This document shows, in pieces, positions 1 to 64,000 of a DNA stretch of 64,000 nucleotides. The position numbers were made by a program, and so were the translations under genes. This DNA comes from Novosphingobium sp. FKTRR1. GTDB taxonomy: Bacteria > Pseudomonadota > Alphaproteobacteria > Sphingomonadales > Sphingomonadaceae. The notes beneath the pieces are model-generated. The model saw only the letters and a list, made by a program, of their open reading frames with translations, was not told the DNA's origin and did no database searches. Position 1 is the first letter of the stretch. Every line of letters begins with the position of its first letter. The stretch spans positions 1 to 64,000 of the forward strand of contig NZ_JAIZDA010000014.1 in assembly GCF_020404405.1 (NCBI RefSeq). Direction: 5' to 3'.

Positions 1-37
1 AAGCGGAAGCTTCACGCCTTCGGCGGCTTCCGCTTTT
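1..37 (+). terminator. Rho-independent terminator of an upstream gene
   Basis: A perfect 10-bp stem (AAGCGGAAGC at 1-10 pairing with GCTTCCGCTT at 26-35) encloses a 15-nt loop and runs into TTTT. This is the usual form of an intrinsic terminator for a plus-strand gene that ends just left of the window. Positions 38-219 that follow hold no gene I can support. Confidence 0.75.
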
Positions 38-219
38 CCCGAGGTTACAGGCTAGCACGCGAGTCTGTGGCTGAAGCCAGTATCCGACTGAAGTCGGAGG
101 GGTTCCTCCTTGCTAGAGGACTCTAAACAGGCTTGCTGCGGCTTTTGCGTATAGGCTCGAGGTACGAGCCCACCAATGCTGCGCTCACGAATATAAACGT
201 GAGAGGCAGGCAAGGATTC

Positions 220-1680
220 ATGCACAAGAGGAAACAGAAGCATCGCCCCCGCAGCCATTTCGGCACGGCTATCCTCGAACAAGAAGCGCGTATCGATCTC
301 GCGGAGCGCTCAGCAGACGGCCTCGGCATCGCCTTTCTCGGCGCATCGGGGACCGTAACGGGCTCTCGGTACCTAGTGGATGATGGCGAGACGCAGGTGG
401 TCATCGATTCCGGCCTGTTCCAGGGTCCGAAGGATCTGCGCCGCCTCAATTGGGCGCCGATTCCGCCCGAGGTTGCCGATGTCGACCTGGTGCTGCTCAC
501 CCATGCGCATCTCGATCATTCCGGCGCGCTGCCCCGGATGGCACGATTCGGGTGGGGAGGAACCGTTCTCAGTACACGGGCCACCGAAGCTCTGTGCGAG
601 CTTCTACTGCCGGACAGCGGTCATCTTCAGGAGAAGGACGCGGAGTTCGCCAACCGTCACGGTTTTTCGAAGCACCAACCGGCACTGCCGCTCTACACTC
701 AGGCCGACGCGCGCTTGGCGCTGCAACTGTTCCGAACGATCGAGTTCGGGGCATGGCACGTGATCGCGGATGGCATCAAGGCACGCTATCATCGCGCCGG
801 ACATATCCTCGGGGCCGCGTCGATCGAGATCAACTGGAAAGGTCGCACGATCCTCTTCTCCGGCGACATCGGGCGTTACGGCGACGCGGTCATGAAGGAT
901 CCCGAGCCGCCCGCGCGCGCCGACTATGTCCTCGTGGAGTCCACCTATGGCGATCGCCGCCACGAGCAGATCGACCCGACAAGAGCGCTGGGGGACCATA
1001 TCGAGCGGTGCGTCAGGCGCGGCGGCACGGTCGTGATCCCGGCTTTCGCCGTGGGACGCGCGCAGTCGCTCCTCTATCACCTTTCACGTCTGCGTGCCGA
1101 CGGCCGTCTGCGGGACATCCCTATCTATCTCGACAGCCCCATGGCGATCAACGCGAGCGGGCTGATGTGCGACTTCATGGGGGAGCACCGGCTGAGTCGC
1201 GCGGAGTGCGAGGCGGCCTGCGGAGTCGCGCACTATGTGCGCGAAGTCGAGGAGTCCAAGGAGCTGACCGCGAATCCCGCCCCCAAGGTCATCATCTCGG
1301 CAAGCGGCATGGCGACTGGTGGCCGTGTCCTGCATCATCTCAAGCGCTTCGCACCGGACGGAAAGAATCTCGTCCTCTTTTCGGGCTTCCAGGCGGCGGG
1401 GACGCGCGGCGCGGCGATGATCAGCGGTGCCCGGACGATCAAGATCCACGGCGAGTATATTCCGGTCGAGGCCGAGGTCGCAAACCTTACCATGCTGTCT
1501 GCGCACGCCGACAGCGATGAGCTCATGCGATGGCTCGGCTCGCTGCACGAGGCGCCAAAACATGTGTTCGTCACCCACGGAGAGCCCACCGGCGCACATG
1601 TGCTGGCGAAGCGCATCTCGGAAGAACTGAGCTGGTCCTCCAGCGTCCCGGCGCTGGGAAGCTGGGGCATGCTGGCGTGA
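220..1680 (+). CDS. MBL-fold beta-CASP exonuclease-like hydrolase
   Basis: A predicted cytoplasmic 486-aa metallo-beta-lactamase-fold protein of the beta-CASP type, a family of RNA-processing nucleases. The zinc motif HxHxDH is visible in LTHAHLDHSG, and later metal motifs follow (AGHILGAAS, FSGDIG, LSAHAD, VTHGEP). Length fits the bacterial CPSF-like family. I chose the ATG at 220 because AGGCAAGG lies just upstream; a longer reading from a TTG at 133 is open but lacks such a site. The last codons overlap the GTG start of the phosphorylase, so the two are translationally coupled. In several proteobacteria this nuclease is linked to phosphorylase and PRPP synthetase genes, which suggests RNA turnover feeding nucleotide salvage. 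The substrate is not known from sequence. Confidence 0.85.
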   Translation: MHKRKQKHRPRSHFGTAILEQEARIDLAERSADGLGIAFLGASGTVTGSRYLVDDGETQVVIDSGLFQGPKDLRRLNWAPIPPEVADVDLVLLTHAHLDHSGALPRMARFGWGGTVLSTRATEALCELLLPDSGHLQEKDAEFANRHGFSKHQPALPLYTQADARLALQLFRTIEFGAWHVIADGIKARYHRAGHILGAASIEINWKGRTILFSGDIGRYGDAVMKDPEPPARADYVLVESTYGDRRHEQIDPTRALGDHIERCVRRGGTVVIPAFAVGRAQSLLYHLSRLRADGRLRDIPIYLDSPMAINASGLMCDFMGEHRLSRAECEAACGVAHYVREVEESKELTANPAPKVIISASGMATGGRVLHHLKRFAPDGKNLVLFSGFQAAGTRGAAMISGARTIKIHGEYIPVEAEVANLTMLSAHADSDELMRWLGSLHEAPKHVFVTHGEPTGAHVLAKRISEELSWSSSVPALGSWGMLA

Positions 1681-3215
1681 GCGCCCCCGCAATCGAAGAA
1701 ACCGATGCGGAGCCCATCGCGACGACGCTACGGGCGCGACGCCTCGGCCTTACCGCAGCCGGCAACGATCCGATTGCAGTCATGCGTCACGACTGCCCGG
1801 TCTGTCGATCCGAAGGGCTCGCGTCCCGCGCTCAAATCAGACTCCGCGCCGGCGGCCATGAAGTGGTGGTCTCCCTGCTGCACAGTTCGGCCGATATTCC
1901 GGCACCCGGCGAGATTGGCCTGTCCGAGGCGGCTTGGCACCGGCTCGGCGTCAGTGACGGCGACCTGGTGGAGATCGCGCATTCCCAGCCGCTTGCCTCG
2001 CTCAGTGACGTGCGGCGTCGTATCTACGGGAACCGACTCGGCCAAGCGGCCTTCTCGGCGATCATCACTGACATTGCCGAGCGCCGGTACAGCGATGTCC
2101 ATCTCTCGGCCTTCGTGACGGCCTGTTCGGCGGTCCCGCTTGATCAGGATGAAACCGTCGGGCTCACGAGGGCCATGGTCGATGTCGGAGAGCGGCTGAG
2201 CTGGGCCGGTGCCGTCATCGTCGACAAGCACAGCGTCGGCGGATTGCCGGGCAATCGCACGACGCCGATCATCGTATCGATCATGGCCGCTGAAGGCCTG
2301 ATCATGCCCAAGACGTCCTCACGCGCGATCACCTCGCCGGCCGGCACTGCCGACACGATGGAAGTGCTGGCGCCCGTCGACCTCGACGTGCCCGCGATCC
2401 GCCGGGTGGTCGAGCGCGAGGGTGGATGTATCGCCTGGGGCGGCGCCGTAAAGCTCAGCCCGGCCGACGATGTGATCATCGGGGTCGAACGGGTGCTCGA
2501 CATCGACGCGGTCGGACAGATGGTGGCCTCGGTACTTTCCAAGAAAATTGCCGCCGGCGCGACCCATCTCGTGATCGACATCCCGGTCGGCCCGACCGCC
2601 AAGGTGCGCAGCGCCGAGGCAGCCGAAACGCTCTCGACGGCGCTGACCTCGGTCGCCGAGGCCTTTGGCCTGCGCACCCGCGTGATGTGCGGCCCGGGCG
2701 TCGAGCCGATTGGCCGTGGCATCGGCCCGGCGCTCGAAGCCCAGGAGATACTGGCCGTGCTCCAGGGCGAACCCGGCGCAGAGGATCTCGCGCACCGGGC
2801 ATGCGAACTCGCCGGAGGCCTCCTCGAGCTGGCGGGAGCGACACCGACCGGCGGAGGATTCGCGCGCGCGCTGGAAAGCCTCGAAAGCGGCCGGGCCTGG
2901 GCGAAATTTCAACGCATCTGCGAAGCCCAGGGCGGCATGCGAGAACCGCCGGTTGCCAAGTTTCAGCAGGATATGATCGCACCTTATAGCGGCAGGATCG
3001 TCAGCATCGACAATCGCAAGCTCGCAATCGTCGCCAAGCTCGCCGGCGCGCCCACAGCCAAAGCCGCCGGGGTCGCGCTGCACAGCCGCCTGCACCAGAC
3101 GGTGGAGGCAGGCGCCCCACTATGCACCATCCATGCCGAGAGTCCCGGTGAGCTTGACTATGCCGCGGCATTCGCGGTGAGTGACGGGGCGATCTTCGGG
3201 ATTACCGCTGAATGA
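1677..3215 (+). CDS. Archaeal-type thymidine phosphorylase / AMP phosphorylase family protein
   Basis: A 512-aa nucleoside/nucleotide phosphorylase of the long archaeal-type branch, with an extra N-terminal domain of about 90 residues before the phosphorylase core. The core shows VDKHSVGGLPGN, KTSSRAITSPAGTADT and a C-terminal biotin-like barrel segment (PYSGRIVSIDN). Archaeal members split AMP into adenine and ribose 1,5-bisphosphate, while short bacterial DeoA proteins act on thymidine. Which substrate applies here is unresolved. The GTG start at 1677 overlaps the preceding stop as GTGA, which fixes this start over a longer open frame from 1530. The PRPP synthetase follows with an ATGA overlap. 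Confidence 0.85.
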   Translation: MSAPAIEETDAEPIATTLRARRLGLTAAGNDPIAVMRHDCPVCRSEGLASRAQIRLRAGGHEVVVSLLHSSADIPAPGEIGLSEAAWHRLGVSDGDLVEIAHSQPLASLSDVRRRIYGNRLGQAAFSAIITDIAERRYSDVHLSAFVTACSAVPLDQDETVGLTRAMVDVGERLSWAGAVIVDKHSVGGLPGNRTTPIIVSIMAAEGLIMPKTSSRAITSPAGTADTMEVLAPVDLDVPAIRRVVEREGGCIAWGGAVKLSPADDVIIGVERVLDIDAVGQMVASVLSKKIAAGATHLVIDIPVGPTAKVRSAEAAETLSTALTSVAEAFGLRTRVMCGPGVEPIGRGIGPALEAQEILAVLQGEPGAEDLAHRACELAGGLLELAGATPTGGGFARALESLESGRAWAKFQRICEAQGGMREPPVAKFQQDMIAPYSGRIVSIDNRKLAIVAKLAGAPTAKAAGVALHSRLHQTVEAGAPLCTIHAESPGELDYAAAFAVSDGAIFGITAE

Positions 3216-4096
3216 ACCGGCCGATCATCTTCGCGCTTCCCGGCAGCGAGGCGCTGCTGCAGGCCCTGTGCACTGCCCTCGACGCGGAGCCGGGAGCACT
3301 GGAACATCGCCAGTTTCCTGACGGGGAGACTTATCTCAGGATCGAAAGCGATGTCGCCGATCGGCACGTTGTCCTTCTGTCGAGCCTCGATCGTCCGGAC
3401 GCGAAGCTGCTACCGCTTCTGTTCGCCGCTGACACGCTTCGCGAGCTTGGTGCCCTCAAGCTTGGTCTCGTCGCCCCTTATCTCGCCTATATGCGCCAGG
3501 ACGTGCGCTTCCATCCCGGCGAGGCGGTCACGTCGCGAACCTTTGCCGCCCTCCTGTCTCGCCATCTCGACTGGATGGTGACGGTCGATCCGCATCTCCA
3601 CCGCTACCATGCGCTGGCAGAGATCTATCGAATTCCGACCCAGGTCGTTCATGCGGCCCCGCTCCTGGCAGCATGGATCAAACGGAACGTCGCCCGGCCG
3701 CTGATCATCGGCCCCGACATGGAAAGCGAGCAATGGGTCGCGCAGGTCGCGGCCGACGCCGATGCGCCGTTCCTCGTCTGCGAGAAAGTGCGGTCCGGCG
3801 ACCGTGAGGTGACGATTTCGATCCCCAACGCCTCGGCATTTCTCGATCGCCAGGCAGTGCTGGTCGACGATATCGCCTCGTCAGGGCGAACGCTCGCGGT
3901 CGCGGCACGCCAGCTCGCCAGCATGGGTTTCGCACCACCCGATTGTGTGGTGGTTCATCCCCTCTTCGCGGGCGACGCGGCGCAGGTTCTGGGCGGGTAT
4001 GTGGGGCGCATCGTCAGCACGAACACAATCGTTCACACCTCCAACGACATCGACATGATGCCGGTGATCGCGGAGGCTGTCCGCAACGCCCCGTAA
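3212..4096 (+). CDS. prs: Ribose-phosphate pyrophosphokinase (PRPP synthetase) paralogue
   Basis: A 294-aa member of the PRPP synthetase family, which converts ribose 5-phosphate and ATP to PRPP. Visible signatures are the N-terminal FPDGETYLRI segment, the catalytic YMRQDVRFHPGEAV region, the VDPHLHRYH loop and the C-terminal PRPP-binding loop VDDIASSGRT. It is slightly shorter than housekeeping PRPP synthetases (about 310-315 aa), so it is probably the accessory paralogue seen with archaeal-type phosphorylases. The start overlaps the phosphorylase stop as ATGA, making it the third gene of a coupled operon. A role in recycling ribose from RNA decay is inferred from the neighbours. Confidence 0.85.
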   Translation: MNRPIIFALPGSEALLQALCTALDAEPGALEHRQFPDGETYLRIESDVADRHVVLLSSLDRPDAKLLPLLFAADTLRELGALKLGLVAPYLAYMRQDVRFHPGEAVTSRTFAALLSRHLDWMVTVDPHLHRYHALAEIYRIPTQVVHAAPLLAAWIKRNVARPLIIGPDMESEQWVAQVAADADAPFLVCEKVRSGDREVTISIPNASAFLDRQAVLVDDIASSGRTLAVAARQLASMGFAPPDCVVVHPLFAGDAAQVLGGYVGRIVSTNTIVHTSNDIDMMPVIAEAVRNAP

Positions 4097-4224
4097 GCAG
4101 GACTGCGGGGCACGCAGGCGCCCCTCCCTAAAATAGCTTCTGAACCTGCCGACAGCATGTCGTCCACGCTTTGGCTCGCCAGATGCCGGCGTGATCGCCG
4201 AGTTCGTGAGGCACAAAATCCCCC

Positions 4225-4255
4225 TTGACCTTGGACTATGGTCCAACCCGCACAA
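4225..4255 (+). promoter_or_regulatory. MerR-type promoter-like dyad upstream of the FixJ-type gene
   Basis: TTGACC at 4225-4230 is followed directly by TTGGACTATGGTCCAA (4231-4246), an inverted repeat with six-base arms and a 4-base centre. The position of the dyad right after a -35-like TTGACC resembles MerR-family promoters, including the two stronger ones near 22385 and 56127. The -10 at a 19-bp spacing (GCACAA) is poor, so function is uncertain. Downstream gene: the response regulator at 4321. Confidence 0.35.
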
Positions 4256-4320
4256 GGCGCGCGCGAAGCGGCGGCGTGACCGACGCTGCAGCATGGTAGG
4301 TTTGAATTGCCAGGGGGACC

Positions 4321-4941
4321 ATGGCAGAAAAGCGCGTCGTTCATATCGTCGATGACGAGGAGACAATCAGGAAAGCGGTGGCGTTCACGTTACGAACAGC
4401 GGGTTTCATCATTGAGACTTATGCATCGGGACCGGAATTTCTGAAGATTGCGGGTGAAGCCGAGATCGGCTGTGTCATTCTCGACATGCATATGCCGGAT
4501 ATGGACGGTCTCGAGGTTCAGGCAGTTCTGACACAGAGAAACATCGACATGCCGATCGTCGTGCTGACCGGAAATGGCGACGTCGCGCTGGCGGTCCAGG
4601 CGATGAAGGCAGGCGCCGTCGATTTTCTCGCCAAGCCGATCGAAAGGGCCGTACTGCTCACTGCAGTCGACCGAGCATTCGCGCGCATCGACCGGGCAGA
4701 GAGCCGTGCCCTCGAAGAAGCTGAAGCGAGGATGCAGATAGATCTTCTGACGCCGCGTGAACGGGACGTCCTAGAAGGTCTCGCTCAGGGGCACCCAAAC
4801 AAGACCATCGCCTACGACCTCGGCATCTCTTCCCGAACGGTCGAAGTCCATCGTGCGAGCCTTATGGCCAAACTCGGCGCCCATACGCTTTCCGAGACCT
4901 TGAGGATCGCCTTTTCGGCGGGAATGGGAAAGCGGTCGTAA
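4321..4941 (+). CDS. Orphan FixJ-family response regulator
   Basis: A 206-aa two-component regulator. Residues 1-120 form a receiver with the acidic pair D11/D12, phospho-acceptor D55 in ILDMHMPDMDG, the TGN switch region and K105-type lysine in LAKPIE. Residues about 140-200 form a LuxR/FixJ helix-turn-helix (LTPRERDVLEGLAQG through SRTVEVHRASLMAKL). No kinase gene is adjacent. The DNA-binding half is nearly the same as that of the FixJ at 31156, so both may recognise related sites and this one may be driven by the FixL at 29631. The AT-rich gap before it contains a MerR-like dyad. Confidence 0.9.
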   Translation: MAEKRVVHIVDDEETIRKAVAFTLRTAGFIIETYASGPEFLKIAGEAEIGCVILDMHMPDMDGLEVQAVLTQRNIDMPIVVLTGNGDVALAVQAMKAGAVDFLAKPIERAVLLTAVDRAFARIDRAESRALEEAEARMQIDLLTPRERDVLEGLAQGHPNKTIAYDLGISSRTVEVHRASLMAKLGAHTLSETLRIAFSAGMGKRS

Positions 4942-5121
4942 GCCTGCAGACACAACTCTGTCACTGCGCATCTTTTGGCTTCGCCGACCCGGAGCAGAGC
5001 GAGGCGTTGGCGGAATAATACATCGGCATCCATCGAACCCGTGACGAAGGCATGGCGACGCAGGCTCCGGCGGCTCGGGCGCGGGCTCGCCCCATCCAAA
5101 CGGCCAGATGGCCTTCGATCA

Positions 5122-6888
5122 CTATTCCGAAATAACGTGAAACTCTTCCAGCAACTGGGCGATCTCTGTGCCTTCGAGCTTCTTCATCAGCAGCTTGCGC
5201 AGGAAGGACGGGCCGGGAATGTCGATCCCCTTGCCATCCCTGAGCGGCCCGATCGCAGCCAAGAGCGTGCGAATATCATAGGTTGAGCTAAACACTTCAG
5301 GCACGCCGCGTTCGACCTGCATGAGCGTGTAGACGGCCTCCATCGGCGTGCGCACCGAATATTCCGTCGTGAAGATACAATCATGCTGCTTCGACTCGGC
5401 AAACTGGCCGATGAAGGCGAAATTGACCGCGCCCTGAGGCACCACCTCCGGCCGGTCGCCGGCCTGGCGCGGCATGAAGAAGGCGGTGATGTAGGGCATC
5501 ATCACCGGCACGGTCTTTGCTCCCGTCGCCGCGAGCCCGGGGATATCCGCGACCGGCACGCCGAGGTGATAGAGCCATTCCTGCGTGATTTCCTCGCCCG
5601 TGCAGTCCTGCATCGGCTTCTTCACATAGTCACCCGGCCGGTCGACGAACAAGGCATAGAACCAGGCGACGATCTGGTCCTTCGGCTGCTTCTTGAAGTG
5701 GGGTTGCCGGCTGACCGTCCAGCTCAGTAGCCAGCTCGAGTCCTTGACCGTGACGATGCCGCCGGTCACCACCCGGCCGCTGAACGGATCGCGCCTGGCG
5801 ATCTTGCGAATGTACGCCGGGATGCGCGCGTCTAGCGTGGTGATGGTTGCCGATGCCCATTTGGTTTCCGGGATATTGGATCCGAACACATCGGGACGAC
5901 CAAAGGCGGAATCCTTGGCCGCGATCCGGCGCCACAGATCCCAAGCCGGCGCGGGCCCCTCGTTGAGCCTGGCCGGAGTATGGTGATCGCCATTGTCGGA
6001 ATTCTCGGTCAGCGATCCGATGGTGATGAAGACGAGATCATCGGCGCCGAGATCGACGCCGCCTTCGACGCCATTTTCGATCCAGGCAATCCGGGTCGCC
6101 TGCTTGCGGCCGGGTTGGATGTCGAAATCGACGTCGGTGACCTCGACGCCGTAGCGAAACCTGACGCCGCGATCCTGCAGCCATTTGACCAGCGGCAGGA
6201 CCATCGATTCATATTGATTGTAGCGGTTGAACTTGAGTGAGGAGAAATCCGCCAGACTGCCGATATGGTGGATGAAGCGATGGAGATAGAGCTTCATCTC
6301 GAGCGCGGAATGCCATTCCTCGAAGGCGAACATGGTGCGCCAGTAGAGCCAGAAGTTGCTCCTGAGGAAATCATCGCCGAAGACTTCGTTGATCCGCTTG
6401 TTCTCCATCTCCTCCCGCGTCGCGAGGAAGACGGAGATCAGATCTTTTTGCGCGCGATCGCCGAGTGTCAGCAAAGCCTTGTCAGGCACATCCAGGCCCT
6501 GGTTCTGCGTGACGCGCTGCAGCGAAAAATTCGGATCGTCCTTGTTGAGCCGGTAGAATTCGTCGAGCACACTCGCATCCTCGATCTCCAGCGACGGGAT
6601 CGAGCGATAGAGATCCCAGAGGCATTCGAAATGCTCCTCCATCTCGCGCCCTCCGCGGATGACGAACCCTTTTTCGGGGACGTCGAGGCCGTCGAGCGCG
6701 CCGCCGGGAACATGCAGCTCCTCAAGGATGGTAATATGCTCGCCGGCGACGCCGCCGTCGCGGATCAGGAACGCCGCGCCCGCTAGTCCCGCAAGACCCG
6801 AGCCGACGAACCAGGCCGTCTTCCTGTCAGCGCCCTCAGGTTTGCGGGGGCGCACGAAAGCTTCATAGTTTCCGCTACTATAGTGCAT
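5122..6888 (-). CDS. ohyA: Oleate hydratase (myosin-cross-reactive antigen family)
   Basis: A 588-aa FAD-dependent fatty-acid hydratase that adds water to cis-9 unsaturated fatty acids to give 10-hydroxy fatty acids. An FAD-binding Rossmann motif (GSGLAGLAGAAFL) lies near residue 30, followed by the family signatures GGREMEEHFECLWDL, RYNQYESMV and TGGIVTVKDSSW, and the C-terminal FNFAFIGQF-like segment. Length matches family members. The ATG at 6888 was chosen because GAGGGAG lies 6 nt upstream; an upstream in-frame start (6918) lacks one. It is transcribed toward the FixJ-like gene and downstream of the ATPase operon. A membrane or lipid stress role is inferred. Confidence 0.93.
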   Translation of the reverse strand: MHYSSGNYEAFVRPRKPEGADRKTAWFVGSGLAGLAGAAFLIRDGGVAGEHITILEELHVPGGALDGLDVPEKGFVIRGGREMEEHFECLWDLYRSIPSLEIEDASVLDEFYRLNKDDPNFSLQRVTQNQGLDVPDKALLTLGDRAQKDLISVFLATREEMENKRINEVFGDDFLRSNFWLYWRTMFAFEEWHSALEMKLYLHRFIHHIGSLADFSSLKFNRYNQYESMVLPLVKWLQDRGVRFRYGVEVTDVDFDIQPGRKQATRIAWIENGVEGGVDLGADDLVFITIGSLTENSDNGDHHTPARLNEGPAPAWDLWRRIAAKDSAFGRPDVFGSNIPETKWASATITTLDARIPAYIRKIARRDPFSGRVVTGGIVTVKDSSWLLSWTVSRQPHFKKQPKDQIVAWFYALFVDRPGDYVKKPMQDCTGEEITQEWLYHLGVPVADIPGLAATGAKTVPVMMPYITAFFMPRQAGDRPEVVPQGAVNFAFIGQFAESKQHDCIFTTEYSVRTPMEAVYTLMQVERGVPEVFSSTYDIRTLLAAIGPLRDGKGIDIPGPSFLRKLLMKKLEGTEIAQLLEEFHVISE

Positions 6889-6967
6889 GACGAACTCCCT
6901 CTTCGATCCCGACGACAATGGCGGTTCTGCGGTTTCTTGCTGAACAGCAGAAATGCCTGCCCTGCAT

Positions 6968-7816
6968 TCATTCTCGCCGATGTCGCCCGCCGCTCAGTTC
7001 GACGACTTCACTGGTGATCTGATCCTGACGCGTGAGCCGCTCCTCGAGGCGCAGGGCCTCGCCCTTGCGATCGATGTGGCTGCGGGCGGTCGCCATGGTG
7101 CGCAGCCGTGCCTCATTCTCGGCGACGAACGTCTCGACCGCCGCCGCGCAGATCTGGGCGAAGACATATTCCACTGTCAGGTTGCCGATGAGGTCCGCCG
7201 CCTTGATATTGACGAGCGGCGGCAAATCCGCCGTGGACGCCGGGAAAGTGTCGAGGTCGAGCGGCAGGAGGCTCGCACGCACGATCGAGATGCCCTTGCC
7301 GCTGCTCCAGACCGGATAAGCCATGGTAATGGGCACCGCGCCGGCCTCCTCCAGAAAGTCGTAAACCGCGTCGATGATGCTCGTCGCCAGCGCGGGAAGC
7401 GCGTCGGCCTTGCTCGGCATGCTCGCGCTCCATGCGATGCGCAGACCGCGCTCGGCCGCAAGGGCCGCCGTGCGTGCCCCAATCAGAAGAATATGCCTGT
7501 CCTGCATGTCGGCCGCGGCGCCGTCGAGCAGCTGCTCCGGAAAGGCCCCGGCAAAGCCTTGCTCCGCACCGAACAGGATAAGGCCGCCTCTCGCACCACC
7601 GACCGCCCGCGCCGGAAAACGCGCCAGTGGCTCGTCAAGGCGGCGCGCCTGGCCAATGGCGGTGCGGGCGGTCTCCGCATAGCGTCGCACCGCGGGCAGC
7701 AGCGCGCGCGCCTGCTGCGCCCGCTGCGCGGCGATGCCCTGCATGGCGTTGACCACCGCACCGAGCTGGCGGACGGTCTCGATCCGGTGGCCGATCTCGG
7801 CGAGACGATCGCTCAT
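6968..7816 (-). CDS. atpG: N-ATPase gamma subunit
   Basis: A 282-aa central-stalk subunit of the F1 sector; it turns ion flow at the rotor into conformational change in alpha/beta. N- and C-terminal long helices typical of gamma are visible ([53 protein letters not shown]). The sequence is divergent from housekeeping gamma, as in N-type ATPases, where it is the last gene of the operon. Its ATG overlaps the alpha stop as ATGA. It is the ninth and final gene of the operon. Confidence 0.85.
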
Positions 7817-9333
7817 GGCATACCGCCCATCCGCGGGCTTTCGAGCAGCGCTTTCACCGCCGCGACCAGAGCGGCCCGCTGCGCAGTGTCGATCTGTCCG
7901 GTCCGCTCGATCTGCGCGCAAAGCTCGGGGACGTGATCGTCGATCCAGGCGGGCAGCCGTGTGCGGAGCGACGGTATCTCCGCTACTGCCATGTCGTCGA
8001 GCAACCCTTCGCTGAGCGCAAGGGCCAGCGCCACCTGGTCGACGGCCCGCAGGGGGCTGAGCAATGGCTGCACGAGCAGGGCGCGCAAGCGTTTGCCACG
8101 TTCGATCTGGGCCCGGACGCGCGGCTCAGGCTGCTCGCCGAAGCGGGTGAACATCTCGAGTTCCAGGAACTGCGCATAGTCGAGGCGCATGGTTCCGCTC
8201 GCGTCGCGCAGGACACGCAGCTGCGTCTTGCCGCCGACCCGGCTCACGCTCGTGCCGACGTCGATGGCGGGCTTGTGCCCTTGCGCGAACAGCTTCGCGT
8301 CGAGAATGATCTGACCATCGGTCATCGAGATCAGATTGGTTGGGATATAGGCGCTGACATTCCCGGCATCGGTCTCCGCGATCGGCAGGGCGGTGAGCGA
8401 ACCGCCCCCTCGTTTGGCCGAGAGACGCGCCGCGCGTTCGAGCAGGCGGGAATGGAGGAAGAAGACGTCGCCGGGATAGGCCTCGCGCCCGGGCGGCTGC
8501 CCGGTCAGCAGAGCGATCTCGCGATGGGTCGCGGCATGCTTGGTGAGATCGTCGAGCACCACCAGCGCGTGGCCGCCCGCGTCCCGAAAATATTCGGCCA
8601 TCGTGAAGCCCGCGAAGGGCGCGATCCATTGAAGCCCAGGCGCCGCGGCGGGGCTCGCCACGACAAAGACGGTGCGGTCCGGTGCGCCATGCCGCCGCAC
8701 CTGATCGATCACGCGTGCGACCGCCGAGCTTTTCTGACCGATTGCGACATAGACGCAGATCATGTCGCTCGTGCGCTGGTTGATGATCGTGTCGACCGTG
8801 AGCGTCGTCTTGCCGGTGGCGCGGTCTCCGAGAATGAGTTCCCGCTGCCCCCGGCCGATGGCGAACATCGCATCGATCGCGAGCGTGCCGGTTTGGACCG
8901 GCTGGACGACGAGGTCGCGCTCGATGATCGATGGCGCCGGCCGTTCGACAGGGTCGAAACGCCTGGCCCTTATCGGTGGGCCGCCATCGAGCGGACGGCC
9001 GAGCGGATCGACGACGCGGCCAAGCAATGCCTCGCCAACCGGCACGCGCACCACCTCGCCCGAGCCGGTTACGGTGTCTCCTGCCTCCACCTGGGCGGCA
9101 TCGTCGAGCAGCACGCAGCCGATCCGGTCCCGGTCGAGCGTGTGGACGAATCCGGTCTGGCCCCGGGCGAAATAGAGCAATTCGTCGAGGCGCGCGTCCG
9201 GAAGGCCCGAGACCATAGCAACGCCGTCGCCGATCGATTCCACCCGGCCAATTGCATCGACACGCGGCCCGAGATTGGCGCGCGCGATACAGCTCTGGGC
9301 CTGCGTCAGCCAGTCTTCAGGCGATCCGGGCAT
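7813..9333 (-). CDS. atpA: N-ATPase alpha subunit
   Basis: A 506-aa non-catalytic nucleotide-binding subunit of F1. The Walker A motif GDRATGKT is at about residue 165-175, Walker [13 protein letters not shown] follows, and the alpha-type [10 protein letters not shown] segment is present in place of the usual SVSRVGGAAQ. Start at 9333 is chosen from homology, since the protein should begin shortly before the conserved beta-barrel. It overlaps the end of the b subunit gene by 17 bases. Confidence 0.93.
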
Positions 9334-10066
9334 GATCGTCCTCATTGAGGCTCTCCACCATGGCGTCGAGATCGGCGCGCCAGCTGTTGCGCACGACGGC
9401 GTGGGGCGTGCGAAGCTCCGCGCCGGCGATGAGATCTGGATCGACCGCGAAGATCGGGGTCGCGGTATCCGGCAGGATTTCGCCAAGCGCGCGCGCTACC
9501 TGCGTCTGCAGATCGGCCGTCAACGGCGCGGGCGTCGCGACGGTGACGGTCCCGGCGACCGCCAGGCTGCGGCGATCCGCCTCGGAAAGGTCCCCGAGCC
9601 GCGCGTTGAGCGCGTCGACCATGGCCTGCACCGTCTGCTCGGGCGGGAGACGAGCGAGCAATGTGCCCGCCATCGAGGCGGCGAGGCTCGCTGCCTTTTC
9701 CCGCCACTGTGCCGCCACCCGCCCGCGTTCGGCATCGATCGCCGCATGGCCTTGCTCGACCACGGCGTCCGCCTCGAGCCTGGCCTGCGCGAGGAGGCGC
9801 TGGCGCTCTGCTTCGGCCTCGGTCCGGATCTCGGCGTGCCGCGCAGCCGCATCCGCGACGAAGCCGTCATTCTGCGTCTTGAGCGCCTGCGCTTCGGCCT
9901 GTGCCCGGTCCTTTGCCTCCTGCGCTTCGTCGAGCAGCGCCTGGGCCGATGCCTGGCGGGCAGCGATGGCATCCATCACCGGACGGAACAGGAAGCGTCC
10001 GAGCAGCCACACGAGGATGAGGACATTGACCGCCTGCAGCGCGAGCGTCCACCAGTCGATCCGCAT
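9317..10066 (-). CDS. atpF: N-ATPase b subunit with delta-like C-terminal part
   Basis: A 249-aa peripheral stalk subunit: one N-terminal membrane helix (residues 8-28), a long charged Ala/Glu/Arg-rich coiled coil to about residue 150, then a globular end of about 100 residues. Housekeeping b subunits are about 160 aa. N-type ATPases lack a separate delta (atpH) gene, and the extra C-terminal region probably takes its place. No atpH is found in this operon. Confidence 0.88.
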
Positions 10067-10067
10067 G

Positions 10068-10310
10068 TCAGGCGAACGGGTTGGCGAAGAGCAGCAGCAG
10101 CGCGATCACGAGGCAGTAGATCGCCATCGTCTCGATCATCGCGAGGCCCACGAACAGCGTGCGCGAGACGGTGTTGGCGGCTTCGGGCTGGCGCGCGATC
10201 GCGTCCATCGCGGCGGCGACGGCCCTGCCCTGCCCGAGCGCCGGGGCGATTGCGCCGATCGAGATCGCGAAAGCGGCGCCGAGGATGCTGGCGAGATGGA
10301 TCCAGTTCAT
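10068..10310 (-). CDS. atpE: N-ATPase c subunit with Na+-type ligand set
   Basis: An 80-aa rotor-ring proteolipid with two membrane helices. Q27 in helix 1 and E60, T61 and Y65 in helix 2 match, with a constant offset of five, the Q32/E65/S66/Y70 set that binds Na+ in the Ilyobacter tartaricus c ring. This is consistent with the N-ATPase (putative Na+-translocating) family. The ion actually used cannot be settled from sequence. Its start overlaps the a-subunit stop as ATGA. Confidence 0.92.
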   Translation of the reverse strand: MNWIHLASILGAAFAISIGAIAPALGQGRAVAAAMDAIARQPEAANTVSRTLFVGLAMIETMAIYCLVIALLLLFANPFA

Positions 10311-11008
10311 GCGGGGGACTCCTGTTTGGATGCCGGGCGGGCGCCGTTCTCGCTGATAGCGCTCCCGATAAAGACCATGGCGAGCGCGCCGAAAATGTAG
10401 GCCTGGACCGCGCCGGTGAGCATTTCGAGCGCCATCAGCGGGATCGGGACGAGCAGCCCGGCGATGCTCAGCACGACGCCGATCATGAAGACGCCGCTCA
10501 TGACGTTGCCGAACAGGCGCACCATCAGCGAGAAGCTGCGGGTGAAGAGCTCGACGATATTGAGCGGGGCGAGCAGGATCGAGGGGCGCGCGAAGGTCGC
10601 GAGATAGGCCCTGGGCCCGAGCGCGCGGACGCCGAACCAGAGCGTTGCGCCGAAGACGATCAGCGCCAGCGCCGCGTCGGTTTCGAGGGTCGCGGTCGGC
10701 GGCTCGACGCCGGGGATCAGCGACGACCAGTTGGCGACCAGCAGGAACAGGAACAGCGTGCCGATCAGCGGCAGATAACGCCGCGGTTCCGCCTCCATCG
10801 TCTCGCGGATCTGGCCGGCGACGGTCTCGACGACCAGCTCGATCGCAGCCTGCGCACGCGATGGGCGGAGAGTAAGGCGGCGGGTCAGCAGCCAGCTTCC
10901 GATGGTGAGCACGACCATGATGCCCCAGGTCGTGACCACGGGCTGGCTGATCGGTACCGGGCCGACGGTGAAAAGTACATGGCCTTCGAGCGGCGAGGCG
11001 AATTTCAT
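10307..11008 (-). CDS. atpB: N-ATPase a subunit
   Basis: A 233-aa multispanning stator subunit that carries the ion half-channels. Five to six hydrophobic segments are visible, and the essential helix-4 arginine lies in RSFSLMVRLFGNVMSG. The C-terminal helix (AVQAYIFGALAMVFIGSAI) is the conserved Q-containing region. It starts with an ATG at 11008 overlapping atpR, and its stop overlaps the c-subunit start. Confidence 0.92.
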   Translation of the reverse strand: MKFASPLEGHVLFTVGPVPISQPVVTTWGIMVVLTIGSWLLTRRLTLRPSRAQAAIELVVETVAGQIRETMEAEPRRYLPLIGTLFLFLLVANWSSLIPGVEPPTATLETDAALALIVFGATLWFGVRALGPRAYLATFARPSILLAPLNIVELFTRSFSLMVRLFGNVMSGVFMIGVVLSIAGLLVPIPLMALEMLTGAVQAYIFGALAMVFIGSAISENGARPASKQESPA

Positions 11009-11271
11009 CGGGCACCTCCGAACCGGTGGAGCATGATCTGGCGACCGCCCATGAAGCCGGCTGTTGCGGCAAGAAGCGCCGGCCACCCTTGGCGGCTGGC
11101 GATGACGAGGACCAGAATAGTGACGGCGAGACGCCCGAGCCTCAGCAGGATCGCGCGCGATGCCGAGCCGCCATGTGTGACGAGGTCGGCTTCTCTCGCG
11201 ATGGCCGCGAAATGGGCGAGGCCGACCGCAAATCCGAGGGCCAGGAACAGGATGGGGGAGAGCTGGCTCAT
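11005..11271 (-). CDS. atpR: N-ATPase accessory membrane subunit AtpR
   Basis: An 88-aa protein with two or three hydrophobic segments, in the position of AtpR in N-ATPase operons (D-C-Q-R-B-E-F-A-G). AtpR is found only with this ATPase type, and its role in assembly or ion supply is not well defined. Both ends overlap neighbours by four bases. The call rests mainly on operon position, with size and hydrophobicity in support. Confidence 0.8.
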   Translation of the reverse strand: MSQLSPILFLALGFAVGLAHFAAIAREADLVTHGGSASRAILLRLGRLAVTILVLVIASRQGWPALLAATAGFMGGRQIMLHRFGGAR

Positions 11272-11539
11272 TGCCGGTGCATCCAGCGCCAGCCCGACCA
11301 GCAGCCGAGGGCGAGCCCGACGAGCAGGAGCGGCGCGGTCCAGAAGATGCCGCTATCCAGCCGGTGGTCGAGCCAGCGGCCGATCGCGAGACCGACCAGC
11401 GCGGGCAGGACGATCTGCCAACCGAGCACGCCGATCTGGCCGAGATTGCGGGCGACGGAAGGAAGCCGCTGCGCAAGCCGCCGCCGTTCCGCGCGGGTCC
11501 GGATGGCTTCGACGATCGGCTGCTCGGGCTTGTCCGCGT

Positions 11540-11543
<4 letters not shown>
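11268..11543 (-). CDS. atpQ: N-ATPase accessory membrane subunit AtpQ (AtpI-like)
   Basis: A 91-aa protein with a charged N terminus and two membrane helices (GVLGWQIVLPALVGLAIGRWLD; FWTAPLLLVGLALGCWSGW). The GRWLDHRLDSG turn resembles AtpI/AtpQ proteins, which help assemble the c ring. Order in the operon, size and topology support AtpQ. It overlaps both atpC and atpR. Confidence 0.82.
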
Positions 11544-13383
<1,840 letters not shown>

Positions 13384-13634
13384 TCATGCCCGACCGTGCC
13401 GCGATCATGACGGGACGGGTAGAAGTCGCTGCCCGCGGGCACGACATGGACGACAAGCCAAAAGTGCATTGGCTGAGCGTCGCAGGCAAGCCGCAGATTC
13501 GGCATACGTAGAGTTACCGATTCTCTCTGATTCAGCCTCGCCGAATATCGGCGGCGCGACGCGATGAGCCTCAGGCCAGGGCTGCATGCCCGATACGCTG
13601 GAGCTTAGACGCGAAGAGAAAGGTTCATCGTCCC

Positions 13635-14054
13635 ATGCCCTATCCGGTCGATCAACTTGCCGCGCTCGCCAAAGCGAATGTCGGCCTGATGCTGAAGCTC
13701 GCCGAAGTCGCCCGGAAAGTTGGCGAAGAGTCGCTCGAGGTCGGCAACCGCGCCGCCGGCCGCTTCGCCGAAGAGGCGCGTGCCTCGATTGCGGGCGCGA
13801 CGGACAAGACGTCGGACGCCGGCGCGGTCAGCCCGGCCGGACCGCGGGCACTGTTCGAGGACATGGCCACGGTCCGCGAGCATATGATTGCCGGCACAAG
13901 ATCGGCGTTCGAGGAATGGCAGCAGGCCTGGCAGGCCGTCGCGAGCGCTCCGACGGCTCCCGGGGCGCTGGATGCCTTTGCTGCCATTGTCGGACCATGG
14001 TTCGGGCAGAAAAGCCCGGGCGACGGCGAGAAGCAGGCCACCAGCGACAAATAG
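13635..14054 (+). CDS. Phasin-family polyhydroxyalkanoate granule protein
   Basis: A 139-aa amphipathic, Ala-rich helical protein (VDQLAALAKANVGLMLKLAEVARKVGEES) like PHA granule-associated phasins, which coat storage granules and influence their size. A second helical segment is centred on EEWQQAWQAVASAP. It is divergent from the ATPase operon and faces the phaC/ackA/fabI operon tail to tail. The nearby PHA synthase supports the assignment; the sequence alone would be compatible with other small helical proteins. Confidence 0.7.
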   Translation: MPYPVDQLAALAKANVGLMLKLAEVARKVGEESLEVGNRAAGRFAEEARASIAGATDKTSDAGAVSPAGPRALFEDMATVREHMIAGTRSAFEEWQQAWQAVASAPTAPGALDAFAAIVGPWFGQKSPGDGEKQATSDK

Positions 14055-14081
14055 GATAGCCCCCGATCGCGGCGAGCCGCC

Positions 14082-14855
14082 CTAGCCGAGCAGGTGCTGA
14101 CCGCCATCGACCGGAATGATCGTGCCGGTGATATGGCGGCCGGCATCGCTCACCAGGAAGGCGGCGAGCCCTCCGACATCCTCGATGGTCACGAGCTGGT
14201 GCTGCGGGACCGTCGCCGCGGCCCGTTCGAGCAGCTCGTCGAAGCGGTCGATGCCGCTGGCAGCGCGGGTCGCGATCGGGCCTGGCGAGATCGCATGGGC
14301 GCGAATGCCCTTGGGGCCAAGCTCAGCCGCGACATAGCGGGTCGCGCTTTCGAGGGCCGCTTTGACCGGCCCCATCAGGTTGTAGTGCTCGACCACCCGC
14401 TCCGACCCGTAGAAGGTGACGCACAGCAGGCAGCCGCCATCCGACATCAGCGGCTCGGCGAGACGCGCCATGCGCAGGAAGCTGTGGCACGAGACGTCCA
14501 TCGCCAGCGCGAGGCCTTCGGCCGAGCTGTCGACGACGCGGCCGTGCAAATCCTCGTTCGGCGCGAAAGCGATCGAATGAAGCAGGAAATCGAGGCCGCC
14601 TTATTCGGACTTCACCCGCTCGAACAGGGCCTCCAGTTCGCCCGGCACCCGGACATCGCACGCGGCGAGCCATTCGACTCCCAGGGTCTCCGCGACGGGC
14701 GCCACGAGCGGCTCGGCCTTTCCGTTGAGATAGGTCGCCGCCAGTCTCGCGCCACAGTCGTGGAAGGCCTGGGCGCAGCCCGCCGCGATGCTCTGCGCGT
14801 TGGCGATGCCGATCACCAGGCCGCGCTTGCCAGTAAGATCGACGAGAGGTTTCAT
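14082..14855 (-). pseudogene. fabI: fabI-like enoyl-ACP reductase broken by an in-frame TAA
   Basis: Reading from the ATG at 14855 gives 84 residues of a FabI N terminus (GKRGLVIGIANAQSIAAG) and then TAA at 14601-14603. The very same frame continues after the stop with GGLDFLLHSIAFAPNEDLHGRVVDSS and runs to 14082, giving a 257-codon gene of normal FabI length. Y149, Y158 and K165 of the catalytic set lie after the stop, so the product would be dead unless the stop is read through or is a sequencing error. One base change in a TAT or TAC codon would explain it. The start overlaps the ackA stop as ATGA. Confidence 0.88.
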
Positions 14856-16042
14856 GGTTTCGGCTCCTCACGCAGAAGATCGGCGGTGTGGATGGCGATC
14901 ATCCACTCCTCGTCGGTCGGGATGATGCGCACCGTGACACGGCTGAACGGCGCGCTGATGACCGACGCTCCGCGGAGATTCGCGTCCGTGTCGAGCGCCA
15001 CGCCGAGCCAGCGGAGCCGATCGGCGACGCGGGCGCGGATTTCAGGCGCATTCTCGCCGATCCCGGCGGTAAACACGAAGCTATCGAGCCCCCCGAGCGA
15101 GGATGCGAGGGCGCCAGCCTGGCGCGCGATCTGCCAGACGAAGAGGTCGATCGCTTCCCCAGCGGCGGGCGTTTCGCTGCCGAGAAGCGCGCGCATGTCG
15201 CTCGATGTGCCGGACACGCCCAAAAGGCCGGACTCACTGTAGAGGAGATGCTCGACTTCGCGCGCCGTCATGCCCCTCTGCTGGAGAAGATAGAGCACCG
15301 CGCCCGGGTCGAGCGCTCCGCACCGCGTGCCCATCACCAATCCGTCGAGTGCGGTGAACCCCATCGTCGTGTCGATGCTGCGCCCCCCGTCCATCGCACA
15401 GAGGCTGGCCCCGTTGCCGAGATGCGCGGCGATCGTGCGGCCACCGCCTGTATCGGGATCGATCAAACGCAGCTGCCGCGCGATATATTCGTAGGAGATG
15501 CCGTGAAAGCCGTAGCGCCGCATGCCCTCTTCGCCGAGCGCGCGCGGCAGCGCGAGGCGCGTCGCAACCGGGGGCTGGCCATGATGGAAGCCGGTGTCGA
15601 AGCAGGCGACTTGCAGCAGAGCGGGGCGCAGCCTGGAGACGGCGCGGACCGCGGCGAGATTATGGGGCTGATGCAATGGCGCCAGTGGGCAAAGCGCCTC
15701 GAGTGCGGCGAGGAGTGGCGCGTCGACCCGCGCCGGCGCTGAATGGTCAGCGCCCCCATGAACGATCCGATGTCCTACCGCGATCAGATCCTCGCCGACC
15801 GAAGCTTCGATCTCCCGCAGCAAATCCTTGAGCAGCGTCTCATGCGTGATCGTGACGTCTTTCGTCCAGCGCCGGTCGGCAAGGACATCCCCCTTCGCAT
15901 CGCGCGCGATCAGGTGCGGCTCAAGGCCGATATTCTCGATCTTGCCGCTCGCCAGCAAAGAGGGCTCATCAGTGCCCGGCTCGGCGTAGAGCGCGAACTT
16001 AAGGCTCGACGAACCGGCGTTGAGGCACAGGATTTCAGCCAT
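14852..16042 (-). CDS. ackA: Acetate kinase family protein
   Basis: A 396-aa acetate/propionate/butyrate kinase that makes ATP from an acyl phosphate and ADP. Visible are the N-terminal LNAGSSSLKFALY phosphate loop, VGHRIVHGG, the catalytic region CFDTGFHHG with RRYGFHGISYEY, and IAHLGNGASLCAMDGG. The ATG at 16042 gives the conserved start; the longer frame to 16195 is antisense shadow over the preceding gene. It overlaps the upstream acyltransferase by eight bases and fabI by four. With phosphotransacetylase it would convert acyl-CoA to ATP plus acid. Confidence 0.94.
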   Translation of the reverse strand: MAEILCLNAGSSSLKFALYAEPGTDEPSLLASGKIENIGLEPHLIARDAKGDVLADRRWTKDVTITHETLLKDLLREIEASVGEDLIAVGHRIVHGGADHSAPARVDAPLLAALEALCPLAPLHQPHNLAAVRAVSRLRPALLQVACFDTGFHHGQPPVATRLALPRALGEEGMRRYGFHGISYEYIARQLRLIDPDTGGGRTIAAHLGNGASLCAMDGGRSIDTTMGFTALDGLVMGTRCGALDPGAVLYLLQQRGMTAREVEHLLYSESGLLGVSGTSSDMRALLGSETPAAGEAIDLFVWQIARQAGALASSLGGLDSFVFTAGIGENAPEIRARVADRLRWLGVALDTDANLRGASVISAPFSRVTVRIIPTDEEWMIAIHTADLLREEPKP

Positions 16043-17462
16043 CGCGGCGCTGTCCCGCAACGCCGGGAGCCGCCTTGGTCGCAGCCCGCGCCAGCAGCAC
16101 CGCGAGCGCGCAGGAGGCGAGGCGCGTGCGCACGCTGTCTGCCCGGCTGGTGAGGATGATCGGAACGCGCCCGCCGAGCACCACGCCTGCGGCATCGGCG
16201 CCGCCCAGGAAGGTCAGCTGCTTTGCGAGCATGTTGCCGGCCTCCAGATCGGGCACCAGCAGGATGTCCGCCTGGCCGGCGACCGGCGAGACGATACTTT
16301 TCTCGCGCACGGCCGCCTCGCTGATCGCATTATCGAGGGCGAGCGGGCCATCGAGCAGCGCGCCTTCGATCTGGCCCCGGTCCGCCATCTTGCAGAGCGC
16401 CGCGGCATCCAATGTGGTGCGCATTTTCGGATTGACCGTTTCGACGGCGGCGAGGATCGCGACCCTGGGTTGTTCGATCCCGATCACATGGGCAAGGTCG
16501 ATCGCGTTGCGCGCGATGTCGGCCTTGTCCTCAAGCGTCGGCTCGATGTTAATCGCGGCGTCGGTGATGATGAGCGGGCGCGGATAGCCGGGCACGTCCA
16601 TCACATAGGCGTGGCTAATCCTGCGTTCGGTCCGAAGGCCCGTGTCGGACGATACGACCGCGCCCATGAGCTCGTCGGTATGAAGCGAGCCCTTCATCAG
16701 CAGCGCGGCTTCGCCGGCCCGCACGCGCGCGACGGCTTCGGCGGCGGCGGCGTGGCTGTGCGGGACGTCGATCACCCGGAAGGCCGCAATATCGACACCG
16801 GCGTCCTTCGCCGCATTCGTCATACGCGCCGCAGGGCCGATGAGAATCGGAACGACGATGCCGGCGTCGGCGGCCTCAGCCACTGCGCGCATGGCGTCGG
16901 CGCTGCACGGATGGACCACGGCCGTGACGCACGCAGATCCGTCCTTGGCGCGCGCCATCAACTGGCGGAAGCGGTCATGGCTGGCGATCCGCACGTCGGG
17001 AAGCGGCATGCGGGGCCGGCTGACTTTCTCGGTGGGCGCCTTGACCTCGGCCTGGCCGCTGATGACGGTCTCGCCCTTCTGGTTCACGCAGGTGCAGTCG
17101 AGAACGATGACATGATGCTCGGCGCGCTTCTGCGCGACGGTGACGCAGGCCGTGATGGTGTCGCCGACGCCCACCGGGCGGGTGAAGCGAAGCGATTGGC
17201 CGAGATAGATCGCACCGGGCCCTGGCAGCTCGGTTCCCAGGATCGCCGAGATGAGCCCCGCGCCCCACATGCCATGAGCGATGACCCTGTGGAACATGTC
17301 CGTTTCGGCATAGACAGGGTCGAGATGCGCCGGATTCACGTCGCCTGACACCGCCGCGAAGAGCTGGATGTCGTCGGCGGTCAGCGTGCGGGTGAGGCTG
17401 GCCGTGTCGCCGACGGCGATCTCGTCGAACGTGCGGTTCTCGATGAGGTTGGCGGTGGCCAT
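16035..17462 (-). CDS. Bifunctional MaoC-type hydratase / phosphate acyltransferase
   Basis: A 475-aa fusion. Residues 1-145 are a hot-dog MaoC-type enoyl-CoA hydratase domain, with the hydratase signature FAAVSGDVNPAHLD. Residues about 160-460 are a phosphate acetyl/butyryl transferase (DVPHSHAAAAEAV, LLMKGSLHTDELM, DAAINIEPTLEDKADIARNAIDLA). The fused form is common in alphaproteobacteria next to ackA and phaC. It would link hydroxyacyl/enoyl-CoA to acyl phosphate. It is 3 bp after phaC and overlaps ackA, so all belong to one transcript. Confidence 0.92.
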   Translation of the reverse strand: MATANLIENRTFDEIAVGDTASLTRTLTADDIQLFAAVSGDVNPAHLDPVYAETDMFHRVIAHGMWGAGLISAILGTELPGPGAIYLGQSLRFTRPVGVGDTITACVTVAQKRAEHHVIVLDCTCVNQKGETVISGQAEVKAPTEKVSRPRMPLPDVRIASHDRFRQLMARAKDGSACVTAVVHPCSADAMRAVAEAADAGIVVPILIGPAARMTNAAKDAGVDIAAFRVIDVPHSHAAAAEAVARVRAGEAALLMKGSLHTDELMGAVVSSDTGLRTERRISHAYVMDVPGYPRPLIITDAAINIEPTLEDKADIARNAIDLAHVIGIEQPRVAILAAVETVNPKMRTTLDAAALCKMADRGQIEGALLDGPLALDNAISEAAVREKSIVSPVAGQADILLVPDLEAGNMLAKQLTFLGGADAAGVVLGGRVPIILTSRADSVRTRLASCALAVLLARAATKAAPGVAGQRRDG

Positions 17463-17465
17463 GGC

Positions 17466-19217
17466 TCAGCGCTCCAGCACGTAGCGCCCGGGGGCATCAC
17501 CGAGCGGCGGATAGTTCCGTTCGGGCGCGCCCATCGACGGTGGGGCGGCCGCCTTGCCCGAGTGCGATCCAAGCCATGAACTCCATTCCGGCCACCACGA
17601 CCCTTCGCGCAGCTCGGCCCGCTCCAGCCAGGTATCGGGACCTGGCGCCGGGCCATCCTGCATCCGTGTCGCGACGCGAAAGTGGCGATGAGGATGCCCG
17701 GGCTCGGAGACGATCCCGGCATTGTGGCCACCGCTCGTCAGCACGAAGCGGATCTCCGCGCCCGTCAGCATGTGGAGCTTGTGGGTCGAGCGCCACGGCG
17801 CGACATGGTCGGTTTCCGTGCCCACCATGAAGATCGGCATGCGCAGCCCCGAGAGCGAGACCGGGTGGCCGCCGGCCTCGTAGCGCCCTTCGGACAGGTC
17901 ATTGTCGAGGAACAGGCGCCGAAGATATTGCGCGTGCATGGCATAGGGCATGCGGGTGCCGTCGGCGTTCCATGCCATGAGGTCGGTCATCGGCTCGCGC
18001 TCGCCCATGAGATAGGTCGAGAGGATGCGCGACCAGAGCAGATCGTTGGACCGCAGCATCTGGAAGGCGCCGCCCATATGGCTGCTGTCGAGAAAGCCGC
18101 GCGCCCACATCATCGCATCGATCAGGTTGATCTCCGCCTCGTCGATGAACAGACCAAGTTCGCCCGGCTCGCTGAACTCGGTCTGGGCGGCGAACAGCGT
18201 GACGCTCGCCAGACGCTCATCTTCATCGCGCGCCATCGCGGCCGCGGTGATGGCGAGCAGCGTGCCGCCGATACAATAGCCGGCCGCGTGGATCTTCTCG
18301 GTGCCGGTAATCGCCTGGATGACATCCACGGCGGCCATCGGCCCAAGCAGGCGATAATCCTCCGTGTCGAGATCGCGGTCGGCGCTGTCGGGATTGTGCC
18401 AGGAGATGCAGAACACGGTGTAGCCCTGCCCTACCAGCCAGCGGATGAGCGAATTTTCCGGCGACAGGTCGAGGATGTAATATTTCATGATCCATGCCGG
18501 CACGATCAGTATCGGCTCCGGACGCACCGTCTCGGTTGCGGGCGCATATTGGATCAGTTCCATGACCCTGTTGCGAAACACGACCTTGCCAGCCGTGGCT
18601 GCGACCTTCTCGCCGACCCGATAGGCCTCCGTGCCCGCTGCGGGCTCCCCGCGTACCAGGCGTTCCAGGTCGTCGCAAAAAAATCGCGCACCCTCGACAA
18701 GGCATTGTCCTCCGGTTTCGAGGATGCGCTGCTGGAGCACGGGGTTGGTCGGGATGAAATTGGTCGGGGACACCATGTCGAGCATCTGGCGGGTCGCGAA
18801 CTCGACGATCGCTTCGTGGTGCCCGGTGACGCCGCTCACGCCGGTCGTCGCGGCATGCCACCATTGCTGCTGGAGCAGGAAGGCCTGCTCGATCAGGTCG
18901 AACGGATGGCGCTTCCAGGCTGCGTCGGCGAAGCGCCGATCCTGGGGCAGCGGATCGATCGCCGGCTCGGGATCGCTGCCGGATGCGCTGCGCATGGCAT
19001 AGTCGGCGAGCCGCATCAGCTTGCGCCCGCCCTTGGCGGCGAGCTGCAGCTGCCTGCCTGGCGAGCAGAGAATGTGCGTCCACCAGTCGGAAAAAGACTG
19101 CGCCAAAGTGGCGGGCGACTGGCCTGAAGTCAGCTGCGCGATGGCGGCGAAGCTCGACCGATCCAGCGTCGTGGCCAGACCGTCCAACGGGTCAGGGATA
19201 TTGCTTCGACTCTGCAC
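17466..19217 (-). CDS. phaC: Class I poly(3-hydroxyalkanoate) synthase
   Basis: A 583-aa PHA polymerase. The lipase-like box GYCIGG carries the nucleophile C315. The catalytic aspartate lies in TETDHVAPW and the histidine in SGGHNAGIV; the PAWIMKYYILDLSPENSLI segment is typical. I chose the GTG at 19217, since AGGAGC sits 7 nt before it; the longer frame from a TTG at 19244 has no such signal. It is the first gene of the phaC / MaoC-PTA / ackA / fabI unit. A perfect inverted repeat lies about 55 nt upstream. Confidence 0.94.
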   Translation of the reverse strand: MQSRSNIPDPLDGLATTLDRSSFAAIAQLTSGQSPATLAQSFSDWWTHILCSPGRQLQLAAKGGRKLMRLADYAMRSASGSDPEPAIDPLPQDRRFADAAWKRHPFDLIEQAFLLQQQWWHAATTGVSGVTGHHEAIVEFATRQMLDMVSPTNFIPTNPVLQQRILETGGQCLVEGARFFCDDLERLVRGEPAAGTEAYRVGEKVAATAGKVVFRNRVMELIQYAPATETVRPEPILIVPAWIMKYYILDLSPENSLIRWLVGQGYTVFCISWHNPDSADRDLDTEDYRLLGPMAAVDVIQAITGTEKIHAAGYCIGGTLLAITAAAMARDEDERLASVTLFAAQTEFSEPGELGLFIDEAEINLIDAMMWARGFLDSSHMGGAFQMLRSNDLLWSRILSTYLMGEREPMTDLMAWNADGTRMPYAMHAQYLRRLFLDNDLSEGRYEAGGHPVSLSGLRMPIFMVGTETDHVAPWRSTHKLHMLTGAEIRFVLTSGGHNAGIVSEPGHPHRHFRVATRMQDGPAPGPDTWLERAELREGSWWPEWSSWLGSHSGKAAAPPSMGAPERNYPPLGDAPGRYVLER

Positions 19218-19272
19218 ATTTTCGCTCCTGCTGCGGTGCAACAAGCCCTGAAGCGCAGGAAGCCTCTGCGCA

Positions 19273-19290
19273 CTCCGTAGTCCTACGGAG
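19273..19290. promoter_or_regulatory. Perfect inverted repeat upstream of phaC
   Basis: CTCCGTAG-TC-CTACGGAG is an 8-2-8 perfect palindrome located 56 nt before the phaC start. It is likely an operator. A FixJ-type regulator (two are in the window) is one candidate binder, but this is inference. Confidence 0.5.
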
Positions 19291-19376
19291 GGATTACCCT
19301 CGCATATGCCAGCCCCAGAAGTCAGAGCTCAGCACGACATTGCTGTATGAAAAGCGGCCAAATACGATCAGGAGGC

Positions 19377-19598
19377 TCAGTGCGGTCGCACGGGCGAGCC
19401 AGCTATCCCGCCGAACCAGTCCCGCAATACCGGCGAAAGGGTCTGCGGGTTGCCGCCGATATGGCGAAGATCCTCCGCCAGCAGTGGCGGGCGGACTGCG
19501 AGGAAATATATCGCGAGGCCCGTCGTGAGAATGCCAAGTGCGATCAGCACCCCGGCCGCCAGAGCGGGTCTGGTCCGAGAGGCGGCCGGCGCTAACAT
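19377..19598 (-). CDS. Small membrane protein downstream of cueR, possibly frameshifted
   Basis: A 73-aa product with one strong membrane helix (LAAGVLIALGILTTGLAIYFLAV), followed by RPPLLAEDLRHIGGNP. Its ATG overlaps the cueR stop by seven bases, so it is probably coupled. After the stop, another frame stays open to about 19300 and begins with a hydrophobic stretch (LARATALSLLIVFGR). Longer proteins with an RPPLLPEDLR segment and further helices exist, so this copy may have lost its end by a frameshift. Function unknown. Confidence 0.5.
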   Translation of the reverse strand: MLAPAASRTRPALAAGVLIALGILTTGLAIYFLAVRPPLLAEDLRHIGGNPQTLSPVLRDWFGGIAGSPVRPH

Positions 19599-19990
19599 TT
19601 TCTGTCGAGACTCAGTTCGGCGATGATGGGACAATCTGGCCGCTCGTCGCCATGACAGCGCTCGGCGAGATCGACGAGGGTCTCGCGCAGGGTCGTCAGC
19701 GCTTCGGCCTTGCGCTGCAATTCCTCCGCCCGCGCCAACGCGACCCGCTTTACATCGGCGCTGCTGCGGCCCGTGTCGGCCCACAGGCCGAGCAGGGTCC
19801 GGATCTCCTCGATCGGAAACCCCAGATCGCGCGCATTGGCGATGAACCGCAGGCGATGAAGATCGCGCTCGTCATAGTCGCGATAACCCGCTCCCCGGCG
19901 CGGCGGCGCCGGGATGAGGCCGATCTTCTCATAATGGCGGATCATACGCTCCGAGACCCCGCTTTGCTTCGACGCCTCCCCGATGTTCAC
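19592..19990 (-). CDS. cueR: CueR-type MerR regulator
   Basis: A 132-aa MerR-family activator. Residues 1-70 form the winged helix ([23 protein letters not shown]), then comes a dimerisation helix, then the metal loop [12 protein letters not shown], which matches the two-cysteine Cu(I)/Ag(I) loop of CueR. It starts with GTG overlapping the P-ATPase stop (GTGA) and lies in the same transcript. Its probable target is the dyad promoter at 22370-22400 before that ATPase. Confidence 0.93.
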
Positions 19991-22344
19991 AGCGCTTTCC
20001 GGTTGAGGCGCAGCGCGTTGGTGACCACGCTGACCGAGGAGAGCGCCATGGCGGCGGCCGCGATGATCGGCGAGAGCAGGATGCCGAACAGCGGATAGAG
20101 CGCGCCCGCCGCCACCGGCACCCCGGCGACATTGTAGATGAAGGCGAAGACCAGGTTCTGGCGGATGTTGGACATGGTCGCCTGGCTCAGCCGCCGTGCC
20201 CGCACGATGCCCATGAGATCGCCCTTGAGCAGCGTCACGCCCGCGCTCTCGATCGCGACGTCGGTGCCCGAGCCCATGGCAATACCGACATCGGCGGCAG
20301 CCAGTGCGGGGGCGTCGTTGACCCCGTCGCCGGCCATCGCCACCACGCGCCCCTCGCTTTTCAACCGCGCGACGACGGCACTCTTCTGGTCGGGCAGTAC
20401 CTCGGCTTCGACATCGTCAATGCCGAGCCGCCTTGCCACCGCCTCTGCTGTGGTGCGGTTGTCGCCAGTCAACATCACCACGCGAATGCCTTCGGCCTTG
20501 AGTGCGGCCAGGGCCTCCGGCGTCGTCTGCTTCACGGGATCGGCGATTGCAAAGGCGCCGCCGACGGTGCCGTCGACGCCGATGAAGATCGCGGTGGCGC
20601 CATCCCGGCGCAGGGCGTCGGCCTGCTCCGCCAGCGCGTCGGTTGCTATGCCCTCTTCCGAGAGGAACCGCGCATTACCGAGCACGATCCGGCGGCCGTC
20701 GACGGTGCCGAGCGCGCCGCGTCCGGTGGGGGAATCGAAGTCGGTGACGTCGCTCGTGGGGATGCCGCGATCCTTGGCGGCCTCGACGATCGCCAGCGCG
20801 AGCGGATGCTCGGAGGCCCGCTCGACCGAGGCGGCAAGCCGCAGCAGTTCGGCTTCGTCGAAGCCGGGCGCCGGCACGATCTGGGTGACGGCAGGCCGGC
20901 CTTCGGTCAGCGTGCCGGTCTTGTCGACGACGAGCGTGTCGACTTTTTCCATATGCTCGAGCGCTTCGGCATTCTTGATGAGGACGCCGAGCCCGGCGCC
21001 GCGGCCAACCCCGACCATGATCGACATCGGCGTGGCGAGACCCAGTGCGCAGGGACAGGCGATGATCAGCACGGCGACCGCCGCAACCAGCCCGTAGGCG
21101 AAGCGCGGCTCGGGGCCCCAGATGCCCCAGGCGATGAATGCGACCACCGCGACCGCGATGACCACGGGCACGAACCAGCCCGACACCTGATCGGCCATGC
21201 GCTGGATCGGCGCGCGCGAGCGCTGCGCCTCGGCGACCATCTGGACGATGCGCGCGAGCATGGTGTCCCGGCCAACCTTGTCGGCGACGATAACGAGCGC
21301 GCCGGTCTGGTTGAGCGTGCCGCCGATCACCGTGTCGGCCTTGGCCTTGGTGACGGGCATGGACTCACCGGTGACCATCGACTCGTCAAGCGAGGAACGG
21401 CCGTCCTCGACCACGCCATCGACCGGCACCTTCTCGCCGGGACGCACACGCAGGCGGTCGCCGACCGCAACGAGATCGAGGCTGATTTCCTCTTCACTGC
21501 CATCGGAACCGATCCGGCGCGCGGTCTTTGGCGCAAGGTTAAGCAGCGCCTTGATCGCGCCCGAGGTCCGCTCGCGCGCGCGCAGTTCGAGCATCTGGCC
21601 GAGCAGCACGAGGACAGTGATCACCGCGGCCGCCTCGAAATAGACGGCAACCATGCCGTCCTCTCCGCGGAAGGCGGGCGGGAACAGCTGGGGCGCGAGC
21701 GTCGCGACGACGCTGTAGATCCAGGCGACCCCGGTCCCCATCGCGATCAGGGTGAACATGTTGAGGTTGCGGGTCTTGAGCGAGGTCCAGCCACGCTCGA
21801 AGAAGGGCCAGCCCGCCCAGAGCACGACGGGTGTCGCCAGCACGAACTGGATCCATACCGAGATCGACATCGGCACGAGGCGATGGATCGCGGGAAAGAG
21901 ATGCGCGCCCATCTCGAGGATCAGCACCGGGAGGGCCAGCATCAGGCCGACCCGGAAGCGCCGTGTGAAATCGACCAGTTCGTGGCTGGGGCCGCTGTCG
22001 GCGGTTACTGTCGCGGGTTCGAGCGCCATGCCGCAGATCGGACAGGACCCGGGATGGTCCTGCCGGATCTCGGGATGCATAGGGCAGGTCCAGATCGTGC
22101 CTTCTGGCACCGCGACCGGCGGTGCCGGCGGGCCGAGATAGCGCTCGGGATCGGCGATGAATTTTGCCCGGCAGCCCGCGCTGCAGAAATGATAGCGTTC
22201 ACCGCCATGCTCGGCTTGATGCGCCGTGGTCGCCGGGTCGACGGTCATGCCGCAGACCGGGTCCTTGACGCCGGTCGCCGCTTTCGCGGCGCTGTGGCCG
22301 CCGCAGCAACCGCCGCCATGCGCCGCTCCATGTGTCTCGTTCAT
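19987..22344 (-). CDS. copA: Copper-translocating P-type ATPase with YHS and heavy-metal domains
   Basis: A 785-aa P1B-type ATPase that exports Cu(I) from the cytoplasm. The N terminus begins with a Cys/His-rich stretch (GGGCCGGH), then a YHS domain (VCGMTVDP ... YHFCSAGC) and a CPMHPEI/CPICGM heavy-metal-binding domain in place of the usual CxxC ferredoxin-like domain. Transport and catalytic motifs are [21 protein letters not shown] in SEHPLALAI, and [11 protein letters not shown] chose ATG 22344 because AGGAGC precedes it; a longer frame to 22452 crosses the promoter. Regulated by CueR by inference. Confidence 0.95.
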
Positions 22345-22369
22345 CGCCTTGCTCCTTTCGACGCCTGAC

Positions 22370-22400
22370 GATCTAGGGTCTGACACCGTGTCAGGGTCAA
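22370..22400 (-). promoter_or_regulatory. CueR/MerR-type promoter of the copper P-ATPase
   Basis: On the minus strand, TTGACC (22395-22400) and TAGATC (22370-22375) are separated by 19 bp holding the perfect dyad CTGACAC-G-GTGTCAG. The over-long spacer with a centred dyad is characteristic of MerR-family promoters, which the regulator distorts into an active form when metal binds. The first codon of the ATPase is 25 nt downstream. Confidence 0.85.
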
Positions 22401-22451
22401 TACGTAATCGCCTAAGCGGACAAATCGGCGGGCCCGTTCGCCTGGCCGCCA

Positions 22452-23126
22452 TCAGCCAAGGTCATTGGCAACCGTAAGGCCGTGGTCCTGCGCCGGTCGA
22501 TGCGCCGTAAACAAGTCGATCGCGCCGGTGATGGTCAAAAGCCGAAACGTCTCGGCCACATGCCTGAAGCCGGCCGCCGCGATCAGGCCGGGGAGCACGC
22601 CGTCGGCATTGGGCCGGGTATCATCGATGCCATCGAGCCGCTGCACGGTCAGGCGGAAGGCAAGCCGCATGAAACCCTGCTGGCGGCCATAATCGGCGAT
22701 CACCAGGCGCCCACCCGGGCGCAGCATGGCGAACATGGCGCGCAGGGTTGCCGCCTTCTCCCTGACCGGCATCTGATGCAGCACGAGACTCGACACGACA
22801 GCGTCGGCGGTACCCGGGGCCACGTCCCTGGCAAATCCCTGACGCCAGTCGATATCGGCCCGCCGCACAGCGGCCTTGTGCCGCGCGATGTCGAGCGCCT
22901 CGGCATCGGGATCGAGACCGATCACCTGCGTCCTGGGCTCGGCTTGCTTGAGCATCAGCGCGAAGCTGCCGGTGCCACAGCCGACGTCGACGACCGTCTC
23001 ACCGGCTTTGGGCGCCAGGGCGGCGAGCATGGCGGCACGCCACCGCTTCTCCCGCGTCCACAGGCGGATCGCGCGATCATAGTCTTTCGTCGATCCGGTC
23101 CCGAGCGGCGGGGTGTAGGATTGCAT
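22452..23126 (-). CDS. Class I SAM-dependent methyltransferase
   Basis: A 224-aa Rossmann-type methyltransferase. The SAM-binding motif [15 protein letters not shown] is at about residues 45-60, and the acidic motif [10 protein letters not shown] and the post-motif [14 protein letters not shown] follow. The substrate is unknown; similar proteins act on quinones, metabolites or metalloids. It follows CopC and CopD by 36 bp and may share their transcript. Confidence 0.75.
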
Positions 23127-23162
23127 TGGCTTCTCCCAACGCGAGGCGTCCGAAACGATAAG

Positions 23163-24107
23163 CTACATCGACATGGGCGGCGATAGTGTCCCCAGCCAGG
23201 CGACGAGCCCGAGAATGACGATCGCAAGACCGCCTTCGACGACGAGGCTCGCGCGCAGCAGCGCCTGCGCCCGTGGCGCGTCCTCTTCCTCGATCGCCTG
23301 CGCAAGTGCCGGGGTCAGGCGATAACGGTTGAGCGCGGCCAGGCCCAGCATGCCGGCGAACAGCAGCAGCTTGGCGATGAGCAGCAGGCCGTAGGTCGAC
23401 TGCCCGAGCGAGGCGATGTTGCCCGGACCGACGAGGAACCAGCCGTTCACCGTCCCGGTCAGGATCAGCAGGGCGACGATGATCGTGCCGACGAGGGAGA
23501 AGCCCCGCAACGCTTCCTCGGCGAGCGTGACCCGGTCCATGTCTTGAGCGGCGAGATCGTCGGTTGCGAGCCTGGGAAGTACCAGCGCGAGGAATGCGGC
23601 AAGCGCGCCGACCCAGGCGCCGGCGGCGAGCAGATGGATGAGATCGGCCCCCAGTTGCAGCCAGCCCGCCTCGCCTTCGCCAGCCGCGCCATGCCCACTC
23701 CAGGCGAGGGTCGCGAGTGCGACCGCGCCTGCCAGAGTGGAGGCGATGAAGGCAGGACCGGATTGCCGGCGATAGAAGGGGATGGAGAGCAGAAGAACGA
23801 GGAGCGCGACGAGGCGCGCCTTCAGCGCCGTTCCCATGGACGTGCCGTTGAACAGCTCTGCGACCATGGAAAGATCAGGCTGGGTGAGCGGCAGCCCGGT
23901 CATGGCCGCTGCCTGCAACGCGAACCCCAGCGCCGACAGCAGGAGGGCGAGACAGGCGAGACCGGCCACCATTGCTACCATCGGCAGATGCCGCTGTACC
24001 ATCCGGCCGCCGCCGGGCGCATAGAGCGCGAACAGCGGCAGGCCGAACAACAGGCCGAGATCGACGTAGAGCGCCCAGCGGACGGCGACGAGTGCCACGT
24101 CGTTCAT
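23163..24107 (-). CDS. copD: Copper resistance membrane protein CopD
   Basis: A 314-aa polytopic membrane protein with about eight helices, of the CopD/PcoD family. Conserved features include the central WSGHGAAGEGEAGWLQLGADLIHLLAAGAWVGAL-type region, seen here as LIHLLAAGAWVG, and FAGMLGLAALNRYRLTPAL. CopD works with periplasmic CopC in moving copper across the inner membrane. It starts 4 bp after the copC stop. Confidence 0.92.
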   Translation of the reverse strand: MNDVALVAVRWALYVDLGLLFGLPLFALYAPGGGRMVQRHLPMVAMVAGLACLALLLSALGFALQAAAMTGLPLTQPDLSMVAELFNGTSMGTALKARLVALLVLLLSIPFYRRQSGPAFIASTLAGAVALATLAWSGHGAAGEGEAGWLQLGADLIHLLAAGAWVGALAAFLALVLPRLATDDLAAQDMDRVTLAEEALRGFSLVGTIIVALLILTGTVNGWFLVGPGNIASLGQSTYGLLLIAKLLLFAGMLGLAALNRYRLTPALAQAIEEEDAPRAQALLRASLVVEGGLAIVILGLVAWLGTLSPPMSM

Positions 24108-24111
24108 GGCG

Positions 24112-24489
24112 TCACTTGACGGTAAAGGCGAGATTGCCCTGGATGCGGTGCGTGTCGGTCGAGACGACGTGCCAGGCGACCTGATAGCTGCCCGCCATGA
24201 GCGGCTTGGCGAGCGTCAGCACGAGCGTCTTGTCGCCTTCGACGGACGTCTTGAAGCCGGTTACCGCCATGCGATGGTTGGGCATGCCGGGCATACCGGT
24301 CATCACGATCTCGGCACCCGACAGCCTGGGCATCAGACCTTCGCTGAACGTAAGCGTAATGCGCGAGGGCGCCGAGACGCTGGCATTGGCGGCCGGAGCC
24401 GAGGATACAAGCTTGGGATGGGCATAGGCCGGAGCCGAAACACTCAGGCCTACGATGGCGATAGCTGCGAGAGGCGAAAAGAAACGCAT
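24112..24489 (-). CDS. copC: Periplasmic copper-binding protein CopC
   Basis: A 125-aa protein with a cleavable signal peptide ending near AYA, then mature HPKLVSSAPAANA, whose N-terminal His is part of the Cu(II) site of CopC. The rest is a beta-barrel with VVSTDTHRIQGNLAFTV near the end. A Met-rich bend (MTGMPGMPNHRM) could serve Cu(I). AGGAGA lies before the ATG at 24489. The ECF-type promoter at 24520-24544 ends 30 nt upstream. Confidence 0.95.
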   Translation of the reverse strand: MRFFSPLAAIAIVGLSVSAPAYAHPKLVSSAPAANASVSAPSRITLTFSEGLMPRLSGAEIVMTGMPGMPNHRMAVTGFKTSVEGDKTLVLTLAKPLMAGSYQVAWHVVSTDTHRIQGNLAFTVK

Positions 24490-24519
24490 TGGAACATTCT
24501 CCTGTGGATCCCATGAGAC

Positions 24520-24544
24520 AATACGCAGCCGCGACCTGCACCCC
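24520..24544 (-). promoter_or_regulatory. Putative ECF-sigma promoter A (copC)
   Basis: On the minus strand: GGGGTGC, nine bases, CTGCGTATT. It matches promoter B on the opposite strand, 28 bp away. See the finding on the shared motif. Confidence 0.65.
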
Positions 24545-24572
24545 TCGCAATTTTCTTTTTGTTCCCGGACAA

Positions 24573-24597
24573 GGGTTGCCGGACCATCCTGCGTATT
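24573..24597 (+). promoter_or_regulatory. Putative ECF-sigma promoter B (anti-sigma/sensor/sigma operon)
   Basis: GGGTTGC (24573-24579), nine bases, CTGCGTATT (24589-24597), 24 nt before the first gene of the CnrYXH-like unit. It implies the sigma factor activates its own operon. Confidence 0.65.
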
Positions 24598-24621
24598 GAG
24601 AAGTGAAGACGGAGAAACATC

Positions 24622-24894
24622 ATGGACCACCTCGACGACATGCTCAGCCGGTTGCGGGAAGCGCCGCTCGATCCCCGGCTTGCCGGGCTGGACAGCCGCG
24701 TCATGGCCGAGATCGCCCGGCTCCAGGCCATGCCCCGCCTGAGCGCCACGACATTCGGTATCGCCGCGGCAGCAGCCTTGTTCCTGGGAATTGCCGGCTC
24801 GGCCGTGCCTGTGCGGTCGACCGAAGCCGGGCCGATATCGCCCTTTGACGCGCGGCTCGCGCTCGCTCCTTCGACGCTGCTGAGTTCACAATGA
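24622..24894 (+). CDS. CnrY-like membrane anti-sigma factor (predicted)
   Basis: A 90-aa protein: a cytoplasmic, acidic/helical N-terminal part of about 40 residues (DHLDDMLSRLREAPLDPRLAGLD), one membrane helix (TTFGIAAAAALFLGIAGSAV), and a short periplasmic tail. Size, topology and position directly before a CnrX-like sensor and an ECF sigma gene match the anti-sigma CnrY of Cupriavidus. I see no strong sequence signature, so the function is inferred from context. The stop overlaps the next start as ATGA. Confidence 0.7.
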   Translation: MDHLDDMLSRLREAPLDPRLAGLDSRVMAEIARLQAMPRLSATTFGIAAAAALFLGIAGSAVPVRSTEAGPISPFDARLALAPSTLLSSQ

Positions 24895-25331
24895 TGCGCG
24901 ACCGCCGGCTCCTGCTCCTCGTCCTGCTGACCTTTGCCGCGGCGATCGCTGGCGTTGTCATCGGCCGCGTCTATGTGGTTCCGGTGCGCCCGGTCGAAAA
25001 TGAGCTGCACGAGCTGCTCCATCGCGATCTGAAGCTGGATTCCGCGCAACACAGCCGGCTCGAGACAATCGAGAAGAACTACGCCTTACGGCGTCAAGCG
25101 CTGGAGGCCGAACTGCGCGCCGACAATGCGCGCCTCGCGGAGGCGATCGAAGCGGAGCATGGCTATGGCCCGCAAGTCGCAGCGGCGGTGGATCGCTCGC
25201 ACCAGGCCATGGGGGCCCTGCAGAAGGAAACGCTCGAGCACATCTTCGCAATGCGGGCCGTGCTGCGTCCCGATCAGACCGAGAAGTTCGACGACGCCGT
25301 CGTGAAAGCGCTGACGGCCAAGTCCAAATGA
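24891..25331 (+). CDS. CnrX-like periplasmic metal sensor
   Basis: A 146-aa protein with an N-terminal membrane anchor (LLLLVLLTFAAAIAGVVIG) and an all-helical periplasmic domain of the metal-resistance/CnrX type. H40, H44, E61, H117 and M121 reproduce, with a uniform offset of two, the Co/Ni ligands H42, H46, E63, H119 and M123 of CnrX. The site therefore looks intact. Around it are copper genes, so the metal sensed may be Cu rather than Co/Ni. It is overlapped by four bases with genes on both sides, giving an Y-X-H order. Confidence 0.88.
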   Translation: MMRDRRLLLLVLLTFAAAIAGVVIGRVYVVPVRPVENELHELLHRDLKLDSAQHSRLETIEKNYALRRQALEAELRADNARLAEAIEAEHGYGPQVAAAVDRSHQAMGALQKETLEHIFAMRAVLRPDQTEKFDDAVVKALTAKSK

Positions 25332-25894
25332 CCGCGAGCCTCCCCGACTGCTCGGACGGGGAGCTCGCGGCTTTGGCGCTTGGCGGGCGGCAAGCGGCTT
25401 ATGGCGAACTGGTCCGGCGGCATCAAGGTTGGGTTCACCGGCTCGGGCGCAGCCATGTCGGATCTATGGATGAGGCCTTAGATGTCACCCAGGCGAGCTT
25501 CGTCGCGGCCTTTGCCGCACTCAACCGCTATGACGCTGCGCGACCTTTTCCGGTCTGGATGTCCCGGATCGTCATCAACAAATGCCATGACTGGCGGCGC
25601 CGGCGCGCGGTCCGGAACTTCTTCTCCATGGCCCTGCCGCTGGGCGAGGCGGATGACGTCGCCGATGAGGCGCCGCTACCCGACCAGGCAATCGGCGCCG
25701 AGCAGCAACTGGCAGAGGCGATGAAAGCGATCGCCGCCCTGCCCGCCTCTCTCAAGGACACGCTCATCCTGCGGACGATCGACGAGAAGTCGGAAGCCGA
25801 AACCGCCGAGATTCTCGGCATCAGCCAGAAGGCAGTCGAGACCCGCCTCTACCGCGCCCGGGCGCGCCTCGCGGAAATATTGAAGAAAGTTTGA
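25328..25894 (+). CDS. CnrH-like ECF sigma factor
   Basis: A 188-aa ECF-type sigma-70 factor. Region 2 (about residues 20-95) shows YGELVRRHQGWVHRLGRSHV, DVTQASFVAAFAALNRYD and FPVWMSRIVINKCHDWRRRR. Region 4 (about 130-185) shows LPASLKDTLILRTIDEKSEAETAEILGISQKAVETRLYRARARL. The start overlaps the sensor gene as ATGA. By analogy with CnrYXH, the anti-sigma holds it until the sensor binds metal. Five candidate target promoters are in the window. Confidence 0.93.
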   Translation: MTASLPDCSDGELAALALGGRQAAYGELVRRHQGWVHRLGRSHVGSMDEALDVTQASFVAAFAALNRYDAARPFPVWMSRIVINKCHDWRRRRAVRNFFSMALPLGEADDVADEAPLPDQAIGAEQQLAEAMKAIAALPASLKDTLILRTIDEKSEAETAEILGISQKAVETRLYRARARLAEILKKV

Positions 25895-25919
25895 GGGGGA
25901 TGAGGCCACGCTGCGTATT
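25895..25919 (+). promoter_or_regulatory. Putative ECF-sigma promoter C (copA/copB)
   Basis: GGGGGAT (25895-25901), nine bases, CTGCGTATT (25911-25919), starting just after the sigma gene and 42 nt before the copA ATG. The -10-like half is identical with promoters A and B. Confidence 0.6.
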
Positions 25920-25961
25920 TCCAATAGGTCCGCCCTCTTTCTTAAAGCTGAGACAAACCGA

Positions 25962-27890
25962 ATGATTTCTGCTCTCGACCGCCGCCAGTTCCTCCGCGGC
26001 GCGGCCCTCGCCGGCGGCGGCGCAGCATTGTCAGCCTGGCTGCCGGCCTGGGCGCAGACGATCTCGCCGGGGATGCGACCGACGCTGCCGACCGTGTCGG
26101 GCGAAGACATCACGCTCACCATCGCCCGGCAGTCGATGACCATCGACGGGCGCAAGTTCCGGGCAATCGGCCTCAACGGCACGGTCCCCGCCCCGCTGAT
26201 CCGGCTGCGCGAGGGCCAGCGCGTGCGGCTCAACGTCATCAATCAGCTCGAGGAAGACAGCTCAATCCACTGGCACGGGCTGTTGGTTCCGGCGAAACAC
26301 GACGGCGTGCCGGGCGTCTCCTTCCCCGGCATCAAGCCCGGCAGCAGCTATCTGTATGATTTTCCGGTGATGCAGAACGGTACCTACTGGTATCACAGCC
26401 ATTCGGGCCTGCAGGAGCAAGAAGGCCATTACGGGCCGATCATCATCGACCCGGCGGGCACCGATCCGGTCGCCTATGACCGCGAACATGTCATCGTATT
26501 GGCCGATCACAGCGCGCTGTCACCGCAGGCGATCTTCCGTCGCCTCAAGGTCAATCCCGGCCATTTCAACTTCCAGCGCCAGACGCTGGCCGGACTTCTG
26601 TCTGGCAAGGACCAGCCGCTCAAGGATCGGCTCGACTGGGGCCAGATGCGCATGGACCCGACCGACATCTCCGATGTGACCGGATCGACCTACACCTATC
26701 TCGTCAACGGCCACGGTCCCATGGACAACTGGACTGCGCTCTTCACCCCGGGCGAGCGGGTGCGGCTGCGCGTCATCAATGCCTCGGCGATGACCACCTT
26801 CAATGTCCGCATTCCCGGCCTGCCCCTGAGCATCGTTCAGGCCGACGGGCAGAATGTGATGCCGGTCAGCGTCGACGAATTCCAGATCGGCGTCGCCGAG
26901 ACCTACGATGTCATCGTAACGCCTAGCGAAGATAAGGCCTACACGCTCGTCGGCGAGGCAATCGATCGTTCCGGCATGGCGCGCGCGACGCTGGCGCCGC
27001 GGGCCGGCATGGCCGGCGAGGTGCCGCCGCTGCGCAAACGGCCGCTCGCCGACATGAAGGACATGGGCATGGACATGTCCTCGATGTCCGGCATGGAGGG
27101 CATGGACATGTCGGGCGGCACGACGCGGGGCGTCGATCCGACTGCCGAAAAGAACGCATCTGCCCGCCTCGCAACCGGTGCGGGGGCCGCGATGGCGTCC
27201 GGCATGGAGCAAGGCGCCATGGGAGACATGGACCACTTGGGGATGGATCACTCGTCGATGGCGGGCATGGACCACGGGGCGATGGGCGCCGATGGCCAGA
27301 TGGCGGGCATGGATCATGGCGGGCACGCGATGGGCTCGATGAAGATGCGCGACTTCTCGAATGCGCCCCAGGTGAAGCGCGACCCGAGCGTCCAGACCAT
27401 CTCGCCGATGCCCGTAGACCGCACCGGCGAGCCCGGCCAGGGCCTCGCCGACGTCGGCCACAAGGTGCTTGTCTACAGGGACCTGATGGCGCTCGATCGC
27501 AATCCGGACGTGCGCGCGCCGAGCCGCAGCATCGACATTCACCTCACCGGCAACATGGAGCGGTTCATGTGGTCGTTCGACGGCGAAAAAATGTCGGACC
27601 ATCACGAGCCGATCCCCTTCATCGAAGGCGAGCGGGTGCGCGTCAATCTCATCAACGACACGATGATGGGGCATCCGATCCATATTCACGGGCATTTTTT
27701 CGAGCTGGTGACGGGGCATGGCGATCATGCGCCGCGCAAGCATACGGTGATCGTCCAGCCCGGCGGCAAGGTGACCTGGGACTTCACCGCCGACGCGGTC
27801 GGCGACTGGGCCTTCCACTGTCATCTCCTCTACCACATGCATGCAGGGATGATGCGGGTCGTGAGCGTCCGTCCGAAGGGAGACGCGTAA
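25962..27890 (+). CDS. copA: Multicopper oxidase CopA (periplasmic)
   Basis: A 642-aa Tat-exported multicopper oxidase of the CopA/PcoA family, which oxidises Cu(I) and sequesters copper in the periplasm. RRQFLRGAALAGGG is the twin-arginine signal. Copper-site motifs are HWHG (H103/H105), HSHSG near residue 147, HPIHIHGHFF near 575 and HCHLLYHMHAGMM near 620, the last with the type 1 Cys-His-Met set. Residues about 360-455 form a long Met/His-rich insert (MGMDMSSMSGM type) for binding extra copper. It runs into copB with a one-base overlap (TAATG). Confidence 0.95.
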   Translation: MISALDRRQFLRGAALAGGGAALSAWLPAWAQTISPGMRPTLPTVSGEDITLTIARQSMTIDGRKFRAIGLNGTVPAPLIRLREGQRVRLNVINQLEEDSSIHWHGLLVPAKHDGVPGVSFPGIKPGSSYLYDFPVMQNGTYWYHSHSGLQEQEGHYGPIIIDPAGTDPVAYDREHVIVLADHSALSPQAIFRRLKVNPGHFNFQRQTLAGLLSGKDQPLKDRLDWGQMRMDPTDISDVTGSTYTYLVNGHGPMDNWTALFTPGERVRLRVINASAMTTFNVRIPGLPLSIVQADGQNVMPVSVDEFQIGVAETYDVIVTPSEDKAYTLVGEAIDRSGMARATLAPRAGMAGEVPPLRKRPLADMKDMGMDMSSMSGMEGMDMSGGTTRGVDPTAEKNASARLATGAGAAMASGMEQGAMGDMDHLGMDHSSMAGMDHGAMGADGQMAGMDHGGHAMGSMKMRDFSNAPQVKRDPSVQTISPMPVDRTGEPGQGLADVGHKVLVYRDLMALDRNPDVRAPSRSIDIHLTGNMERFMWSFDGEKMSDHHEPIPFIEGERVRVNLINDTMMGHPIHIHGHFFELVTGHGDHAPRKHTVIVQPGGKVTWDFTADAVGDWAFHCHLLYHMHAGMMRVVSVRPKGDA

Positions 27891-29008
27891 TGACCCGCAT
27901 CCTCACGCCGCTGGTGAGCGCGATCGCCCTTTTCGCTGCCGCGCCCGCCTTTGCCCAGGATCATTCGATGCACGGCATGCCCGGCATGGCGCCGCCGGGC
28001 GAAGTGGCGCCGGCGCAGGAGAAGAAGAAGGACAAGGCCGCCGCCAGGCCGCGCGCTCAGACACCAGCGCCGGACGCCACCTCGGCGATGGACCATTCGC
28101 AGCACCAGGCCAGTCCTGCGCCGCAGGGAGATGCGGCCGGTCAGCCGCAACCCGCGTCTCCCGCGATGCCGGAGATGCCGGGTATGGACCATTCGCAGCA
28201 TGGCCAGACAACGATGCCGGGAATGCCCGCCATGCCCGGCATGCAAATGACCGGCACGGCGCTTCCGGCCGGCAATGCGCCCCCGCCGCCTCCCCCAAGC
28301 GACCACTTCGCCGATCGTGATTTTCCCGGCGGCGAGATGGCGCGCTCGCGCGACATCATGATGAAGGATAGCGGCGGCAACAATTTCGGGCAGGTGCTGC
28401 TCAACGTGTTCGAGTATCAGGCGCATAGCGGCCGCGATGGCTATCGCTGGGATGGCGAAGGCTTTTACGGCGGCGACATCAACCGGCTCTGGCTCAAGAG
28501 CGAGGGCGAAGGCGAGTTCGGCCGCGGCATCGACAGCGCCGAGGTGCAGGTGCTCTACAGCCGGGCCATCGACCCCTATTTCAATCTTCAGGGCGGTATC
28601 CGCCAGGACTTCGGCCGCGGGCCCGACCGCACCTACGCGACGATCGGCGTCGAGGGCCTGGCTCCTGGCATGTTCGAGGTCGAAGGCGCGCTGTTCCTCT
28701 CGACCAAGGGCGATGTTCTGGGCCGGGTCGAGGGCTATTACGACCAGCGCATCACCCAGCGCCTGATCTTGCAGCCGCGCGCCGAGGTCAATTTCGCCGC
28801 GCAGGATATTCCGGAGAACGACATCGGTTCGGGGCTGGTCAACATAGAGCTCGGCGCGCGCCTGCGCTACGAATTCAGCCGCCAGTTCGCACCTTACATC
28901 GGCGTTTCCTATCTGCGCAAAGCCGGAGACACGGCGCGGCTGTCGAGGCTTGCGGGCGAGGACGTCCATGCCACCAGCTTCGTCGCCGGCGTTCGCTTCT
29001 GGTTTTAG
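27890..29008 (+). CDS. copB: Copper resistance outer-membrane protein CopB
   Basis: A 372-aa protein with a signal peptide (residues 1-22), a Met/His/Pro-rich copper-binding region to about residue 140 (repeats of the MDHSQH and MPGMPAMPGM type), and a beta-barrel domain (VLLNVFEYQAHSGRDGYRWDG ... SRQFAPYIGVSYLRK) ending in Trp-Phe. CopB binds copper at the outer membrane. The ATG at 27890 overlaps the copA stop, which favours it over any longer frame. Confidence 0.95.
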   Translation: MTRILTPLVSAIALFAAAPAFAQDHSMHGMPGMAPPGEVAPAQEKKKDKAAARPRAQTPAPDATSAMDHSQHQASPAPQGDAAGQPQPASPAMPEMPGMDHSQHGQTTMPGMPAMPGMQMTGTALPAGNAPPPPPPSDHFADRDFPGGEMARSRDIMMKDSGGNNFGQVLLNVFEYQAHSGRDGYRWDGEGFYGGDINRLWLKSEGEGEFGRGIDSAEVQVLYSRAIDPYFNLQGGIRQDFGRGPDRTYATIGVEGLAPGMFEVEGALFLSTKGDVLGRVEGYYDQRITQRLILQPRAEVNFAAQDIPENDIGSGLVNIELGARLRYEFSRQFAPYIGVSYLRKAGDTARLSRLAGEDVHATSFVAGVRFWF

Positions 29009-29098
29009 CATCAGGACGGTTGATGGCGGGGGCGAACAAGAGAGCGGGGCGTTACACTCATACCCAGGTCGGCCGGCGCCGAGCGAAGGAGATACGCC

Positions 29099-29572
29099 AT
29101 GGACCATTCGTCCCACATGAACACCCGGAAGATGGGTGCCTATTGGAGCCTTGCCGTTCAGACCGTCATCAGCGGCGTCATCATGTATCTGGTGATGTTC
29201 GTCATGATCGACGGGCTCGACAGCTTCTACAACAACCTCAACATGCTCTACATGACGCTGATGATGGTCGCACCGATGGTGGTGCTGATGATCCTCGCCA
29301 TGCGACACATGTTCGTGTCGAAGGCCGCCAACATCGCGCTGATCGCCGCGTCGCTGGTCGCCTTCTTCGGCAGCTTTGCACTCATCCGCACCCAGACCAC
29401 GATCGGCGACACGGCCTTTCTGCGCTCGATGATCCCGCATCATTCCGGGGCGATCCTGATGTGCCAGGAAGCAAAGCTCAGCGATCCGGAAGTCATCCGG
29501 CTTTGCGAAGCGATCAAGCGCTCGCAGCGGCAGGAAATCGACGAGATGAAGGCCATACTCGCGCGGCGCTGA
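29099..29572 (+). CDS. DUF305 membrane protein
   Basis: A 157-aa protein with three membrane helices in its first 100 residues and a C-terminal DUF305 segment (FLRSMIPHHSGAILMCQEAKL ... IKRSQRQEIDEMKAIL). The His pair and Met/Cys residues in MIPHHSGAILMC could bind copper. DUF305 proteins recur in copper and silver islands, but their action is undefined. GGAGATACGCC precedes the ATG. It follows copB by 90 bp. Confidence 0.85.
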   Translation: MDHSSHMNTRKMGAYWSLAVQTVISGVIMYLVMFVMIDGLDSFYNNLNMLYMTLMMVAPMVVLMILAMRHMFVSKAANIALIAASLVAFFGSFALIRTQTTIGDTAFLRSMIPHHSGAILMCQEAKLSDPEVIRLCEAIKRSQRQEIDEMKAILARR

Positions 29573-29630
29573 GTGGCACGGTCGGGCTACGCCCGGATAC
29601 GTGCGCCCGGCCAGGTATGTGAGCCGGCCG

Positions 29631-31166
29631 ATGGTCGACACGAGGCGCGGGGCGGACGAGATTGCCAGGGAGGTGGTGCGGCTTGCGCCGTTGTTCCTGC
29701 GACAGGCTGGCGGCCATGTCCTGACGCTGCTCGATCCTGCCGGGATCGTGCTGAGCTATAATGAAGAAGGCGAGCGTGCCGAATGCTGGCCCCTCGATCG
29801 CGTCCTGGGACAGCCCCATGACCTGTTCTACCCGCCCGACGAGATTGCGGCCGGCCGCCCGTGCGCAGACCTGGCGGCCGCCCTTCACGAAGGCACGCTG
29901 GAGCGCGAAGCGTGGCGGGTCTGCGAGAACGGAGCGGAGTATCTCGCGCGCCTGACGATCAGCGCCCTGTTCGAAGGCGACGCACATCGAGGCTTTGCCT
30001 GCATCAGTCGCGATGTCACCGACGAGGCGGCGGTCCGGGCGTCAATCGAGACCCGCGAGCAGCATCTCCAGTCGATCCTGGCGACCGTCCCCGATGCGAT
30101 GATCATCATCGACGAGACCGGCGACATCACGTCGTTCAGCGCGGCCGCCCAACGCCTGTTCGGCTATTCGGAAACCGAGCTCGTCGGCCGCAACGTCTCC
30201 TGCCTGATGCCCCAGCCCGATCGCGACCGGCATGACGAATATATCGCGCATTATCTCCAGACCGGCGAGCGCCGGATCATCGGCCTCGGCCGCGTCGTGG
30301 TCGGCCAGCGCCGCGACGGCTCGACCTTCCCGATGCAGCTGTCGGTTGGCGAGGCCGGTGAAGACGGGCAGCGGTTGTTCACCGGCTTCATCCGGGATCT
30401 CACCGCCAAGGAGCAGGATGAGCTCAGGCTCAAGGAACTGCAGGCAGAGCTGGTCCATGTCTCCCGGCTGAGCGCGATGGGCACGATGGCCTCGACCCTC
30501 GCGCATGAGCTCAACCAGCCGCTTGCCGCGGTCGCGCTCTATCTCGAGACGATCCGCGACATGCTCGACGAGCGGGACGACGAACCCTTCGTGTCGCTAC
30601 GGTCGGTGATGGATGATGCGGCACAGGAAACGCTGCGGGCCGGCCATATCGTCCGGCGCCTGCGCGATTTCGTCGCCCGCGGCGAGGTCGACAAGAGCCT
30701 CCACGATCTGCCGCAGGTTGTCGCCGAGGCGAGCGAGCTCGCGCTGGTCGGTGCACGCGAGCGCGGCATCCGCAGCTTCTTCGCGGTCGATCCCGCCGCG
30801 ACGCCGGTTCTCGTCGACAGGGTGCAGATCCAGCAGGTGCTGGTCAACCTGATGCGCAACGCCATCGAGGCGATGGCGGCGTGTCCTGTTCGCGACCTCA
30901 AGGTAGCGACCAGGTTGCGCCCTGACGGGCTGATCGAGGTGACCGTGGAGGATACCGGCCCCGGCATCGCCGACGAGGTCCGGGAGCAGCTCTTCACGGC
31001 GTTCAAGTCGACAAAGGCCGACGGCATGGGCCTCGGCCTTTCGATCTGCCGGACCATCATCGAAGCGCATGGGGGCCGTATCTGGATGGAGCGCCCCGAC
31101 CGCGGCGGCGCGCGCTTTCATTTTACCTTGATCCATGCGCGGGCGGAGGAGGAACATGGGGGATAG
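29631..31166 (+). CDS. fixL: FixL-like oxygen-sensing PAS histidine kinase
   Basis: A 511-aa kinase with two PAS domains. The second (about residues 140-255) has the FixL haem signature: H201 in DRHDEYIAHY aligns with the haem His of rhizobial FixL, and GERRIIGLGRVVVGQRRDGSTFPM holds the ligand-sensing Arg. The kinase core has phospho-acceptor His in AHELNQPLAA (about H292) and ATP-lid motifs NLMRNAIEAM, DTGPGI and GMGLGLSICR. The start is uncertain: I prefer ATG 29631, but a GTG at 29601 is in frame. It overlaps the FixJ gene by 11 bases. Confidence 0.92.
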   Translation: MVDTRRGADEIAREVVRLAPLFLRQAGGHVLTLLDPAGIVLSYNEEGERAECWPLDRVLGQPHDLFYPPDEIAAGRPCADLAAALHEGTLEREAWRVCENGAEYLARLTISALFEGDAHRGFACISRDVTDEAAVRASIETREQHLQSILATVPDAMIIIDETGDITSFSAAAQRLFGYSETELVGRNVSCLMPQPDRDRHDEYIAHYLQTGERRIIGLGRVVVGQRRDGSTFPMQLSVGEAGEDGQRLFTGFIRDLTAKEQDELRLKELQAELVHVSRLSAMGTMASTLAHELNQPLAAVALYLETIRDMLDERDDEPFVSLRSVMDDAAQETLRAGHIVRRLRDFVARGEVDKSLHDLPQVVAEASELALVGARERGIRSFFAVDPAATPVLVDRVQIQQVLVNLMRNAIEAMAACPVRDLKVATRLRPDGLIEVTVEDTGPGIADEVREQLFTAFKSTKADGMGLGLSICRTIIEAHGGRIWMERPDRGGARFHFTLIHARAEEEHGG

Positions 31167-31779
31167 ACGCGTCATCCATCTGGTCGACGACGAGGAGAGC
31201 ATCCGCAAGGCGGCGAGCTTTGCGCTCAAGACCGCGGGCTACGACGTCGTGACCTATGCCTCGGGCGTGGAGTTTCTCAAGGAGGCGAAGTCGGCGGCCG
31301 TCGGCTGCGTCATCCTCGACGTGCGCATGCCCGAGATGGACGGTCTCGAGATTCAGGCCGCCATGGCAGCACGCGGGGTCAATATGCCGGTCATCGTCCT
31401 GACCGGCCATGGCGACGTGTCGGTTGCGGTGCAGGCCATGAAAGGCGGCGCGGTCGACTTTCTCGAGAAGCCCTTCGAGAAAGCCGCCCTGCTCGGCGCC
31501 GTCAGCCGCGCGTTCGCGCGTCTCGACGATGTCGACCTTCGCACTCTGGAAACCTCTGAAGCCGGCGTGCGGGTCGCTGCACTGACGCCCCGGGAGCGTG
31601 AAGTGCTGGAAGGGCTGGCGAACGGCCTGCCCAATAAGACGATCGCCTATGACCTGGGCTGTTCATCGCGAACGGTCGAGGTCCATCGCGCGAGCCTGAT
31701 GGCCAAGCTCGAGGTCCGCAATTTGTCCGAAGCCCTGCGGATCGCCTTTGCCGCGGGCATGGGCCGCAAGCCGAAGTGA
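31156..31779 (+). CDS. fixJ: FixJ response regulator
   Basis: A 207-aa regulator with receiver (D55 in ILDVRMPEMDG, K-containing LEKPFEKA) and a LuxR/FixJ helix-turn-helix (LTPREREVLEGLANG; SRTVEVHRASLMAKL). GGAGGAGG lies before the ATG. It is overlapped with fixL and so is its cognate partner. FixJ normally activates fixK or low-oxygen genes; I see no FixK gene in the window. Confidence 0.93.
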   Translation: MGDRRVIHLVDDEESIRKAASFALKTAGYDVVTYASGVEFLKEAKSAAVGCVILDVRMPEMDGLEIQAAMAARGVNMPVIVLTGHGDVSVAVQAMKGGAVDFLEKPFEKAALLGAVSRAFARLDDVDLRTLETSEAGVRVAALTPREREVLEGLANGLPNKTIAYDLGCSSRTVEVHRASLMAKLEVRNLSEALRIAFAAGMGRKPK

Positions 31780-31815
31780 CTGCGACCTCTACGTAGCGAC
31801 GGGACGAGGCGCGAT

Positions 31816-32268
31816 ATGCGATCGATTGTGCAATCGTCACACGGGTGTCCGCTTCTCGCAATGCCATCGGTCCGTTCCACTCAGCATGATGGCAGATACA
31901 CCATCCTCGTCTCCGACGACGATCCCGGCGTGCGGCGTGGCCTCCAGCTGCTGCTGAGATCGCGCGGCTATGCCGTGTGGGGATATACGACCGGCCACGC
32001 GCTGTTGGCCGACCCCCGCGCGAAGGAGGCAGACTGCGTCATCCTCGACTATCGCATGCCCGACATCGACGGATTCGCGATGCTGCGTCACCTTCGCGAG
32101 ATCGGATGGTCGGGACGCGCCATCATGATCTCAGGCTTTCACGACACGCTGCTGGCCTCGCGGGCCGCCGAGGCGGGCTTCGATCACGTTCTCGCAAAGC
32201 CTTTGATCGGCAGGGCTTTGCTCGATGCGTTGGACCGGCACCGCGCCGAGACGCTTCGAAAGCATTGA
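31816..32268 (+). CDS. Single-domain response regulator (receiver only)
   Basis: A 150-aa stand-alone receiver with an N-terminal extension of about 25 residues. D35/D36 acidic pair, phospho-acceptor D78 in ILDYRMPDIDG, the Ser switch in MISGFHD and Lys in LAKPLIG are present. There is no output domain. It lies 36 bp after fixJ and may be a phosphate sink or connector for FixL. Start alternatives: ATG 31816 (GAGG upstream) or ATG 31861. Confidence 0.85.
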   Translation: MRSIVQSSHGCPLLAMPSVRSTQHDGRYTILVSDDDPGVRRGLQLLLRSRGYAVWGYTTGHALLADPRAKEADCVILDYRMPDIDGFAMLRHLREIGWSGRAIMISGFHDTLLASRAAEAGFDHVLAKPLIGRALLDALDRHRAETLRKH

Positions 32269-32329
32269 ATTGTGGCAACCTACCCCCGGCGGCCTCAGCC
32301 CTGCGCGATGTGGACAGCGGTCAGCGACG

Positions 32330-32506
32330 TCAAAGCCAGTGGTTGCGTTTGAACCGGATGTAGAGTCCGATGCAGACTGCGGCGATGACGCCGAGGATTA
32401 CGCACACGAAGTCATCCTCGGCGATATGCTCGCACACCGGATCGATCAGGGTCACCGGCCGTAGCCGTTTGCCCTCATGATATAGAAAGGCGGCGACGAC
32501 GCTCAT
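32330..32506 (-). pseudogene. corA: CorA-like Mg2+ transporter remnant with internal deletion
   Basis: A 58-aa frame that begins like a CorA N terminus (MSVVAAFLYHEGKRLRPVTL) and ends like a CorA C terminus (a hydrophobic helix, then YIRFKRNHWL), with the roughly 260 residues between missing. CorA proteins are about 320 aa and carry the GMN motif between two helices; it is absent here. This suggests an internally deleted relic. The likeness is judged by eye. Confidence 0.5.
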
Positions 32507-32563
32507 GCCACTTTCCGGTGCCACCACCTGCGGCGGCGACCGGAAGCCGTGTGCCTCGCCCAT

Positions 32564-32956
32564 TGAGACGCGTGCGCAAGCAGGCGCGCCTCGCCCTTTA
32601 ACCCCAGTCGCAGGAAGACAAAGGCGGCGCGCAGCAATTCGAGCGAGAGCTTATAGAAAATGCGGCGGAGCGTTGGGTTTCGCAGAAGGCCGCTCCCGTT
32701 CATGTCGCGCGTGGCTGGGCGGCGCGCTGCCAAATCAAGGGCACGCAGACTGCGAAGGTCCACGCACCCTTGATTGGCGACCGCGAGGGTATTTTCCTCT
32801 CTTGCGATGGTACCAAGCGATTGCCCGTGTGGCGCCTCTGCAATCGTGTCGGATGACTATACCTAAGTATCGGATAACGGCGCTGACGACAGGGTTGCCG
32901 GGCCCCGGTGAGGCGCGTCGCACCGCGCGGAGACGAAAGCTGGAAGACGGAAAAGC
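32564..32956. other. Non-coding stretch without a supported gene
   Basis: Between the corA relic and the short-chain dehydrogenase stop. A minus-strand frame of 66 codons from 32703 (rich in Arg, with LRRIFYKLSLELLRAAFVFLRLG) could be a small protein or a relic, but I have no support for it. No promoter or repeat stands out. Confidence 0.3.
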
Positions 32957-33787
32957 TCAACTGTCGAAAGCGACCGAGCGCGCGAGCGCTTCCTGGGACT
33001 GCAGAAAGGCGAGCCGCGATTGCAGCGCCGCCTGGACAACGCCGAAAGCGTCACCCCCCAGAGTCACGCGCAGCGGCGGATGGTCGCTGGTTGCGACATC
33101 AACGATCGCTTGCGCGATCTTTTGCGGGTCGAGCGTGTAGAGCTCGTTTCCGGCGGTCTCGAACATCTTGCGGATATGGCCGGCGGGCGTATCGCGATAC
33201 GCGGCGATCTCGCTGGCGAATTGCAGATTGTGGCTGAAGCTGGTGCGCGCCCCGCCCGGCTCGATCAGTGTCACGAACAGGTTGAAGGGTTCAAGCTCCT
33301 GGCGGAGGCATTCGCTGAAGCCCTCCAGGCCCCATTTGGCCACATGATAGAGACTGCTCGTCGGAAGCGAGCCCTGACCACTAGCGCTGGAGATCTGGAT
33401 GATCCGGCCGCTCCCGCGCAGCCGCATGGCGGGGACAAAGGCGCGGGTGATGTGGATGGGCGCCATGAGATTGAGCGCGATCTGGCCTTCGACCTCGGCG
33501 TCCGACATCTCTTCGGTGGCGCCGATCACGCCGCCGCCGGCGTTGTTGACCAGAATATCGACGGGTCGACGCGCCTGCGCCCGGGCCACGACCGCAGCAA
33601 TATCGTCCTTGACCGTGACGTCGAGCGCTTCGACGCGCAGCTGGCTCGGATATTTCGCCGCGAGATCATCGAGGCTTTCGGGCTTGCGGGCCGTCGCGGT
33701 AAGGTCGTCGCCAGCGGCCAGGATCAGTTCGGCCAGATGGCGGCCGATGCCGCTGGACGCGCCCGTGAGAAACCAGTGATTGGACAT
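32957..33787 (-). CDS. Short-chain dehydrogenase/reductase
   Basis: A 276-aa classical SDR. The cofactor motif TGASSGIG is at residues 8-15, NNAGG near 85, and the catalytic Ser-Tyr-Lys set in ISSASGQGSL and YHVAK. The Arg after the first strands suggests NADP(H). Substrate unknown. It diverges from a TetR gene with a dyad between them, so it is the likely repressor target. Confidence 0.9.
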   Translation of the reverse strand: MSNHWFLTGASSGIGRHLAELILAAGDDLTATARKPESLDDLAAKYPSQLRVEALDVTVKDDIAAVVARAQARRPVDILVNNAGGGVIGATEEMSDAEVEGQIALNLMAPIHITRAFVPAMRLRGSGRIIQISSASGQGSLPTSSLYHVAKWGLEGFSECLRQELEPFNLFVTLIEPGGARTSFSHNLQFASEIAAYRDTPAGHIRKMFETAGNELYTLDPQKIAQAIVDVATSDHPPLRVTLGGDAFGVVQAALQSRLAFLQSQEALARSVAFDS

Positions 33788-33803
33788 ATGTTACTCCATA
33801 TAT

Positions 33804-33815
33804 TACCAACTGGTA
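33804..33815. promoter_or_regulatory. TetR-type operator candidate
   Basis: TACCA-AC-TGGTA is a perfect palindrome located between the divergent SDR and TetR genes, 16 nt from the SDR start. The placement would let the regulator control both genes. Confidence 0.55.
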
Positions 33816-33856
33816 GGCAACTTGAAACCTGGAATGCGTCAATGCTTGGAGGTGTG

Positions 33857-34423
33857 ATGAAGCAACGAACCCGGCGGAATGCCGCACAGAGCCGCGAGAC
33901 GCTCCTGGCTGCAGCGACCGAGGAGTTCGCGTCCCATGGGCTGGCGGGCGCGCGGATCGACCGGATTGCGCAGGCGGCGGGTATCAGCAAGCCGATGCTC
34001 TACACCTATTTCGGGGACAAGGAGGCGCTCTTCGATGCCGCGCTGACGCAGGAAGTGATGGACGCGGCGCATGCCGATCGCTTCGATCCCAATGATCTTG
34101 AGGGTTATGCGGGGCGCACCTATGACTTGCTGGTCGAACGCCCGCGCCTGTGGAGGCTGCTGACCTGGCATCATTTGGAGCGTGGCCAGGATGTTCTGAT
34201 GCTCCCGGCCGGCGAGGTCCTTCTCGGGGAGAAGCTGGACGGGATCGCAGCGGCGCAGGCCGAGGGGCGGATCGTCGCCGACTTCACGCCCCTGGATGTC
34301 GTCCGGCTTGTCGCCGCCCTCACCCAGCTCTGGTGCATGACCGGAGCTGCACGCGACGCTGCCGAGCACGCGGCGCGCCGGGCGACGATCATGCGGGCGG
34401 TGGGGCGACTGCTGCGCGTGTGA
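33857..34423 (+). CDS. TetR-family transcriptional repressor
   Basis: A 188-aa regulator. Residues 10-55 form the TetR helix-turn-helix (LLAAATEEFASHGLAGARIDRIAQAAGISKPMLYTYFGDKEALF pattern, with FGDKEAL at its end), followed by an all-helical ligand domain. GGAGGTGTG lies directly upstream of the ATG at 33857; a longer frame from 33020 is antisense over the SDR gene. Ligand unknown. Confidence 0.9.
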   Translation: MKQRTRRNAAQSRETLLAAATEEFASHGLAGARIDRIAQAAGISKPMLYTYFGDKEALFDAALTQEVMDAAHADRFDPNDLEGYAGRTYDLLVERPRLWRLLTWHHLERGQDVLMLPAGEVLLGEKLDGIAAAQAEGRIVADFTPLDVVRLVAALTQLWCMTGAARDAAEHAARRATIMRAVGRLLRV

Positions 34424-35013
34424 TCGTGCGAGGCGCGAGCTGCACGCCCGCGCGCCGACCGGGACACAGCAAGCATTTTTCGCAACCTGCCGTACTGCCC
34501 AGCGGCAAAATCAGGGCGGCTCATGCACAAGCCGGCCCGTCGGCTCCGCGGATGCGATCGACGTTCGAGGACTGCGCCGCCACTGCCGAACCGGATTGGA
34601 TCATCGCCAAGTGACCCAGTGGCTGCGCGACGATCTCAGGTCGCCGGACTCGTCGCACGACGTTTCGTCAGGAGTCGTTTCATCTGCCTCAAAAGGCGAA
34701 CCTGCGGCTCAATCCGGAAGAAGGCGCGACACATCCAGGAAACGAGGATCAAATGCGGTCCGCATCGGTATTACTTTCCCTGGCGCGTGCAAGCTCAGCA
34801 AAGGACTAATGTTCCCGGAGCATCTCTAGCGCTATACCTAGGTATATCACGCCGACACCAATAACATGTGATCATGCCGCTTCGCATTCTTGCCGGCCAA
34901 ATGTCCCGATCATCAAATCGAAGCGTGCGAGGCTGTATTACGATATGATATTCTATCTCCTATCTCAGCAGCTTTACAAATGAGCGCTCGCAAAAATATC
35001 TCTTCAGTCATGA

Positions 35014-35038
35014 GGGTTCGACGTCTGGCGTGCGTATT
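35014..35038 (+). promoter_or_regulatory. Putative ECF-sigma promoter D (TonB receptor)
   Basis: GGGTTCG (35014-35020), nine bases, GTGCGTATT (35030-35038): same spacing as promoters A-C. It would leave an unusually long leader of about 120 nt before the receptor ATG. Confidence 0.45.
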
Positions 35039-35106
35039 ATAGCTATATCTATATCTAAATTTCACGAGAATAAGGTATTGGAAAAACAGGAAAAATACTG
35101 TTGACC

Positions 35107-35116
35107 TGTATATACA
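35107..35116. promoter_or_regulatory. HutC-type operator candidate before the TonB receptor
   Basis: TGTATATACA is a perfect 10-bp palindrome directly after a TTGACC -35-like hexamer (35101-35106), 46 nt before the receptor ATG. HutC-subfamily GntR repressors are known to bind TGTA-N2-TACA type sites, and such a repressor is encoded at 39314. Confidence 0.55.
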
Positions 35117-35161
35117 ACTGATGTTGTCTGTGGCTGTTCTAAAACGTCAGGGGGATTGCAC

Positions 35162-37864
35162 ATGACCATCAGGATGGCCCTGCTCGGCAGCGCCGCCATC
35201 GTCGCGGGCTACGCCGCGCCGGCTCTCGCTCAGGCCGATCCGACACCGCAGCCAAAAGCACAAGTCCTGGGGGATGACAGCGACATCGTCGTTACCGGCT
35301 CACGAATCCGTCGGCAGGATCTGGCCGGGGTTGGACCGGCCACCGTGGTCACCGCCGAGCAGATCCAAAATACCGGCATCGTCAATATCGAAACCGCCTT
35401 GCAGCGTTTGCCGGCCAATGCCGGCTTCGCGGGCAACCAGACATCGGCCTACTGGACCAACAACGGTTATGGCACTGCTCAGGTCAATCTGCGCGGCCTC
35501 GGCATCAAGCGCACACTCGTGCTCCTCAACGGCCGACGCCTCGTCGCGGGCGGCACCGGCGCCAATTCCTCACCCGATCTCAACATGATCCCGGTCGTGG
35601 CGCTGGCACGCACCGATGTCCTCAAGGATGGCGCGTCCGCTATCTACGGGGCCGATGCCATGGCCGGCGTGGTCAACCTTGTCACGCGCACCGATTATGA
35701 AGGCCTGGGTCTCAGCGTCCGACAAGGCATTACCGAGCGCGGCGACGGCTCCGATCTCACCGCGGACCTACTTTGGGGCATTCGCAACGATCGTGGCGGG
35801 TTCATGGCAGCAGTCACCTACCAGAAGACCAGCGCCGTCAACATGGCCTCGCGTGCGCCCTGCTCGCTCGCTGAAACGACGCCGGGCTCGCTGAGCTGCG
35901 TCAACAGCGCCTCGACGATCGGCGGACGCGCGGTGCTGCCCAACGGCCAACAGATCAACTTCAACCAGGTACCCGGAGGGAACGGGAACTTCTACGAGCC
36001 TTACAGTCCCGCCAAGCACAACTTCAACTCGAACCCGTTTCTCAATGCGGTCAGCCCAGTCGAGCGCGTCAGCACGGCCTTCTTCGCGGACTATGCGCTG
36101 ACCGACGGTATCCAGGCGTTCGGCGAGTTCCTCTATACGTTCCGCAAGTCGAATCAGATCGCTACACCCGGCACGCTGCGCAATCTCTCAATACCAGCCA
36201 GCAATCCGACCAATCCGACCGGCCAGAACCTGGTCCTGGCCCAGCGCCGCCTCGCCGAACCCGGCGCGCGCCACTTCTTCCAGGAGACCGATACCTGGCA
36301 AGGCACCTTCGGGCTGCGCGGCAAGCTGGCGAACGACTGGGCCTGGGAAGTCGCGGGCAGCTTCGGGCGTAACACGGCCGTCGACGGCTCGACCAACATC
36401 GCCAATCTCGAGCGCGTCGCGAACACGCTCGACAGGAGCAAATGCTCCAGCACGGCGGGCGCGGCCATCCCCTGCGGTGACTATCTTGGGTTCGGAGACC
36501 TGACACCTCAGGTTCTGGATTATATTCTGTTCACCTCGCGCGATCGCGGAGGCAACGAACTCGGCACGGTCACGGCTGACCTCAACGGCGATCTCTTCTC
36601 CCTTCCAGCCGGCGCGGTGTCCTTCGCCACCGGCGTGGTCTATCGGCGCGAAAAAGGCTGGCGCGATCCCGACCCGTTGACGGTGCTCGGCGTGGCGAAC
36701 GTCAATCAGCAGGATCCTATTTCGGGCTCGAGCACCGCCAAGGAAGCCTATCTCGAGCTATCGGTGCCGGTGCTTGCCAACACAGCTTTCGCCAAGGCGC
36801 TCACGCTCGATGGCGCAGTCCGCTACTCAGACTATAATCTCTTCGGGAGCGACTGGAATTACAAGCTCAGTGCCGACTGGGTAGTCAATGACAGCATCCG
36901 TCTGCGCGGCACTTATGGGACGGGCTTTCGCATTCCCAACGTGCCGGAGCTTTTCGGCGGCGTCTCGGAAGGCAATCTGACCACGACCGATCCCTGCTCG
37001 CGCTACACCTCCAGCGGCAACGTGACCTTGATCGCCAATTGTCAGGCGTCCGGTGTGCCGGCCAACTATACGCAGCTCGGCACCACGATCCTCACCACAG
37101 TGGGCGGTAACCAGAGCCTTCGGCCCGAAAGCTCCACGACCTGGACCGTTGGTACGGTGATATCGCCGCGCGGCATCATCCCAGGGTTGTCGCTGACGGC
37201 AGACTGGTTCGACATCAAGATCAAGGACGCGATCCGGGCCATTCCCGGCTCGACCAAGCTCGCAGTCTGCTATGCGAGCCAGAACCTGTCGCACCCGTTC
37301 TGCAGCGACTTTACGCGCAGCGCGCTGACCGGCGAGGTCACTTACCTCTCCGCCCAGCCCATCAACACCGGCCGCGAGGAGATGAATGGTCTCGATCTGG
37401 GTCTGGTGTACAGTGGTGCGGTGGGCGAGGTGAAGATCTCCTTGGATCTCAACATGACCTATCTCAACAAATATGTCGTAAACCCCTTCCCCGGCGGCGC
37501 GCCGATCTATTTCGACGGGTTTATCGGGGGCGGCAATGGCGGCTATCCGAAATGGCGTGGTTATGGCGTGCTGACGGCGGAAAAGGACGGCATCAGCGCG
37601 ACCTGGTCGACACAATGGATCGGCAAGGCGACCGACTTCAACGCATCGGCCGGCGACATCGGCTACCGCACGCCGAACGTCTTCTACCACAATCTTCAGC
37701 TTGCCTTCGCGATCGACGAGAAGACACGTTTCCAGATCGGGGCCGATAATCTGTTCGACCGCAAGGCGCCCTATATCCAGAGCTTCACCGATGCCAACAC
37801 CGACACGATGACCTATGATCTGCTCGGACGGCGCTTCTACGCCGGCTTCCGAACCGCGTTCTGA
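35162..37864 (+). CDS. TonB-dependent outer-membrane receptor
   Basis: A 900-aa outer-membrane transporter. A signal peptide ends near ALAQA, a TonB-box-like segment (DIVVTGSRI) precedes the plug (QIQNTGIVNIETALQRLPANAG; GLGIKRTLVLLNGRRL; KDGASAIYGADAMAGVVN), and a long beta-barrel ends in Phe. The substrate is not evident. The linked PepSY proteins and metal genes favour a metal chelate, and the HutC-like repressor points to a histidine-related ligand; both are inference. The ATG at 35162 is preferred over a TTG two codons earlier. Confidence 0.92.
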   Translation: MTIRMALLGSAAIVAGYAAPALAQADPTPQPKAQVLGDDSDIVVTGSRIRRQDLAGVGPATVVTAEQIQNTGIVNIETALQRLPANAGFAGNQTSAYWTNNGYGTAQVNLRGLGIKRTLVLLNGRRLVAGGTGANSSPDLNMIPVVALARTDVLKDGASAIYGADAMAGVVNLVTRTDYEGLGLSVRQGITERGDGSDLTADLLWGIRNDRGGFMAAVTYQKTSAVNMASRAPCSLAETTPGSLSCVNSASTIGGRAVLPNGQQINFNQVPGGNGNFYEPYSPAKHNFNSNPFLNAVSPVERVSTAFFADYALTDGIQAFGEFLYTFRKSNQIATPGTLRNLSIPASNPTNPTGQNLVLAQRRLAEPGARHFFQETDTWQGTFGLRGKLANDWAWEVAGSFGRNTAVDGSTNIANLERVANTLDRSKCSSTAGAAIPCGDYLGFGDLTPQVLDYILFTSRDRGGNELGTVTADLNGDLFSLPAGAVSFATGVVYRREKGWRDPDPLTVLGVANVNQQDPISGSSTAKEAYLELSVPVLANTAFAKALTLDGAVRYSDYNLFGSDWNYKLSADWVVNDSIRLRGTYGTGFRIPNVPELFGGVSEGNLTTTDPCSRYTSSGNVTLIANCQASGVPANYTQLGTTILTTVGGNQSLRPESSTTWTVGTVISPRGIIPGLSLTADWFDIKIKDAIRAIPGSTKLAVCYASQNLSHPFCSDFTRSALTGEVTYLSAQPINTGREEMNGLDLGLVYSGAVGEVKISLDLNMTYLNKYVVNPFPGGAPIYFDGFIGGGNGGYPKWRGYGVLTAEKDGISATWSTQWIGKATDFNASAGDIGYRTPNVFYHNLQLAFAIDEKTRFQIGADNLFDRKAPYIQSFTDANTDTMTYDLLGRRFYAGFRTAF

Positions 37865-37874
37865 AGGGCAGCAC

Positions 37875-38579
37875 ATGGCAATTCGCTGGCCTTTGGTCAT
37901 CCGCCGGACGCACAAGTGGCTGGCCCTGATCGTCGGCGTCCAGGTTCTGCTCTGGACGCTGACCGGCTTCTATATGGTGGCCGTCCATATCGACATCATC
38001 CATGGCGACGATCTGGTCCGCCCACCGGTCGTCGCCCCCATCGACCTTGCGAGCTTCGTCCCGCCGGCGCGGATTGTTCAATCGGCTCCCGACGCGTCCG
38101 AGATCCGCCTGCAACGGTTCATGGATCAGCCCGTCTGGCGCGCGCAAACCTCGGGTGGTCCAAGACTCTTCGATGCAGGTTCGGGACAGCCCATCCCCGA
38201 TTTGAGCGAGGCACAAATCCGCGCCGCCGCTCGGCGCATCTACAGCGGCACCGGGGACATCGTCGCAGCCCGGCTGCTGACGACGGCGCCACTGGAAATG
38301 CAGGCGCGCAAGCCTCCCTATTGGCAGGTCGAATTCGATGCCTGGAACCGGCCAACCCTGTATCTCTCTCCGCAGACCGGTGAGCTGATCTCGCGCCGCC
38401 ATGCGCTGTGGCGCGTGTTCGATTTCGCGTGGATGCTGCACATCATGGACTATGACGATCGCTCCGACGTCAACAATCCGCTGCTGCGCGTGGCGACCTG
38501 GAGTGCCCTTGCCATGGCGCTGGCCGGGGCTTGGCTGCTGCTTTGGTCGTTCCCGCGGCGCAGGAAGAAGAAGGCATGA
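37875..38579 (+). CDS. PepSY-domain membrane protein 1
   Basis: A 234-aa inner-membrane protein with an N-terminal helix after RRTHKWLALIVG, a PepSY-like periplasmic domain (residues about 45-185), and a C-terminal helix preceded by HIMDYDD. Members next to TonB receptors are often linked to reduction or processing of imported metal chelates. It begins 10 bp after the receptor gene and overlaps the next gene as ATGA. Confidence 0.82.
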   Translation: MAIRWPLVIRRTHKWLALIVGVQVLLWTLTGFYMVAVHIDIIHGDDLVRPPVVAPIDLASFVPPARIVQSAPDASEIRLQRFMDQPVWRAQTSGGPRLFDAGSGQPIPDLSEAQIRAAARRIYSGTGDIVAARLLTTAPLEMQARKPPYWQVEFDAWNRPTLYLSPQTGELISRRHALWRVFDFAWMLHIMDYDDRSDVNNPLLRVATWSALAMALAGAWLLLWSFPRRRKKKA

Positions 38580-39310
38580 AGAAAATCCGGTTCACCCCGC
38601 TCTTTTTTCGGCGCATCCACAAATGGGTCGGCCTGATCCTGGGCGTGCAGTTTCTCCTTTGGGCTCTGAGCGGCTCGATGATGGCCTTGCTCGATCAGGA
38701 GAAGGTCGGCGGACACAGTGCGCAGGCCAGCCATCAGCACGCCCTACCTGCCGGTGACTATATTGCGCCGGCAAAGCTCGCTCTTGATGGTCCCGTGCTC
38801 GGCATCGCCTTGCGGTCCCTTGCCACACGCCCCGTCTACGAGCTTCGATCCACCACGGGCACGCGGCTAATCGACGCGACGAGCGGCGCCCCGGTTCGGG
38901 TCGACGAGCAGGTCGCGCGCGACGTCGCGACGATGGTGAATGAAGCACCGATCCGCAAGGCAACGTTGCTCGCCGAACCGAATGTGGAAGCGCGCGAGCA
39001 CGAAGGCACCATGTGGCGACTGGATTTCGCGGACGCAGAGAACAGCAGCGCCTACATCTCCGCCGACACCGGCCGATTCCTGGTCATGCGCGGCGACACA
39101 TGGCGCACCTGGGATTTCTTCTGGATGCTCCACAATATGGACTATGTGAACCGCACCAGCTTCAATCACCCGCTGATCGTCTTCGTTGCGTTCGGTACTT
39201 TGTGGCTGTCGGGGACGGGCTTCTACCTGCTGTTTAAGAGCTTCAGTCGCGCCGACGTGCGATGGTTGCGGCGCAGGCGCAAATCGGCCGTCAAGTTGGG
39301 CGCGGGCTGA
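38576..39310 (+). CDS. PepSY-domain membrane protein 2
   Basis: A 244-aa paralogue of the previous protein with the same plan: RRIHKWVGLILG and a membrane helix, a periplasmic domain, HNMDYVNRTSFNHPL, and a second helix (IVFVAFGTLWLSGTGFYLLF). The paired His residues near each membrane helix could bind haem or metal. The two PepSY genes are coupled and probably act as a heterodimer. Confidence 0.82.
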   Translation: MKKIRFTPLFFRRIHKWVGLILGVQFLLWALSGSMMALLDQEKVGGHSAQASHQHALPAGDYIAPAKLALDGPVLGIALRSLATRPVYELRSTTGTRLIDATSGAPVRVDEQVARDVATMVNEAPIRKATLLAEPNVEAREHEGTMWRLDFADAENSSAYISADTGRFLVMRGDTWRTWDFFWMLHNMDYVNRTSFNHPLIVFVAFGTLWLSGTGFYLLFKSFSRADVRWLRRRRKSAVKLGAG

Positions 39311-39313
39311 TCG

Positions 39314-40117
39314 CTAGGTCCCAACAGAAAAAGCCGCCGATAGCTCGAACCGATTGCCCGGGTGCGTGAGCCAAGCGTGCGATACGAGACGTCCGCGACT
39401 CCAGGTTCTGCGCGTCATCATTAGCACTGGTTCTCCTTCAGCGAGGCCCAGCATTGTTCGCATGGCTGTATCCGGCATCGCCGCGCACACCCGGTGCTCT
39501 ACTCGCTCGAGCGGGGCAACACGTGTCAGATATTCATTCGGCGTCGAGGCGCTGAAATCCCTCTCTCCGTAGCGTGGCGCAGCAGATGCCAGCACAAAGC
39601 GCTCCTCGACCTGAATTGGGAATTCGGTCTCGTGATGGACGATAAGCGAATGGAAGAGGCGCGTGCCCAAGCCGACTTCCAGCAGAGCTGCCCTTTCCGC
39701 ATCAGCCCGTATCTCGATATTATAAATGACGCGCGCGCGATAGGCGTGGCCCCTGCCGCGCACCTCCTCCGCGATGTTGCGGATCTCGATCAGCTGCCCG
39801 ATCGGCCGGGGCTCGGCGACAAAGCTGCCCCGCCCCGCCCGCCGTACCACGACACCGGCCGATTGCAGTTCCCGCAACGCCCGGTTTGCGGTCATGCGCG
39901 AGACTTTGAACGTCTCGACGAGCTCGGCCTCTGACGGCGTCTGGTCGCCGGGCTTCAGGCGACCTTCCCGGATGTCCTCGAAAATGCTGTCTTTGATCGC
40001 CACATAGCGAGGTTGCTTCTCCGCACCGGCAGCGTCGACCGCGGGTTCGCCCACAGAAGCAGCTTTCGTCCGGGGAGCGGATGCGCGGCTATGGGGGCGA
40101 GCGGGAGCATGCATCAA
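39314..40117 (-). CDS. GntR-family repressor of the HutC type
   Basis: A 267-aa regulator with a Pro/Ala-rich N-terminal extension of about 35 residues, a GntR winged helix (YVAIKDSIFEDIREGRLKPGDQTPSEAELVETFKVSRMTANRAL) and a UTRA effector domain. HutC relatives sense urocanate, but no hut enzyme genes are nearby. It is convergent with the PepSY genes. The matching operator TGTATATACA lies before the TonB receptor and a degraded copy lies before its own start. Confidence 0.88.
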   Translation of the reverse strand: MMHAPARPHSRASAPRTKAASVGEPAVDAAGAEKQPRYVAIKDSIFEDIREGRLKPGDQTPSEAELVETFKVSRMTANRALRELQSAGVVVRRAGRGSFVAEPRPIGQLIEIRNIAEEVRGRGHAYRARVIYNIEIRADAERAALLEVGLGTRLFHSLIVHHETEFPIQVEERFVLASAAPRYGERDFSASTPNEYLTRVAPLERVEHRVCAAMPDTAMRTMLGLAEGEPVLMMTRRTWSRGRLVSHAWLTHPGNRFELSAAFSVGT

Positions 40118-40118
40118 A

Positions 40119-40128
40119 TGACTATACA
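40119..40128. promoter_or_regulatory. Degraded HutC-type operator before the GntR gene
   Basis: On the minus strand the site reads TGTATAGTCA, sharing CCTGTATA with the operator before the TonB receptor and differing in the right arm. It is adjacent to the repressor start and could serve autoregulation. Confidence 0.3.
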
Positions 40129-40194
40129 GGTGGGGGCGAGCAAGTCCCAGTCATTCAAACAGGAAATCACCAGCGAGAGCCGAGGCGTGCGTGA

Positions 40195-40632
40195 TCAATG
40201 CCGCGCGAAGACCTTCTGGCCCGAACTGCCGAACGACACCACCGCATAGGGTTGGCGGGCGGCGCCTGCCACTTCCATGCCCTCCGAGCCGATCGGCATC
40301 CCCGCCACCGCAATGCCTCTGACGCCTACGGGACGGGTTGCCAGCAGGCGCTTGATATCGGCGACCGGGACATGGCCCTCGATCAGATAGCCATCAACCA
40401 TCGCGCTGTGGCAGGATGCCAGCGTGCCCGGCATGCCGGCCCTCCGCTGAAGCGCCCCGCGCGACGCATCGTCGCGCATGACGACCGTGCGGCCCAGCTT
40501 CGCGCGAAGCGCCTGGGCCCACTTCTCACAGCATCCACAACCCGGGTCCCGGTGGACGACGACATCATTCGCCGCAAGCGCTGCGCCGGGCAGGGCGAGG
40601 AACAGCAAGGCGGCAGAAAGACGGGTCTTCAT
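40195..40632 (-). CDS. DUF411 periplasmic metal-binding protein
   Basis: A 145-aa exported protein (signal peptide residues 1-20) with the DUF411 features HRDPGCGCCEKW near residue 30, VMRDDAS, MPGTLASCHSAMVDGYLIEGHVP and RGIAVAGMPIGSEGM. The CGCC and CH residues probably bind copper or silver. DUF411 proteins recur in copper and cation efflux clusters. It has its own ECF-type promoter (40673-40697). Confidence 0.9.
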   Translation of the reverse strand: MKTRLSAALLFLALPGAALAANDVVVHRDPGCGCCEKWAQALRAKLGRTVVMRDDASRGALQRRAGMPGTLASCHSAMVDGYLIEGHVPVADIKRLLATRPVGVRGIAVAGMPIGSEGMEVAGAARQPYAVVSFGSSGQKVFARH

Positions 40633-40672
40633 GAACGGCTCCCGGAAGCATGCGATAGGGTTCCTAATGATC

Positions 40673-40697
40673 TATACGCATTGATGCCCCCTACCCC
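40673..40697 (-). promoter_or_regulatory. Putative ECF-sigma promoter E (DUF411 gene)
   Basis: On the minus strand: GGGGTAG, nine bases, ATGCGTATA, ending 40 nt before the DUF411 start. Spacing is the same as in promoters A-D. It lies between the MFS stop and the DUF411 gene. Confidence 0.55.
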
Positions 40698-40700
40698 TCA

Positions 40701-41942
40701 TCACGCTGAAGATTTCACGATGGCGCGCGGCCTCCAGGCGAGCGGCAAGGACACAAGCAGCGCCAGCGACAGACCACCAATCCCCCACAAGACTAAGTGC
40801 TGCGCCCCGGGAGCGACGACGGCGATCGCCAGCGGCGCGAGCGCCTGCCCGATGCTGGCGGCGGAATGCTGGAGACCGAGCTTCAGACCCGAAGGGGCTG
40901 CCGCACCGCTGATCCAGAAGCTGGTAACCAATCGAAGGGTTGCCGAGCTCCAGCCGGCAGCAACGATGATCCCACTGAGTTCGGCCATGCTCGCGGCGAC
41001 AGGGAACAGGAAGAGCGCCGCAGCCAGCAGGCCGAGCGTCAGCCCCGCAAGCCGCCTCGGCATGGTCACCAGCCAATCGAGCCTCGCATGGAAGATCTGT
41101 GCTGCCAGCATGCCCAATCCGCAGAGACTGAGCATCCAGGCGATCTCTTCGCGGCTCAGCGAAATGACGCTCCGCGTCACCAGGAGATTGACATGCATCG
41201 CCGCCAGCCCGCCGCCCGCGACGATCGTGACGAAAAGCAGGATCAGCGTCGCGCCGAGCGTCGGCGCGGGCAGGTCTCCGCCATCGATGCAAGGTGCACA
41301 CCAGCGCGGCAGACGCACGGCGCAAAGCGCCGCCCCGACGGCACCGATGCCGAAAGCGAGGATCATGAGGGGAGCGCGGGGCAGGATCGCGGCCGAGACC
41401 TCCGCCACCAGCGGACCGGCGAGATCGCCCAGAAACAAGAAGGCGGTCAGCCAGGTGAAGCGCCGCGCCTGGTCCGCGCGCTCGTTTGCGGCAAAGCTCG
41501 CGCAGAGCAAGCCCAACGGTATGATGGCGGCCGACGCCATCCCCGCCACCAGGCGCAATGCATAAAGCTCAGGCAGCCCGACGAGGCCGATCGGCGCGGT
41601 CACCAGGGCGAGGATGACCAGCGCTGCGCGCAACATCGCCCGATAGTCGACCCGGTCCGCGATCCAGCCCCAGAGCGGCGCCGCCAGCAAGGCTGCCAGG
41701 GGATGGACCGCGGTCAGGCTCGCGACATGAAAATCATGAGCGCTTGACGATAGCGCGCCACGAGCCGGGTCGACCAGTGCCGGAAGGAAGGCGAGAATGG
41801 CCGTCTGTCCCGCCGACGCCGCAGCCGCCGCGAGCAACAAGACGAAAAAGGAGGCCGGCCAGCGACCGTTGGCTTGCGATCCAGCCTTGTCACGCGGCGC
41901 GTTCGCGGTCGACCCCTCGAGTGGCCATCCGCGGATCACCAC
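40701..41942 (-). CDS. MFS transporter
   Basis: A 413-aa transporter with about twelve hydrophobic helices and an MFS-like loop (PLWGWIADRVDYRAML) after helix 2. It resembles the drug-efflux (DHA) group, but the substrate is unknown. It starts with GTG at 41942 and overlaps the copB stop by seven bases, so it belongs to the copA/copB operon, which would make a role in copper or chelator transport plausible. Confidence 0.8.
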   Translation of the reverse strand: MVIRGWPLEGSTANAPRDKAGSQANGRWPASFFVLLLAAAAASAGQTAILAFLPALVDPARGALSSSAHDFHVASLTAVHPLAALLAAPLWGWIADRVDYRAMLRAALVILALVTAPIGLVGLPELYALRLVAGMASAAIIPLGLLCASFAANERADQARRFTWLTAFLFLGDLAGPLVAEVSAAILPRAPLMILAFGIGAVGAALCAVRLPRWCAPCIDGGDLPAPTLGATLILLFVTIVAGGGLAAMHVNLLVTRSVISLSREEIAWMLSLCGLGMLAAQIFHARLDWLVTMPRRLAGLTLGLLAAALFLFPVAASMAELSGIIVAAGWSSATLRLVTSFWISGAAAPSGLKLGLQHSAASIGQALAPLAIAVVAPGAQHLVLWGIGGLSLALLVSLPLAWRPRAIVKSSA

Positions 41943-42922
41943 CAGGCGCGCAAGCCGATCACCAGCCGGTGTTCGGATGACCCCTCGCCCCGCAGGCGTC
42001 GGAAGCCCGCCGTGCCATCGAACGCGCGCTCCCAGACGAAGCCGATATAGGGCGCGAACTTGCGCGACACCTCGTAGCGCAACCGTCCGCTCAGCTCGAC
42101 ATTGCTGAAGCCGCTGCCGAGCTGCCGATCGCTCGACCGCTTCGAATAGATATTGGTCTCCACCTGCGGCGTAAGGATCAACCGATTGGTGAACAAGACC
42201 TCATAGGACGCCTTGGCGCGCGCCGCGAGACGCCCATCGGTTCCTACATAGCCGGTGAGCTGGACGTCGAACCAATAGGGCGCCAGTCCCTCGACGCCGG
42301 CGGCCAGCCAGGTGGTCGCACCCTTGCCGAGATCCTGCCTGACCCCGAGCAGCGTGCCCCAGAACGGGTTCTTGCTGTGCCACCACAGCGCCTCGACGCT
42401 GCTCTCCGGATCGAGACGTTGGTCGCGGGAGTTCTTGAGCCCCTGGCTGCGCAGCCAGAGCTTGTCATTGTCCTGACCCTTGGTGACGAGCACGGTCCAG
42501 CCCACGCCCTGACCCTCGTTGCCGCTGGTGAACTCAAGCTCATCGACAAGTATCTTGGGGATTGAGAGCTTGTCGGCCATCTCATAGCCCGGCAGCGTCG
42601 AGTTGCGGTAGCCGTCGGCATAATCGTCCGAGTTGCGCGCGTCCGGCGGGGCCTGGCCGCCCTGCATCGAGCCCATGTCCATCGTGGCGCCGTTACCGGA
42701 CGCCTTCGTGTCGGTCATATCCATGCCCGGCATGTCCATGCCCGCATGGTCCTGAGAGCCTTGCGCGGAAGGGGTGTGCTGAGCGGGAGTGGCCGTTTGG
42801 GCAGGGGTGGCGGCGGGCGACGGGGGCGAGGCATCCTGCGCGAGGGCGGGAGCCGTGATCGCCGGCGCCAGGAAGAGGGCAGCGCCAAGAGCGATGCCGC
42901 GCGAGGGGAAAATCCGGATCAT
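41936..42922 (-). CDS. copB: CopB-like outer-membrane copper protein, second copy
   Basis: A 328-aa protein with a signal peptide, a Gln/Ala/Met-rich binding region to about residue 90 (GMDMPGMDM; MDMGSMQGG), and a beta-barrel domain (ELEFTSGNEGQGVGWTV ... KFAPYIGFVWERAFDG) ending Trp-Trp. It is shorter and less His-rich than the copy at 27890. The ATG overlaps the copA stop as ATGA. Confidence 0.92.
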   Translation of the reverse strand: MIRIFPSRGIALGAALFLAPAITAPALAQDASPPSPAATPAQTATPAQHTPSAQGSQDHAGMDMPGMDMTDTKASGNGATMDMGSMQGGQAPPDARNSDDYADGYRNSTLPGYEMADKLSIPKILVDELEFTSGNEGQGVGWTVLVTKGQDNDKLWLRSQGLKNSRDQRLDPESSVEALWWHSKNPFWGTLLGVRQDLGKGATTWLAAGVEGLAPYWFDVQLTGYVGTDGRLAARAKASYEVLFTNRLILTPQVETNIYSKRSSDRQLGSGFSNVELSGRLRYEVSRKFAPYIGFVWERAFDGTAGFRRLRGEGSSEHRLVIGLRAWW

Positions 42923-44625
42923 GCGACCACCACCTCCCGGAACATGCCGGCCGCCATGTGATAGAGCAGATGGCAGTGGAAGGCCCATCGGCCCATGGCG
43001 TCGGCGGTGACGCGGAAGCTCACCCGCTGGGCGGGCTGGACCACGACCGTATGCTTGCGGACCTGGAAGGCGCCGTCCGGGCCTTCGACATCGCTCCACA
43101 TGCCGTGCAGATGCATCGGATGCGCCATCATCGTGTCGTTGACGAAGGTGACGCGCAGCCGCTCGTTTGGCTTGAAATGAAGCGGCCTGGAATCGTTGAG
43201 CTTGATGCCGTCGAGCGACCAGATGAACCGTTCCATATTGCCCGTCAGATGCAGCTCGATGTCGCGCTCGGGCTCGCGCGGGTCGGGATCGCCGCCCGGC
43301 GTGCGCAGATCGGCCAGCGTCAGCACGCGCCAGCCGCGCCCGCGCAGCCCGGCGCCGGGATCGTCGAGATTGGTGCGCGGATAGTCGACGCGCATGTCGG
43401 TATTGGCGCCATATTCGGTGCGGGCGTGCCGTGCCCTGGCCGGCATCTCGGTCATGCCGTGCCCGGCATGCGCGTCGCCTCCCATTGCGCCCATCGTCGC
43501 CATCGCGCCCATCATGTCGACCGGCTCGAGCCAGGTCCGGGCATCGAGCGGCGGCACGGCTGCCGCCATGCCCGGGGCCGGTGCGATCGTGCCACGCGCA
43601 TAGCCGCTCCGATCGATCGCCTGCGCGAAGATGGTGCGGGCGCCGCCCTCGGGCATGGTGAACTCGACGTCGTAGGTCTCGCCCGGGCCGATCCGGAATT
43701 CCTCGACCGTGACCGGCTCGACCGGCTGCCCGTCGGTCGATACGACCGTCAGCTCGACCCCGGGGATCCGCACGTCGAAGAACGTCGCCGTCCCCGCGCC
43801 GACGAAGCGCAGGCGCACGCGCTCGCCGGGCGCGGCGATACCGGTCCAGTTGCCGGCGGGCGGCGCGCCGTTCATCAGATAGGTGTAGGTCGCGGCAGAG
43901 ACATCGCTGTAGTCGGTCGGGTTCATCCGCGAGCTGTTCCACATCCGCCGCCGCTCGAGCGCCTTGCCCAAGCCCATGGTGCCGACATCCTTGAGGAAAT
44001 CGCCGGCGGTCGGCTGCGCAAAATTATAGTAGCTGCTCTGCTTCTTGAGATTGAGGAAGATCTGCAGCGGCGGCTCGTCCGACCAGTCGCTGAGCACGAT
44101 GCAATAGTCGCGATCGGGCGCCCGCGCCGTCGGCACCTGTTTTGGCTCCACGATGATCGCTCCATAGAGTCCCGTCTGCTCGGCGAGCGTGTGAGCGTGA
44201 TACCAGTAGGTTCCGCTCTGGCGGACCTCGAAGCGATAGGTGAAGGTCTCGCCCGGCGCGATGCCGGCAAAGCTGATGCCGGGCACGCCGTCCATCTCCG
44301 CCGGCACGATGATGCCGTGCCAATGGATGCTCGACATCTCCTTGAGGCCGTTGCGTACGCGCAGCGTGACCGTGTCGCCTTCGCGCAGGCGCAGGACCGG
44401 CGCGGGCACGCTGCCGTTCACGGCGGTCGCGATACGGCGTTTGCCGGTGAAGTTGACCGGCAGCTCGGCGATCTCGAGGTCGAACTCGGTCCCGCTCAGC
44501 TCAGCGGGCAAGGTTGGTGCGGATCGCGCGAGAAGCGCCGGGGCGAAACCGGCGACCGCGCCGCCGATCGCCAGCCCCTGGACGAAACGGCGCCGCGCGA
44601 TCGGCCGGATATGTAAGGGAGACAT
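42919..44625 (-). CDS. copA: Multicopper oxidase CopA, second copy
   Basis: A 568-aa multicopper oxidase with a Tat-type signal (ARRRFVQGLAIGG). Copper motifs are HWHG, YHAHT, HPMHLHGMW and HCHLLYHMAAGMF. The Met/His-rich insert near residue 400 is much shorter than in the copy at 25962 (GDAHAGHGMTEM). I chose ATG 44625; a longer frame to 44808 runs antisense through adh. It lies 25 bp after the alcohol dehydrogenase gene. Confidence 0.95.
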   Translation of the reverse strand: MSPLHIRPIARRRFVQGLAIGGAVAGFAPALLARSAPTLPAELSGTEFDLEIAELPVNFTGKRRIATAVNGSVPAPVLRLREGDTVTLRVRNGLKEMSSIHWHGIIVPAEMDGVPGISFAGIAPGETFTYRFEVRQSGTYWYHAHTLAEQTGLYGAIIVEPKQVPTARAPDRDYCIVLSDWSDEPPLQIFLNLKKQSSYYNFAQPTAGDFLKDVGTMGLGKALERRRMWNSSRMNPTDYSDVSAATYTYLMNGAPPAGNWTGIAAPGERVRLRFVGAGTATFFDVRIPGVELTVVSTDGQPVEPVTVEEFRIGPGETYDVEFTMPEGGARTIFAQAIDRSGYARGTIAPAPGMAAAVPPLDARTWLEPVDMMGAMATMGAMGGDAHAGHGMTEMPARARHARTEYGANTDMRVDYPRTNLDDPGAGLRGRGWRVLTLADLRTPGGDPDPREPERDIELHLTGNMERFIWSLDGIKLNDSRPLHFKPNERLRVTFVNDTMMAHPMHLHGMWSDVEGPDGAFQVRKHTVVVQPAQRVSFRVTADAMGRWAFHCHLLYHMAAGMFREVVVA

Positions 44626-44650
44626 GAACTGTACTTTCGCGAAGTCGGCT

Positions 44651-45676
44651 TCAGGCGAGGTCGAGGACGATCCGGCCCTCGATGTCGCCATGATGCATGC
44701 GGGAGAAGACGTCGTTGATGTTCTCGAGCCTGTCCGCATGGACCGTGGCCTTGACCTTGCCCTCGCCGGCGAACGCCAGTGCCTCGAGCAGATCGAGCCG
44801 CGTGCCAACGATCGAGCCGCGCACGGTAATGCCGTTCAGCACGGTGTCGAAGATCGACAACGGGAAGTCGCCCGGCGGCAGGCCGTTGAGCGCGACCGTG
44901 CCGCCGCGCCGGACCATGCCGAGCGCCTGCTGGAACGCCTTGGGCGAAACGGCGGTCACCAGCGCCCCGTGCGCGCCGCCAATGGCTTTCTTGAGCGCTG
45001 CCGAAGGGTCCTCGTTGCGCGCGTTGACCGTCAGTGTGGCGCCAAGGCGTGTAGCGAGGTCGAGCTTGCTATCGTCGATGTCGACCGCGGCCACATTGAG
45101 ACCCATGGCTCGGGCATATTGCACCGCCATGTGGCCGAGCCCGCCAATGCCGGAGACGACCACCCACTCGCCGGGTCGGGCCTCGGTGGCCTTCAATCCC
45201 TTGTAGACGGTGACGCCCGCGCAGAGGATCGGCGCAATGTCGAGGAAGTCGACATTGTCGGGAAGGTGACCAACATAGTTGGGATCGGCGAGGACATATT
45301 CGGCAAAGCTGCCATTGACCGAATAGCCGGTGTTCTGCTGTTCGTGGCAAAGCGTCTCCCAGCCACCCAGGCAATGCACGCAGTGCCCGCAGGCGGTGTA
45401 GAGCCAGGGCACACCGACCCGGTCGCCTTCCTTCACATGGGTGACGCCTGCACCGACGGCGGCGACATGCCCGACGCCTTCATGGCCAGGAATGAAGGGC
45501 GGGTTGGGCTTGACCGGCCAGTCTCCTTCTGCCGCGTGCAGGTCGGTATGGCACACGCCGGTTGCCGCAATCTTGACCAGGATCTGCCCGGGGCCGACCG
45601 CCGGGATCGGCGCCTCCTCGATGACCAGGGGCTTGCCGAATTCGCGGACGACCGCCGCTTTCATGGTTTTCGCCAT
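44651..45676 (-). CDS. adhP: Zinc-dependent alcohol dehydrogenase (AdhP type)
   Basis: A 341-aa medium-chain dehydrogenase that interconverts primary alcohols and aldehydes with NAD+. The catalytic zinc ligands are in [21 protein letters not shown] and the later Cys of APILCAG. The structural zinc is held by [15 protein letters not shown]. The NAD motif is [13 protein letters not shown]. It is placed between an aldehyde dehydrogenase and copA. Confidence 0.95.
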
Positions 45677-45702
45677 GTCCGTTTCTCCTTTTAAGCGGGG
45701 GG

Positions 45703-47223
45703 TCAGAATAGGCCGAGCGCGTGCTCGTCATAGGAGACGAGCAGATTCTTGGTCTGCTGATAATGATCGAGCATCATCCGGTGGTTTTCACGCCCGAAGC
45801 CCGATGCCTTGTATCCGCCGAAGGCGGCATGGGCGGGGTACTGATGATAGCAGTTGGTCCAGACCCGCCCGGCCTCGATCGCGCGGCCGAGCCGGTAGGC
45901 GGTGTTGCCGCTCCGGGTCCAGACGCCCGCGCCAAGACCGTAGGCGGTGTCATTGGCAAGTGCGATCGCCTCCTCGACCGTCTTGAACGTGGTGACCGAC
46001 AGGACGGGACCGAAGATCTCCTCCTGGAAGATGCGCATGTGGTTCTGACCCACGAACACGGTCGGCTGCACGAAATAGCCCTGGTCGAGCGCACCGCCCG
46101 GCAGCGCCCTGGCGCCACCGACCAGACACTGCGCGCCCTCGGCCTTGCCGATATCGATATAGCCCAGGATCTTGTGGAGCTGGTCCTCCGACGCCTGCGC
46201 GCCGACCTGGACCGACGGGTCGAGCGGATCGCCCTGGCGGATCGCGGCGACGCGCGCCACGGCGCGCTCGATGAAGCGGTCGAAGATCGACTCATGGATC
46301 AGGGCGCGCGACGGGCAGGTACAGACCTCGCCCTTGTTGAAGGCGAACAAAGTAAAGCCTTCGAGCGCCTTGTCGAAGAAGGCATCGTCCTCGTCGAGCA
46401 CGTCCGCCATGAAGATGTTGGGCGACTTGCCGCCAAGCTCCATCGTCTGGGGGATCAGATGGTCCGCCGCGGCGTGCATGATCTGCTTGCCGGTGACGGT
46501 CTCGCCGGTGAACGAGACCTTGGCGATGCGCGGATTGGCGGCGATCGCCTGGCCAACGGTCCGTCCCGGGCCGGTAACGACATTGAGCACGCCGGGCGGC
46601 AGGATGTCGGCGGTGAGCTCGGCGAACATCAGCAAGGTGAGCGGCGTCTGGGATGCGGGTTTGATGACGGTGCAGTTGCCCGCCGCCAGCGCCGGGGCGA
46701 TCTTCCACGCCGCCATCAGCAGCGGGAAGTTCCACGGGATGATCTGGCCGACGACGCCGAGCGGCTCGCGGAAATGATAGGCGATGGTGTCCGCATCGAT
46801 CGTCGAGATGCCGCCTTCCTCCGCCCGGATGCAGCCGGCGAAGTAGCGGAAATGGTCGATCGCGAGCGGCACGTCGGCAGCGCGCGTCTCGCGGATCGGC
46901 TTGCCATTGTCGATCGTCTCGGCAAGTGCCAGCAACTCCAGATTGTCTTCGAGCCGGTCGGCGACGCGATTGAGAATCCTGGCGCGTTCGGCGGGCGCGA
47001 TCCTTGCCCATTGATCCTTGGCGGCGTGCGCCGCATCGAGCGCGCGCTCGACATCTTCCGGCGTCGACAGCGCGAACTCTGCGATCTGGGCGCCATTGAT
47101 CGGGCTCGTGTCGGCGAAATACTCGCCGCCCGCAGGAGCGCTCCAGCGGCCTCCGATGAAATTATCATAGCGGTGTCGGAAGGAGGCCGCCGCGTTAATG
47201 GTCCCGATCGCCTCCTCGAACAT
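45703..47223 (-). CDS. NAD-dependent aldehyde dehydrogenase (acetaldehyde type)
   Basis: A 506-aa aldehyde dehydrogenase. The NAD-binding region [18 protein letters not shown], catalytic Glu in [10 protein letters not shown] and catalytic Cys in [14 protein letters not shown] are typical of the ExaC/AldA acetaldehyde branch. With the neighbouring Adh it would oxidise ethanol-like alcohols to acid. It is the first gene in a run with adh, copA, copB and the MFS gene; whether they share one promoter is not proven. Confidence 0.95.
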
Positions 47224-47475
47224 AACCTGACTCCATCTCTATCGATGGCCTGACGGAGTAATCTCTTTGCCCGGGTGGCCTATAAGTAAGTTCCGCAGAA
47301 GGTAGTCTGGTATCGGGGTCGCGGGCTTGAGGGTCAGACACGCCAACAGAGCCGATGACTATTCATCGACTCCTGAACGTATTCGCGCACGCCTGATCGG
47401 AATTATGCCGAGACAGGCGTTACTCGGCCGAGTCTTCTTTTGGCGAGGGCGGCGCTTGGCATTCCAATTCTGGCG

Positions 47476-47805
47476 TTACGCCCGGACGCACTTTAGGCTC
47501 ACCCAATCGCCTTTCTGAAGCGTCCCGTCCCTCACGCGGAAATGAGCATAATGGTCGTCGAAAATCTGGTCGACTTCGACATGACCGACAAGACGGCGGT
47601 GGCGCGGCGTTGCGTGATAGACTTCGAGTATCTGCCCGATGTGCGCGCCATCGGCCTTACCCAGGCAGGCCACTGTGCCGCCCGCATCCATACGGACGAT
47701 CTTGCCGCGCATGAACAAGCTATGGCCGATACCCTGTGCGAGGAGCGGCGTGCTGCCAAAGAGCAGAAAGCCAACAGCAGCACCGACGCCAAGATGTTTT
47801 CGCAT
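47476..47805 (-). CDS. Small secreted protein, QGIGHSLFMRG family, copy 1
   Basis: A 109-aa protein with a signal peptide ending near LLAQG. The mature part is QGIGHSLFMRGKIV, then GTVACLGKADGAHIGQILEVY, RRLVGHVEVDQIFDDHYAHFRV and a Trp-containing end. It is clearly related to the product at 56241. I do not recognise the family and no function is known; a small beta-barrel with repeated His (HxxH-type) is suggested. The ATG at 47805 was preferred over one six codons upstream. Confidence 0.8.
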   Translation of the reverse strand: MRKHLGVGAAVGFLLFGSTPLLAQGIGHSLFMRGKIVRMDAGGTVACLGKADGAHIGQILEVYHATPRHRRLVGHVEVDQIFDDHYAHFRVRDGTLQKGDWVSLKCVRA

Positions 47806-47890
47806 CGCTGTTTCCTCTGTCAAGTCAGACGCTCGGACCCGGTTTTGAAAGCTGGGAGCACGGGGCGACGCTGGGCATCGTCAAAGAACT

Positions 47891-47916
47891 GGCCCGCCGC
47901 GGGGGAACGGCGGGCC
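47891..47916 (-). terminator. Stem-loop after the Met-rich gene
   Basis: GGCCCGCCG (47891-47899) pairs with CGGCGGGCC (47908-47916) around an 8-nt loop, 37 nt past the stop of the gene at 47953 and followed on the minus strand by AGTTCTTT. A weak intrinsic terminator is likely. Confidence 0.55.
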
Positions 47917-47952
47917 CTCAGCCCCTGGGGTCTGTTCTCGGGGCTGGAAACC

Positions 47953-48354
47953 TCACATGTCGCTCATCGGCTTGTCGGCCATGGGCTTGGCGGTCTTCTT
48001 CTTCGCCGCCGGCTTGGCCTTCTTCATCGGCATCTTGCAGCAGCCACTCTTCGCCTTACCGGCCATGCCCGAGCCGTTCGATGCAGGCGAGCCGCCGGAC
48101 ATGCCGGCCATCCCCGACATGCCCTGTTGATCCTGCTGGGCCGGTTGCCCCTGCTGCTTCTGCGCGCCGGCCTGATGATCCTTCATCATCTGATCGTGCA
48201 TCTGCTGCCCGCCATGATCCATGCCCTGCTGGTGGGCATGGGCCGGCGCAGCCTGCGCGGGCGCGGGCGTCGACTGGGCGAGAGCGGTGCCGGCGGCGAA
48301 GGTTAGCGTCGCGAAGAGGCTGACGGGCGCCGCGAGAAATGTCGTCTGTCGCAT
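47953..48354 (-). CDS. Secreted Met/His/Gln-rich copper-binding protein (predicted)
   Basis: A 133-aa exported protein: signal peptide to ALAQ, then HAHQQGMDHGGQQMHDQMMKDH, a Gln/Ala linker, GMSGMAGMSGG, a GCCKMPMKKAK motif, and a Lys-rich tail ending MADKPMSDM. The dense Met/His/Cys content fits copper sequestration in the periplasm. It has no recognisable fold. A TACGTA-containing promoter candidate lies about 92 nt upstream of the start. Confidence 0.75.
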   Translation of the reverse strand: MRQTTFLAAPVSLFATLTFAAGTALAQSTPAPAQAAPAHAHQQGMDHGGQQMHDQMMKDHQAGAQKQQGQPAQQDQQGMSGMAGMSGGSPASNGSGMAGKAKSGCCKMPMKKAKPAAKKKTAKPMADKPMSDM

Positions 48355-48672
48355 TGAGGGTCTCCGAGTGTTCTTCCTGTTGCCCGATCGACGTTCCGAT
48401 CCCGGCAATTCCGAAGCTTCAATGCTGCTAGCGAGACGCAGTCTGTATACGTAACTTACGAATCGAAATCCGATCGGCCGTGTGCCTGCTGGAGCAGGCG
48501 CGTAAAATGATGATCCGGGATCGATCAAAAATGTGACCCGGCCTGGTTTTCTCGTCCTGAGACCGGCCAGAAAAGCGATTGGCCCGCCGTGGGAACGGCG
48601 GACCAAGGCTTCGGTTGAAAGCGGCCATGATCTTGTCCGTCAACCTTGTCGTCTGATGGAATGATGGCAGGG
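48355..48672. other. Intergenic region with a TACGTATA element and a stem-loop
   Basis: About 320 bases with no supported gene. On the minus strand it holds TTACGTATA (48446-48454), a likely promoter piece for the Met-rich gene at 47953, and a stem-loop at 48581-48604 that follows the gene at 48673. Confidence 0.5.
48581..48604 (-). terminator. Stem-loop after the small Met/His-rich gene
   Basis: GGCCCGCCG (48581-48589) pairs with CGGCGGACC (48596-48604), with a loop of six and one mismatch; TTTT occurs a few bases after it on the minus strand. It is nearly the same stem as at 47891, also placed after a Met-rich gene. Confidence 0.5.
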
Positions 48673-48963
48673 TCAGCAACCACCGTCCGACCTGTGTGAC
48701 ATGCCGGAGGCGCCGTCCTGGTCCTGCGAATCCCGCATCGCCATTCGATGGCCCTGCATCATCTGGCCGTGCATCTGCTCCTTACCGTGAGCCATGCCCT
48801 GCATGTGGGCAGGATCGGGCTGGGCAGGCGCCGGCCTGGCCTTGAGGGTCTCCTCAAGATCGGGCATGCCCGGCGGCATCCCGTCCGCCAGCACCGGTCC
48901 GGCACTGACGGCGAGGAAGCCGAGAGCTGCGAGCGAAGCGATCATTGCCGTCTTCTTGCGCAA
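48673..48963 (-). CDS. Small secreted Met/His-rich protein
   Basis: A 96-aa exported protein with a signal peptide (ends near VLADG), then GMPPGMPDLEETLKARP and HMQGMAHGKEQMHGQMMQGHRMAMRD, ending in GGC. The composition indicates copper or silver binding in the periplasm. It shares the Met/His pattern, but no wider alignment, with the product at 47953. TTACGTATA lies 110 nt upstream (49073-49081). Confidence 0.75.
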   Translation of the reverse strand: MRKKTAMIASLAALGFLAVSAGPVLADGMPPGMPDLEETLKARPAPAQPDPAHMQGMAHGKEQMHGQMMQGHRMAMRDSQDQDGASGMSHRSDGGC

Positions 48964-49191
48964 GTATCCATTCCTTCAAGTCTGGGTTTCCCGTTCGATC
49001 GAGCATATGCCCGGTCGATTGTCGCCCCTTCCGGAGCTTGCCCGTGAAATGGTGTCACCTTCCGCCTTGCTGTATACGTAATGTGCGAAGTCCGTCTCTG
49101 AGATGGCCATAAATTATCGCACTGGCATCGTTGTTGTGCCGATGTGTAACTATGGTTCGGACTCGAGAGCAGGACAGGTCGGCAACAGTGA

Positions 49192-50493
49192 CTAATCCAT
49201 GGCGGCCAGCAGACGCTCGAGAGGAATAGTGGCAAAAGTGGTGAAGCTGTCAGCAATGGCATAAGGCAGTACCAGCACCCGATTATGTACCATCGCGCCG
49301 CAGCTGTAGGCTACGTTTGGCACATAACCTTCGCGCTCATCCATGTCCGACCGCAAAAGCGGTAGCTTCGTCCGCGCCAGCAGCTTCGAGGGATCGTCAC
49401 GGTCCAGCAGGCACGCCCCGATGCAATAGTTCCGAACGGCGCCGACTCCATGAGTTACGACCAGCCAGCCTTCGTCGATCTCGATCGGCGATCCGCAATT
49501 ACCGATCTGGACAAACTCCCAAGGCCAGCGAGGTTCGATGGCTTTCGCTCCGCCACTCCAGTCGTGAATGTCCGCGGACGTCAGGAACCAGATATTTTCG
49601 TTATCCTCGCGCCCAAGCATGGCAAAGTGCCCGGCAATGCGTCGGGGGAAAAGCGCCATGCCCTTGCTACCGGTGGCATCCCCACGCAGCGGTCTGAGTT
49701 CGAATGTCCGGAAGTCCGGCGTGGACAACAACTCCTGCCGGACGGACTGGCCGCTAAATGCCGTATATGTACCGAAATAGGTGGCTCGGCCATCGTCGTC
49801 CAGGAAGCGGACCAAGCGAAGGTCTTCGATGCCACCACGCTGGCTGGGGGTTGTCGGAAAGATCACGATCTCCGAGAGATCGTGGCTGCCATCGCACTTG
49901 ATCCGAATGCCCGCGTCCGGCCCGTCCTCGCCGGAGATGTTTTCAGTCTCCAGCACGAGCGGCATGGGGCTCGGAGGATTGATTGCTATGGTTCCGTCCG
50001 CGGCGCAAAACCCGGTGCGAAAGGTGACGGAGGAGATATGCCCCTCGCCCACGCCTCGCAGGGAAAGAATGAATCGGAGAGAGTTTTCAGGTACAGCAGA
50101 CTGATCAGGATGCAGGACGATGCTCGGATTGAAAAGCGCTGCTGCCTCATAGGAATATTCGTTGCAAAAATGGGCACCGATCAAGAGCGCCTGTTCATGG
50201 GTGACCTCGCAATCACAGACGATGATGCCATCAACCTCGTGGAACCGCCGCAAAAACAGGGACGGAACCTCACGATGCCTTCCCGAGAAATCATCAAGAA
50301 TGCGTTGCAACTCATCGTGGAGCGATGCTGGGTCGAGCGCCAGGACGCGGTCGGCGATGCGCTGCGCACGTGGCTGATCCGGTACCGCATATTTATAGGT
50401 TTCCGTCGACGGCATATAGGGTCTGATCACTACCCTTGCTGGATTGGGGCGGAGCAATTCGGGTAGCCGGTTGACAAATTCGGCGGTTGACAC
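49192..50493 (-). CDS. GH130-family glycoside phosphorylase/hydrolase
   Basis: A 433-aa five-bladed beta-propeller protein of the GH130 type, which mainly cleaves beta-mannosides by phosphorolysis. Signatures seen are NPSIVLHPD, DLRLVRFLDDDG, GNCGSPIEIDEGWLVVTHG and YVPNVAYSCGAM. The subfamily and substrate are not clear. I chose the GTG at 50493 because GGAG lies 6 nt before it; a TTG four codons earlier is also open. It has no carbohydrate gene beside it, which is odd for this family. Confidence 0.85.
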   Translation of the reverse strand: MSTAEFVNRLPELLRPNPARVVIRPYMPSTETYKYAVPDQPRAQRIADRVLALDPASLHDELQRILDDFSGRHREVPSLFLRRFHEVDGIIVCDCEVTHEQALLIGAHFCNEYSYEAAALFNPSIVLHPDQSAVPENSLRFILSLRGVGEGHISSVTFRTGFCAADGTIAINPPSPMPLVLETENISGEDGPDAGIRIKCDGSHDLSEIVIFPTTPSQRGGIEDLRLVRFLDDDGRATYFGTYTAFSGQSVRQELLSTPDFRTFELRPLRGDATGSKGMALFPRRIAGHFAMLGREDNENIWFLTSADIHDWSGGAKAIEPRWPWEFVQIGNCGSPIEIDEGWLVVTHGVGAVRNYCIGACLLDRDDPSKLLARTKLPLLRSDMDEREGYVPNVAYSCGAMVHNRVLVLPYAIADSFTTFATIPLERLLAAMD

Positions 50494-50747
50494 TGACTTC
50501 TCCAATACAGATCGACCGTGGAGCGTTCACGCAATCGTAAAGATGGTGCTCGGCATTACCCGACTATCGGGTGGCGGCACGGAAGGCTCCGGCGATGGCG
50601 GGTGCGATGATTTCCGCCGTTGCCGGATACTCGGACTTTGTGCCACGTGCCATGATCGCTGTCCTGGCGTAGTTGTCGGACACACAAGCTGTGACCGGGG
50701 GCTCTGGCCTGAACGTGACTATGTGGGGCACGTGCGAAGCGCGCCGC

Positions 50748-51188
50748 TCAGCTCGACATGTCCGCCATCGTTCGGCAGCTCGCCGCGCATTTCTTGCAGG
50801 TGGCCGAGCAACGCGCGATCCGCTGGTCCGCGCTATGGCGTCCGCATTCCTCGGCGCAGCGCTCGCAAGCGTCGGCGCAGGCGCGGCAGACGATGCGGTG
50901 CAGGGCAGATTCCCGCAGCATCGAGTTGGCGGTCGCCTGGCACAGTTCCGCACAGTCGTTCAGCATGGCGATCAGCGACGCCGTAGCTGACGCGCCGCCT
51001 TGCTTCGTCAGCCAAGCGGCGGTTTCCAGGCACATGCGGTGCGAAGCCACGCAATCGTCGATGCAGTCCGTCATCGACATCGCCATCCCTTCCATTCGAT
51101 GCTGCTGCGCCGCCGCCGGCACAGCCAGCGTTCCGGCGGCGGCAAGGCCGGCGCCGGCCATCAGCAATTCGCGTCTCTCGATCATCAT
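50748..51188 (-). CDS. csp: Cys-rich four-helix-bundle copper storage protein (Csp type)
   Basis: A 146-aa protein with a Tat-like signal (ERRELLMAGAGLAAAG) and fourteen Cys in the mature part, spaced along helices (DCIDDC, MC, DCAELC, VCRACADACERCAEEC, RC, TCKKCAASC). Csp proteins bind many Cu(I) ions inside a four-helix bundle; the exported kind stores copper in the periplasm. GGGAGG precedes the ATG; a second ATG follows at once. It is the last gene of the electron-transfer operon. Confidence 0.9.
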   Translation of the reverse strand: MMIERRELLMAGAGLAAAGTLAVPAAAQQHRMEGMAMSMTDCIDDCVASHRMCLETAAWLTKQGGASATASLIAMLNDCAELCQATANSMLRESALHRIVCRACADACERCAEECGRHSADQRIARCSATCKKCAASCRTMADMSS

Positions 51189-51202
51189 GCACCTCCCATC
51201 TG

Positions 51203-51646
51203 CTATCCCTTGAGCGCTGTGCCGCATCCGGCGGCCTCAGCCGTCGCAGGCGACCCATCCGACGCCGCACGCGCCTTCTCCCGCGCCATCCGGGTTTCCT
51301 CCCAGGGCCAGTGGCCGTTGATCTCGACCCCGAGCGAGATGCTCAGGAAGGTCCGCACCAGCACCAGCCCGGCCAGAACGATGAGATCGTCGAGCGTTGG
51401 GTTGATCACCAGCGACTTGACGATGTCGCCGGCGACCAGAAATTCCAGGCCGAGCAGGATGCTGCGGCCGAGCGCCGAGCGGAACGCGCTATAAGCCTCG
51501 GTCCGGTCGCCCGCCCTCGCCCGCCGCGCAAACAGAAAGGTTGCGAGCCCCGCGCCGACCAGGATGGTCAGCGTGCCCGCCAGTTCCAGGCCAATCACCG
51601 CGAGCCGGAAGAAGGCGCTCAGCCAGTCGGCCTCAATGGTGATCAT
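51203..51646 (-). CDS. DUF1622 membrane protein
   Basis: A 147-aa protein with three predicted membrane helices (residues about 10-35, 60-80 and 85-105), with ILLGLEFLVAGDIVKSLVINPTLDDLIVLAGLVLVRTFLSISLGVEI as the DUF1622 core (quoted here in parts: GLEFLVAGDI, VLVRTFLSISLGVEI). Function unknown. It overlaps the end of the multihaem cytochrome gene by 14 bases. Confidence 0.82.
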   Translation of the reverse strand: MITIEADWLSAFFRLAVIGLELAGTLTILVGAGLATFLFARRARAGDRTEAYSAFRSALGRSILLGLEFLVAGDIVKSLVINPTLDDLIVLAGLVLVRTFLSISLGVEINGHWPWEETRMAREKARAASDGSPATAEAAGCGTALKG

Positions 51647-52355
51647 ACCAGCCTCGCTTGCGGATATTGTTGAAGCTGTCGGTGGCGTGACAGGCATAGC
51701 ATTGGTCGACGCGCGCCTTCGATCCGGCTGCGCGCTGCGAGACCATGCTGAAATGCTCCATGAAGTGACTCGGCGGCGCCTTGTGGCACTCGGCGCACTG
51801 CGTCGAATTGACCGATGGATGGCGATAATTGACGATCTTCCAGCTGTCGGTCTTGTGGCAGCTCGCGCAGTCGGTGCCGAACAGGGCCTGGTGCGGATCG
51901 CGGAACGCATGGCAGCTCGCGCAATTGAGCGCGGTCTCGGGAGTCAGGCTTCTAGTGTTTGTCGACATGCCCGCCGAAGGCTGCCGCCACTTTGCCATGT
52001 CGAGCAAGGCGGCGTGATCCATGCGGATGATGCCGCGCTCTCCCTCATGTTCGACGTGGCAGGAGGTGCACTGCGTCGCTTTCGCGTGGAACTGAGTCGA
52101 CTGCTTCGTCCCGAAATCCGTGCCCGCATGGCAGGTGAGACAGGTCCGGGTTTCGACGCCCTTGCCCGGCGTGTGGCAGGCCGTGCATTGGCCGGCGAAG
52201 GACTGGTGCGCGCTCGAGAGCGGGCCGGGCGAGACGAGCTGCGCCATCAGGCCGGCATCCCTCGGCGCGTCCGATCGCATCCGGATCGCGACCGCGGCGA
52301 CCATCACCAGCAGGGCCGCGATGAAGACGGCGTAGGAAAGACGCTGCCAGCTCAT
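51633..52355 (-). CDS. Membrane-anchored seven-haem cytochrome c
   Basis: A 240-aa protein with one N-terminal helix (SYAVFIAALLVMVAAVAI) as anchor and a periplasmic part with seven CxxCH haem-binding motifs, beginning at residues 57, 72, 96, 145, 163, 187 and 219. Spare His residues could be sixth ligands. It resembles small cytochrome c3/c7-type carriers. It overlaps the cytochrome b gene as ATGA and would take electrons from it on the outer face. Confidence 0.93.
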   Translation of the reverse strand: MSWQRLSYAVFIAALLVMVAAVAIRMRSDAPRDAGLMAQLVSPGPLSSAHQSFAGQCTACHTPGKGVETRTCLTCHAGTDFGTKQSTQFHAKATQCTSCHVEHEGERGIIRMDHAALLDMAKWRQPSAGMSTNTRSLTPETALNCASCHAFRDPHQALFGTDCASCHKTDSWKIVNYRHPSVNSTQCAECHKAPPSHFMEHFSMVSQRAAGSKARVDQCYACHATDSFNNIRKRGWYDHH

Positions 52356-53080
52356 AGCCAGCGCAGCCCGTAATAGATCGCCGCGCCGACGTGGAGCGCG
52401 AGCAGCGCGAAGATGAGACAGCCCAGCAGGATGTGCAGGAACCGCCATCGCGCGAACAGGGTGTTGGTCGCCTCTTCGGCGCGGATCGCGAATTCGGTAT
52501 CGGCCAGCGCCGCGGCGATCCCCGCCTTGTCCTGGGGGTGCTGGCCCGCGGGCGCATCCCCGGCGACGAACAGATAGCGCCTCCAGCCCGACAGCGGCGC
52601 GGCTGCGGTATCGGCCTGCGTCGGCGCGGCCGGCTCCTCGAGGAAGGCGGCGCGAAGCGAAGCCAGTTCCGACCTGCGTCCGCGCAGCGCCCGACCAAGC
52701 TGGGCAAGCAGGTAGCGGCCGATGAAGCCGGTGATGACCGTCATCAGCAGAAGGATGGTCAGAAGCAGTCCGACCGGGCTTTCGAGCTTGTGCGCGGCGT
52801 GGACCAGACCCAGGATCGGCGCCAGCACGCCGGCATAGATGTGGATGGCGAGCAGGGTCGGCTTGCTGACGAGCCGGGAGAGCGCCTTGTCGACCCAGGC
52901 GATATGCTTGGCCGCGACATAGGGAAGCGTCAGCAGCATCAGCACGAGCGCTGCGATCCCGATGATCCCGCCGGCCAGGCTGCCCGGAAAGCGCGGTGAC
53001 ACATGCACGAGGTAGCCGAACGGGAACAGCAGCAGGAACGCGACCAGCAGGCCGACGGCGATGTCGCTGCGTTCGCGCAT
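52352..53080 (-). CDS. Predicted dihaem cytochrome b-type membrane protein
   Basis: A 242-aa membrane protein with five hydrophobic segments. H80 and H94 lie on one helix (HIYAGVLAPILGLVH) and H216 and H230 on another (HILLGCLIFALLALH). Both pairs are spaced H-x13-H, the arrangement that holds two haems b between two helices. A hydrophilic loop (residues about 130-205) lies between. It overlaps genes on both sides by four bases, or one at the reductase, and probably passes electrons through the membrane. Confidence 0.8.
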   Translation of the reverse strand: MRERSDIAVGLLVAFLLLFPFGYLVHVSPRFPGSLAGGIIGIAALVLMLLTLPYVAAKHIAWVDKALSRLVSKPTLLAIHIYAGVLAPILGLVHAAHKLESPVGLLLTILLLMTVITGFIGRYLLAQLGRALRGRRSELASLRAAFLEEPAAPTQADTAAAPLSGWRRYLFVAGDAPAGQHPQDKAGIAAALADTEFAIRAEEATNTLFARWRFLHILLGCLIFALLALHVGAAIYYGLRWL

Positions 53081-54996
53081 CAGGCTTCGACCACGAGCGG
53101 CGTGCCCGTGCCCTTCGCCTGGCACGCGAGCACATAGCCCTGCGCCTTGTCGGCGGGCGCGAGGCCGGACTCGACCTCCATCGTCACCTCGCCCTGCAGC
53201 AGCTTGACGACGCAGGCGCCGCATGTGCCCGCACGGCAGGCATAGGGGATCTCGACGCCCGCGCCCTCGGCCGCCTCGAGCACGGTCTCGTCCGCGGGCA
53301 AAGCCGCCGACACCCCCGACACGGAGAAGGTCACCGTGCTCGGTGCCACCTCGGCGCTCGGGGCCGGCTTAGCTGCTGGCGCGGGCGCGGGCTTGACCTC
53401 GAGATCCTCGTGGTCGGCCGGCAGCGAGGCCGGACCGAACGCCTCGGTGTGCAGCTGCGCTTCGGGGACGCCGAGTTCCGCCAGCACGCCGCGCATCGCG
53501 CCCATCATCGCCGGCGGGCCGCACATATGGATCCGCCGGCTCGCGATCTCCGGCACCGCGGCCAGGATCATCTCGCGGGTGATCGGCCCTTCGGGGCCCA
53601 TCCAGACGGTGCCGGGCGCGCGCTGCATCGCGGCGACGACATGGAGGTTGGGAAAACGGCGTTCGAGCCGTTCGAGCTCGTCGCGGAACACGAATTCCTC
53701 GGTCGACCGTGCGCCGTAGAAGAAGAAGATATCACCCTTCCACGCGGTGTCGGTGAGATAGCGCAGCACCGACATCATCGGGGTGATGCCGACCCCGCCC
53801 GCGATCAGCACGATGCTCTGGGCATCCGTTCCCGTGAAGGTGAAGGCGCCGAACGGTCCGCTGACCTTCAGCAGATCGTCGGCGACGACCTTGTCGTGCA
53901 GGTATCGCGAGACCACGCCCTGCTCCTCGCGCTTGACCGTCAGTTCGACATAGGCCCGCTGGGTCGGCGAAGAGGCGATCGTGTAGGAACGGCGCGCGGT
54001 CTTGCCCGCTTCGGGCTCTACCTCGACCTGCAGGAACTGGCCCGGCAGGAAGTCGAACGGCAGCCGGTCGGCGGCCGGGTCCGCGAGCCGGAAGGTCAGC
54101 ACGCTCGGCGTCTCTCGCACGATCTGGACCACGCGCAGCTGCCCCGCCCAGCTTTTGGGCTTGCGCAGCGAAGCTCCCGCGGGCGCGGCCGCATTGCTCG
54201 AGGCGAGCCCGGCGCTGCCGGCAACGGGGGCAGGTGCGTGCGCGAGCTTCGCAGCGGGCGGGACAGCCTTCGGCTCCGGCTTTTCCGAGGTCTTGGCGGT
54301 GGCGACACCGCCGGCGATCGCCCCGATCCGCCGGAGGCGGAAGATCTGCAGCGCGATCAGCGTGGCGCTCACCAGCCCCAGGAAGAGCATGAGAAGGAGG
54401 TGTGAGGGCGAGATGCCGAACCAGTGGTCGGCATGGCCGGGCGCGGCCTGGTCGATGTCGAGCTGATCGCGCAGCCAGGCAAGGCCGACCTCCCGGGGCG
54501 GCTGCAAGCCCCCGATCGCGCCCTGCGCGGCGGTGCCGGACCGGAACAGGTCGGTTCCATCGCGCAGGCGGCGCGCCGCATCGAGCCGGGCCGAGACCGT
54601 GGTTGCACGCGCGCCGTCGGCCGAGGCGGCGTTGATCATCGCCAGACCGGTGCTTACCCGTTCGCCGGCCTGCGCAGCGACCCGCTGCCTTGCCGCTTCG
54701 TCGAGCGCGGGAAAGGCGAGCAGCTGCGAGATGAAGCCGGTCCGGCGCGATTCGTGGCCGTGCTCATTCTCCCCTTCCCCATTGATCATGCGATCCATCA
54801 TGGGGTTCATCATCTTCGCCATGTCCGACGACCCCGGCTCTGCCGGTGCGGACATGCCCCCGCCGGCCGGCATGCCTGCGCCATGATGCGCGGCATGATC
54901 CTCGCCCTCCTGCGCGCCCGCGCTCGCGCTCGCGGACAGGCTGAGAGCGATTGCGCAGCCGAGGCTCAAGCGTCGAAGGCTGATCCGCCTGGACAT
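53080..54996 (-). CDS. Membrane-anchored flavin/2Fe-2S reductase with a His-rich periplasmic domain
   Basis: A 638-aa multidomain protein. Residues 1-30 form a signal-like segment. Residues 30-180 are His/Met-rich and helical (EDHAAHHGAGM; MNPMMDRM). A membrane helix follows near 190-212, with positive residues (RLRR) on the inner side. Residues about 285-500 form a ferredoxin reductase module (FLPGQFLQVEV; RRSYTIASSP; IAGGVGITPMMSVLR; HMCGPPAMM). The C-terminal end is a plant-type 2Fe-2S domain (CRAGTCGAC plus a later Cys). Reducing equivalents from NAD(P)H would enter here. Start choice: ATG 54996 has AAGGGG at a good distance; ATG 55002 is also possible. Confidence 0.88.
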   Translation of the reverse strand: MSRRISLRRLSLGCAIALSLSASASAGAQEGEDHAAHHGAGMPAGGGMSAPAEPGSSDMAKMMNPMMDRMINGEGENEHGHESRRTGFISQLLAFPALDEAARQRVAAQAGERVSTGLAMINAASADGARATTVSARLDAARRLRDGTDLFRSGTAAQGAIGGLQPPREVGLAWLRDQLDIDQAAPGHADHWFGISPSHLLLMLFLGLVSATLIALQIFRLRRIGAIAGGVATAKTSEKPEPKAVPPAAKLAHAPAPVAGSAGLASSNAAAPAGASLRKPKSWAGQLRVVQIVRETPSVLTFRLADPAADRLPFDFLPGQFLQVEVEPEAGKTARRSYTIASSPTQRAYVELTVKREEQGVVSRYLHDKVVADDLLKVSGPFGAFTFTGTDAQSIVLIAGGVGITPMMSVLRYLTDTAWKGDIFFFYGARSTEEFVFRDELERLERRFPNLHVVAAMQRAPGTVWMGPEGPITREMILAAVPEIASRRIHMCGPPAMMGAMRGVLAELGVPEAQLHTEAFGPASLPADHEDLEVKPAPAPAAKPAPSAEVAPSTVTFSVSGVSAALPADETVLEAAEGAGVEIPYACRAGTCGACVVKLLQGEVTMEVESGLAPADKAQGYVLACQAKGTGTPLVVEA

Positions 54997-55019
54997 CCTC
55001 ATCCCCTTAGTGTGCGAGC

Positions 55020-55340
55020 CTACATATCCTTCATCGGCATCGCCGCATTGCCCGGCGCGGGATCGGGTGCCGGCGCGGTCTGGTTGCCGGCCCCGGCGCG
55101 CATCGCGTCATGGTCCATCGCCTGACGGTGATGCCGCTCCATCTCGGCCTGGTTGCTCATCGCGTCCATCGACGCCGCGTCTGCAGCGTTGCCGCTGTCG
55201 GTCAGGACCGGGGTGGCGGCGACGCTGTTCGCCGCGGGCGGCACCGTCTGGTCGGCCTGGCGGTCGCAGCCCGAAAGCGCGAGCGCCAGCAACAGGCTTC
55301 CGCCGACAAGCGGAAGGGCTTTTTTCGCATGGTTGATCAT
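55020..55340 (-). CDS. Small lipoprotein, Met/His-containing
   Basis: A 106-aa lipoprotein with lipobox LALSGC near residue 25, then a linker rich in Ala/Pro and a His/Met segment (MSNQAEMERHHRQAMDHDAMRAG) ending PMKDM. A copper-binding role is possible. It precedes the reductase gene by 23 bp and is likely the first gene of that operon. Confidence 0.7.
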   Translation of the reverse strand: MINHAKKALPLVGGSLLLALALSGCDRQADQTVPPAANSVAATPVLTDSGNAADAASMDAMSNQAEMERHHRQAMDHDAMRAGAGNQTAPAPDPAPGNAAMPMKDM

Positions 55341-55366
55341 AGCTTGCTCCTTGGCTTGAAAACTGT

Positions 55367-55397
55367 GGTCCCGGGCGCCGGGGATGGCGCCCGGACC
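55367..55397 (-). terminator. Strong GC stem-loop
   Basis: GGTCCCGGGCGCC (55367-55379) pairs with GGCGCCCGGACC (55386-55397) with a single-base bulge, followed on the minus strand by ACAGTTTT. It ends the transcript of the MerR/lipoprotein pair and separates it from the electron-transfer operon. Confidence 0.6.
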
Positions 55398-55400
55398 GGC

Positions 55401-55622
55401 TCATTGCGCGCTGCGCAGGATCTGAAGGCACCGGTCGTGCGAGAGGTTCATCGGGTTGCGCCCCTGCCCCTTCATCTCGCCATGATCATGCGGCGTCTGG
55501 AGACCCATATTGCCCTCCATCGCCCGGCAACTCTCGACCTGCGCCGAGGTCGGCCGCGTGGTTACACAGGCGCCTAGAAGCAGCGCCGGCGTGAGGACGG
55601 CGATCAAACGCATTTTCGTCAT
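55401..55622 (-). CDS. Small lipoprotein after the MerR gene
   Basis: A 73-aa lipoprotein with lipobox LLLGAC near residue 19, two further Cys (ESCRAME; DRCLQIL) and HDHGEM. Function unknown, perhaps a copper-binding lipoprotein. Its ATG overlaps the MerR stop as ATGA. Confidence 0.7.
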   Translation of the reverse strand: MTKMRLIAVLTPALLLGACVTTRPTSAQVESCRAMEGNMGLQTPHDHGEMKGQGRNPMNLSHDRCLQILRSAQ

Positions 55623-56098
55623 GACAAAACCCCTTTCGCTAGTGATGATCGTTCGTCCTGCGCTGCCTGATGTTTCTTGTTATGCTGCTGGTCTTTCCGC
55701 CGCGCCGTCAGGAAGGCGAGGATCGGGCAATCGGAGACGGGCACTTCGCCCGGGCATTCGTCGGCGAGCATCCGCAGCATGTCGCGGATATCCGACAGGC
55801 GCTCGAGCCGGGCTTCGGCGTCAGCGATCTTGGCAAGCGTGATATCGAGCACGGCCTGGGCATGCGCGGTGTCCGACGCCCTGAGCGCCAGCAGCTGCCG
55901 GGCCTGTTCGAGTGTGAAACCAAGCTCCTGCGCCGAGCGGATGAAATTGACGCGCTCGAGGTCGGTCGCGTCGTAGAGCCTGTAGCCCGCTGCCGTGCGC
56001 GCGGGCTCGCGCAGCAAGCCCATCCGCTCATAATAGCGGATCGTATCGCGGCCCACGCCTGCCGCGGCGGCCAGTTCGCCGATCTTGAAATTGCCCAT
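55619..56098 (-). CDS. MerR-family metal-responsive regulator
   Basis: A 159-aa MerR protein with helix-turn-helix (GELAAAAGVGRDTIRYYERMGLL), a long dimer helix, and metal loop ECPGEVPVSDCPIL, followed by a Gln/Lys-rich tail. The CxG...DCPIL arrangement is like CueR, but the preceding residue set is different, so the metal (Cu, Zn, Cd or Pb) is undecided. It has its own dyad promoter directly upstream and is coupled to the lipoprotein gene. Confidence 0.88.
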   Translation of the reverse strand: MGNFKIGELAAAAGVGRDTIRYYERMGLLREPARTAAGYRLYDATDLERVNFIRSAQELGFTLEQARQLLALRASDTAHAQAVLDITLAKIADAEARLERLSDIRDMLRMLADECPGEVPVSDCPILAFLTARRKDQQHNKKHQAAQDERSSLAKGVLS

Positions 56099-56111
56099 GT
56101 CATCCGCTCGA

Positions 56112-56142
56112 TCATGCCGGTAGGACCATGGTCCAGGGTCAA
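56112..56142 (-). promoter_or_regulatory. MerR-type promoter before the merR-like gene
   Basis: On the minus strand TTGACC (56137-56142), a 19-bp spacer with the perfect palindrome GGACCATGGTCC (56123-56134), and a weak GCATGA -10 (56112-56117), 13 nt before the regulator ATG. It suggests autoregulation. Confidence 0.65.
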
Positions 56143-56240
56143 GCGGTTTCGCCTCGATCCCGAACGGTCCGTTGCCGCCGGCAACCCGCTGCCCCGATGC
56201 CTCGCATCAGGGCAGCGTGTGCCGCCGGGCCACCGGCGCG

Positions 56241-56597
56241 TCAGTTCTTGCGAAGCTCGACGATGTCGTGCTTGGCAGGCGTACCGTCGGCGACGGACAC
56301 ATGCGCGAAGTGATCATCGAAGATATGATCGATCGTCACATGGCCGACGAGCTGGCGGTGATAGGTCGGCGCCACGCCCTTGGGCGGACCCGGATGGGTC
56401 ACGACGCGATAGACCTCGAGCTTCTGGCCGACCTCGGCGCCATCGGCCTTGCCGATGCAGACGACCGTGCCGTTGCTGCCCGTGTCGACGATCGAGCCGC
56501 GCATGAACAAGCTGTGCCCGATGCCCTGGGCCATAGCGGGGACGGCAGCAAGCATCGAAATGCCGGCAAGCCCGACCATGAGAGTTTTTCTGACCAT
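56241..56597 (-). CDS. Small secreted protein, QGIGHSLFMRG family, copy 2
   Basis: A 118-aa paralogue of the product at 47476. After a signal peptide it has QGIGHSLFMRGSIV, GTVVCIGKADGAEVGQKLEVYRV, a longer His/Pro insert (HPGPPKGVAPTYH), then RQLVGHVTIDHIFDDHFAHVSV. The function is unknown. AAGGAGG sits five bases before the ATG at 56597; a GTG two codons earlier is less well placed. A TATACGTAG element lies 95 nt upstream. Family conservation beside metal genes suggests a metal-linked role. Confidence 0.82.
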   Translation of the reverse strand: MVRKTLMVGLAGISMLAAVPAMAQGIGHSLFMRGSIVDTGSNGTVVCIGKADGAEVGQKLEVYRVVTHPGPPKGVAPTYHRQLVGHVTIDHIFDDHFAHVSVADGTPAKHDIVELRKN

Positions 56598-56839
56598 ATT
56601 CACCTCCTTGGATGGTAAGCCACCGCCCGGACCTGCCGGGGGGAAGAGCGTCTCTTCAGGCTTGGGACTACGGTCCCGGGTCCAGCCTCGATATACGTAG
56701 AGGCCGCAGCCGGTCTTCTTCCCCGGGCCAGATCTTTATTGACGCGGAGTTGACGGAATCAGCCGTCAGCACTTCAAAACCCGCGCGGCGCGAGACTTTG
56801 GTTGGCTGCGCCAGCGAAACCCGCTAGATATCGAGGCTC

Positions 56840-57202
56840 GTGAAACGCCTGCTCGCCCTTCTGCTCGTCATCGGAGCGCTGTCCGGTCTCTTCGGAGCCC
56901 AGATGGCGGCCGCGCACAGCGTGCCGCAGGCGGCAGGCGCGCCGCTGGCCAAGGGCATGGATGCAGACTGCATGGCAATGATGGCCAAGCAGCAGCCTGC
57001 GCCCAGCGAAAAGCCTTGCAAGGGCCTGACGCTCGATTGCATCGCCGCGATGGGGTGCGTGATCCCGCTGGTCGCAGCGGACCTGGCAGGCGGCGTTGCG
57101 CCTGCGCGTCTCTACGACGCGGCCAGCTTCTGGACGACCGACACGATATTGACCGGCAAGGCGGTTGTGCCCGAGCCGGATCCTCCCACCAGCCTTGTCT
57201 GA
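56840..57202 (+). CDS. Small exported Cys/Met-containing protein at the head of the cus operon
   Basis: A 120-aa product with a signal peptide (residues 1-25) and DCMAMMAKQQ, PCKGLTLDCIAAMGC in the mature part. Small proteins of this kind often lead RND metal efflux operons and carry no assigned function. It starts with GTG at 56840 after GAGG. It faces the same way as the CusCBA genes, 78 bp before the next gene. Confidence 0.7.
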   Translation: MKRLLALLLVIGALSGLFGAQMAAAHSVPQAAGAPLAKGMDADCMAMMAKQQPAPSEKPCKGLTLDCIAAMGCVIPLVAADLAGGVAPARLYDAASFWTTDTILTGKAVVPEPDPPTSLV

Positions 57203-57279
57203 TTGAACGAGCACGGGCTGCGCGCATCGATCGATGCGTGCGCGCCCGGTTTCCTTCTTTTCAGTCAAAGGTCTTCGTG

Positions 57280-57537
57280 ATGATCAAAATGCTTCCGGCC
57301 GCCCTTGTGGCGGCCCTCGGTCTCGCCGCGCCTGCGCTTGCAGCCGACGCGAGCCGCACGCCTCAGGGCCATTGGGAATGGCGCTCGGCGCCGCAATATG
57401 GTCCGCGGGCGACCGGCCCTGCGCGTGTCCGCATATGGGTGCCCCAGAGCCGGGACATCGCCAGCTGCGATTGCGCGATGATGCAGGCAAGCGCCGCCGA
57501 CTGCATGCGCGGCGCAGTCAGGTCGGACAAGGGCTAA
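57280..57537 (+). CDS. Small exported protein before cusC
   Basis: An 85-aa protein with a signal peptide ending near ALAAD, then HWEWRSAPQYGP, RVRIWVP and a Cys/Met end (CDCAMMQASAADCM). Function unknown; it is probably part of the efflux operon. Start taken at the ATG at 57280. Confidence 0.65.
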   Translation: MIKMLPAALVAALGLAAPALAADASRTPQGHWEWRSAPQYGPRATGPARVRIWVPQSRDIASCDCAMMQASAADCMRGAVRSDKG

Positions 57538-57590
57538 CCCACTCCGGAGCGGCGCGTCACATGGTGGCGCGCCGCCTCTGTCATGAGGGG

Positions 57591-58862
57591 ATGATATCCA
57601 TGATCATGATGCCGAGGCGCGCTGTGCGACGCCTGTTGCTCCCACTCGGTGCGACGCTTGCGAGCGCCTGGGCCGTGCCGGTGTCGGCCGGCCCGCTCAC
57701 CTACGAGCAGGCACTGAGGCTCGCTGCCGCCAATGCGCCAAGCCTCAAGGCGCGCGCGGCGGCGACAGCTGGCGCCCGCTCCTCGGCGGTCGCGGCCGAT
57801 CGCCTGCCCGATCCGACGCTCGACCTGGGCCTGCAGAACTTCCCGGTGAGCGGCCCCAATGCCGGCAGCTTCACGCGCGACGATTTCACCATGGCGACGA
57901 TCGGGTTCAGCCAGGCCTTCCCCAATCTCGCCAAGCGCCATGCACGCGCCGCGCGCGCCGCGGCCGATATCGGTGTCGCCGAGGCGGGCGAGCTGGTCGA
58001 AGGCCGCAACGTGCGGCTCGAGACCGCGCTCGCATGGATCGATCTCTATTATGGCGAACGCCGGCTCCGGCAGCTCGACCTGCTCGATGCCAGTCTCGAC
58101 GACCTGCAGAAGACCGTGACCGCACGCCTGGCGTCGGGCAGCGCGCGCCCGAGCCAGGCGCTCGAGCCCGACCAGCTCCGCGCCGCCATCGCCGATCGCC
58201 GCGCCGAGATGGCTGCGGTGGTGGCGCAGGCGCGGGCCCGGCTCGCGCGCTATACCGGCGACCCCGACCCGCAGGCGACGGGCGACCCGCCGATGCTCGA
58301 TGTCGATCCGATCCGGCTGCGGGCCGGGATCGATGCGCTTCCCGCCCTGCGCGCGCAGGACGCGCGGATCGCAGTCGCCGAAGCGGACGTGCGTCTCGCG
58401 CGCGCCGACAAGCGCCCCGACTGGAAGGTCGGCGTCACCTATGGCCGGCGCGATCCCATGTACGGCGACATGGCCTCGGTCGGCGTGTCGATCGACCTGC
58501 CGCTGTTCGCCGGCAAGCGCCAGAACCCCAGGATCGCTGCAAGCGAGAGCCTTGCGCAAGGGGGTCGGTTCGACCGCGAGGCGATCCGCCGCGAGCTGGT
58601 GGCGCAGCTCGACGCCGATCTCGCAGACCATGCCATGCATCTCTCCCGGTTGCGCAATGCCCGCGAGACGCTGGTGCCACTCGCCAGGCACCGCGCCGAG
58701 CTCGACCGCGACAGCTATGGCGCCGGCAAGCTCGACCTTGGCGCCGCGCTGCTCACGACGCTCGGGCTCGCGGAGGCCGAGGTCGAGGCGCTCAACCGCG
58801 AAGCCGACGTCGCGCGCGACGCGGTCCGCATCACTATCACCTATGGGGAGGAGCGGCCATGA
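57591..58862 (+). CDS. cusC: Outer-membrane efflux channel (CusC/TolC family)
   Basis: A 423-aa TolC-type protein with a signal peptide, then two alternating long coiled-coil helical repeats (LTYEQALRLAAANAPSLKA; RQLDLLDASLDDLQKTVTARLASGSARPSQ). It forms the trimeric exit tunnel of an RND pump. GAGGGG precedes the ATG at 57591; nearby ATGs at 57600 and 57606 are alternatives. Its stop overlaps cusB as ATGA. Confidence 0.9.
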   Translation: MISMIMMPRRAVRRLLLPLGATLASAWAVPVSAGPLTYEQALRLAAANAPSLKARAAATAGARSSAVAADRLPDPTLDLGLQNFPVSGPNAGSFTRDDFTMATIGFSQAFPNLAKRHARAARAAADIGVAEAGELVEGRNVRLETALAWIDLYYGERRLRQLDLLDASLDDLQKTVTARLASGSARPSQALEPDQLRAAIADRRAEMAAVVAQARARLARYTGDPDPQATGDPPMLDVDPIRLRAGIDALPALRAQDARIAVAEADVRLARADKRPDWKVGVTYGRRDPMYGDMASVGVSIDLPLFAGKRQNPRIAASESLAQGGRFDREAIRRELVAQLDADLADHAMHLSRLRNARETLVPLARHRAELDRDSYGAGKLDLGAALLTTLGLAEAEVEALNREADVARDAVRITITYGEERP

Positions 58863-60349
58863 CGCTCGATAAATCCGCGCTGCGCTGGGGCGCATCGATC
58901 CTGGCTGTCGCGCTGCTGGCCGGCGGCACAGGCTATTGGGCTGGCCATCGCCAGACACCGCAATCGGAGGCGACCACGCCCGCCGGGGCAGGCAAAGTCC
59001 TTTACTGGTACGATCCGATGTTCCCCAACCAGAAGTTCGACAAGCCCGGCAAGTCGCCCTTCATGGATATGCAGCTCGTGCCGCGATACGCGGACGGAGG
59101 AAGCGCCGGCGCGGCCCCCACGGTCGCCGTCGATCCCGCCGCGCGGCAGAGCCTGGGATTGCGGGTCGTCGCGGCGAAGATGGGCAGCCTTGCCTCGGCC
59201 CTCGAGGTCACCGGCACGATCGACTTCAACCAGCGCGACGTCGCCGTCATCCAGGCGCGTTCGGGCGGGTTCGTGAGCCGCGTCTATGCGCGAGCGCCCG
59301 GGGACGTGGTCCGCGCCGGCGCGCCGATCGCGGACCTGCTCCTGCCCGAATGGGGCGGCGCGCAGACCGAATATCTGAGCGTCAGGCGGCTCGGCAAGCC
59401 CGACCTCACCGCGGCCGCGCGCCAGCGACTGCGGCTGATGGGCATGTCCGACGGCCTCATCGCCAGCGTCGAGCGGAGCGGACGCCCGAACGGCGTGGTG
59501 ACGATCACGACGCCGATCTCGGGCACGATCCAGACGCTCGACGCCCGTGCCGGCGTGACGCTCGCCATGGGCCAGACGCTCGCCCAGGTAAGCGGGCTCG
59601 GCACCGTCTGGCTCAATGCCGCGGTGCCCGAAGCGCGCGCGGGCGATGTCCGGGTCGGCCAGAATGCCAGCACCACGCTGGCGGGCTTCCCCGGCGAGCG
59701 CTTCGCCGGCCGGGTGATCGCGATCCTGCCGACCACGCAGGCCGACAGCCGCACGCTCACCGTGCGGATCGAGCTGCCCAACCGGGACGGCCGGTTGCGG
59801 CCGGGCATGTTCGCCAGCGTCGCGCTTGGCGGCGATGCCAAGCCGGCGCTGCTGGTGCCGAGCGAAGCGGTGATCCGCACGGGCAGGCGCACGCTCGTCA
59901 TGCTGGCCGCAGGCGACGGGCGCTATCATCCCGCCGAGGTCCGCATCGGCCGCGAGGCAGGCGGCGAGACCGAGATCCTTGCCGGCCTGTCGCCCGGCGA
60001 GAACGTCGTCGTCTCGGGGCAGTTCCTGATCGATTCCGAGGCGAGCCTGTCGGGAATCGAGGCGCGGCCGATCGGCGGCGGTGCGGCATCGGCGACCATC
60101 GCCGCGCCGGCGTCGAAAGCCACGCTGTACGAGACGACGGGCAAGATCGAGCGGATCACGGCCAATTCGGTGACGCTCAGCCACGAGCCCGTTCCCGCGC
60201 TCGACTGGCCGGCGATGACGATGACCTTCGCGCTCGCCAATCCGGGCATCGCGCGCGGCTTCAAGGCGGGTGACCGGGTCCGGTTCGGGTTCGACCGGCC
60301 CCCGGCGGGACCGACGCTGCGGCATATGGCGAAGGTGGCGGGCCAGTGA
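58859..60349 (+). CDS. cusB: RND membrane-fusion protein CusB with fused CusF-like domain
   Basis: A 496-aa adaptor: N-terminal anchor helix, a heavy-metal-binding segment ([23 protein letters not shown]), lipoyl and beta-barrel domains ([35 protein letters not shown]), and a C-terminal CusF-like domain near 425-496 with the WPAMTMTF copper motif. Most CusB proteins lack this last domain. The start overlaps cusC, and the cusA GTG overlaps its end. Confidence 0.92.
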
Positions 60350-63300
60350 TCGCCCATCTCATCCGCTGGTCGGTGAGGAACCGCTTCTTCGTCGTGCTCG
60401 GCATGCTCGCGCTGGTCGGCGCGGGCCTGTGGGCGGTGCGCTCGACCCCGATCGACGCGCTGCCCGATCTTTCCGACGTGCAGGTCGTGATCCGCACTTC
60501 CTATCCGGGTCAGGCGCCGCAGATCGTCGAGAACCAGATCACCTATCCGCTCACCACCACCATGCTGTCGGTGCCCGGCGCCAAGACGGTGCGCGGCTAT
60601 AGCTTCTTCGGCGACAGCTTCGTCTATGTGATCTTCGAGGACGGCACCGATCTCTACTGGGCGCGCAGCCGCGTGCTCGAATATCTCAACCAGGTCCAGG
60701 GTCGGTTGCCGGCCAGCGCCCGCAGCGCGCTCGGGCCGGACGCGACCGGGGTCGGCTGGGTCTATGAATATGCGCTGGTCGACCGCACCGGCCGGCACGA
60801 TCTCTCGCAGCTTCGCGGGTTGCAGGACTGGTTCCTGCGCTACGAGCTGAAGACCGTGACCGGCGTGGCCGAAGTCGCCAGCATCGGCGGCATGGTCAAG
60901 CAGTACCAGGTGCTGCTCGATCCGGTGAAGCTCGCGGCCTACGGCGTAACCCACGCCCAGGCAGTGCAGGCGATCAGCCAAGCCAATCAGGAAGCCAGCG
61001 GCTCGGTGCTGGAAATGGCCGAGGCCGAATATATGGTCCGCGCCTCGGGCTATCTGAAAACGCTCGACGATTTCCGGGCAATCCCGCTCAAGACTGCGGC
61101 GGGCGGCGTGCCCGTCCGGCTCGGCGATGTCGCCACGATCCAGGTCGGCCCCGAGATGCGGCGCGGCATCGCCGAACTGAACGGCGAAGGCGAGGTCGCC
61201 GGCGGCGTCGTTATTCTTCGGTCAGGCAAGAACGCCCGTGAGACCATCGCGGCGGTCAAGGACAAGCTCGCCGATCTCAGGAAAAGCCTGCCGCCGGGCG
61301 TCGAGGTGGTCACGGTCTATGACCGCTCGCAGCTGATCGATCGCGCGGTCGAGAACCTCACCCGCAAGCTGGTCGAGGAGTTCATCGTCGTCGCATTGGT
61401 CTGCGCCCTGTTCCTCTGGCACGTCCGCTCGGCGCTGGTCGCGATCCTGACCTTGCCGCTCGGTGTGCTGGCCGCGTTCGTCGTAATGCGGTTCCAGGGG
61501 GTGAACGCCAACATCATGTCGCTGGGCGGCATCGCCATCGCCATCGGCGCGATGGTGGATGCGGCGGTCGTCATGATCGAGAACGCCCACAAGAGGATCG
61601 AACGCTGGGAGCAGGATCACCCGGACAGACATCTCGATGGCGAGATGCGCTGGATCGTCGTCACCGAGGCGGCGGCCGAGGTCGGGCCGGCGCTGTTCTT
61701 CAGCCTGCTGATCATCACGCTGTCGTTCATTCCGGTCTTCACCCTGGAGGCGCAGGAAGGCCGGCTGTTCGCGCCGCTCGCCTTCACCAAGACCTATGCG
61801 ATGGGCGCGGCCGCGATCCTGTCGGTGACCCTGGTGCCGATCCTGATGGGCTGGCTGATCCGGGGCCGCATTCCGGCCGAGCAGGCCAATCCGGTCAATC
61901 GCTGGCTCACCAATATCTACCGGCCCGCGATCGACTGGACGATGAAGCGGCCCAAGGCAGTGCTGCTGATCGCGGCTCTGGTGTTCGCCACCACGGCCTG
62001 GCCGCTCAGCCGGCTCGGCGGCGAGTTCATGCCCAATCTCGACGAGGGCGACCTGCTCTACATGCCCTCGGCGCTGCCGGGCCTCTCGGCCGCCAAGGCG
62101 AGTGAGCTGCTCCAGCAGACCGACCGCCTGATCAAGACCGTGCCCGAAGTCGAAAGCGTGTTCGGCAAGGCCGGCCGCGCCGAGACCGCGACCGATCCCG
62201 CGCCGCTCGAAATGTTCGAGACGACGATCCAATTCAAGCCCCGCGACCAGTGGCGGTCGGGCATGACGCCCGAACGCCTTGTCGACGAGCTCGATCGCCG
62301 GGTGAAGCTTCCGGGTCTCGCCAATATCTGGGTGCCGCCGATCCGCAACCGCATCGACATGCTCGCGACGGGCATCAAGAGCCCGATCGGGGTCAAGGTG
62401 TCGGGCAGTGACCTCGCCGAGCTCGACCGCATCGCGCATGATGTCGAGACCGTGGCCAGGAGCGTGCCCGGCGTCAGCTCGGCGCTCGCCGAGCGGCTGA
62501 CCGGCGGACGCTATGTCGATGTCGACATAGACCGCGCCGCCGCCGCGCGGTTCGGGCTCAACATCGCCGACGTCCAGGCCATCGTCTCCGGCGCGATCGG
62601 CGGCGAGACGATCGGCGAGACGGTCGAGGGCCTCGCCCGCTATCCGATCAGCGTGCGCTATCCGCGCGAATTGCGCGACAGCCTCGAAAGGCTGCGGGCG
62701 CTACCGATCCTGACGCCCGCGGGCCAGCAGATCACCTTGGGCACCGTGGCAAACGTCTCGATCGCCGAGGGACCGCCGATGCTCAAGACCGAGAATGCCC
62801 GGCCTTCGACCTGGGTCTACGTCGATGTGCGCGGGCGCGATCTTGCCTCGGTGGTCGGCGATCTGCAGCGTGCGGTGGCGAAACAGGTCAGGCTCTCGCC
62901 TGGGGTCAGCATCGCTTACTCTGGCCAGTTCGAATATCTCGAGCGCGCGGTCGACCGCTTGAAGCTGGTCGTGCCCGCGACGCTGCTGATCATCTTCGTG
63001 CTGCTCTACCTCATCTTCGGCCGCTTCGACGAGGCGGCGCTGATCATGGGGACGCTGCCGTTTGCGCTGACCGGCGGCATCTGGACGCTTTATCTGCTGG
63101 GGTTCAACCAGTCGATCGCCACCGGGGTCGGGTTCATCGCGCTCGCCGGCGTCTCCGCCGAGTTCGGGGTGGTGATGCTGATCTATCTCAAGAACGCGCT
63201 GGCCGAGCGCGGCGCACATCCGGACGCTGCCGAGGTCGAGGCCGCCGTGCGCGAAGGCGCGCTGCTGCGCGTCCGTCCCAAGGCGATGACGGTGGCGGTG

Positions 63301-63489
63301 ATCCTGGCCGGCCTGCTGCCGATCCTGCTGGGATCAGGCGCGGGTTCGGAGGTCATGAGCCGGATTGCCGCGCCGATGATCGGCGGCATGCTGACCGCGC
63401 CCTTGCTCTCAATGTTCGTCCTGCCCGCCGCCTACCTGCTGTTGCGCCGGCCCAAGACCGATCCCATCCCTCAACCCGTTTCATCATGA
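60346..63489 (+). CDS. cusA: Heavy-metal RND pump CusA
   Basis: A 1047-aa inner-membrane proton-driven exporter for Cu(I)/Ag(I). HME-RND signatures are [40 protein letters not shown] (with the proton-relay Asp), and [18 protein letters not shown]. Twelve membrane helices are apparent. The GTG at 60346 overlaps the cusB stop. Metal choice (Cu/Ag rather than Zn/Co) rests on CusF and the CusF-like domain of CusB. Confidence 0.94.
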
Positions 63490-63500
63490 AGGAGAAGACG

Positions 63501-63890
63501 ATGAACCATGCACGACTGACCATTGCCCTCGGCCTCGCCGCCCTGACTGCCGCGTGCGGCAAGAAGGCGGAGGCCCCCGTTGCGACTGAGACCAACGAGG
63601 CGGAGCCCGCCGCGACCATGAGCGGCGACATGGGCAACATGTCGATGGCGCCTGACGCGAACGCCGCGATCAAGGCCAAGGGCCATGGCACCGTCACCGC
63701 GATCGACAAGGCGGCAGGCACGATCACGCTCGATCATGGTCCGATCCCGGAGGCCAAGTGGCCCGCGATGACGATGGCGTTCAAGGCCGCGCCGTCGATC
63801 ACCGATGCGGTCAAGGTCGGCGACAAGGTCGATTTCGACCTCTCGCTCAAGGGCAGCGATGGCGAGGTCACCGCGATCGCAAAGCAGTGA
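63501..63890 (+). CDS. cusF: Periplasmic copper chaperone CusF
   Basis: A 129-aa protein with lipobox-like LTAAC near residue 19, a Met-rich linker (MSGDMGNMSMAPD), and a CusF beta-barrel (GHGTVTAIDKAAGTITLDHGPIPEAKWPAMTMAF) with the Trp/Met copper site. AAGGAGAAG precedes the ATG at 63501. It closes the cus operon. Confidence 0.92.
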   Translation: MNHARLTIALGLAALTAACGKKAEAPVATETNEAEPAATMSGDMGNMSMAPDANAAIKAKGHGTVTAIDKAAGTITLDHGPIPEAKWPAMTMAFKAAPSITDAVKVGDKVDFDLSLKGSDGEVTAIAKQ

Positions 63891-63921
63891 TCCGCTAAGT
63901 TCGACCGGAAAAAGCTGGTTG

Positions 63922-63947
63922 CGTCGCCGCTCCCGGGCGGCGACGCC
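63922..63947 (+). terminator. Stem-loop after cusF
   Basis: GCGTCGCCGC (63922-63931) pairs perfectly with GCGGCGACGC (63938-63947) with a six-base loop. No T-run follows, so it may mark the end of the operon by pausing or protect the 3' end. Confidence 0.5.
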
Positions 63948-64000
63948 CGTGCCGGCCGTCTGCCTGGCTGTGCGCCCGGTCGACGGTTGCGACCGGCAAC

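Follow-up and report, generated by a model that had tools for sequence, protein, structure and literature searches.

The 146-residue protein encoded between Y and the ECF sigma factor gene of the window (the whole stretch of 64,000 nucleotides analyzed here) is a periplasmic sensor of the CnrX type, and the three genes together probably form a copper-dedicated counterpart of CnrYXH, rather than a link between copper defense and Co/Ni. This reading is favored because cop genes lie near the homologues (copA in 188/235, nearly always together with copB, and another cop marker gene only in 22/235), because an HxxM pair in the sensor, H104/M107, is invariant outside the cnr clade, and because a promoter-like element recurs before copper genes. 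Judging from the homologues compared, the system is a copper variant of the known CnrX-type kind and not an ortholog of the Co/Ni regulator cnr/ncc; the five metal ligands shared with CnrX do not DISCRIMINATE, H104/M107 do.

The sensor belongs among the CnrX-type sensors, as domain, fold, ligands, and the Y-X-H operon all fit. Its Metal_resist domain (PF13801) scored 88.2 bits (cut-off 29.2), and its significant solved relatives were CnrX/NccX entries only (phmmer, E 9e-20 to 4e-18). Residues 37–143 aligned with CnrX without a gap (42/107 identical; 39%), which placed H40, H44, E61, H117, and M121 opposite H42, H46, E63, H119, and M123 of CnrX at a constant offset of two. The one-to-one match that the earlier note had drawn between these residues and the Co/Ni ligands is, thus, borne out. 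An AlphaFold model built from 32 relatives (mean pLDDT 83) displayed the helix pattern of CnrX. Superposition onto Zn-CnrX (2y3d) gave a Z score of 14.1 and 1.6 Å over 109 residues, pairing model residues 34–143 with chain residues 36–145, which is again an offset of two; the structural alignment, named beforehand as the test of the match, therefore yielded no arrangement contradicting it. Proteins other than CnrX reached a Z score of about 10 at most; among these fold neighbors are the stress proteins Spy, CpxP, and ZraP.

The genes are arranged in the order Y-X-sigma-copA-copB, with copCD divergent (Table 1); the ORFs of Y and X, and those of X and the sigma factor, overlap. The sigma gene was located 3′ of X in 186 of 187 homologues. 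CnrH is by far the best solved relative of the sigma factor, whose 188 residues end beyond region 4 (last residue of the Pfam match, 181), without a Cys-rich C-terminal extension. Pairwise comparison of Y with CnrY resulted in no alignment; the first 36 residues of Y gave a weak profile match to the N-terminus of CnrY (probability 76%), which weakly supports homology of the two. Downstream of the regulators are copA and copB, and cnrCBA-type efflux genes were not present there; a heavy-metal P-type ATPase and CueR are encoded farther out, past the cop genes. The models for CopA (TIGR01480), CopB, CopC, CopD, and CueR confirm what had been said of the neighborhood before, namely, that it consists of copper genes. 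A second copB (41936–43942 and beyond, minus strand) has an MFS gene and DUF411 as neighbors; comparison with a plasmid locus of S. sanxanigenens (L316) places a second multicopper oxidase gene beside it, and no promoter-like element directly precedes this region. Plasmids of Novosphingobium, S. koreensis, and S. sanxanigenens encode the sensor with 100% identity, and because these belong to different genera, the module moves between species.

Table 1. Features of the regulatory locus and its surroundings (positions within the window, except where a contig is given).
Feature	Position	Strand	Remarks
CopD membrane protein	23163..24107	-	NF033808
CopC periplasmic copper protein	24112..24489	-	NF033814
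Promoter-like element AGGG-N16-CGTATT	24520..24545	-	30 nt before copC
Promoter-like element	24572..24597	+	24 nt before Y
Y, CnrY-like candidate anti-sigma factor, 90 aa	24622..24894	+	Position, size, one membrane segment, APSTLL in short tail
CnrX-type periplasmic metal sensor (X), 146 aa	24891..25331	+	One N-terminal membrane helix, hooked helical hairpin
H40 codon (CnrX H42)	25008..25010	+	105/107 representatives; Asp in two
H44 codon (CnrX H46)	25020..25022	+	Invariant among 107 representatives
E61 codon (CnrX E63)	25071..25073	+	Invariant among 107 representatives
H104-x-x-M107, HxxM motif on helix 3	25200..25211	+	Clade-specific; Glu and Ala in CnrX
H117 codon (CnrX H119)	25239..25241	+	Invariant among 107 representatives
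M121 codon (CnrX M123)	25251..25253	+	104/107 representatives; Ile or Val in three
ECF sigma factor, CnrH-like	25328..25894	+	39% identity; best solved relative CnrH 4cxf, E 1.4e-29
Promoter-like element	25894..25919	+	Between sigma gene and copA
CopA, copper-resistance multicopper oxidase	25962..27890	+	TIGR01480
CopB outer-membrane copper protein	27887..29008	+	PF05275
DUF305/CopM-like protein	29099..29572	+	Below CopM cut-off
Promoter-like element	35013..35038	+	Before TonB receptor (35156–37864) and two PepSY genes; also on S. sanxanigenens plasmid
Promoter-like element	40674..40698	-	41 nt before DUF411 gene (40195–40632); also on S. sanxanigenens plasmid
Promoter-like element, outside the window	C8:74675–74700 (L312)		21 nt before Cys/His-rich 115-aa ORF with DUF326 match

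For comparison, 235 homologues were taken from fetched loci (the neighbor calls for some come from 1.5-kb flanks), and 107 representatives less than 80% identical, with pairwise identities down to 30%, were selected. Beside those near cop genes, 13/235 had no copper marker gene in the flanking DNA read, and 12/235 (6 distinct proteins) adjoined cnrCBA-type genes. The latter take up one side of the tree by themselves (support 100), with the sensor of the window outside, and tree and gene neighborhoods together indicate a large copper-linked CnrX branch in sphingomonads and relatives. The complete five-ligand set was present in 227 of the 235 homologues (of the eight that do not have it, four are rows with truncations or gaps). 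Other Metal_resist (PF13801) proteins, sampled across the phylum, either did not match the subfamily profile or missed the ligand set, which argues that the set in the subfamily is more than chance. H90 (with H54) was considered as an additional ligand and dropped; only 79% of the representatives have H90.

The earlier note had taken the five ligands for the telling feature; this did not hold up, as they occur in almost every copper-linked and in every cnr-linked member. CnrX itself was solved in Cu, Co, Ni, and Zn forms, according to the titles of the structure entries, and in C. metallidurans CH34, the entire cnr cluster is induced by copper shock (PMC7563307). Because of this shared set, the range of metals CnrX takes, and the induction of cnr by copper, the five ligands are to be expected in this subfamily and are silent on Cu versus Co/Ni; that they alone mark a Co/Ni sensor is ruled out by the copper-linked members having the same set. 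One genome (G983) encodes five sensor copies, including copper-linked ones with His and Met and cnr-linked ones with Glu and Ala at positions 104 and 107; at L229 (G983:C1), two divergent copies lie within 1.5 kb, with no copA or copB in the stretch read.

H104 and M107 occurred in 223/223 homologues outside the cnr clade, Glu and Ala in 12/12 of the cnrCBA-linked ones. The pair is among the 12 invariant positions of the representatives and, thus, steadier than the ligands H40 and M121. The methionine of CnrX at the position of M121 is needed for Ni/Co signaling (PMC7689651). Three lineages do not have it and still have copAB and H104/M107. Since M121 was lost in some members, and H104/M107 never in these samples, the copper branch apparently tolerates loss of the signaling methionine but not of the HxxM pair. 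Four copper-linked loci (L171, L181, L224, and L226), in which M121 is replaced by Ile or Val or H40 by Asp and H104/M107 are intact, represent natural variants for asking which residues count. Because the cnr-type members are few (6 distinct) and form one clade, the contrast between His/Met and Glu/Ala amounts to one evolutionary event, and the difference could be due to descent alone.

In the model, helix 3 comprises residues 94–124, and H104 and M107 are three residues apart on it. Reckoned from helix position, they would be about 15–25 Å away from the five-ligand site, and for this reason probably take no part in it within one chain; completion of that site by the pair was, accordingly, set aside as unlikely. 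In peptides of SilE, helical HxxM is a binding site for Ag(I) (PMC10080550); a second site of the sensor, for a monovalent metal, is thereby conceivable. SilE differs from the sensor in being disordered and in acting as a sponge in which HxxM occurs many times, and the likeness is a lead, not a test. As a feature of the copper branch, H104/M107 most likely tunes the sensor for copper and may do so by forming a second site that prefers Cu(I). That such a site outside the five-ligand pocket is what sets the copper branch apart from the nickel branch, with metal identity read by the added site and the first-shell ligands unchanged, can be proposed only tentatively and is, on balance, rather doubtful.

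A promoter-like element was spotted by eye before Y, copA, and copC in the strict form AGGG-N14-TGCGTATT, which had four matches in 4.98 Mb, the fourth also in the window, and zero when reversed. It caught only 25–36% of the sites per place and was, therefore, replaced by AGGG-N16-CGTA[TA]. The latter was found before Y in 77/107, before copC in 65/107, and before copA in 63/106 representatives, which means that, with each of the three places taken singly, about 30–40% of the loci have no exact copy there. Within 6 kb, 205 of 245 copies fell at the three expected places, which make up ∼2% of the sequence searched. Spacing was 16 in 206 matches and rarely otherwise; at cnr-type loci, it was 17 in 8/9. 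CnrH-dependent transcription starts were mapped 24–25 nt before cnrY and cnrC of C. metallidurans (PMC9045368), where the element reads AGGG-N17-CGTATA.

In the genome of the window, the looser AGGG-N16-CGTAT occurred 11 times, as compared with 17 times in the reversed control, so that only the clustering is striking: six of the 11 copies belong to the contig that contains the window (C8, 116 kb), each just before a gene (Y, copC, copA, TonB-PepSY, DUF411, and DUF326). Five of these six precede copper-system genes, and one precedes the TonB-receptor/PepSY operon. The DUF326 match (four-helix copper-binding type) makes a protein of the copper-storage type likely. The TonB receptor and PepSY genes (35013–39310, with the element in front) recur in the same arrangement on the S. 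sanxanigenens plasmid (L316), which suggests that an outer-membrane transporter is part of the copper regulon. A seventh copy, on another contig (C4:44791–44815; L317), lies 43 nt before a TonB-receptor-like ORF. No copy was found close before the RND efflux genes located in the genome, nor before a recognizable Co/Ni efflux gene. The earlier note had left two alternatives, a site sensing Cu or a cell tying its copper defenses to Co/Ni. The first is favored, in that the system would serve copper; the second is disfavored by the element preceding copper and TonB-receptor genes and no recognizable Co/Ni efflux gene. Neither H104/M107 nor the promoter element, the features that discriminate, appeared in that note.

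By analogy with CnrYXH, a rise in periplasmic copper would lead to copper binding by the periplasmic sensor domain of X, which is held by its one-helix anchor and would retain the five CnrX ligands, which together could accept several metals. Copper-bound X would loosen the small membrane anti-sigma factor candidate Y, which, in turn, would release the ECF sigma factor. The latter is predicted to start transcription at AGGG-N16-CGTAT of its own operon, copAB, and copCD, and, further in this genome, of the TonB-receptor/PepSY operon, the DUF411 gene, and the DUF326 gene.

Alternatively, X could respond broadly, either to several divalent metals or to envelope stress that metals induce, with H104/M107 being structural (dimer or hairpin packing) and uninformative on the metal. 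The various metal forms of CnrX, the induction of cnr by copper shock, and the stress proteins among the fold neighbors are consistent with this, and exchanges of Glu for His and Ala for Met that separate two clades can have arisen neutrally; however, an invariant His and Met at 30–45% overall identity amid copper genes would be unusual for packing residues, which renders this explanation unlikely. That X senses Co/Ni like CnrX and a rise in either switches on the copper defenses as cross-protection would agree with the identity of all five ligands, the same fold, and the signaling methionine being kept in 104/107 representatives, but is very improbable given that copper and TonB-receptor genes, and no recognized Co/Ni efflux gene, make up the predicted targets, that the copper setting is kept across two alphaproteobacterial families, and that three lineages lost the methionine yet keep copAB and the HxxM pair.

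CnrX is the standard case of a periplasmic sensor acting through an ECF sigma factor, and its metal discrimination is still debated. The two branches, which sometimes occur in one genome, agree in fold and in the five ligands and have almost identical promoters; one adjoins Ni/Co efflux genes, the other copper genes. As they are set apart by the His-Met pair, a small number of further fixed residues, and a single base in the spacing of the promoter, selectivity becomes directly testable. Plasmid-borne copper resistance in sphingomonads may, moreover, have in this system a main switch that has so far gone unstudied. Public annotation of its parts reads periplasmic heavy metal sensor and RNA polymerase sigma factor, and no description of the copper-linked CnrYXH branch, the HxxM signature, or the predicted regulon was found in the searchable literature (subscription papers were outside the search).

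With CnrYXH of Cupriavidus metallidurans and NccYXH, the system shares the overlapping Y-X-H genes, the CnrX fold, the five ligands, a CnrH-like sigma factor, a one-helix Y, and AGGG...CGTAT-type promoters before the regulator operon and the first structural gene. In contrast to CnrYXH, which drives cnrCBAT, copAB and copCD are the predicted targets here; the sensor contains H104/M107 instead of Glu/Ala and Q129 instead of His, promoter spacing is 16 instead of 17, and Y is hardly alignable with CnrY. In the two-component systems CusRS, CopRS, and PcoRS, periplasmic sensing also controls cop genes, but via a histidine kinase and a response regulator, whereas a sigma factor and an anti-sigma candidate are encoded here. 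An ECF sigma factor serving copper genes is also found in CorE of Myxococcus xanthus, the only one among ECF sigma factors named in a review of copper signaling (PMC10141476). The metal-binding part of CorE is a Cys-rich extension of the sigma factor itself (PMC10141476), whereas the system described here encodes a separate membrane sensor and an anti-sigma candidate.
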